Part shown: positions 1 through 64,000 of the stretch, one piece after another
Position numbering within the stretch: position 1 is the stretch's first letter
Layout: every line of letters starts with the position of its first letter
Assembly: GCF_020281205.1 (NCBI RefSeq)
Contig: NZ_JACXZC010000002.1
Coordinates: 1-64,000, forward strand
From: Empedobacter stercoris
GTDB taxonomy: Bacteria > Bacteroidota > Bacteroidia > Flavobacteriales > Weeksellaceae
DNA length: 64,000 bases
Direction: 5' to 3'
The notes under the pieces: generated by a model
What the model was told of the DNA's origin: nothing
Seen by the model: only the letters and a program-made list of their open reading frames with translations
Databases searched by the model: none
Made by a program: the position numbers and the translations under genes

Positions 1-32
1 AATGAGCCCGATACAATATCGAACTCATTTTT
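1..32 (+). terminator. possible terminator of a gene left of the window
   Basis: An imperfect inverted repeat (ATGAG...CTCAT outside, CGATA...TATCG inside) is followed by a run of T. It would fit the end of a plus-strand gene lying left of the window. Bases 33-115 hold nothing else recognisable. Confidence 0.4.
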
Positions 33-115
33 ATAATTATTAATTTTTAATCTGTCCAAACTTTTGGGTGCAGTCTATTCATCTGAAGCTTTTTTTGAAA
101 TGAGTATGATTAAAG

Positions 116-2857
116 TTATTTTTTATCAAAAGTTCCTGTGTAAACAGAAGTCAATTTGTCTAATGAAATGTATTTTTTGAAAACTTCATTTACTTGACTT
201 ACATTCAGAGCATCAACTTTTTTCTCTAAATTATCGAAATCATCAAAACTAATTCCGTTTAACAAATAACCATTCGATAAACTTAATAAAGTACCATCCA
301 TTCCCAAAGATGTGTTACGTCCATTTTTCCAACTTACGATATTTGTTTTTAATTCTTCAGCTGTGAAACCATCTTTCAATGCTTTTGCAACTTCCTCTTT
401 CAATGCTATTTCAACAGCTTCACGTTTAGTAGGATTCAAAAATGCGTAATATCCCCAAGAAGCAACATCGTTTTTAGGATCGTTTGGAATAGAAACATAC
501 GAACCTGCACCGTAGCTGATACCTTCTTTTTCTCTCAATCGCATAGGAATACGAGCAGATAAAAATCCACCGCTACCAATCATTTCGTTTGCCATAACCA
601 TTGCTGCATAATCTGCACTTTCACGATTCATTTTGAAGTTAATTGATCCAACTGCAGCTGCATTTTCTTTGTCAGCAATGTTGTATATTTTGTCTTCTTT
701 TTTAGTTGCTGTAAACGTTGGATATGCTTTTTCGTATTTCGATTTACTATTCCATTTGCCAAATGTATCACTCAGTATTTTTTCAACTTTAGCTTTATCA
801 TTAGTTCCAACGACAGAAACAACTCCGTTTTGCGCACCTAAAATGTTTTTATAAAAATCAACTAAATCAGTTTGTTTTATAGTTTTAATTTCATCTTTTA
901 ATTCACTAAAAGAAGCAGTATAAAAAATAGATGATTTTGGATAATTAGAAGTTAAACGATTAATCTCATTGAAAGCTAAAGCTTGTGGATCGTTAGTGTT
1001 AGCGTCTAAATAAGTGGTGTATTCATTTACAGTTTTTGTTAATTCGGCTTGAGGGAAAGTTGGTTCTGTAATAATTTGACGAACGATATCCATTGTTTTG
1101 TCTAATGAATTTTTGTACGTATTAATTGTTACGGATAACGTTTGTCCACTAAATCTAAATCCGACAGAAGATTTCAACTCATCTAATTTATCTTTGATTT
1201 GTTCTTTTGTTAGATTCTTCGTTCCAGACATTAACAATTCAGCCGTTAATTGACCAATAATTCCTTTATTCGCTAAATCTTTTTCATTCGAAACAGGTAA
1301 ATTGAATGATAAAATAACTTTTTCACCTTTGATTTCTTTATCGATGATTCCGTATTTTAATCCATTGTTCAATTTCCCTTCTGCATAATGCGCTTTAAGA
1401 TTTTTGATCGAAGCTTCGAAAGGTTTTGCTTCCTTCTCTGCAGCACGACCTTTATAATTTGAAACTAATTCTGTAATTTGTTTATTCGTTAATTCATTCG
1501 GTTTTACACGAATTTCATCTTTTGTAGGAATAAATGTTCCAACCGTTCTATTGTTCGCTCTAAAATATTTTTCAGCAACACGCTTGATATCTTCTTTTGT
1601 TACTTTTTCGATATTATCGCGGTACAAGAATCCTAAGCGATAATCACCAGCACCAACAATTTCGGTTAAAGCAATTGCAAAATTAATGGTGTTATTTTTT
1701 CTATTTTCGATGTTCTTGATAATATTCGCTTTTGCACGTTGTACATCTTGATCAGTATAATTAATTGTGGCAACTTTATCTAATTCTGCACGAATATCAT
1801 TTTTCGTTTGTTCAATATTTTTCTCTTTCGGAATTTCTGTTCCAATATAAAAGAAACTCGCATCACGAACTTCTGGACTAAATGCCCAAATAGAAGCAAT
1901 TTTGTGTGTGTCTACTAAAGCTTTATATAAATACCCAGATGGATCTGAAGTCAGAATATTGTTCAACACATCAATCGCTGCATAATCTTTGTCGCTGTAA
2001 GCTGCAACGTGATACATCACGCCAACAGATTGAGAATCACCTGCGCGTTTTACTTCTACAAATTTTTCACCGTCTTGTGCTGGTTCAACGGTTAAGACTT
2101 CGTCTAAAACACGAGTTGGTTTTGGAATTGGAGCAAAATATTGATTGACATAATCCATTGTTTTTTTCTCGTCAAACTTTCCTGCAATAATTAATGTAGC
2201 ATTATCAGGTTGATAGTATTTTTCGTAGAATTTCCGTAATTGAGGTGTTTTAACACGTTCGATATCTTCTTTGGAACCAATCGTCGACTTTCCGTAATTG
2301 TGCCATAAATATCCAGCAGAAATCACACGTTCCATCAGTACACTTGAAGGATTATTTTCTCCAATTTCAAATTCATTGCGAACAACCGAAAACTCTTTAT
2401 CTAAATCTTCTTGTTTGATGGTTGCATTAATCATTCGATCGGCTTCCATTTCGATACTCCAACGTAAATTTTCATCACTTGAAGGAAAGATTTCATAATA
2501 ATTTGTACGATCATACCATGTTGTTCCATTTGCTATTCCACCTTTATCAGATAACATTTTTTTGATATCACCAAGGTTTTTAGTCGATTTAAACAACATA
2601 TGTTCTAACAAATGCGCCATTCCTTTTTCTCCGTAACCTTCATGTTTAGAACCTACATTGTAAACAATGTTTACGACAACATTACTTTGAGATTGATCAG
2701 GAAGTAATAAAACTTGCAAACCATTAGATAGTTTGTACTCTTTTATTCCTTCTACTTGAGTTACAAAAGTTGCTCCTCCAGCTTTAGTTTGAGCCATTAC
2801 ATACGATGAATTTGCAAAAGCAAAAACAAAACATAAACTCAATAAAGTTTTTTTCAT
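116..2857 (-). CDS. M16 family zinc metallopeptidase (insulinase/pitrilysin type), two-domain
   Basis: A 913-residue exported protein beginning with a signal peptide (about residues 1-22, ending VMAQ). The N-terminal half carries the inverted zinc motif HLLEH at residues 82-86, with the downstream glutamate region (VVRNEFE) expected for the third ligand. The C-terminal half is a second M16 fold without the motif, the usual arrangement in which one half is catalytic and the other closes the chamber. It probably degrades peptides in the periplasm or at the outer membrane; the substrate cannot be told. It is transcribed away from the E1 gene and seems monocistronic. Length and domain order are normal for the family. 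Confidence 0.93.
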   Translation of the reverse strand: MKKTLLSLCFVFAFANSSYVMAQTKAGGATFVTQVEGIKEYKLSNGLQVLLLPDQSQSNVVVNIVYNVGSKHEGYGEKGMAHLLEHMLFKSTKNLGDIKKMLSDKGGIANGTTWYDRTNYYEIFPSSDENLRWSIEMEADRMINATIKQEDLDKEFSVVRNEFEIGENNPSSVLMERVISAGYLWHNYGKSTIGSKEDIERVKTPQLRKFYEKYYQPDNATLIIAGKFDEKKTMDYVNQYFAPIPKPTRVLDEVLTVEPAQDGEKFVEVKRAGDSQSVGVMYHVAAYSDKDYAAIDVLNNILTSDPSGYLYKALVDTHKIASIWAFSPEVRDASFFYIGTEIPKEKNIEQTKNDIRAELDKVATINYTDQDVQRAKANIIKNIENRKNNTINFAIALTEIVGAGDYRLGFLYRDNIEKVTKEDIKRVAEKYFRANNRTVGTFIPTKDEIRVKPNELTNKQITELVSNYKGRAAEKEAKPFEASIKNLKAHYAEGKLNNGLKYGIIDKEIKGEKVILSFNLPVSNEKDLANKGIIGQLTAELLMSGTKNLTKEQIKDKLDELKSSVGFRFSGQTLSVTINTYKNSLDKTMDIVRQIITEPTFPQAELTKTVNEYTTYLDANTNDPQALAFNEINRLTSNYPKSSIFYTASFSELKDEIKTIKQTDLVDFYKNILGAQNGVVSVVGTNDKAKVEKILSDTFGKWNSKSKYEKAYPTFTATKKEDKIYNIADKENAAAVGSINFKMNRESADYAAMVMANEMIGSGGFLSARIPMRLREKEGISYGAGSYVSIPNDPKNDVASWGYYAFLNPTKREAVEIALKEEVAKALKDGFTAEELKTNIVSWKNGRNTSLGMDGTLLSLSNGYLLNGISFDDFDNLEKKVDALNVSQVNEVFKKYISLDKLTSVYTGTFDKK

Positions 2858-2949
2858 GTATTTATTTTTAGTGTTATTAATAGGATGATATAAAATTATA
2901 ATCTATTCGTTAGACGCAAATTGTATGGTGTAAGTTACAAATCTTTTGT

Positions 2950-2957
2950 TAAATTTG
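2950..2957 (+). promoter_or_regulatory. -7 box (TAAATTTG) of the E1 gene
   Basis: TAAATTTG matches the Bacteroidota TAnnTTTG -7 element. No clean TTG lies 17-19 bases upstream. It puts the transcript start near 2962, downstream of the TTG at 2921 and of the ATG at 2960, so translation should start at ATG 2978. Confidence 0.55.
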
Positions 2958-2977
2958 TGATGCAACAAACAAAAGAA

Positions 2978-5392
2978 ATGGAAACAAAAGAGGTAAATAA
3001 AATTACTTTCGAAGAGTTTAAAAGTCAAATCATTAGTGATTATAGAACGGCTTTTATGTCTCGTGAAGTAAGTCTTTTAGGAAGAAGAGAAGTACTTACA
3101 GGGAAAGCAAAATTTGGAATTTTTGGTGATGGAAAAGAGTTACCACAAATTGCAATGGCAAAGGTATTCAAAGATGGAGATTTCCGTTCGGGGTATTACC
3201 GCGATCAGACATTTATGTTCGCTATTGGTCAACTAACAGTTGAACAATTTTTCGCACAATTATACGCTTTAACTGATTTAGAAAAAGAACCTTCATCTGG
3301 AGGTCGTCAAATGACTTCTCACTTCGGAACAAGATCTTTAAACGAAGATGGTTCTTGGAAAAAACTAACAACGCAAAAAAATTCGAGTGCAGATATTTCT
3401 CCTACAGCGGGACAAATGCCACGTTTATTAGGATTAGCACAAGCATCAAAATATTTTAGAAATGTACCACAAGCCGATGAAGAGCAACAATTTTCTGTAA
3501 GTGGAAATGAAATTGCATTCGGTACAATTGGTGATGCAAGTACATCTGAAGGACATTTTTGGGAAACGATAAATGCGGGTGGAGTTCTTCAAGTGCCAAT
3601 GGTGGTTTCTATTTGGGACGATGGCTATGGAATTTCCGTTCCAGCTAAATTTCAACGTACAAAATCGAATCTTTCTGAACTATTATCAGGTTTTGGAAGA
3701 ACAGAAAACGAAAGAGGTTACGAAATTATTACTGTAAAAGCTTGGGATTATCCAGCGTTGATCGAAGCATATACTCGTGCAGAAAGATTTGCGCGTGAGC
3801 ATCATATTCCTTGTATTGTACACGTGCAAGAATGTACACAGCCACAAGGTCACTCTACGTCTGGTTCACACGAACGTTACAAATCAGAAGAGCGTTTAGC
3901 TTGGGAAAAAGAATACGATGGAATAGCAAAATTCCGCGAATATATTTTAGCATTTGCAGATCATTCGGATGCAATTATTACAGCAGAAGAGTTGGATAAA
4001 TTAGAAGCAGAAGTAAAAGCAGAAGTAAAAAAATCTCAAAAACAATGTTGGGATGATTATTTGAATCCAATTTTAGAGTTGAAAAATCAAGCATTAGATT
4101 TATTAATGAAAGTTGGTTCAGAAAGTGTAAATTCAGCATTTATCAATATTGAAATTAATAATTTAAAATCGAAGAAAAGCCCATTTAAACGTGATGTTTA
4201 TGGTGCAGTTCGTAAAATAATTCGTTTAACTCGTTCTGAAAATTTAGCTTCAAAGGCTGAATTAATTTCTTGGTTAGAAGTTAAATTGGCAAAAGAGGAA
4301 GAAATTTATTCGACAAAATTAGTTTCAGGAACAGCTACAAATGTACCTCAAGTTAAACCTGAGTTTGGAGAAAATCCAGTATTAGAAGATGGTCGTGTAA
4401 TAGTTCGTGATAACTTTGATAAACTTTTCGAAAAGTATCCAAAAGCATTAGTTTTCGGAGAAGATGCTGGAAATATTGGTGATGTAAACCAAGGTTTAGA
4501 AGGTCTTCAAGCGAAATATGGAATCGATCGTATTTCAGATACAGGAATTCGTGAAGCAACAATTCTTGGTCAAGGAATTGGGTTAGCAATGCGTGGTTTA
4601 CGCCCTATTGCAGAAATTCAATACTTAGATTATATTCTTTATTGTTTACAAGGAATTTCAGATGATTTAGCAACTGTACTTTATCGTACAAATGGTGGTC
4701 AGAAAGCACCCGTAATAATCAGAACGCGTGGGCATCGATTAGAAGGTGTTTGGCATTCTGGTTCTCCGATGGGAGGAATCTTGAATTTGGTTCGTGGTGT
4801 GAATGTTTTGGTTCCTCGCGATCTAACTAAAGCAGCAGGTTTTTACAATACATTAATGCAAGCAGATGAACCAGCAATTGTGGTTGAAAGTCTGAATGGT
4901 TACCGTCTGAAAGAACCTGCACCAACAAATATTGGAGAATTTACAACGCCAATTGGTGAAGTTGAAATCACAAAAGAAGGACAAGATGTAACGTTGTTAA
5001 CTTATGGTTCTACTTGGAGAATTGTAATGGAGGCAGCAAAAGAATTAGAACAATTAGGAATTTCGGTTGAGGTAATTGATGCACAATCATTATTACCATT
5101 CGATATTAATGCAGATGTTGCAAAAAGTTTATCAAAAACCAATCGTTTAGTAATTGTTGACGAAGATGTTCCTGGTGGAGCAAGTGCATTTTTGTTACAA
5201 GAAATTGTCGAAAAACAAGGTGGATATTTTACATTAGATAGCGCGCCATTGACGATTACAGCGAAAGCTCACCGTCCTGCTTATGCGACAGATGGAGATT
5301 ATTTTTCAAAACCTTCTGTAGATGATATTACTGAAAAGGTTTATGAATTGATGCGCGAAGCAAAACCAAATGAGTTTCCTGCTTTGTACTAA
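2978..5392 (+). CDS. 2-oxo acid dehydrogenase E1, fused alpha and beta subunits
   Basis: 804 residues from the chosen ATG. The first about 390 residues are the E1 alpha thiamine-diphosphate domain (GDASTSEGHFWE and the following DDGYGIS stretch). The last about 330 are the E1 beta domain (FGEDAGNIGDVNQG, then the C-terminal transketolase-like half with LVIVDEDVPGGAS). Such fusions are common in Bacteroidota and decarboxylate a 2-oxo acid, transferring the acyl group to lipoyl-E2. Branched-chain substrates are likely but not provable from sequence. No E2 or E3 is adjacent; an E2 lies at 31271-32578. A longer frame starting with TTG at 2921 exists, but that codon precedes the predicted transcript start. 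A perfect terminator follows. Confidence 0.92.
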   Translation: METKEVNKITFEEFKSQIISDYRTAFMSREVSLLGRREVLTGKAKFGIFGDGKELPQIAMAKVFKDGDFRSGYYRDQTFMFAIGQLTVEQFFAQLYALTDLEKEPSSGGRQMTSHFGTRSLNEDGSWKKLTTQKNSSADISPTAGQMPRLLGLAQASKYFRNVPQADEEQQFSVSGNEIAFGTIGDASTSEGHFWETINAGGVLQVPMVVSIWDDGYGISVPAKFQRTKSNLSELLSGFGRTENERGYEIITVKAWDYPALIEAYTRAERFAREHHIPCIVHVQECTQPQGHSTSGSHERYKSEERLAWEKEYDGIAKFREYILAFADHSDAIITAEELDKLEAEVKAEVKKSQKQCWDDYLNPILELKNQALDLLMKVGSESVNSAFINIEINNLKSKKSPFKRDVYGAVRKIIRLTRSENLASKAELISWLEVKLAKEEEIYSTKLVSGTATNVPQVKPEFGENPVLEDGRVIVRDNFDKLFEKYPKALVFGEDAGNIGDVNQGLEGLQAKYGIDRISDTGIREATILGQGIGLAMRGLRPIAEIQYLDYILYCLQGISDDLATVLYRTNGGQKAPVIIRTRGHRLEGVWHSGSPMGGILNLVRGVNVLVPRDLTKAAGFYNTLMQADEPAIVVESLNGYRLKEPAPTNIGEFTTPIGEVEITKEGQDVTLLTYGSTWRIVMEAAKELEQLGISVEVIDAQSLLPFDINADVAKSLSKTNRLVIVDEDVPGGASAFLLQEIVEKQGGYFTLDSAPLTITAKAHRPAYATDGDYFSKPSVDDITEKVYELMREAKPNEFPALY

Positions 5393-5414
5393 AAAATAAA
5401 TTTTAAAGTTATAT

Positions 5415-5451
5415 AAGCGTGTGTCTTTGTAAAAAGACACACGCTTTTTTG
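5415..5451 (+). terminator. intrinsic terminator after the E1 gene
   Basis: A perfect 12-bp stem (GCGTGTGTCTTT / AAAGACACACGC) with a GTAA loop, followed by six T. It ends the E1 transcript before the T9SS plug gene. Confidence 0.9.
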
Positions 5452-5474
5452 TATTTTTATCAATCAAAATAGTA

Positions 5475-6731
5475 ATGAAAATGAAATTCTATTCGATTAT
5501 CCTGTGTTTATTAACGACAATTGTTTTAGGACAATATCAAGAAGTTAATCCACCAAAAAATATTAAAACTATTCAAGTTTTTAATCCACAAACAAACGAC
5601 AATACACCAATTATCAAGTTAGGTTCAGAGGAAAGTTTATTTTTTCTTTTTGATGATATTAATGCAGGATATAGACGTTACCAATATTCTATCGAGCATC
5701 GAAATGCAGATTGGACAGAATCAAATATTTTTCAATCCGAATTTCTAAATGGTGTAAACGCAGATTATGCACGTACATATAAAAACTCGTTCAATACTTA
5801 TCAAAAATATACCAATTATCAAATTCGATTTCCGAACGAACAAATGAATATTAAGTTACCAGGAAATTACATTTTGAAAGTGTATTTGGATACGGATGAC
5901 AACCCTATTTTTACGAAAAGATTTGCCGTTTATCAACCAATTACTGATGTTGGCGTGGTGGTTTCTCGTTTTAATAATCCAACTGTAAAAGAATTGAATC
6001 AGCGCTTACAAGTTCAGGTTTCAAGTGGAACTCAAAATTTGACGGAAGTTCCAGATGGAGCAAAGTTATTTTTGATGAAAAATAACAATTGGAACGAAGG
6101 TTATTTTGTTAATCGACCATCATTTTCTCGTCCAAATCAATTAACATACAACGATACCAATACACTTTTTGAAGGAGGAGCTGAATACAATTGGTTTGAT
6201 AATAAAAATTTGGAGGTTCCGAGTATGACAACCGAAAAAACATTCAGAAAAGATAGTGTATACCATACTGTTTTACGCGTAGATTTTCCGAAATACAATT
6301 TACCATATGATGATTACCCAGATATTGATGGTAATTTTTATATCCGAAATAACCGTTATGGAAATGAATATGCAGCGAATTCTGAAGCGGATTATTCGTG
6401 GGTTTATTTTGCGTTAGATGCGTTCGAAGATCAAAACGGATTGTATGAACCTTACGTCGTGGGAGCTTTTAATAATTGGAATATTGATGAAAATTCGAGA
6501 TTAGAGAAAGATGATTCAGGACTTTGGGTAACCGAATTATTTTTGAAACAAGGCTATTACAATTACCAATACGTTGTAAAAAACACCAAAACAGGAAAAA
6601 TAGATCCAAGTTATGTGAGTGGAAGTTTTTGGCAAACCGAAAACCAATACCAAGCTTTATTTTACTATAGACCTTGGGGACAACGTTACGATATTTTGAT
6701 GGGGTACGGATCAGGAAATTCGAGGAGATAA
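5475..6731 (+). CDS. type IX secretion system plug protein (DUF5103 family)
   Basis: 418 residues with a signal peptide (about 1-19, ending VLGQ). The N-terminal domain (about 25-155, with KTIQVFNPQTND and the FDDINAGYRRYQYSIEHR region) matches the DUF5103/T9SS plug family. The C-terminal part (about 300-400, VVGAFNNWN) looks like a carbohydrate-binding beta-sandwich. In Flavobacterium the plug closes the periplasmic end of the SprA translocon when no cargo is engaged. The gene stands alone between terminators and other SprA-complex genes are not in the window. The decayed cargo gene at 34.0-34.9 kb agrees with a working T9SS. Family recognition is firm; its plug function is transferred from described homologues. 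Confidence 0.88.
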   Translation: MKMKFYSIILCLLTTIVLGQYQEVNPPKNIKTIQVFNPQTNDNTPIIKLGSEESLFFLFDDINAGYRRYQYSIEHRNADWTESNIFQSEFLNGVNADYARTYKNSFNTYQKYTNYQIRFPNEQMNIKLPGNYILKVYLDTDDNPIFTKRFAVYQPITDVGVVVSRFNNPTVKELNQRLQVQVSSGTQNLTEVPDGAKLFLMKNNNWNEGYFVNRPSFSRPNQLTYNDTNTLFEGGAEYNWFDNKNLEVPSMTTEKTFRKDSVYHTVLRVDFPKYNLPYDDYPDIDGNFYIRNNRYGNEYAANSEADYSWVYFALDAFEDQNGLYEPYVVGAFNNWNIDENSRLEKDDSGLWVTELFLKQGYYNYQYVVKNTKTGKIDPSYVSGSFWQTENQYQALFYYRPWGQRYDILMGYGSGNSRR

Positions 6732-6772
6732 ATTACTTCAAATGAATTTTTCTAAATTTTAGATTTAAAAAT

Positions 6773-6806
6773 TTCACTATAATTAACGATAGAATTCACT
6801 ATAATT
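6773..6806 (+). repeat. 12-bp direct repeat upstream of the lipoprotein gene
   Basis: TTCACTATAATT occurs at 6773-6784 and 6795-6806, a period of 22 bp (about two helical turns), just before the -7 box at 6812. The placement would suit an operator. No regulator can be named. Confidence 0.5.
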
Positions 6807-6811
6807 CTATT

Positions 6812-6819
6812 TAAATTTG
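6812..6819 (+). promoter_or_regulatory. -7 box (TAAATTTG) of the lipoprotein operon
   Basis: An exact TAnnTTTG match four bases before ATG 6823, implying a leaderless or nearly leaderless message. No TTG at the proper -33 distance; the direct repeat occupies that position. Confidence 0.45.
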
Positions 6820-6822
6820 GAC

Positions 6823-7812
6823 ATGAACTTTATATTCAGATTTTTATCACTCACTATATTGTTTTTTTTGGTTGGATGTACTTCCGAAACCAAAAAATCT
6901 CCCGTAGATTTTTATTATTGGCGAAGTAATTTTTCGATCAATGAAACGGAGATAAAAACAGTCGATTACCTAAAGGTAGAGAATGTTTACATTCGTTTTT
7001 TTGATGTAGATAAAAAAGCAAATAAAATTTCACCAATTGGGATTATTCAGAATTTTGATGCAACAAAACTTAACGTTAATTATATTCCGACCATTTTTAT
7101 TACCAATCAAACTTTTCTAAATACATCCAAAGATAAAGTAAAAAAATTGGCTAAAGATGTGTTTAATTTTTTGAACGAAACAGCTGAAAGAGGAAGCTTA
7201 AAAAGTTTTGATGAAATTCAAATTGATTGCGATTGGTCAAAATCGACACGAGAAAATTATTTTACATTTTTGTCTGAATTGAAACATATTTCGGGCAAAC
7301 AAATTTCTGCCACTTTACGTTTGCATCAAGTGAAATTTAAAGAGCAAGAAGGTGTTCCACCATTGGATAAAATGGTTTTGATGTGTTATGCTACCGAAAA
7401 TCCGACCGATCAAACTGAAAACAATTCAATTTTAGATTTGAAAATAGCCAAAGATTATTTACAAAATTTAGAAGATTATCCAATCAAATTAGATGTGGCT
7501 TTGCCAATTTATTCATGGGCGATTTTAACAAATCATCTTGGAAAAATAAAGTTAATCAATTCTTTTTCGGAGCAAGATTTGATAGGGAAACCTGTGAAAA
7601 AAGTTCGTGAAGGTTTTTACGAAGTTGAAGATGATTTCTTCGTTCGAAATTTTTATGTGAGCAAAGGTTTTACCATTAAAGTAGAAACAATATCACCTCA
7701 ATTATTAGTTGAAACAAAGTCGTTTATCGATACAAAATTAAAAGACAATTACCGTTTGATCTATTATCATTTAGATTCAAAATTTTTAAATACAATTCCT
7801 AAAGATCTATGA
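6823..7812 (+). CDS. putative lipoprotein, DUF3142-like (TIM-barrel type), function unknown
   Basis: 329 residues from ATG 6823 (a TTG two codons upstream is part of the -7 box). The signal peptide ends in a lipobox (FLVGC, Cys19), so the protein should be lipid-anchored. Segments such as FDEIQIDCDWSKSTRENYF, MVLMCYATE and LDVALPIYSW recall the strand-end acidic motifs of glycosidase-18-like/DUF3142 barrels. The resemblance is weak and no catalytic pair is certain. The stop codon overlaps the next start by 4 bp (ATGA), so the two genes are translationally coupled and probably act together. A direct repeat in front suggests regulated expression. Confidence 0.6.
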   Translation: MNFIFRFLSLTILFFLVGCTSETKKSPVDFYYWRSNFSINETEIKTVDYLKVENVYIRFFDVDKKANKISPIGIIQNFDATKLNVNYIPTIFITNQTFLNTSKDKVKKLAKDVFNFLNETAERGSLKSFDEIQIDCDWSKSTRENYFTFLSELKHISGKQISATLRLHQVKFKEQEGVPPLDKMVLMCYATENPTDQTENNSILDLKIAKDYLQNLEDYPIKLDVALPIYSWAILTNHLGKIKLINSFSEQDLIGKPVKKVREGFYEVEDDFFVRNFYVSKGFTIKVETISPQLLVETKSFIDTKLKDNYRLIYYHLDSKFLNTIPKDL

Positions 7813-10373
7813 AAAAAATAGTACTATCATTAAGTTTAATCTTTGGACTAACTCAAGCATTTGCTTGCGCTGATGGAGGAGGAGAAGATTACTATTATTA
7901 CAATCTTTTTTCTCAAACATTAAGCGAAGCGCCACAATATCAACCTTTTTTGATGACATTGGATAATCCATATTATTCGATTGATGAAAATCAAAAAAAT
8001 GAGAATATTTTAGATTGGCAAAAAACATTAGGAATCACATATCAACAAGCTTACGAATTGGTTTTTAAAGCATCAAAACAAGAAGTTGATTCGATGATTA
8101 AAACTGGAAAATCAACCAATTCAACAACCAATTTTGCGACAACAGATTGGATAAAAAAGAATAAACAACAATTGCTTTATTTATCATATGCCAAATATTT
8201 AGAGCCTTACATGGCATTTTATTACATTGATAATGGTGAGTGGTCGTATGTCGATCGTCCAGAAAAAAATGTTAATAATCTAAATTATAAAAAAGTTCTT
8301 GAGGTTCTAAAGAAGAGTTGGAATGCGGAAACAGATAAAGAATTGAAAACGCGTTATGGTTATCAATTGGTTCGTTTTGCACATTATTTCCATGAATACA
8401 GAGATGCTATTAACTATTTTAACATGTATGTAGCTTCTCAGGGACTAAAAAATTCGATGTATTATTATGCGTTAGATCAAAAAGGTGGTGCCGAACGTGC
8501 ACTCGGAAATTATGTACAAGCGAATTATGATTTTTTCGAAGTTTTTTCACATTCTAATGACCGTAAATTAAGTGCTTATCAGTCGATGAACGTGACACAA
8601 GATTTAAATTATGAGAAGCTTTTGGCAAATGCAAAAACTACACAAGAGAAAAATGATTTGTATCTATTGATTGGTTACAATGACTTTTCTAATCCGTTAG
8701 CACCCGCGAAAAAAATTATTGCAAATGATGTGAATGCGCCACAAGCTCGAATTTTATTTGCGCGTTCTATCAATTTAATCGAGCGTCAATATTTGCAACA
8801 AAATCCTGAAGATTATTATTGGAATTCGACACAAGGACGAAAAAAATACACGGATTTGTATTTGCCTGTAAAATTGAATAATGAATATTATGGAAGTTCG
8901 GTTGATAATTCGAAAGAAGAAATTCAAATTAATGAGTTGATTGCCTTAGCAAAATTACAAGCTACAAAAGCCGATAACAAAGAATTTTGGAATTTATCGG
9001 TTGCTTATTTGAATTTATTGAATAAAAATTTTACCGAAACGAAGACGTATTTAGCAAAAGTAAATTCGACCTCGAAAGAATTTCAACAACAAAAAAATGT
9101 AATTCAAGTTTTATTAGAAATTTTCGAACAAAAGAAAATTACGGATAGTTTTGAGAATCAATTGATGCAAAAATATGCGTCAATCCTTCATTACGAATAC
9201 CCAAAATTACCAGAAAATGAATACGAATATCCTATTAGTGAGAATCAAAAAATGAATCTAAAAAATGTCATTTTAGACGTTTTGGCAAATCGATATTTTT
9301 TGCAAGGCGATAAAGGAAAAGCGTTTTTGATTCATAACGAAATTACACAATTAGGTTCAAATCCGAATTGGGCGATTATCAACGATTTGGATAAATTGGA
9401 TAAGAAAACGAATAAAACAGCTTTCGAAAAATATTTAATCAATACAAAAGTAAAATCGAGTTCATGGGATTGGAGAACCGAAAAATCAACGGATATTCAA
9501 TTTAAATTAGCTGATTATTTAGCTGATTTCAAAGGGACTATTTATTTGGGCGAAATGAAATTTGATTTAGCAAAGAAGGAATTCGAAAAAATAGATCCAA
9601 CATTTCATACTTCCGAAAGTTCATATTTTGTGTATGATTACAATTATTCGACAGAAAAAGAAACAAAAACTTGGGTAGAAAACCAATTTGATGGCTTTCA
9701 TAATATTCCAAGTAAGATTTTTGGGTACAATAAAATTGAATGTTTTAACTGTGATGAAAATCAGGTAATTGAAACGCCTTATTTGAATGAGTTCAAATTT
9801 ATCAAATCTAAAATGTCAAAATTAGAATTGACGAATGCAATGATTGAATTGAATAAAATCGGGAAAAAAAATTCTGAAGAAGGTGCGAAAGCAAATTATT
9901 TATTAGGAAATTTTTATTACAACACAACAACTTTAGGGTATTATCGCTATTTGTTGACATTTGATCGAAACAACGAGAATGGACCAAAATATCATAATTA
10001 TGATTCGGAATATGAAGCAACAACAAATTTCTTTTATAAAAGTTTTGGTTGGGGTGGATATTATGTTGATAATTTTACACCTTCAGAAAATTATTTGAAA
10101 AAAGCGTTTGATGCAACTAAGGATAAAGAGATGAAAGCGCAACTATTGTTTGCATTATCAAAGAATGAACAAGGTCGTTTTTACAATGCAAAAGATCCAG
10201 TTTTGAAACGTTTGTATGAAGATCAATATTCGAATGAAAATAAAATATTGGCATATAAAGTGGCAAATTATCGTTCTAATTTCAAGAGTTTAAAACAATA
10301 TTCAGATACGAAAGCGTATCAAGAAATCAAATCAAATTGTAAATATTTCGATTATTACACGAATAACTTTTAA
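7809..10373 (+). CDS. large exported protein of unknown function, helical-repeat like
   Basis: 854 residues with a signal peptide (about 1-19, ending QAFA; the next residue is Cys but the lipobox is poor). The N-terminus is unusually tyrosine-rich (ADGGGEDYYYYN). The rest is rich in Lys, Asn, Tyr and helix-forming stretches and contains TPR-like segments, for example around residues 185-270 and 640-700 (ANYLLGNFYYN). A CFNCDEN segment lies near residue 645. I recognise no catalytic domain. Coupling to the upstream lipoprotein by a 4-bp overlap suggests a two-protein envelope system. A terminator follows. The frame is long and intact with no sign of decay. Confidence 0.7.
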   Translation: MKKIVLSLSLIFGLTQAFACADGGGEDYYYYNLFSQTLSEAPQYQPFLMTLDNPYYSIDENQKNENILDWQKTLGITYQQAYELVFKASKQEVDSMIKTGKSTNSTTNFATTDWIKKNKQQLLYLSYAKYLEPYMAFYYIDNGEWSYVDRPEKNVNNLNYKKVLEVLKKSWNAETDKELKTRYGYQLVRFAHYFHEYRDAINYFNMYVASQGLKNSMYYYALDQKGGAERALGNYVQANYDFFEVFSHSNDRKLSAYQSMNVTQDLNYEKLLANAKTTQEKNDLYLLIGYNDFSNPLAPAKKIIANDVNAPQARILFARSINLIERQYLQQNPEDYYWNSTQGRKKYTDLYLPVKLNNEYYGSSVDNSKEEIQINELIALAKLQATKADNKEFWNLSVAYLNLLNKNFTETKTYLAKVNSTSKEFQQQKNVIQVLLEIFEQKKITDSFENQLMQKYASILHYEYPKLPENEYEYPISENQKMNLKNVILDVLANRYFLQGDKGKAFLIHNEITQLGSNPNWAIINDLDKLDKKTNKTAFEKYLINTKVKSSSWDWRTEKSTDIQFKLADYLADFKGTIYLGEMKFDLAKKEFEKIDPTFHTSESSYFVYDYNYSTEKETKTWVENQFDGFHNIPSKIFGYNKIECFNCDENQVIETPYLNEFKFIKSKMSKLELTNAMIELNKIGKKNSEEGAKANYLLGNFYYNTTTLGYYRYLLTFDRNNENGPKYHNYDSEYEATTNFFYKSFGWGGYYVDNFTPSENYLKKAFDATKDKEMKAQLLFALSKNEQGRFYNAKDPVLKRLYEDQYSNENKILAYKVANYRSNFKSLKQYSDTKAYQEIKSNCKYFDYYTNNF

Positions 10374-10379
10374 TCCAGT

Positions 10380-10408
10380 AAACGCTTCTAATTTTAGGAG
10401 CGTTTTTT
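10380..10408 (+). terminator. intrinsic terminator after the lipoprotein/exported-protein operon
   Basis: AAACGCTTCT pairs with AGGAGCGTTT (one G-U) around a short A/T loop and is followed by a run of six T. Confidence 0.85.
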
Positions 10409-10439
10409 GTTAGAAAATTTTTGACTCAAATAGACTATT

Positions 10440-11090
10440 ATGAAATGTTTTGTAACACAAAAACCAATTCATCGCTATGAAGCTGTGAAAGGTAAAGAGA
10501 TTCAACAAGAAATTTTTAAATTAATTCAACAAGATTATCCAGCTATATCCGGAGAAGAAAATGTTTCAATTAAAGTTCTAAATAAATATCGTCGTTTATT
10601 TTTTGCTAATTTGATTTCGCAAGAAATAGGTGAAATGGAAAAATTGGATCAAGATGTTATAGAAGCAATTCGAAATAATTCGATTCTTTCAGAAAATATC
10701 AAAGAAGAAACAGTAAAAACATTAACAATTGGTGAAAAAATAGCTGATAATGTGGCTACTTTTGGAGGAAGTTGGACGTTTATTGTTGCGTTTTTTGTGT
10801 TTTTATTAGCGTGGATGTTACTTAACTTCTGGATGTTACATAACAAAGGATTTGACCCTTATCCGTTTATTTTATTGAATTTAATTCTTTCTTGTTTAGT
10901 GGCGATTCAAGCACCGATTATCATGATGAGCCAAAATCGACAAGAAGATAAAGACAGGGATAGAGCTGAACACGATTATAAAATCAATTTGAAAGCTGAA
11001 TTGGAGATAAAATTATTAAGTGAAAAAATAGATCATTTATTGGTTCATCAAAACAAAAAATTATTAGAAATTCAGGAAATGCAAATTTAG
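10440..11090 (+). CDS. DUF1003 family membrane protein, probably shortened by a stop codon
   Basis: 216 residues. Two transmembrane helices (about 111-132 and 142-163) sit in the typical DUF1003 core with GGSW before the first helix and PIIMMSQNRQEDKDR after the second, followed by a charged cytoplasmic helix. Function of the family is unknown. The TAG at 11088-11090 interrupts the helix: the same frame stays open for 22 more codons (beginning YLENIEKQ) and ends with TAA at 11157-11159. The tail is amphipathic and Lys/Asp-rich, as expected of the family's C-terminus, so the TAG may be a recent nonsense mutation (see findings). Confidence 0.85.
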   Translation: MKCFVTQKPIHRYEAVKGKEIQQEIFKLIQQDYPAISGEENVSIKVLNKYRRLFFANLISQEIGEMEKLDQDVIEAIRNNSILSENIKEETVKTLTIGEKIADNVATFGGSWTFIVAFFVFLLAWMLLNFWMLHNKGFDPYPFILLNLILSCLVAIQAPIIMMSQNRQEDKDRDRAEHDYKINLKAELEIKLLSEKIDHLLVHQNKKLLEIQEMQI

Positions 11091-11214
11091 TATTTAGAGA
11101 ATATCGAAAAACAAGTGATTCAACCTAAAGATAAGAATGATACGGATCAAAAAGATTAATATAAAGAGGCAATTTAGTTAATTATTCAAACTGAAAATTT
11201 TCATTTATTTTTCA

Positions 11215-11222
11215 TAAATTTG
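11215..11222 (+). promoter_or_regulatory. -7 box (TAAATTTG) of pruA
   Basis: TAAATTTG, an exact TAnnTTTG match 36 bases before the pruA ATG. No good TTG at the -33 distance. Confidence 0.55.
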
Positions 11223-11258
11223 GACTTTGAATAAGTATAAACAAACAAAATAATAAGA

Positions 11259-12887
11259 ATGTCAAAATCATTTGCTCAAATTCCTCAAGCTGTTAACGAA
11301 GAGGTGAAATCGTATGCTCCTGGTACGCCAGAGCGCGCGCAATTATTAGACGCATACAAAAAAATGTTTAACGAGGTAACAGAGGTTCCTCAATACATTG
11401 GTTCTGAAGAGATTTTTTCAGGAAATAAAAAAGAAATTCGTCCTCCACACGATCACCAAAAAGTGGTTGGTTATTTCCACGAAGGAACTCAAGACGATGT
11501 AAGAAAAGCGATAGATACAGCGTTAGCTGCAAAAGAAGCTTGGGTTGCAATGCCTTGGGAAGATAGAGCGGCAATTTTCTTAAAAGCTGCAGATTTAATT
11601 GCTGGTCCTTACCGTGCAAAAATAAATGCTGCAACGATGATTGGACAATCTAAAAATGCGATGCAAGCAGAAATTGATTCAGCTTGTGAGTTAATCGACT
11701 TTTTACGTTTCAATGTACAGTATATGACAGAAATTTATGCAGATCAACCAGTCTCTTCTCCGGGAGTATGGAATCGCGTAGATTATCGTCCATTAGAAGG
11801 ATTTACATTCGCTATCACTCCTTTCAACTTTACTGCAATTGCTGGTAACTTACCTTCTTGTATGGCTTTGATGGGGAATGTTGTTGTTTGGAAACCTTCA
11901 GATAAACAAACTTTAGCTGCTAAAGTGACTATGGAAGTGTTCAAAAAAGCTGGTTTACCAGATGGTGTAATCAATATGATTTTAACTGATGGAGCAGAAA
12001 CTGCAAAAACAGTTTTAGAGCACAAAGATTTTGCTGGATTACACTTCACAGGTTCAACAAAAGTTTTCAATACTTTATGGAAACAAATTGGTGATAATAT
12101 TAATAATTATAGAACTTACCCTCGTATTGTAGGAGAAACAGGAGGAAAAGATTTCGTTATGGTTCACAAATCTGCTTGTGCAACAGAAGTTGCTGTAGCT
12201 TTAGTTCGTGGAGCATTCGAATACCAAGGACAAAAATGTTCTGCAGCTTCTCGTGCTTACATCCCTTCTAATTTATGGAACGAGGTAGAAAAACAAATGA
12301 AAGAAATGTTAGCAACTGTGACATTAGGTTCTCCTGAAGATTTCTCTAATTTCATGACTGCTGTTATTGATAAAAATTCTTTCGAAAAATCAAAAGCATA
12401 TATTGATCGTGCACATGCATCTTCTGAAGCTGAAGTTGTAATTGGTGGTACGTATGACGATTCTGTAGGATACTTTGTTCAACCAACAGTAATCAAAGTA
12501 ACAAATCCTCAATACGAATCAATGGTAGAAGAAATCTTCGGACCTGTATTGTCTGTTTATGTATATGATGAAAATGAATTTGAAGCAACTTTAAAATTAG
12601 TAGACGAAACTTCTGCTTATGCTTTAACAGGTTCTATCTTCTCGAAAGATCGTGCTGCTGTGGGAATCGCATCTAATGCATTGAAAAATGCTTGTGGAAA
12701 CTTCTACATCAACGACAAACCAACAGGAGCTGTAGTTGGGCAACAACCATTTGGTGGAGCACGTGCTTCTGGTACAAATGATAAAGCTGGATCTGCAATG
12801 AACTTGTTACGTTGGACTTCTGTTCAAACTATCAAAGAAACATTAGTTCCTGCGACAGATTATAAATACCCTTTCTTAGCAAAATAA
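11259..12887 (+). CDS. pruA: L-glutamate gamma-semialdehyde dehydrogenase (1-pyrroline-5-carboxylate dehydrogenase)
   Basis: 542 residues, the normal length of the monofunctional PruA family. It oxidises glutamate-5-semialdehyde to glutamate with NAD in proline catabolism. Visible landmarks are the aldehyde-dehydrogenase motif with catalytic Glu in VGETGGKDF (about residue 290) and catalytic Cys in YQGQKCSAASR (about residue 325). Also present are the substrate and NAD regions FTAIAGNLPS, VVWKPSD and the C-terminal PFGGARASGTNDKAGS. The proline dehydrogenase domain found in PutA fusions is absent and no putA lies nearby. The gene appears to be transcribed alone. Confidence 0.96.
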   Translation: MSKSFAQIPQAVNEEVKSYAPGTPERAQLLDAYKKMFNEVTEVPQYIGSEEIFSGNKKEIRPPHDHQKVVGYFHEGTQDDVRKAIDTALAAKEAWVAMPWEDRAAIFLKAADLIAGPYRAKINAATMIGQSKNAMQAEIDSACELIDFLRFNVQYMTEIYADQPVSSPGVWNRVDYRPLEGFTFAITPFNFTAIAGNLPSCMALMGNVVVWKPSDKQTLAAKVTMEVFKKAGLPDGVINMILTDGAETAKTVLEHKDFAGLHFTGSTKVFNTLWKQIGDNINNYRTYPRIVGETGGKDFVMVHKSACATEVAVALVRGAFEYQGQKCSAASRAYIPSNLWNEVEKQMKEMLATVTLGSPEDFSNFMTAVIDKNSFEKSKAYIDRAHASSEAEVVIGGTYDDSVGYFVQPTVIKVTNPQYESMVEEIFGPVLSVYVYDENEFEATLKLVDETSAYALTGSIFSKDRAAVGIASNALKNACGNFYINDKPTGAVVGQQPFGGARASGTNDKAGSAMNLLRWTSVQTIKETLVPATDYKYPFLAK

Positions 12888-12908
12888 ATTTTTAAGAAAT
12901 AAATTTAG

Positions 12909-12939
12909 AATAAGCCTTACATTTGTAGGGCTTATTTTT
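12909..12939 (+). terminator. intrinsic terminator of pruA, containing a promoter
   Basis: AATAAGCCTTAC pairs with GTAGGGCTTATT around ATTT, then T7. The loop and flanks contain TACATTTG (12918-12925), the likely -7 box of the next gene. Confidence 0.85.
12918..12925 (+). promoter_or_regulatory. -7 box (TACATTTG) of the CDF transporter gene, inside a terminator
   Basis: An exact TAnnTTTG match, 19 bases before the ATG at 12945. It sits inside the pruA terminator hairpin. No clear TTG upstream. Confidence 0.5.
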
Positions 12940-12944
12940 TTGGT

Positions 12945-13874
12945 ATGAATGATAATTCGGAAAAAGCAATCAAAGCTTCGATTTTTAGTATTGTAGGAAA
13001 TGCTTCTTTGGCTGGAATTAAGTTTTTGGCTGGTTATTTTGGAAATTCATACGCGCTTATTGCAGATGCTATCGAATCTTCGGCAGATGTTTTTTCATCA
13101 ATATTTGTATTCTTTGGGCTGAAGTATTCAGCTAAACCAGCAGATGAAAATCATCCGTATGGACACGGAAAAGCTGAAGCGTTAATTACATTCTTAGTGG
13201 TTACTTTTCTGATTGTTTCTGCGATTATTATTGCGAAGGAGAGTATTACAAATATTATTACACCACATCATCAACCCAAACCTTTTACGTTATTAGTTCT
13301 TGGAGGAATTATACTGTTTAAAGAATTATCGTTTCAATATGTGATGCGAAAAAGTGTCGAGACCAATAGTTCTTCTTTAAAAGCGGATGCTTGGCACCAT
13401 CGATCAGATGCGATAACTTCGCTAATGGCATTTATCGGAATCTCGATTTCTTTGGTGATGGGACCAGGTTGGGAAGCTGCAGACGATGTAGCAGCACTTT
13501 TTGCATCAACGTTCATTTTATATAATGCATATAAAATTCTTCGTCCTGCTTTGGGCGAAATTATGGATGAACAATTGTATGAAGATGAAATTGAACAAAT
13601 TCGTGAAATAGCCTTACATGTACCAGGTGTTATGGCGACCGAAAAATGTAATGTTCGTAAGAACGGAATGAATTATTATGTGGATTTACATGCGATTGTA
13701 GATGGCTCTATTTCAGTTGTAGAAGGACATAAAATTAGCCATGATCTAAAAGATGCTGTTCAAGCAAAAATGCCTCAAGTAAAAGATGTGTTGGTGCATA
13801 TAGAACCTACTTTTGTTTCGGTTCGAGAATATTTTCGAATCAATCAAATAGAAGATAAAAGGGTAGAGAGATAA
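12945..13874 (+). CDS. cation diffusion facilitator family transporter
   Basis: 309 residues with about six transmembrane helices over residues 10-205 and a cytoplasmic C-terminal domain of about 90 residues. Metal-site motifs are visible: ADAIESSADVFSS in helix 2, HPYGHGKAEAL in the loop to helix 3, and ADAWHHRSDAITS in helix 5 (the HxxxD pair). The C-terminal part (VPGVMATEKCNVRKNG, then VHIEP) is the ferredoxin-like dimerisation domain. It should exchange Zn or another divalent cation for protons across the inner membrane. Metal specificity is not certain. Its promoter lies in the terminator of pruA, so it is probably expressed independently. Confidence 0.93.
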   Translation: MNDNSEKAIKASIFSIVGNASLAGIKFLAGYFGNSYALIADAIESSADVFSSIFVFFGLKYSAKPADENHPYGHGKAEALITFLVVTFLIVSAIIIAKESITNIITPHHQPKPFTLLVLGGIILFKELSFQYVMRKSVETNSSSLKADAWHHRSDAITSLMAFIGISISLVMGPGWEAADDVAALFASTFILYNAYKILRPALGEIMDEQLYEDEIEQIREIALHVPGVMATEKCNVRKNGMNYYVDLHAIVDGSISVVEGHKISHDLKDAVQAKMPQVKDVLVHIEPTFVSVREYFRINQIEDKRVER

Positions 13875-13883
13875 TTTAAATAA

Positions 13884-13915
13884 AAAAAGAGAAGCAATTG
13901 CTTCTCTTTTTGATT
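13884..13915. terminator. bidirectional terminator between CDF transporter and OmpW-like gene
   Basis: AAAAAGAGAAGCAA pairs perfectly with TTGCTTCTCTTTTT. A-rich and T-rich arms allow termination of both converging genes. Confidence 0.88.
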
Positions 13916-13961
13916 TTTCTTTATTTTTAAAAAATCATAATATATATATAAAAGGTCGATT

Positions 13962-14612
13962 TTAGAATAATTTGAACCCAATACCAGTACTGATTAACCA
14001 AGGATTAAGATCTACATCTGCTGGCACATAAACTTGTTGATCCAAAGCAGCTCCAACTGTTACATCTGTGTTTAAATATAATTTTTTAACATCCACGTTC
14101 CAATATAATTTATCATTGATTTTATAATCAAATCCTAATTGAAATCCGAAGCCTACTTTATTTTCATAATCAACACTTGTTACAGCTGCATTTCTACCTT
14201 TTCCTGCACCTTCGTCGTAGAAAATTGTATAGTTAATTCCAGCTCCAATATAAGGTTTTAAATTTTTTGTAGGATACATATGGTATTGCACATTTACAGT
14301 AGGAGGAAGTAACATTACACGACCTAAATCTAAATTTCCTAATGCCGTATTTACAGCAACAACTTCATGTTTAGACGTTCCTAATATTAATTCGGCTGCA
14401 AGATTTTTCGTAATATAATACGTAAAGTCAATTTCAGGAATAACATTATTCGTAACAGCTACATTTCCACCTATAGCTTCAATTTTAGCATCTTCTACAG
14501 GAACTACACCTGTTGCTCTAACACGCATATGCAACTCTCCTGCTTCTTGACCAAATGAAATTGCTGAAGTTAAGATTGCTCCCAATAGTATAAGTCCTTT
14601 TTTCATAATCAT
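13962..14612 (-). CDS. OmpW family outer membrane beta-barrel protein
   Basis: 216 residues with a signal peptide (about 1-22, ending SFGQ). Alternating hydrophobic strands and the OmpW-type features MRVRATGVVP at the mature N-terminus, VNVQYHMYPTKNLKPYIGAG in the middle and a C-terminal aromatic (GIGFKLF) indicate an eight-stranded outer-membrane barrel. OmpW proteins pass small hydrophobic compounds; the ligand here is unknown. Methionines at codons 1 and 3 are both possible starts; MKKGLILL (codon 3, 14606) gives the more usual signal peptide. It converges on the CDF gene. Confidence 0.85.
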   Translation of the reverse strand: MIMKKGLILLGAILTSAISFGQEAGELHMRVRATGVVPVEDAKIEAIGGNVAVTNNVIPEIDFTYYITKNLAAELILGTSKHEVVAVNTALGNLDLGRVMLLPPTVNVQYHMYPTKNLKPYIGAGINYTIFYDEGAGKGRNAAVTSVDYENKVGFGFQLGFDYKINDKLYWNVDVKKLYLNTDVTVGAALDQQVYVPADVDLNPWLISTGIGFKLF

Positions 14613-14804
14613 TGTTTTTTAATTTCTGACAACAAATCTCGGATTAATCTGTCCGAATTAAAATGTTTAAAATCATTTTTTAAAATGACTTTAAACATTT
14701 GTAGTTAATTCAGTTTTTTTTAAATTAAAACCGCTGAGAGTCAATTATTTTTAATGAATAAAAATAATCGTAAAAGAAAAACTTTTCACTTAATAGAAAT
14801 TTAT

Positions 14805-14812
14805 TACTTTTG
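14805..14812 (+). promoter_or_regulatory. -7 box (TACTTTTG) of the acyl-CoA dehydrogenase gene
   Basis: An exact TAnnTTTG match. It overlaps a TTG at 14810 that opens the frame, so that codon cannot be the start; ATG 14849 follows about 30 bases after the expected transcript start. Confidence 0.6.
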
Positions 14813-14848
14813 AAGCTAAGTCATAAAAAAATAATAAAACTCAAAAAA

Positions 14849-15991
14849 ATGGATTTCTTAGAAAATGAAAATTTATCATTAATCGCACAGTCTGCAAGAG
14901 ATTTTGCAAAACAATACATTCAGCCTAATATTATGGAATGGGATGAAGCTCAAACTTTTCCTGTAGAAGTTTTTAAAGAACTTGGAAAAATGGGATTCAT
15001 GGGAATTGTTGTTCCAGAAGAATACGGAGGAAGCGGATTGTCTTATGATGAATATGTATCGATTGTAGATGAAATCTCACAAGTCGACCCTTCTATTGGA
15101 TTGTCTGTAGCTGCGCACAACTCACTTTGTACAAATCATATTTTAGAATTCGGAAACGAAGAACAAAAACAACGATGGTTACCAAAATTAGCAACAGCAG
15201 AATGGATTGGAGCTTGGGGATTAACAGAGCACAATACAGGATCTGATGCAGGAGGAATGTCAACAACAGCTGTTAAAGATGGTGATGAATGGGTAATCAA
15301 TGGTGCAAAAAACTTTATTACACACGCCATTTCTGGAGATGTAGCAGTTGTGATGACACGTACAGGAGAAAAAGGAGCTAAAAATAATGCAACAGCTTTT
15401 GTTATCGAAAAAGGAACACCAGGTTTTACTTCAGGTAAAAAAGAAAATAAATTAGGTATGCGTGCTTCTGAAACAGCAGAATTAATCTTTGATAACGTAC
15501 GTGTTTCTGATGCTAATCGTTTAGGAAATGTAGGAGATGGTTTCAAACAAGCATTGAAAATTTTAGATGGTGGTCGAATTTCTATCGCGGCTTTATCCTT
15601 AGGTATTGCAAAAGGAGCGTATAAAGCTGCTTTAAAATATGCACAAGAGCGTCACCAATTTGGAACTGCAATTGCCAATTTCCAAGCAATTAATTTCAAA
15701 TTAGCTGAAATGGTAACTGAAATTGAAGCTTCTGAATTATTAATTCGCAAAGCTTCTTATCTAAAAAATCACAAAAAACCAATGACAACAGAAGGTGCTA
15801 TGGCAAAATATTATGCATCGGAAGCTTGTGTTAAAATATCGAACGAAGCGGTACAAATATTTGGAGGATACGGCTATACAAAAGATTTTCCAGTAGAAAA
15901 ATTTTACCGAGATTCTAAGTTATGTACAATTGGAGAAGGAACAACTGAAATCCAAAAATTAGTTATTGGAAGAAATATTTTGAAAGATTAA
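14849..15991 (+). CDS. acyl-CoA dehydrogenase
   Basis: 380 residues from ATG 14849 (MDFLENENLS), the usual length of the family. It oxidises acyl-CoA to trans-2-enoyl-CoA using FAD and passes electrons to ETF. The FAD/substrate motif LTEHNTGSDAGG is at about residue 130, the catalytic glutamate lies in GEGTTEIQKLVIGR near the C-terminus, and YGYTKDFPVEKFYRDSK precedes it. Short-chain (butyryl-CoA-type) specificity is likely from these motifs but not certain. It stands alone under its own promoter. The 13 extra upstream codons of the longest frame overlap the -7 box and are rejected. Confidence 0.93.
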   Translation: MDFLENENLSLIAQSARDFAKQYIQPNIMEWDEAQTFPVEVFKELGKMGFMGIVVPEEYGGSGLSYDEYVSIVDEISQVDPSIGLSVAAHNSLCTNHILEFGNEEQKQRWLPKLATAEWIGAWGLTEHNTGSDAGGMSTTAVKDGDEWVINGAKNFITHAISGDVAVVMTRTGEKGAKNNATAFVIEKGTPGFTSGKKENKLGMRASETAELIFDNVRVSDANRLGNVGDGFKQALKILDGGRISIAALSLGIAKGAYKAALKYAQERHQFGTAIANFQAINFKLAEMVTEIEASELLIRKASYLKNHKKPMTTEGAMAKYYASEACVKISNEAVQIFGGYGYTKDFPVEKFYRDSKLCTIGEGTTEIQKLVIGRNILKD

Positions 15992-16002
15992 TGCAAAAGG
16001 AT

Positions 16003-16032
16003 TTGTTTAATTACTAAAGAGTTGTATATTTG
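16003..16032 (+). promoter_or_regulatory. promoter of rpsU (TTG-N19-TATATTTG)
   Basis: TTG at 16003-16005, exactly 19 bases, TATATTTG at 16025-16032: a full match to the Bacteroidota housekeeping promoter. Transcription should start near 16037. Confidence 0.85.
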
Positions 16033-16059
16033 CCATCTCAAAAAGAAATAGATAAAATT

Positions 16060-16254
16060 ATGTTGATTATACCAGTAAAAGACGGAGAGTCAATCGAAAG
16101 AGCTCTAAAAAAATACAAAAGAAAATTTGATAAAACAGGTGTTGTACGTCAGCTAAGAGCACGTCAACAATTTACAAAACCTTCTGTTTCAAACAGAATT
16201 AAGATGAGTAGAGCAATCTACAAACAATCTTTATTGGCACAAGAAGAAGCGTAA
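16060..16254 (+). CDS. rpsU: 30S ribosomal protein bS21
   Basis: 64 residues from ATG 16060 (MLIIPVKDGESIERALKKYK), the normal size and start for Bacteroidota bS21. The frame is open ten codons further upstream, but that part overlaps the promoter. bS21 is a basic small-subunit protein near the anti-Shine-Dalgarno end of 16S rRNA; in Bacteroidota it takes part in hiding that sequence, in line with the lack of Shine-Dalgarno sites here. It is followed by a terminator that overlaps the start of the xer gene. Confidence 0.96.
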   Translation: MLIIPVKDGESIERALKKYKRKFDKTGVVRQLRARQQFTKPSVSNRIKMSRAIYKQSLLAQEEA

Positions 16255-16290
16255 AAAGCTGTTTTAAACAATATAAAGAATTAATTTCTA

Positions 16291-16319
16291 TTGACCTATT
16301 TATTAAAGTTGTAACTTTG
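16291..16319 (+). promoter_or_regulatory. promoter of the xer-hpf genes (TTG-N18-TAACTTTG), inside a terminator
   Basis: TTG at 16291-16293, 18 bases, TAACTTTG at 16312-16319. The predicted start leaves a leader of only about 10-15 bases before ATG 16336. The box lies within the rpsU terminator stem. Confidence 0.65.
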
Positions 16320-16335
16320 ATGAATAGGTTTTTTT
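16294..16335 (+). terminator. intrinsic terminator of rpsU, abutting the xer start codon
   Basis: ACCTATTTATTAAAGTT pairs with AACTTTGATGAATAGGT (17 bp with two G-U pairs, GT loop) and is followed by a run of T reaching directly to the ATG at 16336. Confidence 0.85.
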
Positions 16336-17235
16336 ATGGAATTAATTCAACTATTCTTAGATTATTTAGCGCTCGAGAAAAACTATTCTACGCTAACAAT
16401 TACAAGTTACAAAAGAGATTTAGATGATTTTGTTGAGTTTTATCAACAAGAAGAAGATTCATCTGAAATTCAACACGCAACCAAAAATCATATTCGTGCA
16501 TTTGTAATGTACTTATCCGAATTACAGAAGTCGGAGAAAACAGTAAATCGCAAATTAAGCGCGCTGCGCACGTTTTATAAATATTTAATCAAGGAAAGTC
16601 ATTTAACGATTAACCCAATTGAACAAATACATTCTCTCAAGCAAAATAAACAAGTGCTGGTTCCATTTACACAGACAGAATTAAATGATTTGTTGAATAA
16701 TGATGAATTCTTTCCTGATACGTTTGAAGGAGTAAGAGATCGTTTGATGATTGATGTGATGTATCAAACAGGTATTCGACGTGCCGAATTGATAGGTTTG
16801 AAAGAAAATGACATTGATCCAGCTACGCTCTCTATTAAAGTTTTAGGAAAAAGAAACAAAGAACGTATAATTCCGATTTCAACTTTTTTGTTAGAAGATT
16901 TAGCAATTTACAATACACGAAAACATAACGAAATTACCCTACAATGTACAAATGTTTTTGTAACAGAAAAAGGAAAACCTTTGTATGATAATCTTGTTTA
17001 TTCCAAAGTTAAATATTACCTTAGTCTTATAAGTGTAAAACATAAAAAAAGTCCTCATATGTTGAGGCATTCATTTGCGACCCATATGTTAGATTCTGGA
17101 GCAGATTTGAATGCAGTGAAAGATATTTTAGGGCATTCAAGTTTGTCATCGACTCAAATTTATACACATGGAAGTATAGAAAATTTAAAAAAAGTGTTTA
17201 ACAAAGCTCACCCACGTGAGAACAAAAAAGAGTAA
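16336..17235 (+). CDS. tyrosine recombinase XerC/XerD family
   Basis: 299 residues, typical Xer length. An N-terminal SAM-like core-binding domain (about 1-90) precedes the catalytic domain. All catalytic residues are visible: Arg in YQTGIRRAELIGL, Lys in VLGKRNKERIIPI, His-x-x-Arg in PHMLRHSFATHML, His in LGHSSLSSTQIYTH, and the nucleophilic Tyr in the same segment. Its position between rpsU and hpf argues for the housekeeping recombinase that resolves chromosome dimers at dif rather than a mobile-element integrase. No integron or attachment site is adjacent. XerC versus XerD cannot be told here. hpf starts two bases after its stop, so the two are co-transcribed. Confidence 0.93.
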   Translation: MELIQLFLDYLALEKNYSTLTITSYKRDLDDFVEFYQQEEDSSEIQHATKNHIRAFVMYLSELQKSEKTVNRKLSALRTFYKYLIKESHLTINPIEQIHSLKQNKQVLVPFTQTELNDLLNNDEFFPDTFEGVRDRLMIDVMYQTGIRRAELIGLKENDIDPATLSIKVLGKRNKERIIPISTFLLEDLAIYNTRKHNEITLQCTNVFVTEKGKPLYDNLVYSKVKYYLSLISVKHKKSPHMLRHSFATHMLDSGADLNAVKDILGHSSLSSTQIYTHGSIENLKKVFNKAHPRENKKE

Positions 17236-17237
17236 TT

Positions 17238-17543
17238 ATGACAATTAACTTTCAAGCAGTAAACTTCAACACTAAACAAGGTTTAGAGGAGTATTTAGAA
17301 AAAAAATTAGAAAAATTAGAAACTTTGTCAGACAAAATCATTGCAGCAAACGTTTCTTTTAAATTAGAGAATACTGCAGAAAAAAACAACAAGACAGTTG
17401 ATATCAAATTAGAAGTACCCGGAGATGATATCGTTGTGAGTAAAACTGGACAGTCTTTTGAGGAATGTATTGATTTGTCGGTAGATACATTGAAAAAATT
17501 AATTATCAGAAAAAAAAAAAAATTAGCGATCGATAAAAATTGA
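17238..17543 (+). CDS. hpf: ribosome hibernation-promoting factor, short form (HPF/RaiA family)
   Basis: 101 residues, the short HPF/YfiA type without the long C-terminal dimerisation domain. It begins MTINFQAVNFNTKQGLEEYLEKKLEKLE and shows the beta-alpha-beta-beta-beta-alpha pattern of the S30AE fold. It binds the decoding centre of idle ribosomes. It follows the xer gene by two bases and precedes the tRNA operon. The last codons contain a run of 13 A (17510-17522) encoding KKKK before LAIDKN, a possible slippage site (see findings). Confidence 0.93.
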   Translation: MTINFQAVNFNTKQGLEEYLEKKLEKLETLSDKIIAANVSFKLENTAEKNNKTVDIKLEVPGDDIVVSKTGQSFEECIDLSVDTLKKLIIRKKKKLAIDKN

Positions 17544-17572
17544 AGAATTAGCTAAAAAAAAATCATAAAAAT

Positions 17573-17602
17573 TTGGTTAATTCAAAAAACAGCGTAAATT
17601 TG
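17573..17602 (+). promoter_or_regulatory. promoter of the tRNA-Thr/tRNA-Tyr transcript (TTG-N19-TAAATTTG)
   Basis: TTG at 17573-17575, exactly 19 bases, TAAATTTG at 17595-17602: a textbook Bacteroidota promoter. The start is expected at about 17606-17608, so the transcript begins within the following hairpin. Confidence 0.9.
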
Positions 17603-17640
17603 CAGTCCGTTAAACAAACAATTTTAACGGGCTGTTCTTT
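17603..17640 (+). promoter_or_regulatory. leader hairpin with T-rich tail in front of the tRNA genes
   Basis: CAGTCCGTTAAA (17603-17614) pairs with TTTAACGGGCTG (17623-17634), 12 bp with one G-U pair and an 8-base loop, followed by TTCTTTT. It looks like an attenuator or a 5' processing/stability stem. The first bases of the stem may lie just before the transcript start. Confidence 0.6.
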
Positions 17641-17668
17641 TAAAATAAGTCTTTTATAAATAAATAAT

Positions 17669-17742
17669 GCCGATGTAGCTCAGCTGGCTAGAGCAGCTGA
17701 TTTGTAATCAGCAGGTCGTGGGTTCGAGTCCCTCTATCGGCT
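17669..17742 (+). tRNA. tRNA-Thr (anticodon TGT)
   Basis: 74 bases. The acceptor arms GCCGATG and TATCGGC pair, the anticodon stem GCTGA/TCAGC encloses the loop TTTGTAA, and the T arm has GGTTCGAGTCC. The anticodon is at 17703-17705. CCA is not encoded. First of three tRNA genes leading to tuf. Confidence 0.96.
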
Positions 17743-17774
17743 CTAAGTTTTTTTATAAGAACAAAAAGTAAGGC

Positions 17775-17856
17775 GGGGAGATACTCAAGCGGCCAACGAG
17801 GACGGACTGTAAATCCGTTGGTTTCACCTTCGCAGGTTCGAATCCTGCTCTCCCCA
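17775..17856 (+). tRNA. tRNA-Tyr (anticodon GTA)
   Basis: 82 bases with the long variable arm of class II tRNAs. Acceptor GGGGAGA pairs with TCTCCCC, the T arm is GCAGGTTCGAATCCTGC, and the anticodon GTA is at 17809-17811. CCA is not encoded. Confidence 0.95.
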
Positions 17857-17877
17857 CAAACTTAATTTTTAAAAGTT

Positions 17878-17907
17878 TTGTGGTTTAGGATTTAATCTTT
17901 AAATTTG
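17878..17907 (+). promoter_or_regulatory. promoter of tRNA-Gly (TTG-N19-TAAATTTG)
   Basis: TTG at 17878-17880, exactly 19 bases, TAAATTTG at 17900-17907. It gives tRNA-Gly its own start 22 bases before the mature 5' end. Confidence 0.85.
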
Positions 17908-17928
17908 CAAAGCTTTTTAGAAGTGAAT

Positions 17929-18001
17929 GCGGGAATAGCTCAATTGGTAGAGCGTCAGCCTTCCAAGCTGAATGTTGCGAGTTCGAGTCTCGTTTCCCGC
18001 T
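17929..18001 (+). tRNA. tRNA-Gly (anticodon TCC)
   Basis: 73 bases. Acceptor GCGGGAA pairs with TTCCCGC, the anticodon stem TCAGC/GCTGA encloses CTTCCAA with anticodon TCC at 17962-17964, and the T arm is GAGTTCGAGTCTC. CCA is not encoded. Confidence 0.96.
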
Positions 18002-18109
18002 CAAATTCTAGTTCGCTAGTGTAGTTAATCTTTGTAAGTAGTTGTTGAAACTTATTTAATCTAAGGTTGGCGAATCAAAAATAAATACCTTTATATAAAT
18101 TAAAAAGTG

Positions 18110-18117
18110 TATTTTTG
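18110..18117 (+). promoter_or_regulatory. -7 box (TATTTTTG) of tuf
   Basis: An exact TAnnTTTG match giving a leader of about 65 bases before the tuf ATG. No good TTG at the -33 distance. Confidence 0.55.
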
Positions 18118-18185
18118 CACTTGAAATAATTAAAAGTTATTTTTTTTAAATTTAAGTATAACAATAGAAATTAATAAAAAGTAAA

Positions 18186-19373
18186 ATGGCAAAGGAAACT
18201 TTCAACCGTAATAAGCCGCACTTAAATATTGGTACTATTGGTCACGTTGACCACGGTAAAACCACTACAACTGCAGCAATTACTAAAGTATTAGCTGATG
18301 CTGGTTTTTCAGAAGCAAAAGCTTTCGATCAAATCGATAATGCTCCAGAGGAGAAAGAGCGTGGTATTACAATTAATACATCTCACGTAGAGTATGAAAC
18401 TGCTAACCGTCACTACGCGCACGTTGACTGTCCAGGTCACGCGGATTACGTAAAGAACATGGTTACAGGAGCTGCTCAAATGGATGGTGGTATCTTGGTA
18501 GTTGCTGCTACTGATGGACCAATGCCTCAAACTCGTGAGCACATCTTATTATGTCGCCAAGTAAACGTTCCTCGTATCGTTGTTTTCTTAAACAAAGTAG
18601 ATATGGTTGACGATGCTGAGTTATTAGAATTAGTAGAGATGGAAGTAAGAGATTTATTGTCTTCTTACGAGTACGATGGAGATAACACTCCAGTTGTTCA
18701 AGGATCTGCTTTAGGTGCATTAAATGGAGAACAAAAATGGGTTGATGCTTTATTGCATTTAATGGAAGAAGTTGATAACTGGATTGAAGAACCAGTACGT
18801 GACTCTGACAAACCATTCTTAATGCCAGTAGAGGATGTATTCTCTATTACAGGTCGTGGTACTGTTGCAACAGGACGTATCGAGGCTGGTGTTATTAACT
18901 CTGGTGATCCAGTTGATATCGTAGGTATGGGAGAAGAAAAATTAACTTCTACTGTAACTGGGGTTGAAATGTTCCGTAAAATCTTAGATAGAGGTGAAGC
19001 TGGTGATAACGTAGGTTTATTATTACGTGGTGTTGAGAAAACAGAAATCCGTCGTGGTATGGTTATTTGTAAACAAGGATCTGTTAAGCCACACAAAAAA
19101 TTCAAAGCTGAGGTTTATATCTTAACTAAAGAAGAAGGTGGTCGTCACACTCCATTCCACAACCGTTACCGTCCACAGTTCTACGTACGTACAACTGACG
19201 TAACAGGGGAAATTAACTTACCAGAAGGTGTTGAGATGGTTTTACCAGGAGATAACTTAACTATTACAGTTGAATTATTACAACCAATTGCATTAAACGA
19301 AGGTTTACGTTTCGCAATCCGTGAAGGTGGACGTACAGTTGGTGCAGGTCAGGTAACTGAAATTTTAGACTAA
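18186..19373 (+). CDS. tuf: translation elongation factor Tu
   Basis: 395 residues, full length. It brings aminoacyl-tRNA to the ribosome as a GTP complex. G-domain motifs are all present: GHVDHGKTT (about residues 18-26), the effector region [25 protein letters not shown] with the catalytic His, and NKVDM. Domains 2 and 3 follow, with the conserved [19 protein letters not shown] and a C-terminal [10 protein letters not shown]. Codon use is strongly biased, as expected for a highly expressed gene. A terminator separates it from tRNA-Trp. Confidence 0.99.
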
Positions 19374-19400
19374 TTATAGTCAATCAATAATATAGAAGAT

Positions 19401-19432
19401 GTGGTAATCTTCAATGATTACCACTCTTTTTA
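19401..19432 (+). terminator. intrinsic terminator after tuf
   Basis: GTGGTAATC pairs perfectly with GATTACCAC around a seven-base loop, followed by TCTTTTT. tRNA-Trp begins five bases later. Confidence 0.85.
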
Positions 19433-19436
19433 TTCT

Positions 19437-19507
19437 ACGGGCATAGTTCAATGGTAGAATAGCGGTCTCCAAAACCGTTGATCAGGGTTCGAATCCTTGT
19501 GCCCGTG
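19437..19507 (+). tRNA. tRNA-Trp (anticodon CCA)
   Basis: 71 bases. Acceptor ACGGGCA pairs with TGCCCGT, the anticodon loop is CTCCAAA with anticodon CCA at 19469-19471, and the T loop is TTCGAAT. It sits 15 bases before secE, an arrangement common in bacteria. Confidence 0.95.
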
Positions 19508-19522
19508 CTAAATGAAAACGAT

Positions 19523-19711
19523 ATGAAAATCGTACAATATGTAAAAGAATCCTTTGTAGAGTTTAAAGAACATGTAACATGGCCATCTTTTTCTGATTTA
19601 CAAAGAGACACTATTATTGTTGCAATAGCTACAGTTCTGTTAGCTATATTTTTATATGCGGTAGATACATTATTCACACAAGTGCTTAACTTTATCTACG
19701 GCGCTTTTTAG
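19523..19711 (+). CDS. secE: preprotein translocase subunit SecE
   Basis: 62 residues from ATG 19523 (MKIVQYVKESFVEFKEHVTW), the short single-helix SecE type. The conserved amphipathic helix with EFKEHVTWPSFSDLQ is followed by one transmembrane helix (about residues 32-55). SecE clamps the SecY channel. The frame is open 15 codons upstream but that part would run into tRNA-Trp, so the internal ATG is preferred. nusG follows after 32 bases. Confidence 0.96.
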   Translation: MKIVQYVKESFVEFKEHVTWPSFSDLQRDTIIVAIATVLLAIFLYAVDTLFTQVLNFIYGAF

Positions 19712-19743
19712 TTTATATAATATCCCGTTTAGTAATTAGAATC

Positions 19744-20292
19744 ATGAGTGAAAAGAAATGGTATGTAATCAAGACTGTAGCTGGACAAGAGCTGAAAGTT
19801 AAAGATTATATTGAAAGAGAAATTCAGTACCAAAATTTGAATGATTATGTAGGACAAATTGTTGTTCCTATGGAAAAAGTGATTCAAATCCGCAACGGTA
19901 AAAAATATCAAAAGGAAAAAGTACATTTTCCTGGCTACATCATGATAGAAGCTGAGCTTGTGGGAGAAATACCTCACATGGTAAAGAATACATCTGGTGT
20001 AATTAGCTTTTTGAGTGCAACCAAAGGAGGTGATCCTGTACCAATGAGACAATCGGAAGTTAACCGAATGTTAGGTAAAGTTGACGAATTAGCAGAAAAT
20101 GTTGATACAAATCTTGGAGTAACTTACATTGTAGGTGAAAATGTAAAAGTAATCGACGGACCATTCAATGGCTTCAACGGAACGGTTGAGAAAATCATTG
20201 AAGACAAACGCAAACTTGAAGTGATGGTTTTAATCTTCGGACGTAAAACACCACTTGAGTTAAGTTTTAACCAAGTTGAAAAGATTGCATAA
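19744..20292 (+). CDS. nusG: transcription termination/antitermination protein NusG
   Basis: 182 residues. The N-terminal NGN domain (KWYVIKTVAGQELKVKDYIE, then VHFPGYIMIEAEL) binds RNA polymerase. The C-terminal KOW domain starts at about residue 128 (VKVIDGPFNGFNGTVEKI). It couples transcription to Rho or ribosomes. Standard position between secE and the L11/L1 genes. Confidence 0.98.
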   Translation: MSEKKWYVIKTVAGQELKVKDYIEREIQYQNLNDYVGQIVVPMEKVIQIRNGKKYQKEKVHFPGYIMIEAELVGEIPHMVKNTSGVISFLSATKGGDPVPMRQSEVNRMLGKVDELAENVDTNLGVTYIVGENVKVIDGPFNGFNGTVEKIIEDKRKLEVMVLIFGRKTPLELSFNQVEKIA

Positions 20293-20362
20293 TCAATCAA
20301 CAAATTAAAAGTAGAAAATTTAGGCTGCTTCCACATAACGCTTAATTTTAAGAATTAAAAAA

Positions 20363-20803
20363 ATGGCAAAAAAAATTGAAAAAGTTGTAAAACTTCAAGT
20401 TAAAGGAGGACAAGCAAATCCTTCGCCACCAGTAGGGCCGGCTTTAGGTGCTGCAGGTGTTAACATCATGGAGTTTTGTAAACAATTTAATGGACGTACA
20501 CAAGAAAAACAAGGTGCAGTGTTACCAGTTGTTATTACGGTGTATCAAGACAAATCATTTGATTTCGTAATTAAAACTCCACCAGCTGCTGTTCAGTTAA
20601 TGGAAGCTGCGAAATTGAAAAAAGCATCAGGTGTGCCAAACCGTCAAAAAGTTGGTACTGTTACTTGGGATCAAGTGAGAGCTATTGCTGAAGACAAGTT
20701 AGCGGACATGAACTGTTTTACTGTTGAATCTGCTATGAAAATGGTTGCTGGAACTGCACGTTCTATGGGTATAACTGTAAAAGGTGGGCAAGCTCCAGAA
20801 TAA
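20363..20803 (+). CDS. rplK: 50S ribosomal protein uL11
   Basis: 146 residues, slightly longer than the enterobacterial protein because of a short C-terminal tail. It begins [20 protein letters not shown] with the conserved [22 protein letters not shown] and ends in the rRNA-binding domain (MAGTARSMG region). It forms the GTPase-associated centre base with 23S rRNA. First ribosomal gene of the rplKAJL-rpoBC cluster. Confidence 0.98.
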
Positions 20804-20820
20804 TTAAAACATTTTAGGAA

Positions 20821-21516
20821 ATGGCAAAGTTAACAAAAAAACAAAAAGAGGTATTAGCTAAAGTAGAAAAAAACAAACTTTACTCTATTGATGAAGCATC
20901 ATCATTAGTAAAGGAGGTTAACTACGCAAAGTTTGATGCTTCTGTAGATATAGCAGTTCGTTTAGGTGTAGACCCTAAGAAAGCTAACCAAATGGTTCGT
21001 GGTGTAGTTTCATTACCACACGGAACAGGTAAAGATGTAAAAGTATTAGCATTAGTTACTCCAGATAAAGAAGCAGAAGCTAAAGCAGCAGGTGCTGATT
21101 ATGTAGGATTAGACGAATACTTACAAAAAATTAAAGATGGTTGGACAGATGTAGACGTGATCGTTACTATGCCAGCTGTTATGGGTAAATTAGGACCATT
21201 AGGACGTGTTTTAGGACCTCGTGGATTAATGCCTAACCCAAAGTCAGGTACTGTAACTTTAGAAGTTGGTAAAGCCGTTTCTGAAGTAAAAGCAGGTAAA
21301 ATCGACTTCAAAGTAGACCGTTACGGAATCATCCACGCTGCAGTTGGTAAAGTATCTTTTGATGCTGATAAAATTAAAGACAATGCGAATGAATTAATTC
21401 AAACTTTAATTAAATTAAAACCAACAGCTGCTAAAGGAGTATATGTAAGAAGCATCACGCTTTCTACAACTCAATCTGTAGGTGTATCAGTAGATCCAAA
21501 AAGTGTAAACGCTTAA
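20821..21516 (+). CDS. rplA: 50S ribosomal protein uL1
   Basis: 231 residues with the conserved [20 protein letters not shown] and [20 protein letters not shown] segments. uL1 forms the mobile L1 stalk and, in other bacteria, represses its own operon by binding the mRNA leader. It starts 18 bases after rplK. I could not identify an L1-binding leader structure with confidence. Confidence 0.98.
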
Positions 21517-21528
21517 AATTAGTAGATT

Positions 21529-22047
21529 ATGGCAATGACAAAACAAGATAAAGCAAATATGATAGATGAATTGCAAGCTGTATTAGCAGAAGCAAAAATC
21601 ATCTACTTAGCAGATATCGACGGATTAAACGCTGTTAATACTACTGAATTAAGAAGAGCTTGCTTCAAAAGCAATGTATCTTTACGCGTAGTAAAAAACA
21701 CTTTATTAAAGAAAGCGATGGAGAACATCGAAGACAAAAACTTCGAAGAACTTTACGGATCTTTAAAAGGAAATACAGCATTAATGACTGCTGAAGTTGG
21801 TAATGCACCAGCTAAAGTAATTGATGTTTTCAGAAAAAAATCTGAAAAGCCTATTTTAAAAGGAGCTTGGATTGAAGATAATACTTGGGTTGGTGATGAC
21901 AAATTACCACAATTAGTAGCATTGAAATCTCGCGAAGAATTAATCGCAGATATCGTTATGTTACTTCAATCTCCTATCAAAACTGTTGTTTCTCAATTAG
22001 AGAACAAAGAAGCTGCGAAAGCAGAAGAAGGAGCTTCAGAAGAATAA
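21529..22047 (+). CDS. rplJ: 50S ribosomal protein uL10
   Basis: 172 residues: an N-terminal rRNA-binding domain (with LRRACFKSNVSLRVVKNTLL) and a C-terminal helix that carries L7/L12 dimers. The very end is Glu/Ala-rich. Methionines at codons 1 and 3 are both possible starts. It begins 13 bases after rplA. Confidence 0.97.
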   Translation: MAMTKQDKANMIDELQAVLAEAKIIYLADIDGLNAVNTTELRRACFKSNVSLRVVKNTLLKKAMENIEDKNFEELYGSLKGNTALMTAEVGNAPAKVIDVFRKKSEKPILKGAWIEDNTWVGDDKLPQLVALKSREELIADIVMLLQSPIKTVVSQLENKEAAKAEEGASEE

Positions 22048-22092
22048 GACACACTCATATTAAATAAAGTTTAAAAAACAAAAAGCATTAAA

Positions 22093-22458
22093 ATGGCAGA
22101 TTTAAAAAAATTAGCTGAAGAGTTAGTAAACTTAACAGTATTAGAAGTTAACGAATTATCTACAATCTTAAAAGACGAGTACGGAATCGAACCAGCTGCT
22201 GCTGCAGTTGTTGTTGCTGCTGGTGGAGCTGAAGCTGCAGAAGAGCAAACAGAATTCGACGTAATCTTAAAAGAAGCAGGTGCATCTAAATTAGCAGTTG
22301 TTAAATTAGTTAAAGAATTAACTGGAAAAGGATTAAAAGAAGCTAAAGATTTAGTAGATTCAACTCCAGCTACAGTTAAAGAAGCAGTTTCTAAAGATGA
22401 AGCTGAAGCTTTAAAGAAACAGCTAGAAGAAGCTGGTGCAGTAGTAGAATTGAAGTAA
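22093..22458 (+). CDS. rplL: 50S ribosomal protein bL12 (L7/L12)
   Basis: 121 residues: N-terminal dimerisation domain, Ala/Val-rich hinge (about residues 35-50) and C-terminal factor-binding domain ([20 protein letters not shown]). It forms the stalk that recruits translational GTPases. A strong hairpin terminator follows within 25 bases, as in other bacteria where it lowers rpoBC transcription relative to the ribosomal genes. Confidence 0.98.
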
Positions 22459-22479
22459 TTTTTATTACTCAAAAATATA

Positions 22480-22521
22480 GGTTTGGACCTAACACAGGAC
22501 GTGTTAGGTCTAAACCTTTTT
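22480..22521 (+). terminator. terminator/attenuator between rplL and rpoB
   Basis: GGTTTGGACCTAACAC pairs with GTGTTAGGTCTAAACC over 16 bp (one G-U) around AGGAC, followed by five T. No promoter box was found between it and rpoB, so it probably terminates only part of the transcripts. Confidence 0.88.
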
Positions 22522-22560
22522 ACGCATAAAGTCATTATATAAACCAAAATTCATTCGAAA

Positions 22561-25500
22561 TTGGCCACTAAAGCAACATTAAGCAACTCGACTGAGAAAA
22601 AAGAAAGATTGAACTTCTCTTCTGCAAAAGCAGTCGCTCAGTTCCCAGATTTCCTTGACATTCAGATCAAATCGTTTGAAGATTTTTTCCAGTTGGAAAC
22701 AAGACCTGACCAACGAAAAAATGAAGGTCTTTACCGAACATTTGCTGAGAATTTTCCAATTACGGATACTCGCAATCAGTTTGTTTTAGAATTCTTAGAT
22801 TATTTCGTAGATCCACCACGTTACACAATTGATGAGTGTATCGAAAGAGGGTTAACGTACAGTGTACCTTTGAAAGCTCGTCTTAAATTGTACTGTACGG
22901 ACGAAGAACACGAAGATTTCGAAACTGTTGTGCAAGACGTTTATTTAGGAACAATTCCTTATATGTCACCTTCAGGATCATTCATTATCAATGGTGCAGA
23001 ACGTGTTATTGTATCTCAATTACACCGTTCTCCTGGGGTATTCTTTGGACAATCTTTCCATGCGAATGGTACAAAATTGTACTCATCTCGTATTATTCCT
23101 TTCAAAGGATCTTGGATTGAGTTCGCAACAGACATCAACAGCGTAATGTACGCTTACATCGATCGTAAGAAAAAGTTACCATTAACTACTTTATTACGTG
23201 CAATCGGATACGAAAGAGATAAAGATATCTTAGAAATTTTCGACTTAGCAGAAGAAGTAAAAGTTAATAAAGCTAATTTAAAGAAAGTTGTAGGTCGTAA
23301 ACTTGCTGCACGTGTATTAAACACATGGCACGAGGATTTCGTAGATGAAGATACAGGAGAAGTTGTATCTATCGAGCGTAATGAAATTATCTTAGACCGT
23401 GAAACAATCTTAGAAAAAGATCACATCGATCAAATCGTAGATTCTGGTGTTAAGACAATCTTATTACACAAAGAAGATATCAATTCTGCTGATTATGGAA
23501 TTATCCATAATACTTTACAAAAAGACCCTACGAATACTGAAAAAGAAGCCGTAGAGTATATCTATAGACAATTACGTAACGCTGAGCCACCAGATGAGGA
23601 GACAGCAAGAGGAATTATTGATAAATTATTCTTCTCTGATCAACGTTATTCATTAGGTGAAGTAGGTCGTTACAGATTAAATAAAAAATTAGGTTTAGCT
23701 ATTAGCGAGGATATACAAGTATTGACTCGTGAAGATATCATTTCGATTATTAAATACTTAATCGAATTAATCAACTCTAAAGCAGAGGTGGATGATATTG
23801 ACCACTTATCTAACCGTCGTGTAAGAACGGTTGGTGAGCAAATGGCAAGCCAATTCGGAGTAGGTTTAGCTCGTATGGCTAGAACTATCCGTGAAAGAAT
23901 GAATGTTCGTGACAACGAGGTGTTTACACCTATCGACTTGATTAATGCTAAAACATTATCATCTGTTATCAACTCATTCTTCGGAACGAATCAGTTATCT
24001 CAGTTCATGGACCAAACAAATCCATTATCAGAGATTACACACAAACGTCGTTTATCAGCATTAGGACCTGGAGGTTTATCAAGAGAAAGAGCGGGATTCG
24101 AGGTACGTGACGTACACCACACTCATTACGGACGTTTATGTCCAATTGAAACTCCTGAGGGACCAAACATTGGTTTGATTTCGTCATTATGTGTATTCGC
24201 TAAAGTTAATAACTTAGGATTCATCGAAACACCGTACAGAAAGGTAGAAGAAGGAAAAGTGGACGTCGAATCAGCACCTATCTACTTAACTGCGGAAGAG
24301 GAAGAATCTAAAGTAATTGCTCAAGCCAATATCGACATGGCAGACGATGGTACTATTGCTACTGAACGTGTAACAGCTCGTGAAGACGGAGATTTCCCTG
24401 TGGTAACTCCATCAGAAGTAGACTTAATCGACGTTGCACCTAACCAGATTGCTTCTATCTCAGCATCATTAATTCCTTTCTTGGAGCATGATGACGCCAA
24501 CCGTGCGTTAATGGGATCGAACATGATGCGTCAGGCAGTTCCATTATTAAAACCTCAAGCACCAATTGTAGGTACTGGATTAGAAAAACAAGTTGCAAAA
24601 GATTCTAGAATCTTAGTTAATGCAGAACGTGAAGGTACAGTAACTTATGTTGATGCTGACATTATAACAATTAAATATGATCGCTCAGAAGACGAAGAAT
24701 TAGTAAGCTTCGATACCGCTGAGAAAACATATAATTTAACAAAATTCAGAAAAACCAATCAAGGAACTACAATTACGTTGAAACCAATTGTAAAAGTTGG
24801 TGATCGTGTAGAGAAAGGACAAGTTTTATCTGAAGGTTATGCAACAGAAGGAGGAGAATTAGCAATTGGTCGAAACATGGTTGTTGCCTTTATGCCTTGG
24901 CAAGGGTACAACTTCGAGGATGCCATTGTAATTTCTGAGAAAGCTGTTCGTGAAGACTGGTTCACATCTATCCACATCGATGAGTATTCATTAGATGTAC
25001 GTGATACTAAATTAGGTATGGAAGAATTAACTTCTGATATTCCTAACGTTTCGGAAGAGGCTACAAAAGACTTAGACGAAAACGGTATGATCCGTATCGG
25101 AGCAGAAGTAAAACCTGGTGATATCTTGATTGGTAAGATTACTCCAAAAGGAGAATCTGATCCAACTCCAGAAGAAAAACTATTACGTGCAATTTTTGGT
25201 GACAAAGCTGGTGATGTAAAAGATGCTTCTCTTAAAGCTTCTCCATCATTACGTGGTGTTGTAATCAATAAAAAATTATTCTCACGTAGTATTAAGGATA
25301 AACGTAAACGTTCTCAAGACAAGGCTATCATTGATAGTGTAGAAGCTGAGTACGATGTTAAATTCAATGAATTAAGAGAGATTTTATTAGAGAAATTATA
25401 CGTTTTATTAAACGGAAAAACATCTCAAGGTATTTACAACGACTTGAACGAAGAAGTGATCAAGAAAGGTGTAAAATACACACAAAAAATCTTATCTAAC

Positions 25501-26403
25501 GTTGAAGATTTCTTAAATTTAACTGGATTAGAATCTCTTTGGACAACAGACGAGGATAAGAACGAATTAGTAAAAGAGTTGATACATAATTATAAAATTA
25601 AGTACAACGACTTACAAGGAGCGCTTAACCGTGAAAGATTTACAATCTCAGTTGGAGATGAGTTACCTGCAGGTATCGTAAAATTAGCGAAAATCTATAT
25701 TGCGAAAAAACGTAAACTAAGAGTAGGGGATAAAATGGCTGGACGCCACGGTAACAAAGGTATTGTTGCACGTATCGTTCGCGACGAAGATATGCCTTTC
25801 TTAGAAGACGGAACACCAGTAAATATCGTACTTAATCCACTTGGGGTACCATCTCGTATGAATATCGGTCAGATTTATGAAACGGTATTAGGATGGGCTG
25901 GATTAAAAATGGGACAAAAATTTGCAACTCCTATTTTCGACGGTGCTGAAATTGATGACATCGATCGTATTACAGAAGAAGCAGGTATTCCTAAACACGG
26001 TACAACTTATTTATATGATGGTAATACTGGAGAGCGTTTTGATCAAAAAGCTACTGTAGGGGTGATTTACATGTTAAAATTAGGACACATGGTTGACGAC
26101 AAAATGCACGCGCGTTCTATCGGACCATACTCTTTAATTACTCAACAACCATTAGGAGGTAAAGCACAATTCGGTGGACAACGTTTCGGAGAGATGGAGG
26201 TTTGGGCATTAGAAGCATTCGGTGCATCTAATATCTTACGCGAAATCTTAACAGTTAAGTCGGATGACGTAATTGGACGTGCGAAAACTTACGAAGCAAT
26301 CGTAAAAGGAGAGCCAATGCCAGAACCTGGTATTCCAGAATCATTTAACGTATTGTTACATGAATTACAAGGTCTTGGATTAGACATAAACTTGGAAGAA
26401 TAA
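22561..26403 (+). CDS. rpoB: DNA-directed RNA polymerase subunit beta
   Basis: 1280 residues, full length for Bacteroidota. Characteristic segments: rifampicin region [20 protein letters not shown] (about residues 480-499), [20 protein letters not shown], and near the end [11 protein letters not shown] and [20 protein letters not shown]. The start is TTG at 22561; the frame closes with TAA at 22540-22542 and offers no ATG between, so a TTG start is the only upstream choice. It is preceded by an attenuator and followed by a small hairpin that includes its stop codon. Confidence 0.98.
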
Positions 26404-26430
26404 TAGGGCAACCTATTATTCTACCTTTTT
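26398..26430 (+). promoter_or_regulatory. rpoB-rpoC intercistronic hairpin overlapping the rpoB stop codon
   Basis: GAATAATAGG pairs perfectly with CCTATTATTC around a GCAA tetraloop. A short T run follows at 26426-26430. The 5' arm contains the rpoB stop codon, so a terminating ribosome would cover it. It may be a processing site or weak attenuator. Confidence 0.65.
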
Positions 26431-26465
26431 CGTTATAATAATATAATTGTTAGATACATTTCTAT

Positions 26466-29400
26466 ATGTCAACAAAAAATAAAACAAGTCAATTCTCAAA
26501 AATCCGTATCGGGTTAGCTTCTCCAGAATCGATTCTACAAGAATCTAAAGGTGAAGTTTTAAAACCTGAAACGATTAACTATAGAACGCACAAACCAGAG
26601 CGTGACGGGTTATTCTGTGAGCGTATCTTTGGACCTGTAAAAGATTACGAATGTGCCTGCGGAAAATATAAAAGAATCCGTTATAAAGGTATCGTTTGTG
26701 ACCGTTGTGGGGTTGAAGTTACTGAAAAGAAAGTTCGTCGTGAGCGTATTGGACACATCAACCTTGTTGTGCCAATTGCACATATTTGGTATTTCCGTTC
26801 ATTACCAAACAAAATTGGTTACATCTTAGGATTACCATCTAAGAAATTAGATATGGTAATTTACTACGAAAGATATGTCGTAATTCAACCAGGTATCGCA
26901 AAAGGACCAGAAGGGGAAGAATTAAATAGATTAGATTTCTTATCAGAAGAAGAGTATTTAGATATTTTAGAAACTCTTCCAATCGAGAATCAATATTTAG
27001 AAGATTCAGATCCTAATAAATTCGTTGCGAAAATGGGTGCTGAAGCATTAGAAGACCTATTATCTCGTATCAATTTAGATGAATTATCTTACGAATTAAG
27101 ACACAAAGCACATAACGAAACATCTAAACAACGTCGTACAGAAGCGTTAAAACGTTTACAAGTTGTTGAAGCGTTACGTGAGTCAAATATGCACCACGTC
27201 AATCGTCCTGAATGGATGGTAATGCGCGTTATTCCGGTTATTCCACCAGAATTACGTCCATTAGTTCCATTAGATGGTGGTCGTTTTGCAACATCAGATT
27301 TAAATGATTTATACCGTCGTGTAATTATCCGTAACAATCGTTTGAAACGATTAATGGAGATTAAAGCGCCAGAAGTAATTTTACGTAACGAAAAACGTAT
27401 GTTACAAGAAGCGGTTGATTCATTATTCGATAATACGCGTAAAGCATCTGCTGTTAAAGCTGATGGTAACCGTCCATTAAAATCATTATCTGATTCATTA
27501 AAAGGTAAACAAGGTCGTTTCCGTCAAAACTTATTAGGTAAACGTGTGGATTATTCTGCTCGTTCTGTAATTGTTGTTGGACCAACACTAAAATTACACG
27601 AATGTGGTTTACCAAAAGATATGGCTGCTGAATTATACAAACCATTCGTAGTTCGTAAATTAATCGAACGTGGTATTGTAAAAACAGTTAAATCGGCTAA
27701 GAAAATTATCGATAGAAAAGAGCCAGTTGTTTGGGATATTTTAGAAAATGTAATCAAAGGACACCCAGTTTTATTAAACCGTGCCCCTACGTTACACCGT
27801 TTAGGTATCCAAGCATTCCAACCGAAATTAATTGAGGGTAAAGCAATTCGTTTACACCCATTAGTGTGTACTGCCTTCAATGCCGATTTCGATGGTGACC
27901 AGATGGCCGTTCACTTACCATTAGGACCAGAAGCTGTTTTAGAAGCACAATTATTAATGTTGGCTTCTCAAAATATCTTGAATCCTGCAAATGGATCTCC
28001 AATTACTGTTCCTTCTCAGGATATGGTATTGGGTCTGTACTATATGACGAAAATTCGTCGTACTGACCACCAATTTACAGTAAAAGGTGAAGGATTAACT
28101 TTCTATTCAGACGAAGAAGTTCAAATTGCATACAACGAAGGAGCTGTTGACTTAAACGCGCCAATTCGTGTAAAAGGAACTATTCGTGTAGGAGAGGAGT
28201 TAGTAGAAAATCAATTAATCGAAACTTCAGTAGGACGTGTGTTATTTAACCAAATCGTTCCAAAACAAGTAGGATTTGTAAATGAAGTATTAACGAAAAA
28301 ATCGTTACGTACAATCATTAACAAAATCATCAAGATTACAGATTTCCCTACAACAGCTGCATTCTTAGATGATATGAAAGCATTAGGATACCGCAATGCC
28401 TTCGAGGGTGGTTTATCATTCTCTTTAGGTGATATCTTAATTCCAGAACAAAAGAAAGACCTTATCTCTGGTGCGATCAACCAAGTTGAGAACATTAAGA
28501 TGAACTATAACATGGGTCTTATTACAAATAACGAACGTTACAACCAAGTTATTGATGTTTGGACAACAACAAACGCAACGTTAACTGAAATTGTAATGAA
28601 ACGTATGACAGAAGATCAACAAGGATTTAACTCTGTATTCATGATGCTTGATTCTGGAGCACGTGGATCGAAAGAGCAAATTCGTCAGTTATCAGGTATG
28701 CGTGGATTGATGGCTAAACCTCAAAAAGCTGGTTCTACTGGTGGGGATATCATCGAAAACCCAATTATCTCTAACTTCCGTGAAGGTCTGTCTATCTTAG
28801 AGTACTTTATTTCTTCGCACGGTGCGCGTAAAGGTCTTGCCGATACTGCCTTAAAAACTGCCGATGCTGGATACTTGACTCGTCGTTTGGTTGACGTTGC
28901 GCAAGACGTTATCGTTATGCACGAAGACTGTGGTACATTAAGAGGTTTAGAAATTTCAGCACTTAAGAAAAAAGAAGAAATTATCGAAAGTCTTTCTTCT
29001 CGTGTATTAGGTCGTACTTCGTTAAATGATATTTATAATCCAGATAACGGTGAGTTAATCATTGCTGCTGGTCATATTATCACAGAAGATATCGGTGAAG
29101 TTTTAGAAGCTGCTGGTATCGAAAACGTAGAAGTTCGTTCTCCATTAACATGTGAAGCAAAAACTGGAATTTGTGCGAAATGTTACGGACGTAACTTAGC
29201 AACAGGTAAAGAAGTTCAAAAAGGTGAATCTGTAGGTGTAGTTGCTGCACAATCTATTGGTGAGCCTGGTACACAGTTAACATTACGTACGTTCCACGTG
29301 GGAGGTACTGCTGGTAACGTTTCTGAACAAAATACAATTAATGCAAAAGTTGATGGTACTGTTGAGTTTGATGACTTACGTTTAGTGCAATCTACTGATG

Positions 29401-30743
29401 ATGCAGGAAACCTTGTAGATACAGTTGTTTCTCGTTCTACAGAGATGAAAGTTATTGACGATTTAGGAAACGTTCGCCAACAAACTAACATCGCTTACGG
29501 TACAGTTTTATCAGTGAAAAATGGAGCTAAAGTTCAAAAAGGTCAAGAGATTGCAAGCTGGGACCCTTATAACGGGGTAATCATCGCAGAATCTACTGGT
29601 AAAATCGAGTATGAACAATTAGAACAAGGGGTAACCTTCCAAATTGAAATCGATGAGCAAACTGGATTCCAAGAAAAAGTTATTTCTGAATCACGTAATA
29701 AAAAATTGGTTCCAGCGTTAAGAGTTATCACAATTGATGGTGAAGAAAAAACATACAACTTACCAGTAGGTGCACACATAATGGTAAATGATGGAGAAAA
29801 AATTAATGCAGGTAAAATCTTAGTTAAGATCCCTCGTAAGTCGGCTAAATCTGGCGATATTACAGGAGGTTTACCTCGTATTACAGAGTTGTTAGAAGCT
29901 CGTAACCCATCTAACCCATCAGTTGTTTGTGAAATGGATGGAGTTGTATCTTTCGGTAAAATTAAACGTGGTAACCGCGAAATCATCGTTGAATCTAAAA
30001 ATGGTGAAATCCGTCGTTACTTAGTTAAATTATCTGCTCAAATCTTAGTTCAAGAAAATGACTTCGTACGTGCAGGTGAGCCTTTATCAGATGGAGCAAT
30101 TACACCAGAAGATATTTTAAGAATCTTAGGACCAACAGCGGTTCAAGAATACTTAGTAAACGAGATTCAAGATGTGTACCGTTTACAAGGGGTGAAAATT
30201 GATGACAAACACTTCGAGATTATCGTACGCCAAATGTTACGTAAAGTTCGTATTGTTGATTCAGGAGACACAAGATTCTTAGAAGATAGTTTAGAGCATA
30301 AAGACGATTTCATGGAAGAAAACGATCGCTTATTTGGAATGAAAGTCGTAGAAGATGCAGGAGATTCTGATACATTAAAACCAGGTCAAATCATCTCAGT
30401 TCGTGATCTACGTGATGAAAACTCTAAATTAAAACGTGAAGATAAAAACTTAGTAATAGCACGTGAAGCTTTACCTGCAACAGCAGAAGCAGTTTTACAA
30501 GGTATTACAAGAGCATCTTTACAAACTAAATCTTTCATGTCTGCGGCATCGTTCCAGGAAACAACAAAAGTTCTTAACGAAGCAGCTGTAGCTGGTAAAG
30601 TAGACGGTTTAGTAGGATTGAAAGAAAACGTTATCGTTGGACACTTAATTCCTGCAGGAACTGGATTAAAAGAGTATCAAAACATTATCGTAGGATCTAA
30701 CCGTGAATACGAGGAATTAATAAACGCAAAACAAGAATTATAA
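26466..30743 (+). CDS. rpoC: DNA-directed RNA polymerase subunit beta'
   Basis: 1425 residues. The N-terminal zinc ribbon ([20 protein letters not shown], about residues 66-85) and the catalytic metal site [12 protein letters not shown] (about residue 470) are intact, as are the trigger-loop/bridge-helix regions ([17 protein letters not shown], then [16 protein letters not shown]). A second zinc site ([14 protein letters not shown]) is present. Its last base is shared with the start codon of the DUF3467 gene. Confidence 0.98.
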
Positions 30744-31036
30744 TGTCAGAAAATCAACAAAACGAAGGATTAAACATTGAGTTAAACGAATTAGTAGCTC
30801 AAGGTGTTTATGCTACAGGAGCAATCATCAACCACTCACCATCTGAGTTCGTTGTAGATTTTGTTCAGTTTTTACCAGGTGCTAGACCATCAGTAAAATC
30901 AAGAATTATCTTGTCTCCATTACAAGCAAAACAATTATCTCAATCGTTAGCAGAAAACGTTTCAAACTTTGAGAAAAACTTTGGTGAAATCAAAGAACCT
31001 CAAGTAAACAACGGTACTGCAACTTACGAAGCTTAA
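30743..31036 (+). CDS. DUF3467 domain protein
   Basis: 97 residues, family DUF3467. It contains GVYATGAIINHSPSEFVVDF and ARPSVKSRIILSPLQAKQL, the usual core of this small uncharacterised family. Its start codon shares one base with the rpoC stop (TAATG), so it is translationally coupled to rpoC. The fixed position suggests a link to RNA polymerase or a similarly essential process, but no function is known. A terminator ends the cluster after it. Confidence 0.9.
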   Translation: MSENQQNEGLNIELNELVAQGVYATGAIINHSPSEFVVDFVQFLPGARPSVKSRIILSPLQAKQLSQSLAENVSNFEKNFGEIKEPQVNNGTATYEA

Positions 31037-31055
31037 GAATTATTCTTAATATTTC

Positions 31056-31091
31056 AAAAATCCCTCAATCGTAGATTGGGGGATTTTTTTG
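31056..31091 (+). terminator. intrinsic terminator of the rpoBC-DUF3467 operon
   Basis: AAAATCCCTCAATC pairs with GATTGGGGGATTTT around GTA (one G-U pair), followed by a run of T. Confidence 0.92.
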
Positions 31092-31241
31092 TTTAATCAA
31101 AACTATCAGATTGATAATATTAACTTCATTAATTCTTTCAGATTTATTAAATTAATAATATTTATAAATATATTTACGAATAATCTAAAACAGATAGGGG
31201 TTAAAGTTTTTTTCTCTATTTTTTAAAATCGAAAAAATGTT

Positions 31242-31249
31242 TAGATTTG
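31242..31249 (+). promoter_or_regulatory. -7 box (TAGATTTG) of the E2 gene
   Basis: An exact TAnnTTTG match 21 bases before the ATG at 31271. Bases 31092-31241 otherwise hold only A/T-rich sequence. Confidence 0.55.
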
Positions 31250-31270
31250 TAAGAAGCAAATACACAAAGC

Positions 31271-32578
31271 ATGTCTGACTATAAATTAATTCTACCTTCG
31301 ATGGGAGAAGGTGTAATGGAAGCTACTGTTACCAATTGGATCAAAAATATTGGTGATGCAATTGCCGAAGATGAATCGGTTGTAGAAATTGCAACTGACA
31401 AAGTAGATTCTGATGTTCCTTCACCAGTTGCAGGAGTTTTAAAAGAAATCTTGGTTCCAGTAGATGGAATTGCAAAAGTAGGTGAGCCAATCGCAATTTT
31501 ATCTGTAGATGGAGTTGTAGAGCAAACCGAAGAAGCAGAAGAAGTTGATACAAACAGTGATCAAGAAATTGCAGATACTGCAAAAACAATCGAAGCTGAA
31601 GTTGCAACAATTAAATCTGAAACGATTATTACATCGTCTGATGATAAATTTTATTCACCTTTAGTAAAGTCTATTGCAAAAGAAGAAGGAGTTTCTCAAA
31701 CAGAATTGGATCAAATTTTAGGTTCAGGAAAAGATGGACGTGTAACGAAAGATGATATTTTAAATTTCGTTAAAAATAGAGGAACTCAATCAGTAAATAC
31801 TACTGTCACTGCTCCAGTTACTCAGCCTCAAGCACCACAAATACAAGCTGCACCAATTTCTGTTGGTGAAGGTGATGAAATCATCGAAATGGATAGAATG
31901 CGTAAGATTATTGCGCAAAATATGCTACAAGCAAAACAAATTGCACCTCATGTAACATCTTTCGTTGAAGTTGATATGACGAATATCGTTTTATGGAGAG
32001 ATAAAAATAAGAATGAGTTTCAAAAGAAACATGGTGAGAAAATTACGTTCATGCCAATTTTTATCGAAGCTGTAGCAAAAGCTATTCAAGATTTCCCAAT
32101 GATTAATGTATCTGTAGATGGAGATAAAATCATCAAAAAGAAAAATATCAACATTGGTATGGCAGCTGCTTTACCAAGCGGAAATTTAATTGTACCTGTG
32201 ATCAAAAATGCAGATCAATTTAATTTAGCAGGATTAGCTTCTCAAGTAAATGATTTAGCAAACCGTGCACGTACGAATAAATTGAAACCAGTCGAAATTC
32301 AAGGTGGAACTTATACAATCACCAATATCGGTTCTTTTGGAAATACGTTAGGAACACCAATTATTCCTCAACCACAAGTCGCTATTCTTGCTGTTGGAGC
32401 AATTGTAAAGAAACCTGCAGTTATTGAAACTCCACAAGGAGATATGATTGCCATTCGTCACAAAATGTATCTATCCCATGCTTACGATCACCGTGTAGTG
32501 GATGGCGCGTTAGGCGGTATGTTTGTAAAACGTGTAGCCGAATATCTTGAAGCTTTTGATATGAATACACTTGTATAA
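31271..32578 (+). CDS. 2-oxo acid dehydrogenase dihydrolipoyl acyltransferase (E2)
   Basis: 435 residues in the usual E2 order: one lipoyl domain (about 2-78, lipoyl-lysine in EIATDKVDSDVP, Lys44), a Glu/Thr-rich linker, the E1/E3-binding domain (about 128-165, YSPLVKSIAKEEGVSQ), a Pro/Gln-rich linker, and the catalytic domain with YDHRVVDGALGG (His407, Asp411) near the C-terminus. It transfers the acyl group from E1 to CoA. It most resembles branched-chain E2 proteins and is a plausible partner of the fused E1 at 2978-5392, though the two genes lie 26 kb apart. No E3 gene is in the window. It is monocistronic. Confidence 0.93.
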   Translation: MSDYKLILPSMGEGVMEATVTNWIKNIGDAIAEDESVVEIATDKVDSDVPSPVAGVLKEILVPVDGIAKVGEPIAILSVDGVVEQTEEAEEVDTNSDQEIADTAKTIEAEVATIKSETIITSSDDKFYSPLVKSIAKEEGVSQTELDQILGSGKDGRVTKDDILNFVKNRGTQSVNTTVTAPVTQPQAPQIQAAPISVGEGDEIIEMDRMRKIIAQNMLQAKQIAPHVTSFVEVDMTNIVLWRDKNKNEFQKKHGEKITFMPIFIEAVAKAIQDFPMINVSVDGDKIIKKKNINIGMAAALPSGNLIVPVIKNADQFNLAGLASQVNDLANRARTNKLKPVEIQGGTYTITNIGSFGNTLGTPIIPQPQVAILAVGAIVKKPAVIETPQGDMIAIRHKMYLSHAYDHRVVDGALGGMFVKRVAEYLEAFDMNTLV

Positions 32579-32612
32579 ATATTCATTTGTTAAAATAATA
32601 ATTATATATCGT

Positions 32613-32642
32613 AAAAAACTCTGATAACATCAGAGTTTTTTT
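32613..32642 (+). terminator. intrinsic terminator after the E2 gene
   Basis: AAAAACTCTGAT pairs perfectly with ATCAGAGTTTTT around AAC, followed by more T. Confidence 0.9.
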
Positions 32643-32668
32643 ATTTTCACAATTAGGTTTAATATATA

Positions 32669-33876
32669 ATGAGGTATAGGTTTTTTTTTTTGATTGTATC
32701 GATGTTGTCAGTGTTTGTTTTTTTACAAAATACTGAAGAAAAACAATACTTTTTACCAAGAAGCAATTCAACAAATAAAAAAGGATAATGGAAAAGTATC
32801 AAGATTTATGAATATTTAATCAATAATGTAACAAATCCAGAACATAAAATTAATTATCAATTAGATTTAATTAAACTAAAAATCTATATTTCGAAAGATG
32901 TAGAAGCAATTGATATCTTTTTTGCTATTCAAGATGAAATCGAAAGTTTAAAGAATCGAGAAATAGAAGATAAATACAATATTATTGGGGCAGATTTGGC
33001 ACAATATTTAGGATTTAATGAATATTTTCAAAAAACTTCTTAAAAAGGTAAAATCAAAAGATAAAAAGTGGATTGATAGCATTCATCACAAGTTTTTAGA
33101 TCTACGAACAGATTTAGCTGTGAACTCATTTCCCACATCTCCTATTCAGTCCGAAATAGATGCTTATACAACCATTGATAGTTTAAACAATACGATTAAT
33201 GAGGTTGAAAAATTTATCTTTTAAAGAAACTTGAAAATTATTATCTTAAAAAAACTCACTCGAAAAATACGCTATATATAATACACAATTAACAAAACTT
33301 AATGAGCAATTAAAAGTTGAGAAAAAAGGAACAAAAAATCATCTTGTCAACAAACTATTTGAACAGAATAGAATCCGATTAGCAAAAGAAAATCGAAATA
33401 TTAAGAACTTATCTTACGTTTTTAGTGCAGTTTTAGTAGGTTTATTTTTATTTATAATTTTTTATAAAAAGAAGGAGAAAATTGAAGAAACAATTACGAA
33501 ACCAAATTTAATTTCGGACAAAGTTGAAAACGAAATATTAATCAAATTAGATCATTTTGAACATAACAAAGGCTATCTAAATCCTCATATTACGATTGTA
33601 CTTTTGGCTAAAGAACTGGATACAAATGTCAAATATTTATCCTCGATTTTGAACAATAGTAAACAGAAAAGTTTTAATAATTACATCAACGAATTGCGAA
33701 TTGAATATATTGTGAAATGTCTACAAGAAGACCATAAATTTCGTTTGTACAAAGTGAGTCATCTTGCCACTCTAAGCGGGTTTTCTTCACAAAGTAGTTT
33801 CACAACTTTTTTAAAATTGGTGACAGGAACCACTCCATCTGTATTTATCAAAAATTTGACTGACAATGAAGATTAG
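32669..33876 (+). pseudogene. decayed TPR/AraC-type transcriptional regulator
   Basis: Three or more frames together resemble a Flavobacteriia-type regulator with an N-terminal signal/TPR part, one membrane helix and a C-terminal AraC helix-turn-helix. The start region (MRYRFFFLIVSM, 32669) stops after 39 codons. A second open stretch runs to about 33042 (YLINNVTNPEH, FNEYFQKTS then stop). A third is at 33018-33224. The last is open from 33250 to the stop at 33874-33876, with a membrane helix (NLSYVFSAVLVGLFLF) and the HTH (VSHLATLSGFSSQSSFTTFL, GTTPSVFIKNL). Twelve consecutive T near 32680 and other frame breaks show loss of function. The surviving AraC part alone is unlikely to be made. Confidence 0.8.
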
Positions 33877-34033
33877 AATATTCTATATATTTTTTGTTTC
33901 TTTTGCTTCTGTTTTATGCGCTCAAAAAGTAGATAGCATTCGAATTGTGTATGATTACGTTTATTTTGATTCTCAAAAAGCGATTGAAATGGCAGATCAA
34001 ATTATTAAAAATTCAAATGATAAAAATGATTAA
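33866..34033 (+). pseudogene. truncated N-terminus of a second signal-peptide/TPR regulator
   Basis: A 55-codon frame overlapping the end of the previous pseudogene by 11 bp. It has a clear signal peptide (MKIRIFYIFFVSFASVLCAQ) followed by a TPR-like start (YVYFDSQKAIEMADQII), and then stops. The rest of a TPR/AraC protein of the same type is missing; the sequence passes directly into the remains of an unrelated T9SS cargo gene. Overlap with the preceding gene's end looks like an old tandem array of paralogues cut by a deletion. Confidence 0.65.
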
Positions 34034-34933
34034 AACGATTGAAGATAGAATTTCGAATGTTGGTGCAGAGATTGGCGTAACTTTAGAGGAAGTAGCTGGA
34101 CAAAATGATCAAATTGTAGCTTTGGTAGGAGAGGGAGATATGGTTTCTAATTTGAGAGTATACAATTTACCAAATTTTGATTTGGTTTATGATTTTCCAG
34201 CCATGCATAATGATGATTTGTTGTCTTTAAATTTTAATCGAATTCCAGCTGAAAATAGTTACCATTATGTGATTGGTTTATCTCAATTTGAAACGGATGC
34301 AGATAAAAAATACGGTGTAGTAAAAACATTATGATTCTTCAGGGAAAGAAGTGAATAAAGTTCGTTTACCTGTTACAAATGAGTCAGAAAGATTTAGTGT
34401 GTTTTTAACAGAAACAACGTTAGATCCAAAATAGTCAATGATGATGATAAGATCGAATATGTGTACGCTTATCAAGATCGTATCAATGATGTTCAGGCAA
34501 ATACTTATGCGATAGCTCAGGACGAAAATAATGTTATTGCAACATTCTCAGGACGAACAGACAAAGGAAATGTAAACAGTGCAGGTTATTTGACGAATAG
34601 AAAAGGGGAGTTTGATCGTTTATATATTTATTATGGAGGAGATTATTCTGCGACAAGTTTCTTAACAGAGTTTTACAAATTACCGATGCAAACGTTGAAG
34701 GTAAATGATATTTCGAACGCTAAACAATCAATAAAATATTTGAGTAATGTGAATCAAATCCGTATTGATTATGATTACCAAACTTATCAAGTTTATAGTG
34801 TGAATGAAATTTAATTTCTTCTGGAAATTCTGTTCAAACAATTTTTACGAACGGATGGAATAAAGGAGTTTATATCATCAAAACAATAGATAAACAAGGA
34901 AAAGCAAATACGGCTAAAATCTTAGTTTTCTAA
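34022..34933 (+). pseudogene. decayed T9SS cargo protein with C-terminal type A sorting domain
   Basis: Four overlapping frames read as one protein: KTIEDRISNVGAEIGVTLEE up to a break at about 34334, DSSGKEVNKVRLPVTNESER to about 34433, IVNDDDKIEYVYAYQDRIND onward to 34814, and finally TIFTNGWNKGVYIIKTIDKQ then KANTAKILVF with TAA at 34931-34933. The last part is the typical T9SS type A sorting domain (glycine-x-tyrosine strand, then a short basic strand ending in hydrophobic residues). At least three frameshifts and no start codon make it inactive. The middle is beta-rich with no recognisable catalytic domain; it would have been a surface or secreted protein. Confidence 0.75.
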
Positions 34934-34953
34934 GTTAATTAACACGAATAATG

Positions 34954-34987
34954 AAAAAATCCAACTAATTATTAATTGGTTTTTTTT
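34954..34987. terminator. bidirectional terminator between two pseudogenes
   Basis: AAAAAATCCAACTAAT and ATTAATTGGTTTTTTT form a hairpin with G-U pairs and T runs in both directions. Confidence 0.65.
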
Positions 34988-35359
34988 CGTTTAAATTTAT
35001 AGGTTAACATCACACCTCCTTTATATAGTAACCATTCTCCACTTTTATTGAATGATTAAGCAGAATCGTAACGACCAATTTTAGAAGCATCTTCTTTATA
35101 ATATATCAAAGTAATATTTACCTTCTACAAATCCCATATACATTTGCAGATGACTTCCAGCAAAAGATTTCCATGGAGAAATAAAACCGTCTGCTTGTAA
35201 AGTAATTTTATCAGTAATTGCGTGTTCTACTCCAAGGTTAACCATCGCAAGAGGAAGGGTTAGAACATTTGCTTTGAGCTGTTTTTCAGTTTTTTGAGCA
35301 AATAATGTGGCAGGAAATAATATGCAAAAAAGTTTTTTCATCATCAAAATTGAATTCAT
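34972..35359 (-). pseudogene. DUF3575-like outer membrane protein, internally deleted and truncated
   Basis: The intact part (35359 down to 35096, 87 codons) has a signal peptide (MKKLFCILFPATLFAQ) and the DUF3575 signature LGVEHAITDKITLQADGFIS followed by a GKYYFDI strand. It then stops. A further stretch in neighbouring frames (YKEDASKIGRYDSA, then stop, then GEWLLYKGGVMLTYKFKRK to 34972) looks like the barrel's final strands. About 60-80 residues that normally lie between are missing. So one internal deletion and at least one stop have inactivated it. Start is ambiguous between 35359 and the MKKLF methionine at 35341. Confidence 0.65.
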
Positions 35360-35441
35360 TAGCTTGCAAAGGTAAAAAAAGTGATTTATTAAGAGGTTAA
35401 TTCAAGCTTTTTTATAACTTTACTTAACATTAAATAACACT

Positions 35442-35957
35442 ATGGCAGCGTTTATATCAATCTTAATCATTTTTTTAATTTTCGGAATTTTTGTTTCGAT
35501 ATTTTTTGTTATTGCCGTTTCTGATGCAAAAGTTAGAGAAAAGAACGAGTTGCATACGTTGAAAAGCTTACCCGAAGATATAGAACTGAAAGCGGTTGTG
35601 CGATATAACATTGGGCGTCCACAAGGGAAATTTCTTAAAATGAAATCCTTTCAAGGAAGTGGGGTGTTATATGTCCAAGGTGAGCAATTAATTTTTAAAG
35701 ATATTTTAGGAAACGAAGATCATGTATATGATTTAAATACATGTAAATTATCTTGGGTTGAAAACAAAATTAACGGAATTACAAATGCGTTTAAGGTTGC
35801 AGATCACGAAGCGATTATATTCTTTTATATCGATAAAGGAGTTTCGATTTTTAGTACGATAGAAGAAAATGCTTCGACATCAGATTTGTACATTCGTCTG
35901 AAAGAGTTGCGCAAAAGCATTCGAAATGCTAAAAAAGTTGAGTCGGCAAATGAATAG
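35442..35957 (+). CDS. small membrane-anchored protein of unknown function
   Basis: 171 residues. One N-terminal transmembrane helix (about 4-27, FISILIIFLIFGIFVSIFF) is followed by a cytoplasmic domain of about 140 residues rich in beta strands (SGVLYVQGEQLIFKDILG, then DLNTCKLSWVENKING, then AIIFFYIDKGVSIFST) and a basic C-terminal helix. The strand pattern resembles a PH-like or GRAM-like fold, which is only a guess. The frame overlaps the tail of the convergent gene by 29 bp. Family not recognised. Confidence 0.65.
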   Translation: MAAFISILIIFLIFGIFVSIFFVIAVSDAKVREKNELHTLKSLPEDIELKAVVRYNIGRPQGKFLKMKSFQGSGVLYVQGEQLIFKDILGNEDHVYDLNTCKLSWVENKINGITNAFKVADHEAIIFFYIDKGVSIFSTIEENASTSDLYIRLKELRKSIRNAKKVESANE

Positions 35958-36411
35958 TTAAGCCGGCTCTAAATCCGCTCATATCTTTAAAATCTTTATT
36001 CTCTCTAAACTCAAAAGAATAACCCGCATTTAATTCCACAATACTTAATACAGCAATCCCCGCTTTGGGTGTAATTGTCCACGGAGAAACTTCAGCTCGA
36101 ATCACATAAAAAGCTGAACTGAAGTTTGAGCTATACGGATCAACTTGGTTGTTGCGAAAATTAAACATATATCCCGCACCAATCTCTGGTATCACACGAA
36201 ATTTATCTTTCATATACCCCAAATTTGCATTTGCACTAAAGGTCAAAATATTGTTATTGTCTTGGACTAAAAATAAATCTGTTCCAACTTTTCCGTAATT
36301 TCCATTCCAATATTCGTAACCAACATTAATTGTAAAATAATCGGTTAAATTTTGTTGTGCTTTTGCCTGAAAACTACTGATAAAAATAAAGAGTGCGATG
36401 AACTTTTTCAT
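35929..36411 (-). CDS. putative outer membrane beta-barrel protein
   Basis: 160 residues with a signal peptide (about 1-18, ending AKAQ). The mature part has alternating amphipathic strands (YFTINVGYEYWNG, NLGYMKDKFRVIPEIGAGYM, VELNAGYSFEFRE) and a short C-terminal strand (AGLTIHLP), typical of small outer-membrane barrels of Flavobacteriia. No specific family recognised. It converges with, and overlaps by 29 bp, the membrane protein gene at 35442. Confidence 0.65.
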   Translation of the reverse strand: MKKFIALFIFISSFQAKAQQNLTDYFTINVGYEYWNGNYGKVGTDLFLVQDNNNILTFSANANLGYMKDKFRVIPEIGAGYMFNFRNNQVDPYSSNFSSAFYVIRAEVSPWTITPKAGIAVLSIVELNAGYSFEFRENKDFKDMSGFRAGLTIHLPTQLF

Positions 36412-36467
36412 GTGATAAAATTAATGAATAATTATTTTATAGGAAGAATATTAATCTTATAAAAAAT

Positions 36468-36500
36468 AAATAGCTACAACAAAATATGTTGTAGCTATTT
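36468..36500 (-). terminator. terminator of the htrA gene (minus strand)
   Basis: AAATAGCTACAAC pairs perfectly with GTTGTAGCTATTT. Read on the minus strand it lies 40 bases after the htrA stop and is followed by a T-rich tail. Confidence 0.8.
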
Positions 36501-36537
36501 AGATTGATTTATTAAAATTTAAAATCGACTCGAAATT

Positions 36538-38055
36538 TTAATCCATCGTAAATCCTTTCGTATAAATACGTCCGTAATAATCTGCAAATTTAATTGAAAC
36601 GCGTCCTTTATAGTTTTTCAGGATTTTTTCTATGTCTTCTTGCGAACTTACATTTTTTTCATTGATAGAAAGAATAATAAATTCATTCTGAACACCAGCT
36701 GCAGCTAATTTCCCTCCTGATTCTAAATCTTTCACCATTACACCATAATTGATTCCAAAATTATCTTTTTGACGTTCTGTTAATGGTTCAAATTGTGCTC
36801 CCAAAAGTTCAGTTGGTGTTAAGTCAGCTTTGCTTCTTACTTTTGTACTTCCTTTCGCATCTTTCAACGTAATTGTGTATGTTTTTTGTGCATTTCCACG
36901 TTTTACAGTCAATGTTACTTTATCACCAGGGCGTTTGCTACCTACGATAAAAGATAATGTAGAGAAAGATGTAATTGGTTTTCCGTCTACAGCTGTAATG
37001 ATATCACCTTCTTCAATTCCAGAATCGATTGCAGATCCTTTCGAAACCAATTCAGTAACCATTACACCTTTATCAGTTTTTAAATTTTTCTTAAATTCTC
37101 TGTTGTATTGTTTTACAGCATCTTCATTTGATAAATCAAAACCTTTGATACCTAAATACCCACGCTGAACCATTCCATAAGATTTAATATCCTCCACAAC
37201 TTTTTTTACCAAGTTTGCAGGAACAGCAAATCCATAACCAGAGTATGCACCTGTTGGCGAAGAAATAGCAGTGTTAATACCAATCAAATCTCCATTTGCA
37301 TTCACTAAAGCCCCACCAGAGTTACCTGGGTTAATCGCGGCATCTGTTTGAATAAATGACTCGATTGGTGATTCAGAGTTTTTACCTAAAATATTAATGC
37401 TACGTCCTTTTGCTGATACAATACCAGCGGTAACAGTAGAGGTTAAACCAAATGGATTTCCTACAGCTAATACCCAATCACCGACATTAATAGCATCAGA
37501 ATCTACAAACTTAGTAAATGGTAAACCTTTCTCTGTAATTTTAAGTAACGCAATATCTGTACTTGGATCGGTACCAACTAATTCGGCTGTATAGCTTTTT
37601 TGGTTATTTAGGGTTACTTCAATTTTAGATGCACCCTGAATCACGTGATTATTAGTAACAATATATCCATCTTGCGAAATAATTACACCAGACCCCATTC
37701 CAGATGGTTGATCTTGATCAGGTTGTTGTTGCTGTCTTCCTCTTTGTTGTGGTGAAGGTTGTCCAAAAAAGAAATCAAAAGGATCAAAGAATTGCTGTTG
37801 TTGTTGCTGTCTTCGATTCGAATAATTTTTAATACTTACAACGGTGTGCACAGCTTTATTAGAAGCTTCTACAAAATTAGGCGCATCGTAGCCGTAATTT
37901 CCTTTATAATCAACTAATTCGAAATCTCCATTTTTTTGTTCGTTGGCATTGGTAATAAATGGATTGTTTGTATTATCATTCATCAAATAAAAACCTCCCA
38001 TAGTTGTCATAGAACTAACTAAACCAACTAATAAGTAGCCTGTATATTTTTTCAT
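36538..38055 (-). CDS. htrA: Do/DegP-type periplasmic serine protease (HtrA family)
   Basis: 505 residues. An N-terminal signal/anchor (YTGYLLVGLVSSMTTMGGFY) precedes a Gln/Pro-rich linker (about 85-115) and the trypsin-like protease domain with the triad visible as NHVIQG (His), STDIALLKI (Asp) and GNSGGALVN (Ser). Two PDZ domains follow (from about residue 295 with RGYLGIKGF, and from about 410). It degrades or refolds misfolded envelope proteins. The upstream region contains a promoter box and a perfect palindrome overlapping the -33 position, suggesting stress regulation. Transcribed alone, divergent from dapF. Confidence 0.95.
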   Translation of the reverse strand: MKKYTGYLLVGLVSSMTTMGGFYLMNDNTNNPFITNANEQKNGDFELVDYKGNYGYDAPNFVEASNKAVHTVVSIKNYSNRRQQQQQQFFDPFDFFFGQPSPQQRGRQQQQPDQDQPSGMGSGVIISQDGYIVTNNHVIQGASKIEVTLNNQKSYTAELVGTDPSTDIALLKITEKGLPFTKFVDSDAINVGDWVLAVGNPFGLTSTVTAGIVSAKGRSINILGKNSESPIESFIQTDAAINPGNSGGALVNANGDLIGINTAISSPTGAYSGYGFAVPANLVKKVVEDIKSYGMVQRGYLGIKGFDLSNEDAVKQYNREFKKNLKTDKGVMVTELVSKGSAIDSGIEEGDIITAVDGKPITSFSTLSFIVGSKRPGDKVTLTVKRGNAQKTYTITLKDAKGSTKVRSKADLTPTELLGAQFEPLTERQKDNFGINYGVMVKDLESGGKLAAAGVQNEFIILSINEKNVSSQEDIEKILKNYKGRVSIKFADYYGRIYTKGFTMD

Positions 38056-38093
38056 TTCTTTTTTATATAAGTTTTTAATGTTTTTGATTAAAT

Positions 38094-38138
38094 CAAATTT
38101 AAGACCAAAATTTTAACATTTCAAACCGTTTAACGGTT
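38094..38138 (-). promoter_or_regulatory. htrA promoter with overlapping palindromic operator
   Basis: On the minus strand TAAATTTG (38094-38101) is the -7 box and TTG (38122-38124) lies 20 bases upstream, slightly long. AACCGTT-T-AACGGTT (38124-38138), a perfect 7-bp inverted repeat, abuts the -33 element. Confidence 0.5.
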
Positions 38139-38218
38139 GTTAACACTATATTATAAATCTTTTATAACATTAGTTAAGAGTGATAAAAATGTATTTACTT
38201 TGTTTAAAATTTAAGAAG

Positions 38219-38995
38219 TTGAAATTAAAATTTTATAAATACCAAGGAGCTGGGAATGATTTTGTCATGATTGATGATAGAGAAAAAACATTTCCTATTT
38301 CGACAGAACTGATTAATAGGCTGTGTGACCGTAACTTTGGGATTGGAGCTGATGGATTAATTTTGTTACAGAATGACGATCATTCAGATTTCAAAATGGT
38401 GTATTTTAATTCTGATGGAAACGAAAGCACGATGTGTGGAAATGGTGGACGTTGTATTATTCGATTTGCCAATGATTTGGACGTTGCCAATGACAAAATG
38501 ACATTTAATGCAATCGATGGTTTGCATCATGGTGTAGTAGATCACGATGTTATTCGGATACAGATGATTGATGTGAATGAAGTTGAAGACCACGATGGTT
38601 ATTTGTTTATGAATACAGGTTCGCCACATCACGTAGAATTTGTAAAAAATGTAAAAGACATTAACGTGTACAAAAAAGGAAAATCTATTCGCAATGGAGC
38701 TCCTTATTTTGAGCAAGGTTCTAACGTAAATTTTGTAGAAGTCATGCCAGATCATTCGCTGAGAATTAGAACGTACGAGCGAGGTGTAGAAGACGAAACC
38801 TTGGCTTGTGGTACTGGAATTACCGCTGCTGCAATTGCTGCTTATGTGAAAAATTTAGTAGACAAAAACGACATCAAAGTAAAGGCAATGGGTGGTGATT
38901 TATCGGTGAATTTTGAAGAAAATAATCATAACTTTGTCAATGTTTGGTTGAACGGACCAGCCGTAAAAGTTTTTGAAGGTGAAATTGAAATTTAA
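38219..38995 (+). CDS. dapF: diaminopimelate epimerase
   Basis: 258 residues from a TTG at 38219 (reads MKLKFYKYQGAGNDFVMID), the start that matches the family's N-terminus. The frame is open upstream to GTG 38180 and ATG 38189, but those codons add a non-family sequence. It converts LL- to meso-diaminopimelate for lysine and peptidoglycan. The two catalytic cysteines are in STMCGNGGRC and TLACGTGITAAA. mltG follows after nine bases, so both peptidoglycan-related genes form an operon. Confidence 0.93.
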   Translation: MKLKFYKYQGAGNDFVMIDDREKTFPISTELINRLCDRNFGIGADGLILLQNDDHSDFKMVYFNSDGNESTMCGNGGRCIIRFANDLDVANDKMTFNAIDGLHHGVVDHDVIRIQMIDVNEVEDHDGYLFMNTGSPHHVEFVKNVKDINVYKKGKSIRNGAPYFEQGSNVNFVEVMPDHSLRIRTYERGVEDETLACGTGITAAAIAAYVKNLVDKNDIKVKAMGGDLSVNFEENNHNFVNVWLNGPAVKVFEGEIEI

Positions 38996-39004
38996 TTCGA
39001 TCCT

Positions 39005-40027
39005 ATGAAAAAAATAAATTTTGTATTACTATTAATCTGTTCATTTGTACTCATAGGATGTACATTTATAGATGGTTTCAAGGGAAATGCAACAAAAGAT
39101 GGTTACATCTATATTTCTCGCGGAGCTAATTTTGATCAAGTCTTAGATTCTTTAAAACCATTTTTAAAGAACGAAAAGTTGTTCAAACAATATGCTGAAG
39201 ATGCAGATTATCCAGCAACCATTAAATCTGGAAAATATAAAATTTCAAGCACAGATACTAACCGTGATATTGTCGATCGTTTGCAAGGTGGAGAACAAGA
39301 AGAAGTGAAACTTCGTATCAAGAATGAACCTACAATTTATCATTTGGCAAGTTCTGTTTCGAAACAAGTTGATATGGATTCGGTTCAAGTTTTAACAGCG
39401 ATTCGAGATTTTGTAAAAGAGAAAAATGATACCACGTTAAATGACGAAACGGTAAAACAATATTTTATTCCAGAAACGTATTTTGTGTATTGGGGAATTA
39501 CACCAGAAAAATTTGTAGAAAAAATGGTGGCTCAACATGATAAGGTATGGAACGAAGAACGTCTTGCAAAAGCAAAAACACTTAAGCTATCACCTTTAGA
39601 AGTGACAACTTTGGCTTCAATAGTTCAGTTAGAATCATCTGATAATATGGAAGAACAACAAAAAGTGGCGCGTGCTTATATGAATCGTTTAGCGAAAGAT
39701 ATGCGTTTGGAAGCGGATCCAACTTCTATTTATGCTTACAAAATGGAAAATGGTTGGAATCAAAAAGTACAACGCGTGTACAAAAAATGGACATGGTCGT
39801 CGAATGCTTACAATACCTATCGCAACAAAGGTTTGCCTCCTGCGCCCATTTGTTTGCCGAATTTAGGAGCAATAGACGCGGTTTTATCACCAGCTAATCA
39901 CGATTTTATTTTCTTTGCAGCTGACCCGAAAAAACCAGGTTATCATATTTTTACTGCCGATTATCAAGAACATTTGAAAAATGCAGATGTTTACCGAAAA
40001 TGGTTAAAAGAGAATAATATTAAATAG
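39005..40027 (+). CDS. mltG: endolytic murein transglycosylase MltG (YceG family)
   Basis: 340 residues, the family's usual length. The catalytic glutamate is in LASIVQLESSDN (about residue 217), and the conserved C-terminal part has ADPTSIYAY, YRNKGLPPAPICLPNLGAID and FFAADPKKPGYHIFTADYQE. It cleaves nascent glycan strands and may act as a terminase of peptidoglycan elongation. The N-terminus (MKKINFVLLLICSFVLIGC) looks like a lipoprotein signal with lipobox LIGC (Cys19) rather than an uncleaved membrane anchor. Coupled to dapF; a terminator follows. Confidence 0.93.
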   Translation: MKKINFVLLLICSFVLIGCTFIDGFKGNATKDGYIYISRGANFDQVLDSLKPFLKNEKLFKQYAEDADYPATIKSGKYKISSTDTNRDIVDRLQGGEQEEVKLRIKNEPTIYHLASSVSKQVDMDSVQVLTAIRDFVKEKNDTTLNDETVKQYFIPETYFVYWGITPEKFVEKMVAQHDKVWNEERLAKAKTLKLSPLEVTTLASIVQLESSDNMEEQQKVARAYMNRLAKDMRLEADPTSIYAYKMENGWNQKVQRVYKKWTWSSNAYNTYRNKGLPPAPICLPNLGAIDAVLSPANHDFIFFAADPKKPGYHIFTADYQEHLKNADVYRKWLKENNIK

Positions 40028-40076
40028 TATTTAGCTAAACTTAATTTAGTTATCAACAACAAAGTAAGATCAATAG

Positions 40077-40119
40077 AAAATCCCTCAACAGCTTTAAAAT
40101 AAGTGTTGAGGGATTTTTA
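40077..40119. terminator. bidirectional terminator between mltG and the outer-membrane barrel gene
   Basis: AAAATCCCTCAACA pairs with TGTTGAGGGATTTT around a 13-base loop, with T-rich and A-rich flanks that suit both converging genes. Confidence 0.85.
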
Positions 40120-40139
40120 ATTCGTTATTATTTGATTTT

Positions 40140-42827
40140 TTAGAACTTATATCGAAGACTCACGATAAAATATCTGCCCAAAACATTGCGTGTTGTAGTC
40201 GATATGTAGTTATCTGTAAAGCCATTTGAAACGATAATATTGTTTCCTAATAGATTTCCACCCGTTAAAGTTAGGTACGTTTTCTTCGCAATTTTATAAC
40301 GCGCAGAAGCATTCCATTCTTTTGCATCATTTAAACGTTCTCCATTACGGTATTGTAAACGATAGGAAAAATCGGACTGAATTAATAAATTATCCGTCAC
40401 CGACCAAGCGGCATCTCCATAAGGACGCCAAGTTTCAAATTTTTGTTCGAACAAAGATTTGAAATTACTTAAGCTTAAATTTAATCCAGCTTTTAATTCG
40501 AATTTCTTATTGAATACAAACGAATTTTCTAAATTATACGTCTGATTAAAAGACGTATTATTAACCACTCGTTCTGTATCGTCGATTTTACTTCCTGTGT
40601 AAGTGTAATAGTCAGAATAATTTAAATTAGCTGTTCCACGCACATTGTACCATTTAGCAAAACGTTTGTAAATCATAAAATAACCTGAATACGTATCATT
40701 GTCATAATCCGAATTCAATAAGGTGTTAATCTGTGTTTGATTTTCTTGATTTAGGACAGAAGTTGTTACGATACTTTTTTCACGTTTCGAGTAGGATACA
40801 TTTCCAAAAATATTGAAAAATGAAAAGGAATTAAAATGATTGAAACTTAACGAAGCGGTATGTGTTAGTGCTTGTCTTAAATCACGATTTCCTTGAAAAA
40901 CACTGAAGTAACTTTGCAAAACATACGAATCGGTCAAATCTTTTGCATGCGGTAAATCGTAGGCTTGTTTATAATTTGCCGTTATAGAAGTCGCATTGTT
41001 AAACTTATAATTCAAGCGTGCGTGTGGTAAAACCTTCGTTTCATTAAACTTCTCGTTTGTCCCATCTGTGAACTTTGCATTTTCTGAAAAGAAAATCAAT
41101 CCAGCACCAAGATCAGCTTGAAAATTCCCTATTTTTTTTGTCAATGTTACATCTCCAAAGGTTTCATTGTAATCAAAATTCGTATCACTTATGGTATTGA
41201 ATGAAGTGATTAAGTTTTGGTAATCATACAATGAATTTTCAAAACGTTGAAAACTGAAATTTGTTCCAACCTTAAATTTAAGGTTCGCTGTATTGGTTAA
41301 TAAATGATTATAAACGGTATAAAACTGAAACGTATTGACATTATATCGTTGGTCTTGATTCAAATTATATTGATCGTTAATTTTTGATAAATTCCCAAAA
41401 ATAGTAAATGGTTGATTCGATGAATACAAGTTGAAATCTGGTGTTTCATTTTGGAATTGATGACGAAGATAAAAACCAATGTTATGATCACGACCAATCT
41501 TTTTGATGTACGATAAATTTTGACTTAATCTGAAATTTTCGCGATCTGTAAAGTTATTTCTAAAACCTGTTTTTTGCCCATCAAGAAAATTATCAACCGA
41601 TTGTTCGTCTTCATTTTTCATGTAGTTAAAGTTCAGGTTATATTTAATCTGTCCTTTATCATTCGGATTATAGTCAAGTTTTATACGAGCCATTCCCATC
41701 AACGTATTGTTTTTGTTTCGTTGCTCATCTATCGTTGTATAAGGATTTTCTACCGTATTATAAAAACGTTCTACCGTAGAATTGTACTTGATGTTGTTCG
41801 TGTTAACTAATCCAAAACCAGAAACTTTAAGCCTTTTATTAGGCTCTACACCGTAATGTAAAGCGCCGTTATACGTACTCATTTCTGGAGCATCAGATTC
41901 TGTAGGAAATGATAAACTTGCATTTCCTCCTCTAATGGACAGTTGACTACCGTCTTCCGTAAAATTAGACATTCCACCAAAAAATGTCATGTAATCATCA
42001 AAGTCAAAAACCTTTTTTCCAAACGTATTGAAATCATGGATGGTTGTAGCATCACTTTTTTCAGAGAAATAGAAAATTTTAGCTTGCGCATCAGCGTGTT
42101 TGTCGGCATCTCCACCAATTGTAACATTTCCAAAAGCGATACGTTTCATATCTTCTTTTAGTTCGATGTTTAACGCAAATTGTTCGTCATCTTCTTGTAA
42201 GGAAGAAGCAAAAGGATTGGATTTAAACTTTGTATCCAACTGAATTTTAGAAACAGCATCAGAAGGTAAATTTTTGTTCAATAACTTTTCGTTACCACCC
42301 AATACTTCGCGACCACCAACGGTTACTTGAGACATCGGTTTACCTTTGTACATCACTTTTCCATTTACGACTTCGATTCCTGGTAATTTTTTTAGAATAT
42401 CTTCTAACGTTTCTTCGTTTCCAACCTTGAAAGAATCCGCATCAAACTCGATTGTATCACCTTTTACTTTGATGGCTTGCTGCGCCTTTACAATGGTTTC
42501 TTGCAAAGAAATTTGATTTCCTTTTTTTAGCTTTAATTTTTTGTTGACGTTTTCTGTTAAGTCAACATTTTCTATGTAAGTCTCAAAACCAGCCTGTTCA
42601 ATTTCAATATCATATTTTTGACCACAAGGTAGTTTGAATTCAAATTCTCCAACATTACTTGTAAAAACAAAGCCTTTACCTTCGTTATTTTGATCAAAAA
42701 TAGAAACTGATGCATCGGTAACAGGAATACCATTTTCGTCTGCAACAGAACCTTTTAGTTTACATTCTTGTGCAAATGTAAATTGAGCTGCCCCAACGAG
42801 TAAGAGTGGGTAGAGTATTTTCTTCAT
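40140..42827 (-). CDS. TonB-dependent-receptor-like outer membrane beta-barrel protein with carboxypeptidase-regulatory domain
   Basis: 895 residues. Signal peptide (about 1-19, ending FAQ), then a carboxypeptidase-regulatory-like domain (about 22-100, KLKGSVADENGIPVTDASVS), a plug-like segment (about 125-225, TLEDILKKLPGIEVVNGKVM and GGREVLGGNEKLL), and a large beta-barrel to a C-terminal aromatic (FIVSLRYKF). This is the outer-membrane beta-barrel family common in Flavobacteriia, often next to GLPGLI genes, as here. No TonB box is obvious. It lies 104 bases downstream of a GLPGLI gene on the same strand with a palindrome between. Substrate unknown. Confidence 0.88.
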   Translation of the reverse strand: MKKILYPLLLVGAAQFTFAQECKLKGSVADENGIPVTDASVSIFDQNNEGKGFVFTSNVGEFEFKLPCGQKYDIEIEQAGFETYIENVDLTENVNKKLKLKKGNQISLQETIVKAQQAIKVKGDTIEFDADSFKVGNEETLEDILKKLPGIEVVNGKVMYKGKPMSQVTVGGREVLGGNEKLLNKNLPSDAVSKIQLDTKFKSNPFASSLQEDDEQFALNIELKEDMKRIAFGNVTIGGDADKHADAQAKIFYFSEKSDATTIHDFNTFGKKVFDFDDYMTFFGGMSNFTEDGSQLSIRGGNASLSFPTESDAPEMSTYNGALHYGVEPNKRLKVSGFGLVNTNNIKYNSTVERFYNTVENPYTTIDEQRNKNNTLMGMARIKLDYNPNDKGQIKYNLNFNYMKNEDEQSVDNFLDGQKTGFRNNFTDRENFRLSQNLSYIKKIGRDHNIGFYLRHQFQNETPDFNLYSSNQPFTIFGNLSKINDQYNLNQDQRYNVNTFQFYTVYNHLLTNTANLKFKVGTNFSFQRFENSLYDYQNLITSFNTISDTNFDYNETFGDVTLTKKIGNFQADLGAGLIFFSENAKFTDGTNEKFNETKVLPHARLNYKFNNATSITANYKQAYDLPHAKDLTDSYVLQSYFSVFQGNRDLRQALTHTASLSFNHFNSFSFFNIFGNVSYSKREKSIVTTSVLNQENQTQINTLLNSDYDNDTYSGYFMIYKRFAKWYNVRGTANLNYSDYYTYTGSKIDDTERVVNNTSFNQTYNLENSFVFNKKFELKAGLNLSLSNFKSLFEQKFETWRPYGDAAWSVTDNLLIQSDFSYRLQYRNGERLNDAKEWNASARYKIAKKTYLTLTGGNLLGNNIIVSNGFTDNYISTTTRNVLGRYFIVSLRYKF

Positions 42828-42875
42828 AGAAATGTAGTGTTATTGTATACTAATTTTTGTAGAGGTTTTGAGTAA

Positions 42876-42913
42876 AATTCAATCAATTCAACTTAAGTTG
42901 AACTGATTGAATT
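42876..42913. repeat. near-perfect palindrome between a GLPGLI gene and the barrel gene
   Basis: AATTCAATCAATTCAACTT is mirrored by AAGTTGAACTGATTGAATT, 19 bp per arm with one mismatch and no loop. It may act as a weak terminator or a processing stem; only short T runs flank it. Confidence 0.6.
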
Positions 42914-42930
42914 CTTATTTTATGCATTGA

Positions 42931-43707
42931 TTATTTGGTGTCTACGCCACCGCCCATCAATTCTTGTGCTTTTTTCTGGATTTCCAATACTACTTTCATA
43001 AATTCGTTTTGCGTTACAACTTCACCTTTAGTCGGTAAGGCAATTTTTAAATCTTTATCCGAAATTTTCAAATCTTTTAAGGTATAAATCATTTTAGCGC
43101 CATTCGCTTCAAATTCTGCTTTGATGATTAATCCTGGTAATCCAGCTAAAGAAGTAGGTCCGTCTTTGATTGGAATTGCTGGTGCATACCAAGCGGTAAC
43201 TGGGATAGAGTCCATCATCACACCTTCTGCTTTTGTTGCTTGGTATCCTGCGATATCCGTTTTTTCGCGTGAGATTTTCCATTTATAATCTGGAATCTGA
43301 TCTTTGATTAAATATTGTTTAACCCCCATATCCACTTCTTTGTAGTATAAATGAGGTGTAACCGTAAAATCTTTGTACGTTGGTTTATTGTCCATTGCAG
43401 CCATTTGTTGCGCAATAATTCCTAAACCACCTTGACCATTGTTTACTTTTTCTTCTAATGTAAATGTTGAATTTTTAGAATTACTTTTGAAGAAATAAGT
43501 CATAAAAATTCCACCATCAATTTCAGCTTTCAACATAGGACCAAATTGTGCTCTGTATGCTTCTGGAATAGTTTTCATGGTTTGATCATAATCCATTTTA
43601 ACTTCCATGACATAAGTGGCGTCAATATTTTGTGCTTTATTGTCTTGTGCGATAGAAACTGTTGTTGTAAGAATTCCTAAGGCAAATGTTAAGATTGCTT
43701 TTTTCAT
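42931..43707 (-). CDS. GLPGLI family protein
   Basis: 258 residues with a signal peptide (about 1-20, ending SIAQ). The family motif is present as SLAGLPGLIIKAE at about residue 189, preceded by the usual PVTAWYAPAIPIKDGP segment and WKISREKTDIAGYQATKAE. GLPGLI proteins are periplasmic or outer-membrane-associated and of unknown function; they commonly neighbour outer-membrane barrel genes. It precedes the barrel gene at 40140 on the same strand. Two paralogues lie at 44531 and 45382. Confidence 0.9.
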   Translation of the reverse strand: MKKAILTFALGILTTTVSIAQDNKAQNIDATYVMEVKMDYDQTMKTIPEAYRAQFGPMLKAEIDGGIFMTYFFKSNSKNSTFTLEEKVNNGQGGLGIIAQQMAAMDNKPTYKDFTVTPHLYYKEVDMGVKQYLIKDQIPDYKWKISREKTDIAGYQATKAEGVMMDSIPVTAWYAPAIPIKDGPTSLAGLPGLIIKAEFEANGAKMIYTLKDLKISDKDLKIALPTKGEVVTQNEFMKVVLEIQKKAQELMGGGVDTK

Positions 43708-43849
43708 AATTGTTGTATTTTCTATAGTTAGTCTACTTAGTAGGTTGAATGTTACAGAAAAATATTACATTGTTTAGTCAACATAAAATGTCATTCAAAA
43801 AAAAGATAGGTTTCCAAGTGACATTTTTTACGTTTTATTTATTGTTAGA

Positions 43850-44452
43850 TTATAATAAATAAGTCGAAATATGACCACCTTTCTTTGCAAACTCTTTTTT
43901 CAATTCATCAAATGAATCTTGGTTAATCGCTTTTGTCGAACCTTCTAAAATATAAGTTGTATACCCAAGCGATAAAGCGTCTTTTGCTGTGTAGTACACA
44001 CAAAAATCACCTGCTAAACCACAAACATATACACTCGAAATATTGTGATCTTTTAGATAACCATTTAACCCTGTCGGATTTTTTTTATTCACATCAAAAA
44101 AAGCACTATACGAATCTATATTCGGATTCATTCCTTTTCGGATAACCGCACTAATCTTCTTTTGATTGATATCTTTATGCAATTCAGCTCCTTTTGTTCC
44201 TTGTACGCAATGATCTGGCCATAGAACTTGCTGTGTTCCATCTAAATCAATCACATCAAAAGGATTTTTTTCTGGATGTTGAGAAGCAAAACTCTTATGA
44301 TCTGCTGGATGCCAATCTTGTGTAGCGACCACCAAATCAAATTTTTCTTGTAATTTATTGATGCGTTCGATAATTTGATCTCCTTCATTAACAGCTAATG
44401 CTCCTCCTGGCAAAAAATCGTATTGCATATCCACGATGATTAAAGCTTTCAT
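43850..44452 (-). CDS. pncA: nicotinamidase (bifunctional nicotinamidase/pyrazinamidase type)
   Basis: 200 residues of the isochorismatase-like fold. The catalytic Asp is in IIVDMQYDFLPGGAL (Asp8), metal-site residues in ATQDWHPADHKSFAS, the Lys in AVIRKGMNPN, and the nucleophilic Cys in CGLAGDFCVYYTAKDA. It hydrolyses nicotinamide to nicotinate in NAD salvage. It is inserted among three GLPGLI genes without any obvious functional link. Length is normal and all catalytic residues are present. Confidence 0.94.
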   Translation of the reverse strand: MKALIIVDMQYDFLPGGALAVNEGDQIIERINKLQEKFDLVVATQDWHPADHKSFASQHPEKNPFDVIDLDGTQQVLWPDHCVQGTKGAELHKDINQKKISAVIRKGMNPNIDSYSAFFDVNKKNPTGLNGYLKDHNISSVYVCGLAGDFCVYYTAKDALSLGYTTYILEGSTKAINQDSFDELKKEFAKKGGHISTYLL

Positions 44453-44530
44453 AGTATTTTATTTCTTAAGATTAATATGATATTAAATATAAGTTTTTAA
44501 ATACGAAAATAGCTTAATTTTCAAGGAAAT

Positions 44531-45307
44531 TTAATCCCGTTTGTTCACGCCAGAATTTCGCATCTCTTCAAAACGTTTGCGTTGATCGTTCATTAACTTG
44601 TTGTATTCCTTTTGTGAAATTGCATTTTTATCTTTTGGCTTTTCGATTGATTTAGTATTTGTTGCAGTCGAAATATTCGTTAAAGATATGATACGTTTAC
44701 CACTTATGGGACCTCTGTTGATCTCCGTTTCTACCTCTGCAATTAAACCAGGTAAACCCCAATAATTTTCAGGACCTGTTTTGTATTTTAATGTCGGAAT
44801 GTACCAAGCTGTTGTTTGAATACTATCAATAATAGCTGTTGCTTTTTTGGCTTCGTTACCTAAAATTGTTTTAGTTTCTCGCGTTAATTTCCACTCATAA
44901 TTTTGTAAAGTATCTTGTATGGTATAACTTTTCATCATCATGTTTTGTTCTTTCAACAACTGTTGTGTAGACGTATTTTTGTAAATGTTATCTCCATTCA
45001 TCAACATCATTCTACCTCCACGCAAACCTCTCATTCCTTGTTCTTGCGAATTAGAAATTTTCTCCACCAATTTATAAAGTGATTCTTCGCCTAATATGGT
45101 CAAGGTAAAATCTTGGGGTTCTTGTAACGATTTCACCATTTGTTCTTGTATATCTTTTGGCATTTGTCTACTTCCACCTCCTGGAGGTTGAAATTTAAAA
45201 TCGTCGGGTAGAATAATTCGAGAAGTATAACTAACTTCTAACTTTTCTTGTTGCGCAAAAGAAACAATACTTATAAGTAAAATAAAAACTGAAATTATCT
45301 TTTTCAT
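44531..45307 (-). CDS. GLPGLI family protein
   Basis: 258 residues from ATG at 45305-45307 (MKKIISVFILL); an ATG 8 codons upstream gives a poorer signal peptide. The signal ends SFAQ. The motif WGLPGLIAEVETE is at about residue 183, with IIDSIQTTAWYIPTLKYKTG before it. It ends in a basic, Met/Arg-rich tail (KLMNDQRKRFEEMRN) very similar to that of the next paralogue (EKEFETMSKKQMERFKKMR), so the two are probably recent tandem duplicates. Function unknown. Confidence 0.88.
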   Translation of the reverse strand: MKKIISVFILLISIVSFAQQEKLEVSYTSRIILPDDFKFQPPGGGSRQMPKDIQEQMVKSLQEPQDFTLTILGEESLYKLVEKISNSQEQGMRGLRGGRMMLMNGDNIYKNTSTQQLLKEQNMMMKSYTIQDTLQNYEWKLTRETKTILGNEAKKATAIIDSIQTTAWYIPTLKYKTGPENYWGLPGLIAEVETEINRGPISGKRIISLTNISTATNTKSIEKPKDKNAISQKEYNKLMNDQRKRFEEMRNSGVNKRD

Positions 45308-45381
45308 TTGTGTGATTTTGTCATAAGACAATTAAAAAGTAAAAATGTTTAATCGACTCAAAAAATATTTATTCTCAAAGT

Positions 45382-46167
45382 CTAATCTTTATTTACACCT
45401 TCTGAACGCATTTTTTTAAATCGTTCCATTTGTTTTTTAGACATTGTTTCAAACTCTTTTTCAGAGATTACGTTTTTTTCTTTTGGTTTTTCGATAGGTT
45501 TCATATCTGCAACTTCTTTTACTTCTGTTGCTTTTATCGTTACATTTCCAAAACCTTTATTACTCGTATTTTTAGTACTAATAATTTCTAATTCCAAAAT
45601 CAAACCTGGTAATCCATTGTACATCGCAGGTCCGTCTTTTACAGCTAAACTTGGAGCGTACCATGCCACTACAGATTTTGTACTGTCAATAATTGCAGTC
45701 GCTTTTTTGACATCAAAACCAATTATTTTTTTCGTTTCTCTGCTTAATTGCCATTTGTACTCGGTCAGCTTATCTTTTATTAAATAAGGCTTATCCATAA
45801 GATTAACACTTTTTGCAAATTCTTTTGTCGATAGATTTTTGTAAAGTCCATTTCCTCCCCCAGACATGCTCATTGAAACAGAAAAACCATTATTACCTTG
45901 ATTATTACTTATCTTTTCAACTTTTTTATAAGTTGATTCGTTATCATTGATTACTAAAGTAAAATCTTTTGGTTCAGAAAGACTCTTGAAAACATTGTCA
46001 TAAAAATCACTTGGTAAACTTACTGAACCAGAAGTTTCGACTTTCATGTTCTTTTTAAATTCATCTTTGTCTATATTTATAGTTTCTTGGTAAGTTACTT
46101 CCAGTTTCTGTGCAAAAGCGATTGTTGCCAATAATGAGAATGTAAATAGAGTAAATATTTTCTTCAT
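45382..46167 (-). CDS. GLPGLI family protein
   Basis: 261 residues, signal peptide about 1-19 (ending AFAQ). Motif NGLPGLILELEII at about residue 188, with WQLSRETKKIIGFDVKKATA and VVAWYAPSLAVKDGP before it. The tail is basic (KKQMERFKKMRSEG), as in the neighbour at 44531, from which it is 74 bases away on the same strand. The pair probably forms an operon. Function unknown. Confidence 0.88.
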   Translation of the reverse strand: MKKIFTLFTFSLLATIAFAQKLEVTYQETINIDKDEFKKNMKVETSGSVSLPSDFYDNVFKSLSEPKDFTLVINDNESTYKKVEKISNNQGNNGFSVSMSMSGGGNGLYKNLSTKEFAKSVNLMDKPYLIKDKLTEYKWQLSRETKKIIGFDVKKATAIIDSTKSVVAWYAPSLAVKDGPAMYNGLPGLILELEIISTKNTSNKGFGNVTIKATEVKEVADMKPIEKPKEKNVISEKEFETMSKKQMERFKKMRSEGVNKD

Positions 46168-46262
46168 TGTATGTGTTTATAAAACAATATTATGAAGAAT
46201 AAATTTAATTTCTATAAATGTAGAGTATTAAATAAATGTTAAACCTTTATTGAAAATAAAAA

Positions 46263-47255
46263 TTATTTTAAGTCTTTGAAGTACTGACGTTTTTGAATGA
46301 AGTATTGAAAAGGTAATAACCCAATGTCAGAATATTTTTTTGATTGATGTTTTTGACGTTTTCTGTACATCTTAAAGAAACCTCCATAAAAATGCATATG
46401 TGATAAGAAAACTGCCCAAACATGCGGTAAACCTTGGGTAGGTAAAAATGCAATAGCAGCAATTCCATCCATTGAAAGACGGGTGAAAAGCATTGGAAAT
46501 AATTTATTTGAAGGCAAGTTTTTCAGCATCATCCACAAACTATTTCTGTAATTTAAATACCATTTTTTCGGATTAGCTTTGTCTAAAGTAGCGCCTCCTA
46601 AATGATAAACAGTCGATTCTCCACAATAAAAAACTTTTCGACCCGCGTTGTTTAATCGCCAACACAAATCGATTTCTTCCATGTGCGCAAAATAATCTTC
46701 ATCAAAACCATTTTGCTCAAAGAAATCTTTTTTTCTGATGAATAAACTTGCACCTGTAGCCCAAAAAATTGGTATGGTATCGTTATATTGTCCATTGTCT
46801 TTTTCTAACGTAGAAAACACGCGTCCACGACAAAATGGATAGCCAAACTTATCGATAAAACCACCACCAGCACCTGCATACTCAAAATATGATTTGTTTT
46901 TGTAGTCTAATATTTTGGGTTGAACAGCAGCGATCTCTTCGTTATTTTCGAATAATATTTCAATCGGCTCAATCCAATTTTCAGTTACTTCAACATCTGA
47001 GTTTAATAAACAAAAATATTCCGCATCAATATGTTTTAACCCTTCATTATAACCTTGTGCAAAACCATAATTCTCTTTGTTTTGAATGATTTTCACTTCA
47101 GGAAATTGAGTTTTCAACAATTCAATAGAATTGTCAGTCGAAGCATTATCAATCACATAAACTGTGGCATTTTTAGAATGGTTGATAACCGAAGGTAAAA
47201 ATTGAGGAAGTAATTTTTCTCCATTCCAATTTAAGATGGCAATTGCTGTTTTCAT
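46263..47255 (-). CDS. glycosyltransferase family 2 protein
   Basis: 330 residues. The GT-A core begins AIAILNWNGEKLLPQFLPSV, with VYVIDNASTDNS, the metal-binding region CLLNSDVEVTENW (about residue 90) and the acceptor region FDEDYFAHMEEIDLCWRLN (about 195-213). Such rhamnosyl- or galactosyltransferase-like enzymes act on cell-surface glycans from the cytoplasmic face. It is followed 12 bases upstream in coordinate terms by the acyltransferase gene at 47268, which precedes it in transcription, so both belong to one operon with the RluA gene. Confidence 0.9.
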   Translation of the reverse strand: MKTAIAILNWNGEKLLPQFLPSVINHSKNATVYVIDNASTDNSIELLKTQFPEVKIIQNKENYGFAQGYNEGLKHIDAEYFCLLNSDVEVTENWIEPIEILFENNEEIAAVQPKILDYKNKSYFEYAGAGGGFIDKFGYPFCRGRVFSTLEKDNGQYNDTIPIFWATGASLFIRKKDFFEQNGFDEDYFAHMEEIDLCWRLNNAGRKVFYCGESTVYHLGGATLDKANPKKWYLNYRNSLWMMLKNLPSNKLFPMLFTRLSMDGIAAIAFLPTQGLPHVWAVFLSHMHFYGGFFKMYRKRQKHQSKKYSDIGLLPFQYFIQKRQYFKDLK

Positions 47256-47267
47256 GAATATTTAAAA

Positions 47268-48128
47268 TTACAAATCGGCGTATTTCCAACGTTTGTGGCT
47301 CCAAAGCCAATTATCTGGATGTTGTTGAATAGTTTTCTCTAAATGTTCAAAAAATTGATGTACAATTTCGTTTTCAGCAAAAGTATCTTGCTGAGGTTGC
47401 AAACGAATAAAAGTGGTGTGGTAATGACCGCGTTTTATTTTTTCTGTTTGACAATAAACAACGCCCATATCTTTGCGACGTGCAATTTTATCAAACCCAT
47501 TAAAAACAGGCGTTCTCTGGTTAAGAAAGTTGATAAAATAATGAACGGCAGATTGTTTCGGACTTTGATCTGCTACGAATAAATACGTTAATTCACCGTC
47601 ATTTGGCGCTTTCATCATAAAACGTAAAACATCTTTCATGTCCAATGCTTTCGTCCCAAAACGACCACGCATGGCATTAATTTTATCATTCCAAAATGGA
47701 TTTCGAATCTTGTGGTAAACAGCAGCAGTCTCCTCTGTAGATAGATATTTGACAGCACCAATGAACCATTCCCAATTGAAAACGTGTCCACACATCATCA
47801 TGGTATTTCGTTTTTCCGCTTTTATTTCATCAAAAACTTCGAGATTAGAATAGGTAAAACGTTTATCTAATTCTTCTTGAGAAATTGAAAAGCTTTTTAA
47901 AGTTTCGACCAAATAATCACAAAAATTAGCATAGAATTTTTTATGAATGGCTTTGATTTCTTCTGGCGATTTCTCTGGAAAAGAATTTTCTAAATTGGTT
48001 CTAATAACACGCCTTCTATATCCAATAACGGTGTATAACAGAAAGAACAAAAAGTCAGAAAATCTGTACAATACCGAAAGAGGTAAGCGCGAAATTTGAT
48101 AGATGATAAAATAAAAAATGCTGTTCAT
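47268..48128 (-). CDS. lipid A-type lysophospholipid acyltransferase (LpxL/HtrB family)
   Basis: 286 residues. An N-terminal hydrophobic segment (about 10-35) is followed by the acyltransferase core with the catalytic HX4E motif in MCGHVFNWEWFIG (about residues 112-124) and VADQSPKQSAVHYFINFLNQ. The C-terminal part (PDNWLWSHKRWKY) is the conserved end of this family. It would add a secondary acyl chain to lipid A in the inner membrane. It lies between the RluA gene and a glycosyltransferase, all on the minus strand with gaps of 12 and 31 bases, suggesting co-transcription. Confidence 0.92.
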   Translation of the reverse strand: MNSIFYFIIYQISRLPLSVLYRFSDFLFFLLYTVIGYRRRVIRTNLENSFPEKSPEEIKAIHKKFYANFCDYLVETLKSFSISQEELDKRFTYSNLEVFDEIKAEKRNTMMMCGHVFNWEWFIGAVKYLSTEETAAVYHKIRNPFWNDKINAMRGRFGTKALDMKDVLRFMMKAPNDGELTYLFVADQSPKQSAVHYFINFLNQRTPVFNGFDKIARRKDMGVVYCQTEKIKRGHYHTTFIRLQPQQDTFAENEIVHQFFEHLEKTIQQHPDNWLWSHKRWKYADL

Positions 48129-48159
48129 TCGACAAACAAATAAGCGACAAATTTACGAA

Positions 48160-48837
48160 TTAAAATTTGGTTGTAGCCTGCCAAATTGCATCTTTCGGAA
48201 CTGGAGCTACAATCGTCATTTCTTCTTTTTTGACAGGATGTTCGAAGGTGATTTGATAGGCATGTAAACAAATACTACCGTCAGGGTTAGAGCGTTTTGC
48301 ACCATATTTTAAATCACCTTTTATAGGGCAACCAACTGCTGAAAGTTGTGAACGAATTTGATGTGAACGACCTGTGAATAATTTCACTTCGACACAATGA
48401 AACGTATCCAAAGCACCTAAATAGGTGTATTCTAATATCGCTTTTTTAGCTTCAGGCGTAGGTTTAGAATAAACCGTTGTTTTATTATTCTTTGGATTTT
48501 TCTTTAAGTAATGTTCCAAACGTTCGAAATCTTTCGGAGGTTTACTTTGAACAATGGCGCGATAAACCTTGTCAATATTTCGTTTCTGAAACATCTCATT
48601 CATGCGTGTCAACGCTTTCGAAGTTTTGGCAAAAATTAAAACACCAGAAGTCGGACGATCTAAACGGTGTACCAATCCTAAAAAGACATTTCCAGGTTTA
48701 TTGTCACGCTTTTTTATATAGTTCTTTAGATTGTCGATAAGTGGAATGTCACCTGTTTCATCGCCTTGAGCCAATTCACCAGCTTTTTTGTTGACGATTA
48801 AGAGGTGATTATCTTCGAATAATATTTCAGGATTCAT
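48160..48837 (-). CDS. RluA family pseudouridine synthase
   Basis: 225 residues, no S4 domain. The catalytic aspartate is in LVHRLDRPTSGVLIFAKT (about residue 60), and RSHQIRSQLSAVGCPIKGD and CLHAYQITFEHPV follow as in other RluA-type enzymes. It isomerises uridine in 23S rRNA or tRNA; the short form is close to RluC/TruC-like proteins, and the exact position cannot be told. It heads the minus-strand operon with the acyltransferase and glycosyltransferase genes. Confidence 0.92.
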   Translation of the reverse strand: MNPEILFEDNHLLIVNKKAGELAQGDETGDIPLIDNLKNYIKKRDNKPGNVFLGLVHRLDRPTSGVLIFAKTSKALTRMNEMFQKRNIDKVYRAIVQSKPPKDFERLEHYLKKNPKNNKTTVYSKPTPEAKKAILEYTYLGALDTFHCVEVKLFTGRSHQIRSQLSAVGCPIKGDLKYGAKRSNPDGSICLHAYQITFEHPVKKEEMTIVAPVPKDAIWQATTKF

Positions 48838-48893
48838 GTTTTTGAGATTGAGGCTGAGATTGAGATCTACTTAATCTAACCATTAGAGTTATT

Positions 48894-49252
48894 TTATTTT
48901 TTTAAAGCTTTTTTGAGTTTATTTATCTCAAAAATTATGACATTTAATTCTTTAAAAAGATGATTTATCGAATCTTCTTTAAAATATCCAACTTTTTGTC
49001 CATAAATTAAATGAGATTTGGTTTCGAAGGCAGAGCCTTTTGCAATTTTATAAAACCTAACTTTATCATTAATACTTGACTTACCAAAACCTTCGGCAAT
49101 ATTTGTTGAAATACTTTCTGCAGAACATCTAATTTGAGAGGTTAATCCATAATCTTCAGTTCGTGCAAGTTTGAAGTTAATTCAAAGATTTGAACTGCAA
49201 TATTCATCGCTTTTATCCAAATTGGCATTTCTGTGAAATCATGATAAGGCAT
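48894..49252 (-). pseudogene. four-helix-bundle (S23-like) protein, frameshifted
   Basis: Starts MPYHDFTEMPIWIKAMNIAV and stops after 36 codons. In the next frame it continues TEDYGLTSQIRCSAESISTN, IAEGFGKSSINDKVRFYKIA and on to a stop at 48894, the typical four-helix-bundle family once found in rRNA intervening sequences. One lost A at about 49168-49178 (in the stretch reading CTTCAAACTTGC on the minus strand) accounts for the break, so the event is simple and recent. Degenerate GAGGTTGAGG-type repeats flank it at about 48843-48866 and 49265-49343. Confidence 0.85.
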
Positions 49253-49261
49253 AATTTGTAA

Positions 49262-49343
49262 AGGTTGAGTCTAATATTGAGGTTGAGGTAAAGTAAAAAT
49301 GTTAAACTTAATCTCAGTCTTCACCTTAACCTCAACCTTACTA
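49262..49343. repeat. inverted GAGGTTGAGG-type repeat after panB
   Basis: TTGAGGTTGAGGTAAAG is answered by CTTCACCTTAACCTCAACC about 45 bases later, giving a long imperfect hairpin. A related stretch (GAGATTGAGGCTGAGATTGA) lies at 48845-48864 on the other side of the broken gene. It may double as the panB terminator. Such TGAGGTTGAGG repeats look interspersed. Confidence 0.6.
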
Positions 49344-49344
49344 A

Positions 49345-50160
49345 TTAATATTGCTCATTTGCATTCGGAAAATCTCCAGATTTTACATCTGCAACATATT
49401 GTCCAATCGCTTGGTGAATTTGATCTTCTAAGTTTAAATATTTACGAACAAACTTAGGTTTGAATTCGTTGTTTAATCCCAACATATCATGTACCACTAA
49501 AACTTGCCCATCGCATCCAGATCCAGCACCAATTCCGATTGTAGGAATGTTAATTGATGCAGTAACTTTTGCAGCTAAATCAGCAGGTATTTTTTCCATA
49601 ACCAATGAAAAACAACCCAATTCTTCTAATAATTTAGCATCATTAATTAATTTATCTGCTTCGTCATTTTCTTTCGCACGAACTTTATACGAACCAAATT
49701 GGTAAATAGATTGTGGTGTAAGTCCTAAATGTCCCATAACAGGAATACCAGCATTTACAATACGGCGAATAGATTCTTCAATTTCTTTTCCACCTTCTAA
49801 TTTGATGGCATGTGCACCAGATTCTTTCATGATTCGAACTGAAGATTCTAATGCTTTCTGCGGATCAGATTGATACGTTCCGAAAGGTAAATCAACAACC
49901 ACTAAAGCACGTTTTGCACCGCGAACAACACATTGAGCATGATAAATCATTTGATCTAATGTGATTGGTAAAGTAGTTTCGTGACCAGCCATTACATTTG
50001 CAGCAGAATCACCAACCAAAATAACTTCCGTACCAGCTGCATCTACAAGAGAAGCAATGGTAAAATCGTATGCCGTTAACATCGAAATTTTCTCTCCAGT
50101 AAATTTCATGTTACGAACAGTTTCGGTTGTAATACGTTTGATTTCTTTATTTACAGACAT
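49345..50160 (-). CDS. panB: 3-methyl-2-oxobutanoate hydroxymethyltransferase
   Basis: 271 residues, normal PanB length. It makes ketopantoate from 2-oxoisovalerate and methylene-tetrahydrofolate for pantothenate/CoA synthesis. Visible motifs are SMLTAYDFTIASLVDAAGTE, VGDSAANVMAGHETTLPIT (metal-binding Asp), VMGHLGLTPQS, and IGIGAGSGCDGQVLVVHDML. No panC or panD is adjacent. The upstream side is the repeat-rich region at 50.2 kb. Confidence 0.96.
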   Translation of the reverse strand: MSVNKEIKRITTETVRNMKFTGEKISMLTAYDFTIASLVDAAGTEVILVGDSAANVMAGHETTLPITLDQMIYHAQCVVRGAKRALVVVDLPFGTYQSDPQKALESSVRIMKESGAHAIKLEGGKEIEESIRRIVNAGIPVMGHLGLTPQSIYQFGSYKVRAKENDEADKLINDAKLLEELGCFSLVMEKIPADLAAKVTASINIPTIGIGAGSGCDGQVLVVHDMLGLNNEFKPKFVRKYLNLEDQIHQAIGQYVADVKSGDFPNANEQY

Positions 50161-50285
50161 TACGTTTAATATTTATAACTTCTGTAAAGTTAAATTGAAT
50201 ATTAAAACAGAACTAATTTTGTTGAAATTATTTCATTTTATATGAAAGAGATTTCTCAATACCTCGAAATGATATACTATATGGG

Positions 50286-50379
50286 ATTCTTCGACAAGCT
50301 AAGAGTGACAACGAATCTGAATATTGAAAAAGGTTGAAAAAAATGTCATATGATTTGGAGGCGAGTGTCAAAAAGTTGA
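50286..50379 (+). repeat. long direct repeat, copy 1 (copy 2 at 51330-51423)
   Basis: GAATCTGAATATTGAAAAAG, then a nearly identical run through GTCATATGATTTGGAG to GTGTCAAAAAGTTGA. About 67 bp are nearly identical to 51357-51423; the preceding TTCTTCGACAAGCT part is more diverged. Confidence 0.85.
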
Positions 50380-50507
50380 AAGTCATGGTTAAAATGTTTT
50401 ACTGTTTGCGTAGCAAATGATTTAAAACATTGAATGACTGAAACTAATTTTGACCGTTGAAAATCAAAGACAAGTCTTTTTTCGTTAGTTTTTTTGACTG
50501 TTCCCCG
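50346..50507 (-). repeat. body repeat, copy A (minus orientation)
   Basis: Read on the minus strand after CTTCGGGGAA: ACTAACGAAAAAAGACTTGT, then TCAACGGTCAAAATTAG, AATGTTTTAAATCATTTGC and GACACTCGCCTCCAAATC. It aligns in order with copies E and D. Confidence 0.6.
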
Positions 50508-50577
50508 AAGGGCATATGAATACCGATAAGTAAAATATATATTCAATGAATAAAAAAGTGACAGAAAGTATTTTACA
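50501..50577 (+). repeat. head-tail repeat, copy A
   Basis: TTCCCCGAAGGGCATATGAA followed by TACCGATAAGTAAAATA and ATGAATAAAAAAGTGACAG. The same order is seen at 50977-51050 and 51137-51206. Confidence 0.85.
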
Positions 50578-50588
50578 TTCATTTTTTC

Positions 50589-50745
50589 CTTGATGAAAAA
50601 ACGAAACAAAAAAATCAAGTCTATGCTTACAAGTCGGTCAATAATGGCTATTCGCTAAATGCTTTAAATCATTCGCATATAAAATGCGAAAAGTAAATCA
50701 TTTTTAACGCTCTTTACGCCGAATTGACGCTCGACTCTTCAGCAA
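50589..50745 (+). repeat. body repeat, copy E (plus orientation, head lost)
   Basis: CTTGATGAAAAAACGAAAC, AATCAAGTCTATGCTT, GGTCAATAATGGCTATTCGC, GCTTTAAATCATTCGC, TTTTTAACGCTCTTTACGCC and GAATTGACGCTCGACTC follow in the same order as copies A and D. The CTTCGGGG head is absent. Confidence 0.6.
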
Positions 50746-50920
50746 GGACGGTTTATAAATTAGTTGTTATAAACGAATTCGAATGTTTAAATAGGAATTA
50801 AAAAAATCCGACGATTTAGAATCGAAATGTAATTCAACTCTAAATTATTGAAATTAAAAAGTTGGAGTGTTTGAGTGGAGCGAGTTGCCAACTTTAAGAA
50901 AATAATTTAGTTAGTTGAAT

Positions 50921-51050
50921 TACCTGAGCCATACCATGGCTCCTCCTCTTAATCTCAAATGTTTTTTTGGATGAGCTTCCCCGAAGGGCATATGAATACC
51001 GACAATAAAAATACATAAGCTATGAATAAAAAAATGAAAGGAAGAAATGA
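50921..51050 (+). repeat. compound repeat, copy B (hairpin plus head-tail)
   Basis: TACCTGAGCCATACCATGGC (hairpin GAGCCAT-ACC-ATGGCTC), then CTCCTCTTAATCTCAAAT, a T run, GGATGAGCTTCCCCGAAGGG and the CATATGAATACCGA tail. Copy C at 51067-51206 repeats this order 146 bp later. Confidence 0.85.
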
Positions 51051-51066
51051 AAATAAAGAAAAGGAA

Positions 51067-51206
51067 TACCTGAGCCATACCATGGCTCCTCCTTTTAATT
51101 TCAAATTTTTAATTTCAATTTTTTTTTTGGATGAGCTTCCCCGAAGGGCATATGAATACCGATAATTAAAATAGATAAGTAATGAATAAAAAAGTGACAG
51201 AAAGAT
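51067..51206 (+). repeat. compound repeat, copy C (hairpin plus head-tail)
   Basis: Same order as copy B: TACCTGAGCCATACCATGGC, CTCCTTTTAATTTCAAAT, a T run, GGATGAGCTTCCCCGAAGGG, then ATACCGATAATTAAAATAG and AATAAAAAAGTGACAGAAAG. Its tail is closer to copy A than to copy B. Confidence 0.85.
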
Positions 51207-51263
51207 TCTTCAAGAAATTTTAATGTTCATTTTCATTCCTGATTTTTTACATTTACTTTAATA

Positions 51264-51337
51264 GATTGAAGCTCGTCTGCAAATCGTATGTCGACTCTAA
51301 AATTGGTTGTTAAAAGTGGATGAGGTTGAGATTCTTC
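51264..51337 (+). repeat. 74-bp direct repeat, copy 1 (copy 2 at 51666-51739)
   Basis: Runs from GATTGAAGCTCGTCTGCAAA through GTATGTCGACTCTAAAATTG to GATGAGGTTGAGATTCTTC. It matches 51666-51739 at all but one position. Confidence 0.9.
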
Positions 51338-51423
51338 TACAAGCCCAGAATGATATCGAATCTGAATATTGAAAAAGGTTGAAAAAATGTCATATGATTT
51401 GGAGACGAGTGTCAAAAAGTTGA
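51330..51423 (+). repeat. long direct repeat, copy 2 (copy 1 at 50286-50379)
   Basis: GAATCTGAATATTGAAAAAG and the following 47 bases match 50314-50379 with one length difference in an A run and one substitution (GGAGACGAG against GGAGGCGAG). Confidence 0.85.
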
Positions 51424-51515
51424 GATAAAGAATTTTAAATTAAAAGGAGAAGCTCTGGTTGAGCTTAGGTATATATGTTCATTTTTATTCATGATTTTTT
51501 TTATTGTTTTCAAAT

Positions 51516-51739
51516 GAATTCATATGCCCTTCGGGGAAGTCTTGACACAAAAACGAACCAAAAAGGTCAAGACTTCGATTTTCGCCGTTCAATCATCATT
51601 TTACTCACTAAAAAGATTAAATGATTCGCATAGGCTCACTAATCTTTTTTACGTTCGTTTCAATGGATTGAAGCTCGTCTGCAAATCGTATGTCGACTCT
51701 AAAATTGGTTGTTAAAAGTGGATGAGGTTAAGATTCTTC
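51516..51739 (+). repeat. head plus body repeat, copy D (plus orientation)
   Basis: ATTCATATGCCCTTCGGGGAA (51518-51538) is the reverse complement of the head found at 50501, 50977 and 51137. It is followed by the body: AAAAACGAACCAAAAAGGTC, GACTTCGATTTTCGCCGTTC, AGATTAAATGATTCGC, TTTTTTACGTTCGTTTC. The last part is copy 2 of the 74-bp repeat. This is the most complete unit in the window. Confidence 0.75.
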
Positions 51740-51898
51740 AAGAATTATTAATATTCATTTTCATTCCTGATTTATTGTAAAGCGTTTAAAATTACTTTTA
51801 AAACACTCACGCATAATATTACAGCAATAAAAGCTTTGGAATTCAGCTTCTATTTACTCATTTTTAGTGAATTGGTGTTTATATTTAGAGATTTTGAC

Positions 51899-51906
51899 TA
51901 AATTTG
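51899..51906 (+). promoter_or_regulatory. -7 box (TAAATTTG) of the polysaccharide operon
   Basis: An exact TAnnTTTG match 30 bases before the ugd ATG, downstream of the repeat region. No TTG at 17-19 bases upstream. No other -7 box was recognised further along, so it may drive the whole operon. Confidence 0.55.
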
Positions 51907-51936
51907 TTCTCTTAAACTAATTATAAATCACCATAA

Positions 51937-53103
51937 ATGAAAATAGCAATAGTAGGAACAGGCTACGTTGGCCTATCTAATGCCATTTTATTAGCTCAAC
52001 ACAATGAGGTAGTAGCGTTAGATGTTGTTCCAGAAAAGATTGCACTGCTTAATGCTAAAAAATCTCCGATTGAAGATGCTGAAATCATAGATTTTTTACA
52101 ACACAAAGACCTTAATTTTCTTGCAACTTTAGACAAAGAGGAAGCGTATAAAAATGCTGAATATGTAATTGTTGCAACACCTACTGATTACGATCCGAAA
52201 ACAAACTATTTTAACACATCAAGTGTAGAGTCGGTTGTAAAGGATGTAAAACACTATAATCCGAATGCTGTAATTGTAATTAAATCGACTGTTCCAGTTG
52301 GTTTTGTAGAGGATTTAAAATCAAGATTAGATTATCAGAATATTATTTTTTCTCCCGAATTTTTGAGAGAAGGAAAGGCATTGTATGATAATTTATATCC
52401 TTCTCGAATTATTATTGGTGAACAAAGTGAAAGAGCGGAAGTTTTTGCTAATCTGTTGAAAGAAGGAGCGATTAAAAAAGATATTCCGACCTTATTTACA
52501 CATTCAACAGAAGCCGAAGCAATTAAGCTTTTTTCGAATACTTACTTAGCGATGCGTGTTGCTTATTTCAATGAATTGGATAGTTATGCGCAAATTTATA
52601 AGTTAGATAGCAAACAAATTATTGAAGGTGTTGGTTTAGATCCTCGTATTGGCTCGCATTACAACAACCCATCATTTGGGTATGGCGGATATTGTTTGCC
52701 AAAAGACACCAAACAATTGTTGGCGAATTACGATGCAGTTCCAAATAATATCATACAAGCCATTGTCGATGCAAATAGAACAAGAAAAGATTTCATTGCC
52801 GATTCTATTATCGCAAAAAACCCTAAGAAAGTTGGGGTTTACCGTTTGATTATGAAATCAGGATCAGATAACTTCCGTGCATCTGCTATTCAAGGAATCA
52901 TGAAACGCATCAAAGCAAAAGGAATAGAGGTTGTTGTTTACGAACCAGTTCTGAAAGAAGATACGTTCTACGGATCGAAAGTAACGAAAGATTTAGAAAC
53001 TTTTAAGGCAGCATGCGATGTGATTATTTCAAATCGAAATGCACCTGAATTGGCCGATGTGAAAGAGAAAGTTTATACGCGCGATTTGTTTGGAAACGAT
53101 TAA
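51937..53103 (+). CDS. ugd: UDP-glucose 6-dehydrogenase
   Basis: 388 residues, the short Ugd form. It oxidises UDP-glucose to UDP-glucuronate with NAD. The Rossmann motif is [10 protein letters not shown] (residues 7-16), substrate contacts lie in [20 protein letters not shown] and [15 protein letters not shown], and the catalytic Cys is in [16 protein letters not shown]. From memory it is very close to the enterobacterial Ugd sequence. It opens the polysaccharide operon and provides glucuronate as a likely building block or as a precursor. rfbB follows after 17 bases. Confidence 0.95.
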
Positions 53104-53120
53104 ATAACAACTAAAATACT

Positions 53121-54167
53121 ATGAAAACAATATTAATTACAGGTGGAGCTGGTTTTATCGGTTCGCATGTTGTAAGAGAATTTGTCTTAAAATACCCAGA
53201 AACAAAAATTATCAATCTTGATGCATTGACATATGCTGGGAATTTGGAGAATTTGAAAGATATCGAATCTTATCCAAATTACGAATTTGTAAAAGCGGAC
53301 ATTGTTGATGCAAAACATATTTTAGAAATTTTTGAACACTATCAACCCGATGGTGTCATTCATTTAGCTGCCGAATCACATGTGGATCGTTCGATTACGA
53401 ATCCATTAGAATTTGTGATGACCAATGTGATTGGAACAGTTAATTTATTGAATGCTGCAAAACATATTTGGAAAGATAATTTTGAGGGGAAACGTTTTCA
53501 TCATGTTTCGACAGATGAGGTGTTTGGTGCTTTGGGAGACGAAGGTTTTTTTACAGAAGAAACATCGTATGATCCGCATTCGCCTTATTCGGCATCCAAA
53601 GCGTCTTCAGATCATTTTGTAAGAGCGTACCATGATACCTATGGATTACCAATTGTCATGACGAATTGCTCAAACAATTATGGACCTAATCATTTTCCAG
53701 AAAAATTGATTCCATTGTGTATTCACAACATCTTAAACGGAAATCCACTTCCAATATACGGCGATGGAAAATATACGCGCGATTGGTTGTTTGTGATTGA
53801 TCATGCGAAAGCGATTGATTTGGTTTTCCACGAAGGTAAAAATGGAGAATCTTACAATGTAGGAGGTTTCAATGAGTGGCAAAACATCGACTTGGTGAAA
53901 GAATTATGTAAGCAAATGGATGAAAAATTAGGGAAAGAAGCAGGAACTTCGGAGCAATTAATCACCTTTGTAAAAGACCGTCCAGGACATGATTTACGTT
54001 ATGCCATTGATGCCACAAAAATCAACGAAGAGTTAGGATGGAAACCAAGTGTGACTTTTGAGCAAGGTTTGAGTCTAACTATCGATTGGTTTTTAACAAA
54101 CAAAGAATGGCTAGACAATGTGACGTCTGGTGATTACCAAAATTATTACGAAAAACAATATAATTAA
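53121..54167 (+). CDS. rfbB: dTDP-glucose 4,6-dehydratase
   Basis: 348 residues, normal RfbB/RmlB length. The NAD-binding motif is ITGGAGFIGSHV (residues 6-17), active-site residues are in HVSTDEVFGALGDEGFF and the YxxxK pair in SPYSASKASSDHFV. It converts dTDP-glucose to dTDP-4-keto-6-deoxyglucose, the substrate of the aminotransferase encoded at 59991. The thymidylyltransferase gene (rfbA) that normally makes dTDP-glucose is not in the window, nor are rfbC or rfbD, so the rhamnose branch is not encoded here. Confidence 0.95.
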   Translation: MKTILITGGAGFIGSHVVREFVLKYPETKIINLDALTYAGNLENLKDIESYPNYEFVKADIVDAKHILEIFEHYQPDGVIHLAAESHVDRSITNPLEFVMTNVIGTVNLLNAAKHIWKDNFEGKRFHHVSTDEVFGALGDEGFFTEETSYDPHSPYSASKASSDHFVRAYHDTYGLPIVMTNCSNNYGPNHFPEKLIPLCIHNILNGNPLPIYGDGKYTRDWLFVIDHAKAIDLVFHEGKNGESYNVGGFNEWQNIDLVKELCKQMDEKLGKEAGTSEQLITFVKDRPGHDLRYAIDATKINEELGWKPSVTFEQGLSLTIDWFLTNKEWLDNVTSGDYQNYYEKQYN

Positions 54168-54221
54168 TCTGTTTTACGTTGATTTTAATCAACTTAAAAC
54201 CTAACAACCTAAATTTATTTT

Positions 54222-55082
54222 ATGAGTTTAGACTCGAATAAGAATCAAGAATGGTCACAAGTGATCGAATCTAAATCTTCTCTCTTTTCATTGAATTTGA
54301 AAGAAGTTTGGCGATACAAAGATCTGGTGTATATGCTTGTGAAGAGAGATTTTGTAACCTCTTTTAAACAAACTATTTTAGGCCCTTTGTGGTTTTTTAT
54401 TAATCCAATTTTTACAACAATCATGTATGTGATTGTTTTTGGGAATATTGCAAACTTATCAACAGATGGTGCACCGCAAATTCCTTTTTATTTGTCAGGA
54501 GTTATTCTATGGAATTATTTTTCTTCTTGTCTTAATAATACATCAAATGTCTTTAGAGGAAACGCCTCTATTTTTGGGAAAGTTTATTTTCCGCGTTTGG
54601 TTATGCCTTTAGCAATTGTAACGTCTAACCTAATGCAGTTTGCTGTGCAATTTTGTCTTTTCTTAGGTTTTTTAATCTATTACTTGATTGTAGACCAAAA
54701 TGTTCACCCTAACTTATGGGTATTGGCGACACCATTTTTGATTGTATTAATGGCAGCTTTTGCGATGGGGGCAGGAATGATTTTTTCTTCCATGACCACA
54801 AAATACAAAGATTTGTCGATGCTACTTAGTTTTGGTGTTTCGTTGTATATGTATGTAACACCAGTTGTCTATCCTGTGTCTTCAATTCCTGAAAAATACA
54901 GATGGATTGCAGATATTAATCCTTTAACAGGTATCTTCGAATGTTTTAAATATGCTTATTTAGGCGTGGGAGATTTCAATGTTGGAATGTTACTTTATTC
55001 CACTGTTTTTATATTTAGTATTTTATTGATTGGAACCGTTATCTTCAATAAAGTCGAAAAATCATTTATGGATACTGTTTAA
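54222..55082 (+). CDS. polysaccharide ABC transporter permease (Wzm type)
   Basis: 286 residues with six predicted membrane helices. The N-terminal cytoplasmic part (WRYKDLVYMLVKRDFVTSFK) leads into ILGPLWFFINPIFTTIMYVI, a hallmark of O-antigen/teichoic-acid type exporters. The C-terminal half has LSFGVSLYMYVTPVVYPVSS and the PLTGIFECFKYAYLG loop. It forms the membrane channel that exports a finished, lipid-linked glycan, paired with the ATPase encoded 16 bases downstream. Confidence 0.93.
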   Translation: MSLDSNKNQEWSQVIESKSSLFSLNLKEVWRYKDLVYMLVKRDFVTSFKQTILGPLWFFINPIFTTIMYVIVFGNIANLSTDGAPQIPFYLSGVILWNYFSSCLNNTSNVFRGNASIFGKVYFPRLVMPLAIVTSNLMQFAVQFCLFLGFLIYYLIVDQNVHPNLWVLATPFLIVLMAAFAMGAGMIFSSMTTKYKDLSMLLSFGVSLYMYVTPVVYPVSSIPEKYRWIADINPLTGIFECFKYAYLGVGDFNVGMLLYSTVFIFSILLIGTVIFNKVEKSFMDTV

Positions 55083-55098
55083 TTAGTAAGAATTTATT

Positions 55099-56361
55099 AT
55101 GTCAAAAAATATAGTTTTAGATGTCGAAAATGTTTCGAAACAGTATCGTTTAGGTGAAGTAGGAACAGGTTCATTGCAACACGATATCAAACGTTGGTGG
55201 GCAAATGTAAGAGGACAAGAAGACCCATTTCTTAAAATTGGAGAAACCAATGACCGTACACAGAAAGGAGATTCTGACTATGTATGGGCGTTAAAAGATA
55301 TTAATTTTCAAGTAGAGCAAGGACAGGCTGTCGGAATTATTGGTCGTAATGGAGCAGGTAAATCAACCTTATTGAAGTTACTTTCTCGTGTAACCAAACC
55401 AACTACGGGTTCTATCAAATACAAAGGTCGTATCGCTTCGTTGTTAGAAGTGGGGACTGGCTTTCACCCAGAAATGACGGGTCGTGAAAATATTTATTTG
55501 AACGGTGCTATTCTTGGAATGACACGAAAAGAAATCACCCGAAAGTTTGATGAAATTGTAGCCTTTGCAGGTGTAGAGCGCTATATCGATACTCCTGTTA
55601 AACGTTATTCGTCAGGAATGTATGTTCGTTTAGCATTTGCTGTTGCCGCACATTTAGAATCGGAAATCTTAATCGTTGATGAGGTCTTAGCAGTGGGCGA
55701 TGCAGAGTTTCAGAAGAAATGTTTGGGGAAAATGGGCGATGTAACCAAAGGAGAAGGACGAACGGTGCTTTTTGTGAGTCATAATATGACAGCTGTTGAG
55801 ACACTATGCACAAATGCTGTATCTATGCGTCAGGGTACTATTGTTGATGTAGGGCAGCCAGAACTTTTGATTAAAAACTATTTGGCAGATAGTATCACAA
55901 ATTGTAGGCAGATAGAATTTGAAGATATTAGCAAAGCTAAAGGCAATGAGTATGTAAGGATTAAATCTGCTTCAATTAATAATCTATCAACTTTAGATCC
56001 AGCTGAAACAATTGATGTTACATCAGATATAGAAATTGTTTTTGAAATAGTGAATCAAACCAAAGAAGAGAAACTCTCATTAGGTTTTGATTTAAAAAAT
56101 ACACGAGGAGATGTGATTTTTGGAACGGGTAATAAATTTAATTTTCCGATTGATATTCCAACAAAAATATCGTGTCAAATTCCTGGGAATTTATTGAATG
56201 ATGATACGTATCAAATTTTACTTTATATACATACTGAAGGGATGAGCTCTTTATATGCAGAAGATGAAATATTAAGTTTTGAGATAAAAGATATAGCTAG
56301 AGAAAGTGGATATTTAGGAAAAGTTAATGGTTTTATTCGGCCTCAGTTAATTTGGAAATAG
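55099..56361 (+). CDS. polysaccharide ABC transporter ATP-binding protein (Wzt type) with C-terminal glycan-binding domain
   Basis: 420 residues. The ATPase domain (about 1-260) has Walker A GIIGRNGAGKST, an ABC signature reduced to RYSSGMYVRLAF as usual in this family, and Walker B EILIVDEVLAVGDAEF, with switch His in FVSHNMTAVE. The extra domain (about 265-420, EIVFEIVNQTKEEKLSLGFD, then FEIKDIAR) matches the Wzt C-terminal carbohydrate-binding sandwich that recognises a modified chain end. So export probably depends on a terminal cap on the glycan. The next gene starts two bases after its stop. Confidence 0.94.
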   Translation: MSKNIVLDVENVSKQYRLGEVGTGSLQHDIKRWWANVRGQEDPFLKIGETNDRTQKGDSDYVWALKDINFQVEQGQAVGIIGRNGAGKSTLLKLLSRVTKPTTGSIKYKGRIASLLEVGTGFHPEMTGRENIYLNGAILGMTRKEITRKFDEIVAFAGVERYIDTPVKRYSSGMYVRLAFAVAAHLESEILIVDEVLAVGDAEFQKKCLGKMGDVTKGEGRTVLFVSHNMTAVETLCTNAVSMRQGTIVDVGQPELLIKNYLADSITNCRQIEFEDISKAKGNEYVRIKSASINNLSTLDPAETIDVTSDIEIVFEIVNQTKEEKLSLGFDLKNTRGDVIFGTGNKFNFPIDIPTKISCQIPGNLLNDDTYQILLYIHTEGMSSLYAEDEILSFEIKDIARESGYLGKVNGFIRPQLIWK

Positions 56362-56363
56362 CT

Positions 56364-58238
56364 ATGTTAAGAAAATTGTATGATAAAAAAATACCAGCAA
56401 TAGGTTTAGCAATTTTTAGAATTGCTTATTGTTTGGTTCTATTTGCAGAAATAGTACAGTTTTATTATTTTCGACATTTAATTTTTGACAAAGTACCTTA
56501 TTTAGATCAAGCAGAAATCAATTTTGGAATTCCGATTGCGATCTGGGGTATTTCCGTATTATTTATTGCGTTTGGATTATTTACCAGAACAGCAACAATT
56601 GTTAATTATTTATTAAGTTTAATATTAATAGGGAGCATAACTACTTATGAATATCACATGTTCTACGCTTACATGGGAATTAATTTTTTGTTGATGTTCC
56701 TACCTATTTCAAGAGTTTTATCTATTGATAGACTTTTATTAAAATATAAATATTCTAATACAAAATTTGAATATAATCCTCCAGCAGAAGTAAGTGTACT
56801 TGCTTATTTTATACCTATTTTAGTTGGGGTCGCATTTGTTTATTTTGATTCCATATTTTTTAAGTTATCGTCTGACTTTTGGATGAAAGGGCTAGGAATG
56901 TGGTTGCCAACATCTGTACCACCAATTATTTTAAATGATTTACAATTTTTGTTAAATCAAGAATATTTAATGTATTTTTTAGGGTATTTAACTTTGGTAT
57001 TCGAAGCGATATTCTTGTTTACATTTTTTAGAAAAAGATGGAGAGTTCCTCTTCTAATAATTGGTATAGGTTTGCACGTTGGTATTTTAATCTGTTATCC
57101 TATTCCTTGGTTTGCATTAGGAATGTGTAGTTTGTATTTATTAATGGTGCCAATAAGTTGGTGGGCTCTATTTTTTGGAACAAACAAGAAAAGATTACCA
57201 ACAATTACGTTTTATTATGATGGAGAATGTCCCTTATGTAATCGTACCAAAATAACGATAAAGCACTTTGATATTTTCAAGAAAATAGAGTTTAAAACAG
57301 TTCAATATTATGCTGAACAAGAACCATTGCTAAAAGATATTCCTTACGATACATTATTAGATGATATACATTCTATAAAAAACGGAAAAGTTTACAAAGG
57401 TTTAGATACTTATATACAGGTTTTGAATAGTATGATCTATACAAAACCATTGAGTTGGATGTTGAGATTAACTGGTATTTATCATTTAGGAAAAGTAGTA
57501 TATGCTTATATAGCAAAAAACCGAAATACAGAACATTGTACAGAAGAAAACTGTGGTTATACACCACCTGTAATTCCTCCAAAAGAAGAAGAATTGAAAT
57601 TACTTCATAATTTTACTTTAAAAGATTTGAAGATAAAAATCATAACAGCCGGTGTTTTAGCTTTATGTCTTTTGCAATTAATTATTTCGTATAACTCTGA
57701 CCTTAATGTAGATATAAGACAAGAAATAGGTGTAGAAGACAAGAAACTTAATAAAAAAATTGAGAAGACAGCTAAAAGTATCGAATCAATTGGACAAACT
57801 TATATGGGGATTACGCATCACGCTGTTTTTATGGATTACCATTTTAGCGAGTACAATCACATTATAGCACTTACACATATTGATAAAAATACAAAACAAG
57901 AGATATGGTTGCCAATTGTTAATAAGAATGGTACACCTGGGAAATATCAAGTAGGACCAATATGGTGTAAATGGTCTTTTCGTGTAAATGGTAACACCAT
58001 AGATCAAAATAACTTAGAAAAAGGGATTCGAGATTTTACAGCATTTTGGGCTTATAAAAATGGTGCCGATTTGAATGACGCTACCTTCACTATCAAAGTA
58101 AAAAAAATAGATACACCTAAGAGTTGGGAAAAAGATTTCTTGAAAAAGCAAATGCAAAAACCTTGGAAAGATGTAGGTACAGCGCGTTGGAGAGATAAAG
58201 AATATTTTATTGACATACCAATAATAGAAGAATTATGA
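56364..58238 (+). CDS. HTTM-type membrane protein fused to a DCC1 thiol-disulfide oxidoreductase domain
   Basis: 624 residues from ATG 56364; a TTG four codons earlier overlaps the Wzt stop. The first about 280 residues have multiple membrane helices and resemble HTTM (vitamin-K-dependent carboxylase-like) domains (AIGLAIFRIAYCLVLFAEIV). Residues about 285-400 are a DCC1/DUF393 domain with a thioredoxin-like motif YDGECPLCNRTKI (CxxC) and GLDTYIQVLNSMIYT. A further membrane helix (about 435-455) and a periplasmic or external tail of about 170 residues follow. Family function is unknown. Its place between an exporter and sugar-modifying genes, with a 4-bp overlap to the next gene, is unusual. 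Confidence 0.85.
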   Translation: MLRKLYDKKIPAIGLAIFRIAYCLVLFAEIVQFYYFRHLIFDKVPYLDQAEINFGIPIAIWGISVLFIAFGLFTRTATIVNYLLSLILIGSITTYEYHMFYAYMGINFLLMFLPISRVLSIDRLLLKYKYSNTKFEYNPPAEVSVLAYFIPILVGVAFVYFDSIFFKLSSDFWMKGLGMWLPTSVPPIILNDLQFLLNQEYLMYFLGYLTLVFEAIFLFTFFRKRWRVPLLIIGIGLHVGILICYPIPWFALGMCSLYLLMVPISWWALFFGTNKKRLPTITFYYDGECPLCNRTKITIKHFDIFKKIEFKTVQYYAEQEPLLKDIPYDTLLDDIHSIKNGKVYKGLDTYIQVLNSMIYTKPLSWMLRLTGIYHLGKVVYAYIAKNRNTEHCTEENCGYTPPVIPPKEEELKLLHNFTLKDLKIKIITAGVLALCLLQLIISYNSDLNVDIRQEIGVEDKKLNKKIEKTAKSIESIGQTYMGITHHAVFMDYHFSEYNHIIALTHIDKNTKQEIWLPIVNKNGTPGKYQVGPIWCKWSFRVNGNTIDQNNLEKGIRDFTAFWAYKNGADLNDATFTIKVKKIDTPKSWEKDFLKKQMQKPWKDVGTARWRDKEYFIDIPIIEEL

Positions 58239-59350
58239 AAATAGCAATACTTGGTGCAAGTTATCTTCAATTACCATTAGTAGAGAAAGCGAAAGCTAAT
58301 GGAATAGAAACACATTGTTTTGCTTGGGATGATGGAAAAGCAGTTTGCAAGGAAGTTGCAGATTATTTTTATGATATTTCTGTTTTAGAAAAAGAAACTA
58401 TTTTAGAGAAATGTCAAGAAATAAATATTGATGGAATATTAACTATTGCAACAGATATTTGTGTTCCGACTATTTCATATGTTGCAGCAAAGATGAATTT
58501 GATCGGTAATTCTTTGCAAACCGCTTTGTTAACAACGAATAAAGGACTGATGAGAGATTGTTTCCATACACATAATATCCCATCACCTGCACACAGAACA
58601 ATTACAGACATTAAACAGCTTTCTGCTATAGAGAATACATTTCCGTTAATTGTTAAACCTGTGGATCGATCAGGTAGCTTAGGCGTTAAAAAAGTATCCC
58701 ATCAAAAAGAGTTATTGGATGCTGTAGAAGAAAGCTTAAGCTATTCTTTTGAGAAAACATGCATTGTAGAAGAGTACATTTCAGGTGTAGAAGTTAGTGT
58801 TGAAACATTAAGCTGGAAAGGCGAACATCAAATCGTAAACATTACTGATAAGGTACTCTCTCCAGAACCTTATTTTGTGGAAATTGCCCATCATCAGCCC
58901 ACGACATTACACGCTTCATTACAAGAAAAAATTAAAAAAATTGCTTTGAATACCTTAAGAGCAACTAATATCGAGTTTGGCGCATCTCATATAGAAATGA
59001 AAATCACCGAAGCTGGAAATGTCTATGTCATAGAAATTGGAAGCCGTATGGGTGGTGACTTTATAGGTTCAGATTTGGTGAAATTATCTACAGGCATAGA
59101 CTATTTACAATGTGTATTAGATATCGCTCTGAATCAATTTAATTGGCAAGAAAGTATTCCAAAATATAACCGATATGCGGGTGTTTATTTTTATTGTAAA
59201 GAAACGCAATCATTAAATCCTTATTTCCAGAAAGAATATGAATGGACGGTGAAGAAAGAAATTCTTAATGATGATTTAAAATTAATAAAAAGTAGCAATG
59301 ACCGTTCAGGCTATCTTATCTATCAATCTGATAAAAAAATTGAATTATGA
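58235..59350 (+). CDS. ATP-grasp ligase
   Basis: 371 residues. The N-terminal pre-ATP-grasp domain (KIAILGASYLQLPLVEKAK) is followed by the ATP-grasp fold with the ATP-binding lysine in FPLIVKPVDRSGSLGVKKVS (about residues 132-151), CIVEEYISGVEVSVETLS, and the metal-binding end VYVIEIGSRMGGDFIGSDLV. Such enzymes join a carboxylate to an amine or thiol via an acyl-phosphate. The gene overlaps the genes on both sides by 4 bp. Its position before a NeuD-type acyltransferase and a sugar aminotransferase suggests that it attaches an amino acid or other carboxylate to an amino sugar. That substrate is inferred only. Confidence 0.9.
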   Translation: MKIAILGASYLQLPLVEKAKANGIETHCFAWDDGKAVCKEVADYFYDISVLEKETILEKCQEINIDGILTIATDICVPTISYVAAKMNLIGNSLQTALLTTNKGLMRDCFHTHNIPSPAHRTITDIKQLSAIENTFPLIVKPVDRSGSLGVKKVSHQKELLDAVEESLSYSFEKTCIVEEYISGVEVSVETLSWKGEHQIVNITDKVLSPEPYFVEIAHHQPTTLHASLQEKIKKIALNTLRATNIEFGASHIEMKITEAGNVYVIEIGSRMGGDFIGSDLVKLSTGIDYLQCVLDIALNQFNWQESIPKYNRYAGVYFYCKETQSLNPYFQKEYEWTVKKEILNDDLKLIKSSNDRSGYLIYQSDKKIEL

Positions 59351-59979
59351 CACGTATCGCTATTGTAGGTTCTGGACATTTGGGACAACAAATTGCTTAT
59401 CATATTCACCAAGATACTGGTGATAAAGTTGTTGCTTTCTTTGACGAGTATAAAGAGAAAGATACATTGGTGGATAATATTCCTGTAATTGGTGGAAACA
59501 ATGATATTGAAGAAGCTTATAAAAGCAAACAATTTGACGAAATACTTATTGCAATAGGCTACAAACATCTTGATTTTAAAAAGGCAATTTTTGATAAATT
59601 AATTAATAAAATTCCTTTTTATACTTTTATACATTCTTCAGTTTACATCGATCCAAGTGCAAAAATAGGAAGAGGTACAGTTGTTTATCCTGGCTGTATA
59701 CTAGATCAATATGTAGAAATTGGTGATAATGTCTTACTTAATATAGGATGTGCAATTGCACATGACAGCCAAATAGGAAGTCATTCTTTTTTATCTCCAA
59801 GAGTGAGTATTGCTGGATTTGTAAAAGTAGAAGAGTTATGTATATTAGGAATTAATTCTACCATTATAGATAACATACGAATAACAACTAAAGTCCAAAT
59901 AGGAGGAGCTACAGTCGTAATCAAAAACTTAGAAAAACCAGGCTTATATGTTGGTAATCCTGCAAGATTTATAAAATAA
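59347..59979 (+). CDS. NeuD/PglD family sugar acyltransferase (left-handed beta-helix)
   Basis: 210 residues. The N-terminal Rossmann-like domain (IAIVGSGHLGQQIAYHI) is typical of NeuD/PglD proteins. The C-terminal half consists of hexapeptide repeats (SAKIGRGTVVYPGCILDQYV onward), with the catalytic His probably in CAIAHDSQIGSHSF, and ends GLYVGNPARFIK. PglD-type enzymes acetylate the 4-amino group of a UDP-sugar; a dTDP-4-amino sugar is the likely acceptor here. It overlaps the ATP-grasp gene by 4 bp and is 11 bases before rffA. Confidence 0.92.
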   Translation: MTRIAIVGSGHLGQQIAYHIHQDTGDKVVAFFDEYKEKDTLVDNIPVIGGNNDIEEAYKSKQFDEILIAIGYKHLDFKKAIFDKLINKIPFYTFIHSSVYIDPSAKIGRGTVVYPGCILDQYVEIGDNVLLNIGCAIAHDSQIGSHSFLSPRVSIAGFVKVEELCILGINSTIIDNIRITTKVQIGGATVVIKNLEKPGLYVGNPARFIK

Positions 59980-59990
59980 AAAATACACAA

Positions 59991-61142
59991 ATGACCATAC
60001 CTTTCAATAAACCATTCATTATTGGTAATGAACTAAAATATATAGAAGAAGCTGTACAATCTGGTAAAATATCTGGAGACGGATTATTTACCAAAAAATG
60101 TCAACAGTTTTTCGAAGAAAAATATAATTTTCCAAAAGTGTTGTTAACAACATCTTGTACTGATGCTTTAGAAATGGCGGCTATACTTTGCGACATCAAA
60201 GAAGGTGATGAAGTAATTGTTCCAAGTTATACTTTTGTTTCTTCTGCTAATGCATTCGCGTTACGTGGTGCGAAAATAGTCTTTGTCGATTCTTATGCAG
60301 ATAATCCGAATATAGCCCCAAAAGAAATAGAAAAACACATCACTTCCAAAACCAAAGTCATCGTTCCTGTACATTATGCAGGCGTAGCTTGTGACATGGA
60401 AGCGATTATGAGTCTTGCCGAAAAACACAAGTTGTTTGTCGTAGAAGATGCGGCACAAGCCATAGATAGTTATTATACGTTTTCTGATGGAACTAAAAAA
60501 GCATTAGGTTCAATTGGTCACTTCTCGGCATTTTCTTTTCATGAAACCAAAAACATCATTGCAGGAGAGGGAGGGATGTTGGTGATAAATGATGAAAATT
60601 ATTTTGAAAGAGCAGAAATTATTCGTGAAAAAGGAACCAATAGAAGTGCGTTTTTTAGAGGAGAAGTGAATAAATATGGTTGGGTAGATTTAGGATCATC
60701 ATTTTTACCATCAGAAATCATTTCTGCATTCTTGTATGCACAATTAGAAAATTTAGATAAAATTCAAGCAAAGCGTGTAGCAATTTGGAATCGATATCAA
60801 AATGGATTAGCAGATCTAGCAACAAATACTAAAATCCAGTTACCTGTCATTCCAGATTTTGCGACTAATAATGCACACATGTTTTATATTGTTTGTAAAA
60901 ATTACGATGAAAGAACGGCATTAATAAGCCATCTAAAAAAAGAAGATATTCATCCAGTATTTCATTATTTAAGTTTAAATAAAAGCGAATTTTTCTTGAA
61001 AAACAACGAAGAAATCAATATCCCAAATTCTGATAAATTTACGGATTGCTTGTTACGTTTGCCTTTCTATTATGAATTGACAGAACATGAGCAAGATTTA
61101 ATCATATCTGAAATCAAACAATTCTATAATGGAGAAAACTAA
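59991..61142 (+). CDS. rffA: dTDP-4-amino-4,6-dideoxygalactose transaminase
   Basis: 383 residues of the DegT/DnrJ/EryC1 family. It resembles enterobacterial RffA/WecE: MTIPFNKPFIIGNELKYIEE, DEVIVPSYTFVSSANAFALR and VIVPVHYAGVACDMEAIMSL are characteristic, and the pyridoxal-phosphate lysine is in FSAFSFHETKNIIAGEGG. It transfers an amino group from glutamate to dTDP-4-keto-6-deoxyglucose, giving dTDP-4-amino-4,6-dideoxygalactose (Fuc4N). With RfbB in the same operon this route is well supported. The stop lies 14 bp inside the next gene. Confidence 0.94.
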   Translation: MTIPFNKPFIIGNELKYIEEAVQSGKISGDGLFTKKCQQFFEEKYNFPKVLLTTSCTDALEMAAILCDIKEGDEVIVPSYTFVSSANAFALRGAKIVFVDSYADNPNIAPKEIEKHITSKTKVIVPVHYAGVACDMEAIMSLAEKHKLFVVEDAAQAIDSYYTFSDGTKKALGSIGHFSAFSFHETKNIIAGEGGMLVINDENYFERAEIIREKGTNRSAFFRGEVNKYGWVDLGSSFLPSEIISAFLYAQLENLDKIQAKRVAIWNRYQNGLADLATNTKIQLPVIPDFATNNAHMFYIVCKNYDERTALISHLKKEDIHPVFHYLSLNKSEFFLKNNEEINIPNSDKFTDCLLRLPFYYELTEHEQDLIISEIKQFYNGEN

Positions 61143-62292
61143 AATTCTTTTTGTAGTTGCTGGGTTTTATAGAGCAGGTGCCGAACGTTTTGCTTATGAA
61201 ATCGACCGAGCATTAGATAAAAATAAATTTGATTTAACTATTTTATCTTTAGAACAAGAAAAAAAAGTATCTAAACTGTGGAATGTTAGATATTATGAAA
61301 ACTTACACAAAGAACAAGGTGCTGAAATTAGGTATATTGATGATTTTATAGATAAGAGATTTTATGAAAAAAATAGGTTGCGTAATAAAATAAAACGTCA
61401 ACTTGGATTATTTCCTAAATATATAGATCTATGGAAAATTGATAAGTTGTCAAAATATATGGATCAATATGATGTTATTCATTGGATGGGGGAGTATATT
61501 TTTATAAATAATATTCCAAATAGAATCAAAGAAAAAAGTTTGATTCATATGATGACCGCAAGGTTTCAGAAAAATGATTTATATGATAATTTTGATCACT
61601 CATTCAATTTTAATTTCTGTACTCCGTTTAAGAAAGAAGAATTAAAGTACGAACTGGAACAGTTTGTAAGTTATCATTCTACATTTATTCCCTTGGTCAT
61701 GAAGATTGATAAGAATAATAAAAAGTGGAAATTTAGAGAACAACATATAAAAAAAATAGGAATATTTACGAGATTAGATCCATTTAAACCATTAGATCCA
61801 TTTTTCTATTCTTTCCAATTATTGTTAGATAGATTTCCTAATGTTGAATTACATATTTTTGGCAATGGAAATCCTAAAGAACATCGAATGATTGATATGT
61901 TAGAGAGGTTAGGAATTCAAGATAATGTTTTTTTTAGAGGACATCAAGAAGATATTGTAGAAACAGCAATTAATGAAGAGTTATCTTTGTCTTGGTTTCA
62001 GGGGTATAACAATGACAGACCCGCAGGATATGCAGGTTTAGATATCTGTACAACAGGAACACCTCTTATTTGTTGGGATTTTTCTCCTAAACCAAATAAT
62101 TTTGAAAACCCAATTTATCCACATTACAAAAATCTTAATAAGTTTGTTGATAAAACTTTGCAGATTTTAACCGATGAGGTTGAGGCTTCAAATTTGTCAG
62201 ATAAGCAATATTATGATGTTATAAATAATAGAGATGTTGATGATTATATTAATATTGTTGAAAATGAATATATTAGGATTAAAAAAAACTAA
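61129..62292 (+). CDS. glycosyltransferase (GT4-like)
   Basis: 387 residues. The N-terminus (KTKILFVVAGFYRAGAERFA) and the later nucleotide-binding half (KIGIFTRLDPFKPLDPFFYS, then VELHIFGNGNP, DNVFFRGHQEDI) show the GT-B fold. The usual GT4 E-x7-E motif is not clear: the region reads SLSWFQGYNNDRPAGYAGLD, so the donor-binding loop differs from standard members. It should add a sugar to the growing lipid-linked glycan in the cytoplasm. Start at ATG 61129 overlaps rffA by 14 bp. A/T content and codon use are more extreme than in ugd-rfbB. Confidence 0.85.
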   Translation: MEKTKILFVVAGFYRAGAERFAYEIDRALDKNKFDLTILSLEQEKKVSKLWNVRYYENLHKEQGAEIRYIDDFIDKRFYEKNRLRNKIKRQLGLFPKYIDLWKIDKLSKYMDQYDVIHWMGEYIFINNIPNRIKEKSLIHMMTARFQKNDLYDNFDHSFNFNFCTPFKKEELKYELEQFVSYHSTFIPLVMKIDKNNKKWKFREQHIKKIGIFTRLDPFKPLDPFFYSFQLLLDRFPNVELHIFGNGNPKEHRMIDMLERLGIQDNVFFRGHQEDIVETAINEELSLSWFQGYNNDRPAGYAGLDICTTGTPLICWDFSPKPNNFENPIYPHYKNLNKFVDKTLQILTDEVEASNLSDKQYYDVINNRDVDDYINIVENEYIRIKKN

Positions 62293-62302
62293 TTAATCTA
62301 AA

Positions 62303-63085
62303 ATGAAACTTCTAACCATAATCATATCAACACTCAACAAAGGAATACTAGGTTTAGAAAAAACTGTTTCATTTCAACATCCAGATATCTGTTATCTTAT
62401 TGTTCATCAAAATCATGATGACATTGAAATCCCTAATCAGTTATTAAGAGATGATATAACAATCATAACTACACAAACAAAAGGTTTGTCAAATAGTAGA
62501 AACATAGGTATTTCAAATTGTACTACAAAATATGGGCTTATAGCTGATGATGATGTAACATATATTGAATCAGGATTACTTGAAATTCTTACTATTATTG
62601 AAAACGATAAATTCGATGTTGCTACATTTAAAATAAAAACTTTACATGGTGAACCTGAGTATAAAAACTATCCTTTTGAGAGTCTTTTAATAAAAGAAGA
62701 TTCAAAACATTGGGTATCTTCTATAGAGATTTTACTAAATATTGAATCTATAAAAAGTAAAGACATTACATTCGATAATCGATTTGGATTAGGTACTTTC
62801 TTGAGGAAAGGAGAAGAGCAGATTTTATTATTTGATGCAATGAAATGCAATATGATAATAAAGTATTTTCCTATATATATTGTGAATCATCCTTATGAAA
62901 GTTCTGGTAAGAAAAAAAGTAAAGAAATGTTTAACTACTTTTATAGAGGAGCTTTTGATCAAAGAGTGAGAAAAACTTGTAGTTTATCAGATTTAACATC
63001 CAATAATTTAAATATTATTCGAAAAACTAAAAGTATACTTAGTTATTACCTTGGAGTTTTTTATAGTTATTGTAGAACAAAATAA
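62303..63085 (+). CDS. glycosyltransferase family 2 (GT-A fold)
   Basis: 260 residues. The N-terminus (LLTIIISTLNKGILGLEKTV) and TKGLSNSRNIGISNCTTKYG followed by LIADDDVTYIE show the GT2 fold, with the DDD as metal-binding motif (about residues 77-80). It lacks membrane helices. It is the last intact gene of the operon, 10 bases after its neighbour. Its 3' end runs into a fragment of a different glycosyltransferase, so the gene or its tail may have been joined there by recombination. Confidence 0.87.
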   Translation: MKLLTIIISTLNKGILGLEKTVSFQHPDICYLIVHQNHDDIEIPNQLLRDDITIITTQTKGLSNSRNIGISNCTTKYGLIADDDVTYIESGLLEILTIIENDKFDVATFKIKTLHGEPEYKNYPFESLLIKEDSKHWVSSIEILLNIESIKSKDITFDNRFGLGTFLRKGEEQILLFDAMKCNMIIKYFPIYIVNHPYESSGKKKSKEMFNYFYRGAFDQRVRKTCSLSDLTSNNLNIIRKTKSILSYYLGVFYSYCRTK

Positions 63086-63347
63086 CAATCCGACTTATCA
63101 ACCCAATGATTTTAACTCTGTAGTGGAAGCCTTGCGACAAGCTCTTGTAAATAAAGAAGGTGCCAAGTTAGATGAAGATTATGCCTTAACCTTTTGCAAC
63201 CCCAAACAAATTGCACAACAGCATTTAGATTTATACACGAGTATTTTAAAGCTAAGCTATAACCTAAGTAAGTGCCTTTATCTATACTCTATCTTCCTTT
63301 TTAGGTCGAACAAACCATGGTATAGAAGGGGTATAAAAGCGATATAA
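63069..63347 (+). pseudogene. C-terminal fragment of a GT4 glycosyltransferase
   Basis: In the frame +1 relative to the preceding gene, NDFNSVVEALRQALVNKEGA and DEDYALTFCNPKQIAQQHLD then LYTSILK look like the end of a GT4 enzyme (the usual helix with acidic residues and the IA-x-x-H-x-x-LY ending). The first about 300 residues are missing. The reading then continues without family resemblance to a stop at 63345. It is probably the relic of a glycosyltransferase replaced by the GT2 gene. Confidence 0.6.
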
Positions 63348-63372
63348 AGGTAGTATAAAGGCGTTATAGAAA
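63319..63372 (+). repeat. short tandem repeat of about 11 bp (GGTATAAAGGC type), five units
   Basis: GGTATAGAAGG, GGTATAAAAGC, GATATAAAGGTA, GTATAAAGGC and GTTATAGAAAG follow each other directly. It lies between the polysaccharide operon and the next gene. Bases 63373-63461 hold only A/T-rich sequence with no certain promoter. Confidence 0.7.
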
Positions 63373-63461
63373 GAATATTCAAATCGAATAAATTTTGAAG
63401 TATTGTAAAATAATAGTATATTTAAACTATTGACATTCAGTAATGTAAATATAATACTATT

Positions 63462-64000
63462 ATGGCAAAGTTAGACAGTTTATTTGGTATCCGAGGAAAA
63501 GTAGGAGATTTGATCTTTTTTGAACGTAATGGCCAATCATTTGTCAAAAAAAATACAGGAGGGTTTGTAAATGGAAAATCCCATGAACACCCAAATACCA
63601 AAGCCGCACAACAACGTTTCAAAGAAGTCGCCACATTCGTAGGGCGTTTTAAAAAAGCAATTAATCCTTTGATATGGCGTCAAAAAGATGGAACCTTTCA
63701 CAATCAATTGGTATCATTCTTTTCTAAGGTTAGAAAACAATCGGATCAAGAAAATTTATATTTAGCATTGAAACAAGCTTATGAGGAACGGAGGCTTCAA
63801 CAACTAAAATTAAATAAAAACTCGAAATTATATCCGTTGGATTGTTCTTATTCGTTGGAGAAGAACAGCTTGGTGATAAGCATGAATCTACTTCGATCTT
63901 GTGCTCAAAAACACCCTAATTCGTGCTTAGAGATTTCATTTGCATGGATGCAGTGTGACGAAAGTTTAGAATTAGACCTCGTCAATCTACAGTGTTTCTA
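63462..64000 (+). CDS. protein of unknown function (DUF6266-like), 3' end outside the window
   Basis: An open frame from ATG 63462 to the window edge, at least 179 residues. It begins MAKLDSLFGIRGKVGDLIFF with ERNGQSFVKKNTGG, then HPNTKAAQQRFKEVATFVGR. This N-terminal layout (repeated Gly, an Arg-Asn-Gly turn, then an NTxAQ-type stretch) recalls a Bacteroidota family of about 200-250 residues annotated as DUF6266, from memory. No signal peptide or membrane helix. Function unknown. It is not an obvious glycan gene, so it probably marks the right border of the operon. Confidence 0.75.
   Translation, partial: MAKLDSLFGIRGKVGDLIFFERNGQSFVKKNTGGFVNGKSHEHPNTKAAQQRFKEVATFVGRFKKAINPLIWRQKDGTFHNQLVSFFSKVRKQSDQENLYLALKQAYEERRLQQLKLNKNSKLYPLDCSYSLEKNSLVISMNLLRSCAQKHPNSCLEISFAWMQCDESLELDLVNLQCF

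Follow-up and report, generated by a model that had tools for sequence, protein, structure and literature searches.

An ATP-grasp ligase gene paired with the RffA aminotransferase gene is a candidate for aminoacylation of a 4-amino sugar in Bacteroidota

Results

Three genes for a putative acylated amino sugar lie within a longer polysaccharide operon

The window, meaning the whole stretch of 64,000 nucleotides analyzed, carries on its + strand three consecutive open reading frames, here called the triad: an ATP-grasp protein (58235-59350, 371 aa; PF13535 ATP-grasp_4, E 3e-24), a NeuD/PglD/VioB-type N-acetyltransferase (NeuD; 59347-59979, 210 aa) and an RffA/WecE dTDP-4-keto-6-deoxyglucose aminotransferase (RffA; 59991-61142, 383 aa). 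Profile scores confirmed the three families named in a preliminary description of this DNA. More specifically, NeuD scores 172.4 bits with TIGR03570 (NeuD/PglB/VioB; cut-off 160.8) and consists of PglD_N (PF17836) and hexapeptide (PF00132) domains, while RffA exceeds both curated cut-offs, with 569.2 bits for NF008687 (cut-off 375) and 521.4 for TIGR02379 (434.85).

The coupling of these genes had been proposed from their spacing. The 4-base overlap (ATGA) at the ATP-grasp/NeuD junction and the 11 bases between the NeuD stop and the RffA start are real, but coupling extends further, to wzm, wzt, the HTTM/DCC gene and a glycosyltransferase gene. Indeed, the triad is part of a longer polysaccharide operon, the content of which varies among strains of the species. 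The same gene run, all on the + strand, includes the dTDP-glucose 4,6-dehydratase RfbB (53121-54167; TIGR01181, 463 bits, cut-off 365), the ABC-2 polysaccharide export permease Wzm (54222-55082; PF01061), the export ATPase Wzt with a C-terminal extension (55099-56361; PF00005), an HTTM-like membrane protein with a DCC1-like thiol-disulfide oxidoreductase domain (HTTM/DCC, 56352-58238; PF04134, E 4e-19), the 3' end of which shares 4 bases with the ATP-grasp gene, and, directly 3' of RffA and overlapping it by 14 bases, a group 1 glycosyltransferase (61129-62292; PF00534). The HTTM/DCC gene could instead start at the ATG at 56364; it also adjoins ATP-grasp in Chryseobacterium loci and in some from Flavobacteriaceae. 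A single copy of rmlA lies outside the locus, elsewhere in the genome.

RffA probably makes dTDP-Fuc4N

The best structure match of RffA is E. coli WecE (4piw, E 6e-126), with which its PLP-lysine motif SFHETKN aligns. From these matches, we predict that the product of RffA is likely dTDP-Fuc4N (dTDP-4-amino-4,6-dideoxygalactose), the nucleotide form of a rare sugar, bearing an axial (galacto) 4-amine; this supports the sugar expected earlier from RfbB plus RffA, which we still infer from the enzyme families. In the enterobacterial common antigen pathway, RffA/WecE acts with WecD. The same sugar is expected here from the same RffA family, but the triad locus has no WecD-like GNAT, and ATP-grasp and NeuD stand in its place. 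WecD-like GNATs are found in other Bacteroidota RffA loci (L145, L160, L148 and L150), once fused to RffA (L161).

The ATP-grasp protein has the fold of L-amino acid ligases

The AF2 model of the ATP-grasp protein (pLDDT 93.9) has as its nearest solved structure the L-amino acid ligase BL00235 (3vot; Z 40.5, rmsd 2.4, 357 residues), compared with a Z of about 33 or less for other ATP-grasp structures, except 4dim at 36.0. The full-length fold is common to BL00235, BacD/YwfE (3wnz, 3wo1) and RizA (4wd3), with Z of 40.5, 35.2 and 30.4, respectively. In an alignment of 50 relatives, D74, E216, H219, E254, E267, R271 and G274 are invariant; these are the counterparts of BacD E109, E273, H276, E311, E324, R328 and G331, all present, which we take to line the amino acid pocket or to bind Mg/ATP. 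A D-alanine--D-alanine ligase identity was rejected (TIGR01205, 66.4 against a cut-off of 245.65).

The protein also differs from L-amino acid ligases. Sequence identity reaches only 17-24%, which leaves room for a donor acid of another kind; at 371 aa it is shorter than BL00235 and BacD (411-470 aa), and an invariant Asp275 occupies the position of BacD W332. Moreover, its genomic partner is a sugar aminotransferase, which makes a nucleotide sugar a more probable acceptor than an amino acid. We propose that it is probably a carboxylate-amine ligase that loads an amino acid onto the 4-amine of Fuc4N. Relatives with 27-34% identity adjoin other DegT aminotransferases (L028-L032); these loci were left out of the statistics. 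No relatives were found in viral contigs.

ATP-grasp co-occurs with RffA

Across 395 genomes, RffA is present in 10 of the 10 that carry ATP-grasp, compared with 32 genomes in the whole set (p=3e-12) and only 22 of the 385 without ATP-grasp, an association far beyond chance. ATP-grasp genomes keep RffA even where it sits on another contig. This is the opposite of most ATP-grasp carriers lacking 4-amino-sugar genes, the outcome that had been named as evidence against the preliminary description, and the obligate co-occurrence supports the suggestion made there that ATP-grasp acts on dTDP-Fuc4N. Consistent with this, a neighborhood search in 80 further loci found RffA (56-86% identity) up to 8.1 kb downstream of ATP-grasp in 69, with a variable middle gene.

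The gene between them is exchangeable

At 71 loci, the position between ATP-grasp and RffA is occupied by NeuD (34), a 223-aa formyltransferase (6), a methyltransferase (2) or none of these (29); 4 loci have no gene at all in the middle. In C. indologenes CI_885 (L037), for instance, a formyltransferase replaces NeuD. The middle gene has changed at least 23 times on the ATP-grasp tree. The constant part is the ATP-grasp/RffA pair. Its accessory, the proposed cap, can be exchanged and would be an acetyl, formyl, methyl or, probably, 3-hydroxyacyl group, or be missing altogether.

ATP-grasp itself can be replaced. In three Chryseobacterium-like loci, an SDR, a PylC-like ATP-grasp and a HAD protein take its place, with NeuD (64-67%) and RffA (80-82%) kept, and WbqC-family proteins, which are unrelated to ATP-grasp, do so at L147, L159, L162, L194, L196 and L198. 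L159 had been considered an instance of NeuD and RffA without a ligase and was dropped because it carries WbqC.

Candidate ligases exclude direct acylases and attract candidate caps

We counted triad-type ATP-grasp, PylC-like ATP-grasp and WbqC as ligases, and WecD-like GNAT and the 289-aa formyltransferase as direct Fuc4N acylases. Among 133 RffA-type loci, which are not fully independent samples and whose orthology thresholds were chosen by the analyst, direct acylases occur at 0 of 83 ligase loci but at 18 of 50 loci without a ligase (p=2e-9), and NeuD accompanies ligases in 9 of 12 cases against 4 of 50 (p=6e-6). Both trends persist when pairs that are phylogenetically independent are compared (median p 0.016 for each trend). 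NeuD, the 223-aa formyltransferase and the methyltransferase all track ligases.

This pattern does not support the earlier proposal that NeuD and ATP-grasp both work on the 4-amino group; nor can both enzymes be alternative acylators of a single amine within a single product. Since direct N-acylases are missing where a ligase is present, and NeuD and the formyl- or methyltransferase caps are drawn to ligases, we place NeuD after the ligase, its acceptor being most likely the ligated amino acid, as the co-occurrence indicates.

The C-terminal domain of Wzt follows a glycosyltransferase

The Wzt C-terminal extension scores 19.6 bits with PF14524, under the gathering cut-off of 30.4 for a typical Wzt_C domain. 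It had been suggested to recognize the modified end of the glycan. A domain-wise comparison lends this no support: two RffA loci whose acyl modules are different encode domains that match it at 62% and 54% identity, and in loci sharing the triad it can scarcely be detected, if at all. It travels instead with the glycosyltransferase at 61129: a homologue of this enzyme follows RffA in just two loci, L147 (66%) and L158 (40%), and these are the ones whose Wzt C-terminal domains are related to that of the window. The enzyme is a candidate partner of the domain.

Discussion

In the pathway that we favor, RmlA and RfbB would supply dTDP-4-keto-6-deoxyglucose, which RffA would convert to dTDP-Fuc4N. 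By activating its carboxylate, the ATP-grasp enzyme would convert an amino acid, probably a small one, into an acyl phosphate and couple it to the Fuc4N nucleotide through the 4-amine, and NeuD would then acetylate the amino group of the ligated amino acid. The product would be an N-acetyl-aminoacyl-Fuc4N unit in a polysaccharide exported by Wzm/Wzt. We regard this pathway as a whole as reasonably probable.

In the characterized members of the NeuD family, VioB, PglD and PerB, the acetyl acceptor is the nucleotide sugar's own 4-amine. These three are also the nearest relatives of NeuD with a solved structure, and NeuD aligns with VioB (7txp) and PglD, including the active-site His of the left-handed helix (IAHD, corresponding to VioB LSHG and PglD IEHE). 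NeuD could acetylate dTDP-Fuc4N directly, as VioB does dTDP-Qui4N, giving Fuc4NAc, with ATP-grasp aimed at another group or sugar of the glycan. L189 combines NeuD with HpcH/MaoC genes and RffA but lacks a neighboring ligase, so that Fuc4N may at times be a direct substrate of NeuD-like enzymes. Such loci are rare (the 4 of 50 above), and two of them, L191 and L192, lie beside other genes. Moreover, triad-type ATP-grasp never occurs with an alternative Fuc4N acylase (0 of 71 loci), and the 29 of 71 loci without NeuD, formyl- or methyltransferase imply that ATP-grasp does not require what NeuD makes. We therefore consider direct acetylation unlikely.

Slightly less likely still is that ATP-grasp loads the 4-amine with a non-amino carboxylic acid such as malate, 2-hydroxyglutarate or lactate. 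The ligase-tied acetyl-, formyl- and methyltransferases imply that what is added carries a free amine, and the residues aligned with the presumed amino acid pocket of BacD are invariant. On the other side, HpcH/MaoC or FabG/FabH genes, which would make hydroxy acids, are found at some loci, and flavobacterial fish pathogens have O-antigens in which malic and 2-hydroxyglutaric acids are bound as amides (PMC3210612).

The same product could arise in reverse order, with NeuD acetylating the free amino acid before ligation, since operon layout and genes alone leave the order unfixed; we judge this improbable, as the NeuD family has a nucleotide-sugar-binding N-terminal domain (PglD_N) and the ligase loci without any cap (L069, L073, L082 and L087) mean that the ligase must take uncapped donors too. 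For the favored pathway, we infer ligation before capping.

O-antigen structures revealed 4-amino sugars with aminoacyl and N-acyl-aminoacyl groups decades ago. The N-acetylglycyl-Qui4N of E. coli O121 is of the same type as the product predicted here, an N-acetyl-aminoacyl group on a 4-amine, and wbqC is among the wbq genes of the O121 locus. Proteus vulgaris O4 has a hydroxybutyryl-alanyl-Qui4N. VioA/VioB (dTDP-Qui4NAc) and PglE/PglD likewise combine an aminotransferase with a NeuD-family acetyltransferase in a 4-amino-4,6-dideoxyhexose pathway; in the triad, an extra ATP-grasp ligase is constant and the acetyltransferase optional. Known acyl groups of Qui4N are formyl, acetyl, N-acetylglycyl (E. 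coli O121) and 3-hydroxybutyryl-alanyl (PMC3210612). Within Bacteroidota, VimA of Porphyromonas gingivalis/Tannerella forsythia adds Ser or Gly to a sugar amine, but it is a GNAT-like transferase with a 2,3-diamino uronic acid as acceptor and involves no ATP-grasp (PMC7468200). Our literature search found no paper naming an ATP-grasp as the ligase for Fuc4N or Qui4N acylation, and the main text of a Proteus O-antigen paper does not mention ATP-grasp, alanyl or Qui4N. Aminoacyl chemistry on Qui4N is already known.

The constant ATP-grasp/RffA pair with its swappable caps is a concrete candidate for the aminoacylation step and offers a route to predicting unusual N-acyl groups from Bacteroidota genomes. 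The replacement of the locus from strain to strain suggests that the N-acyl group contributes to surface-antigen variation. More speculatively, Bacteroidota may use at least three unrelated, interchangeable modules (ATP-grasp; SDR, PylC-like ATP-grasp and phosphatase; WbqC) to load amino acids on Fuc4N before adding swappable caps. L077, L081 and L084 carry two or three ATP-grasps (AG, AG2 and ATPgrasp_ST), and there, in the same tentative scheme, an untemplated short peptide might be built on the sugar, giving a combinatorial peptide-like surface epitope.

Association of the ATP-grasp gene with RffA

The genes for the ATP-grasp protein (58235-59350), the NeuD-type acetyltransferase (59347-59979) and RffA (59991-61142) are open frames on the forward strand, with a 4-base overlap between the first two and an 11-base gap between the last two, which confirms the arrangement given in the preliminary description. 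They belong to a run ordered ugd, rfbB, wzm, wzt, an HTTM/DCC membrane protein gene, this triad and glycosyltransferase genes. Tight packing does not by itself single out the triad: a 4-base overlap also joins the HTTM/DCC gene to the ATP-grasp gene, and the RffA gene shares 14 bases with the glycosyltransferase gene starting at 61129. The genome has one copy each of ATP-grasp, RffA and rmlA, the last located elsewhere. The HTTM/DCC gene (56352-58238) adjoins the ATP-grasp gene in several genera.

An ortholog of the ATP-grasp gene was found in 10 of 395 genomes of the order, and RffA was present in all 10 carriers (on a different contig in G013 and G026) versus 22 of the 385 others (Fisher p=3e-12). 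We then compared the neighbourhoods of 80 ATP-grasp loci taken from named Bacteroidota genomes. RffA (56-86% identity) lies at most 8.1 kb downstream in 69 of them; in 2 loci another DegT aminotransferase is found together with an NDP-hexose 2,3-dehydratase, and the remaining 9 show no RffA in the stretch examined, several being cut by contig ends. Gene content thus indicates that the ATP-grasp protein does go with 4-amino-4,6-dideoxygalactose (Fuc4N), and the earlier proposal that it acts on a 4-amino sugar withstands this comparison, since carriers mostly lacking 4-amino-sugar genes were not what was found. In L086 and L104, pyrI, flavin reductase and nusB-type genes follow the ATP-grasp gene, and RffA is not nearby.

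The genes between ATP-grasp and RffA are variable. They include NeuD in 34/71 loci, a 223-aa formyltransferase in 6/71 (including Chryseobacterium indologenes, L037) and a methyltransferase in 2/71; FabG/FabH, HpcH/MaoC, an SDR, membrane acyltransferases, small EamA and ArnC-like proteins, and extra ATP-grasps including ATPgrasp_ST also occur, and in L069, L073, L082 and L087 there is no intervening gene. At least 23 changes of this middle state are required on the ATP-grasp tree. ATP-grasp and RffA thus form the constant core, to which NeuD is an optional addition. Three different ATP-grasps (including PF14397 ATPgrasp_ST) precede RffA in L077, L081 and L084. An ArnC-like glycosyltransferase with paired small EamA proteins lies beside ATP-grasp/RffA in L050, L065, L090, L100 and others, which suggests that Flavobacterium and Bacteroidales export the sugar by an Arn-like, lipid-linked route.

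Family assignment of the three proteins

For RffA, the scores against NF008687 and TIGR02379 lie far over the curated cut-offs, and the closest solved structure is E. coli WecE. The NeuD-type protein passes the TIGR03570 cut-off and aligns with VioB, PglD and PerB, active-site histidine included. No curated equivalog family fits the ATP-grasp protein; its AlphaFold2 model (pLDDT 93.9, pTM 0.91) is nearest to BL00235 (Z 40.5), an L-amino acid ligase, followed by 4dim and BacD. In a profile alignment, D74, E216, H219, E254, E267, R271 and G274 correspond to BacD E109, E273, H276, E311, E324, R328 and G331 (chain numbers minus 2), which we take to be the amino-acid and Mg/ATP residues, and all seven are invariant across 50 relatives with 46-64% identity to the window protein.

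Ligases, direct acylases and putative capping enzymes

The 71 ATP-grasp loci were set against 62 RffA loci sampled at the levels of order, genus and phylum; the triad-type ATP-grasp is absent from 60 of these 62. Loci without a ligase (triad-type ATP-grasp, PylC-like ATP-grasp or WbqC) often have a WecD-like GNAT or a 289-aa formyltransferase that contains both formyl-transferase domains; direct acylation of Fuc4N is the expected activity of these enzymes. Such direct acylases occur in 0/83 ligase loci versus 18/50 ligase-free loci (p=2e-9). NeuD shows the opposite distribution, being present in 9/12 ligase versus 4/50 ligase-free loci of the RffA-sampled set (p=6e-6); among the compared loci the 223-aa formyltransferase is restricted to ATP-grasp loci and the methyltransferase to ligase loci. 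Loci were chosen by relatedness with thresholds that we set, a sampling bias that tree-based tests lessen and do not remove: in phylogenetically independent pairs taken on supported branches, direct acylases are opposed to ligases in about 7/11 and together with them in none (median p 0.016), and NeuD, formyltransferase or methyltransferase accompany ligases in about 8/11 (median p 0.016). In L189, NeuD adjoins HpcH/MaoC and RffA, and a ligase is not nearby. In L161 (7484-9274) a WecD-like GNAT is fused N-terminally to RffA.

The simplest reading of these distributions is that a single amine would be contested by ligases and direct acylases, and that a second amine, brought by the ligase, would be the target of NeuD, the formyltransferase and the methyltransferase; the ligated acid would therefore be an amino acid. 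In the proposed mechanism, the ATP-grasp ligase would join an amino acid to the 4-amine of Fuc4N, carried either as the nucleotide sugar or on a lipid, and NeuD would then cap the amine of that amino acid. The ligase and NeuD had both been placed on the 4-amine: the exclusion of direct acylases agrees with this for the ligase, and the tendency of NeuD to follow ligases speaks against it for NeuD.

Natural replacements of the ligase are found. In L143, L146 and L149 (Chryseobacterium-like), an SDR, a PylC-like ATP-grasp and a HAD phosphatase stand in place of the ATP-grasp, with NeuD (64-67%) and RffA (80-82%) retained. WbqC substitutes for it beside NeuD in L147, L159, L194 and L198, and beside the methyltransferase in L162 and L196. 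L149 also retains the HTTM/DCC membrane protein.

Qui4N is the C4 epimer of Fuc4N. Groups known on Qui4N are formyl, acetyl, N-acetylglycyl (E. coli O121) and N-[(R)-3-hydroxybutyryl]-L-alanyl (PMC3210612), the hydroxybutyryl-alanyl form being placed in Proteus vulgaris O4 by a work cited in PMC8074265; Pseudoalteromonas has 4-(N-acetyl-D-alanyl)amino-4,6-dideoxyglucose (PMC3210612). These groups match two of the observed gene sets, ligase + NeuD and ligase + FabG/FabH + NeuD. In P. gingivalis and T. forsythia, Ser or Gly is set on a sugar amine by the GNAT-like VimA (PMC7468200).

Wzt C-terminal domain and exchange of the locus

The ATPase domain of the window Wzt is 68-85% identical across the compared loci. 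Relatives of its C-terminal domain (62% and 54% identity) are found only in L147 and L158, which lack the triad-type ATP-grasp and also have, after RffA, a relative of the glycosyltransferase starting at 61129; in triad loci this domain is at most 27% identical to that of the window, or undetectable. Since the domain tracks this glycosyltransferase and not the triad, recognition of the triad-modified end, as previously suggested, is disfavoured, and a feature produced by the glycosyltransferase is the more likely target of the domain. The domain (Wzt, 55099-56361) and the glycosyltransferase (61129-62292) travel together in the window, L147 and L158.

Within the window's genus, the triad occurs in G402, and a formyltransferase stands ahead of RffA in G403 and G395. 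In G407, a second genome of the window's species, both the ATP-grasp and the RffA gene are absent; the stretch from wzm through the glycosyltransferases is replaced there, with rfbB (99%) and the far flank retained. Such exchange within genus and species is how a serotype locus behaves. A gene at 63462-64000 (L018:3462-4178) is 99% identical in G407 amid the replaced polysaccharide locus. The intergenic stretch before ugd (50246-51760) is a mosaic of interspersed repeats with the motif CTTCCCCGAAGGGCATATGAATACCGA, and another genome of the species has more than 100 partial matches, scattered in clusters.
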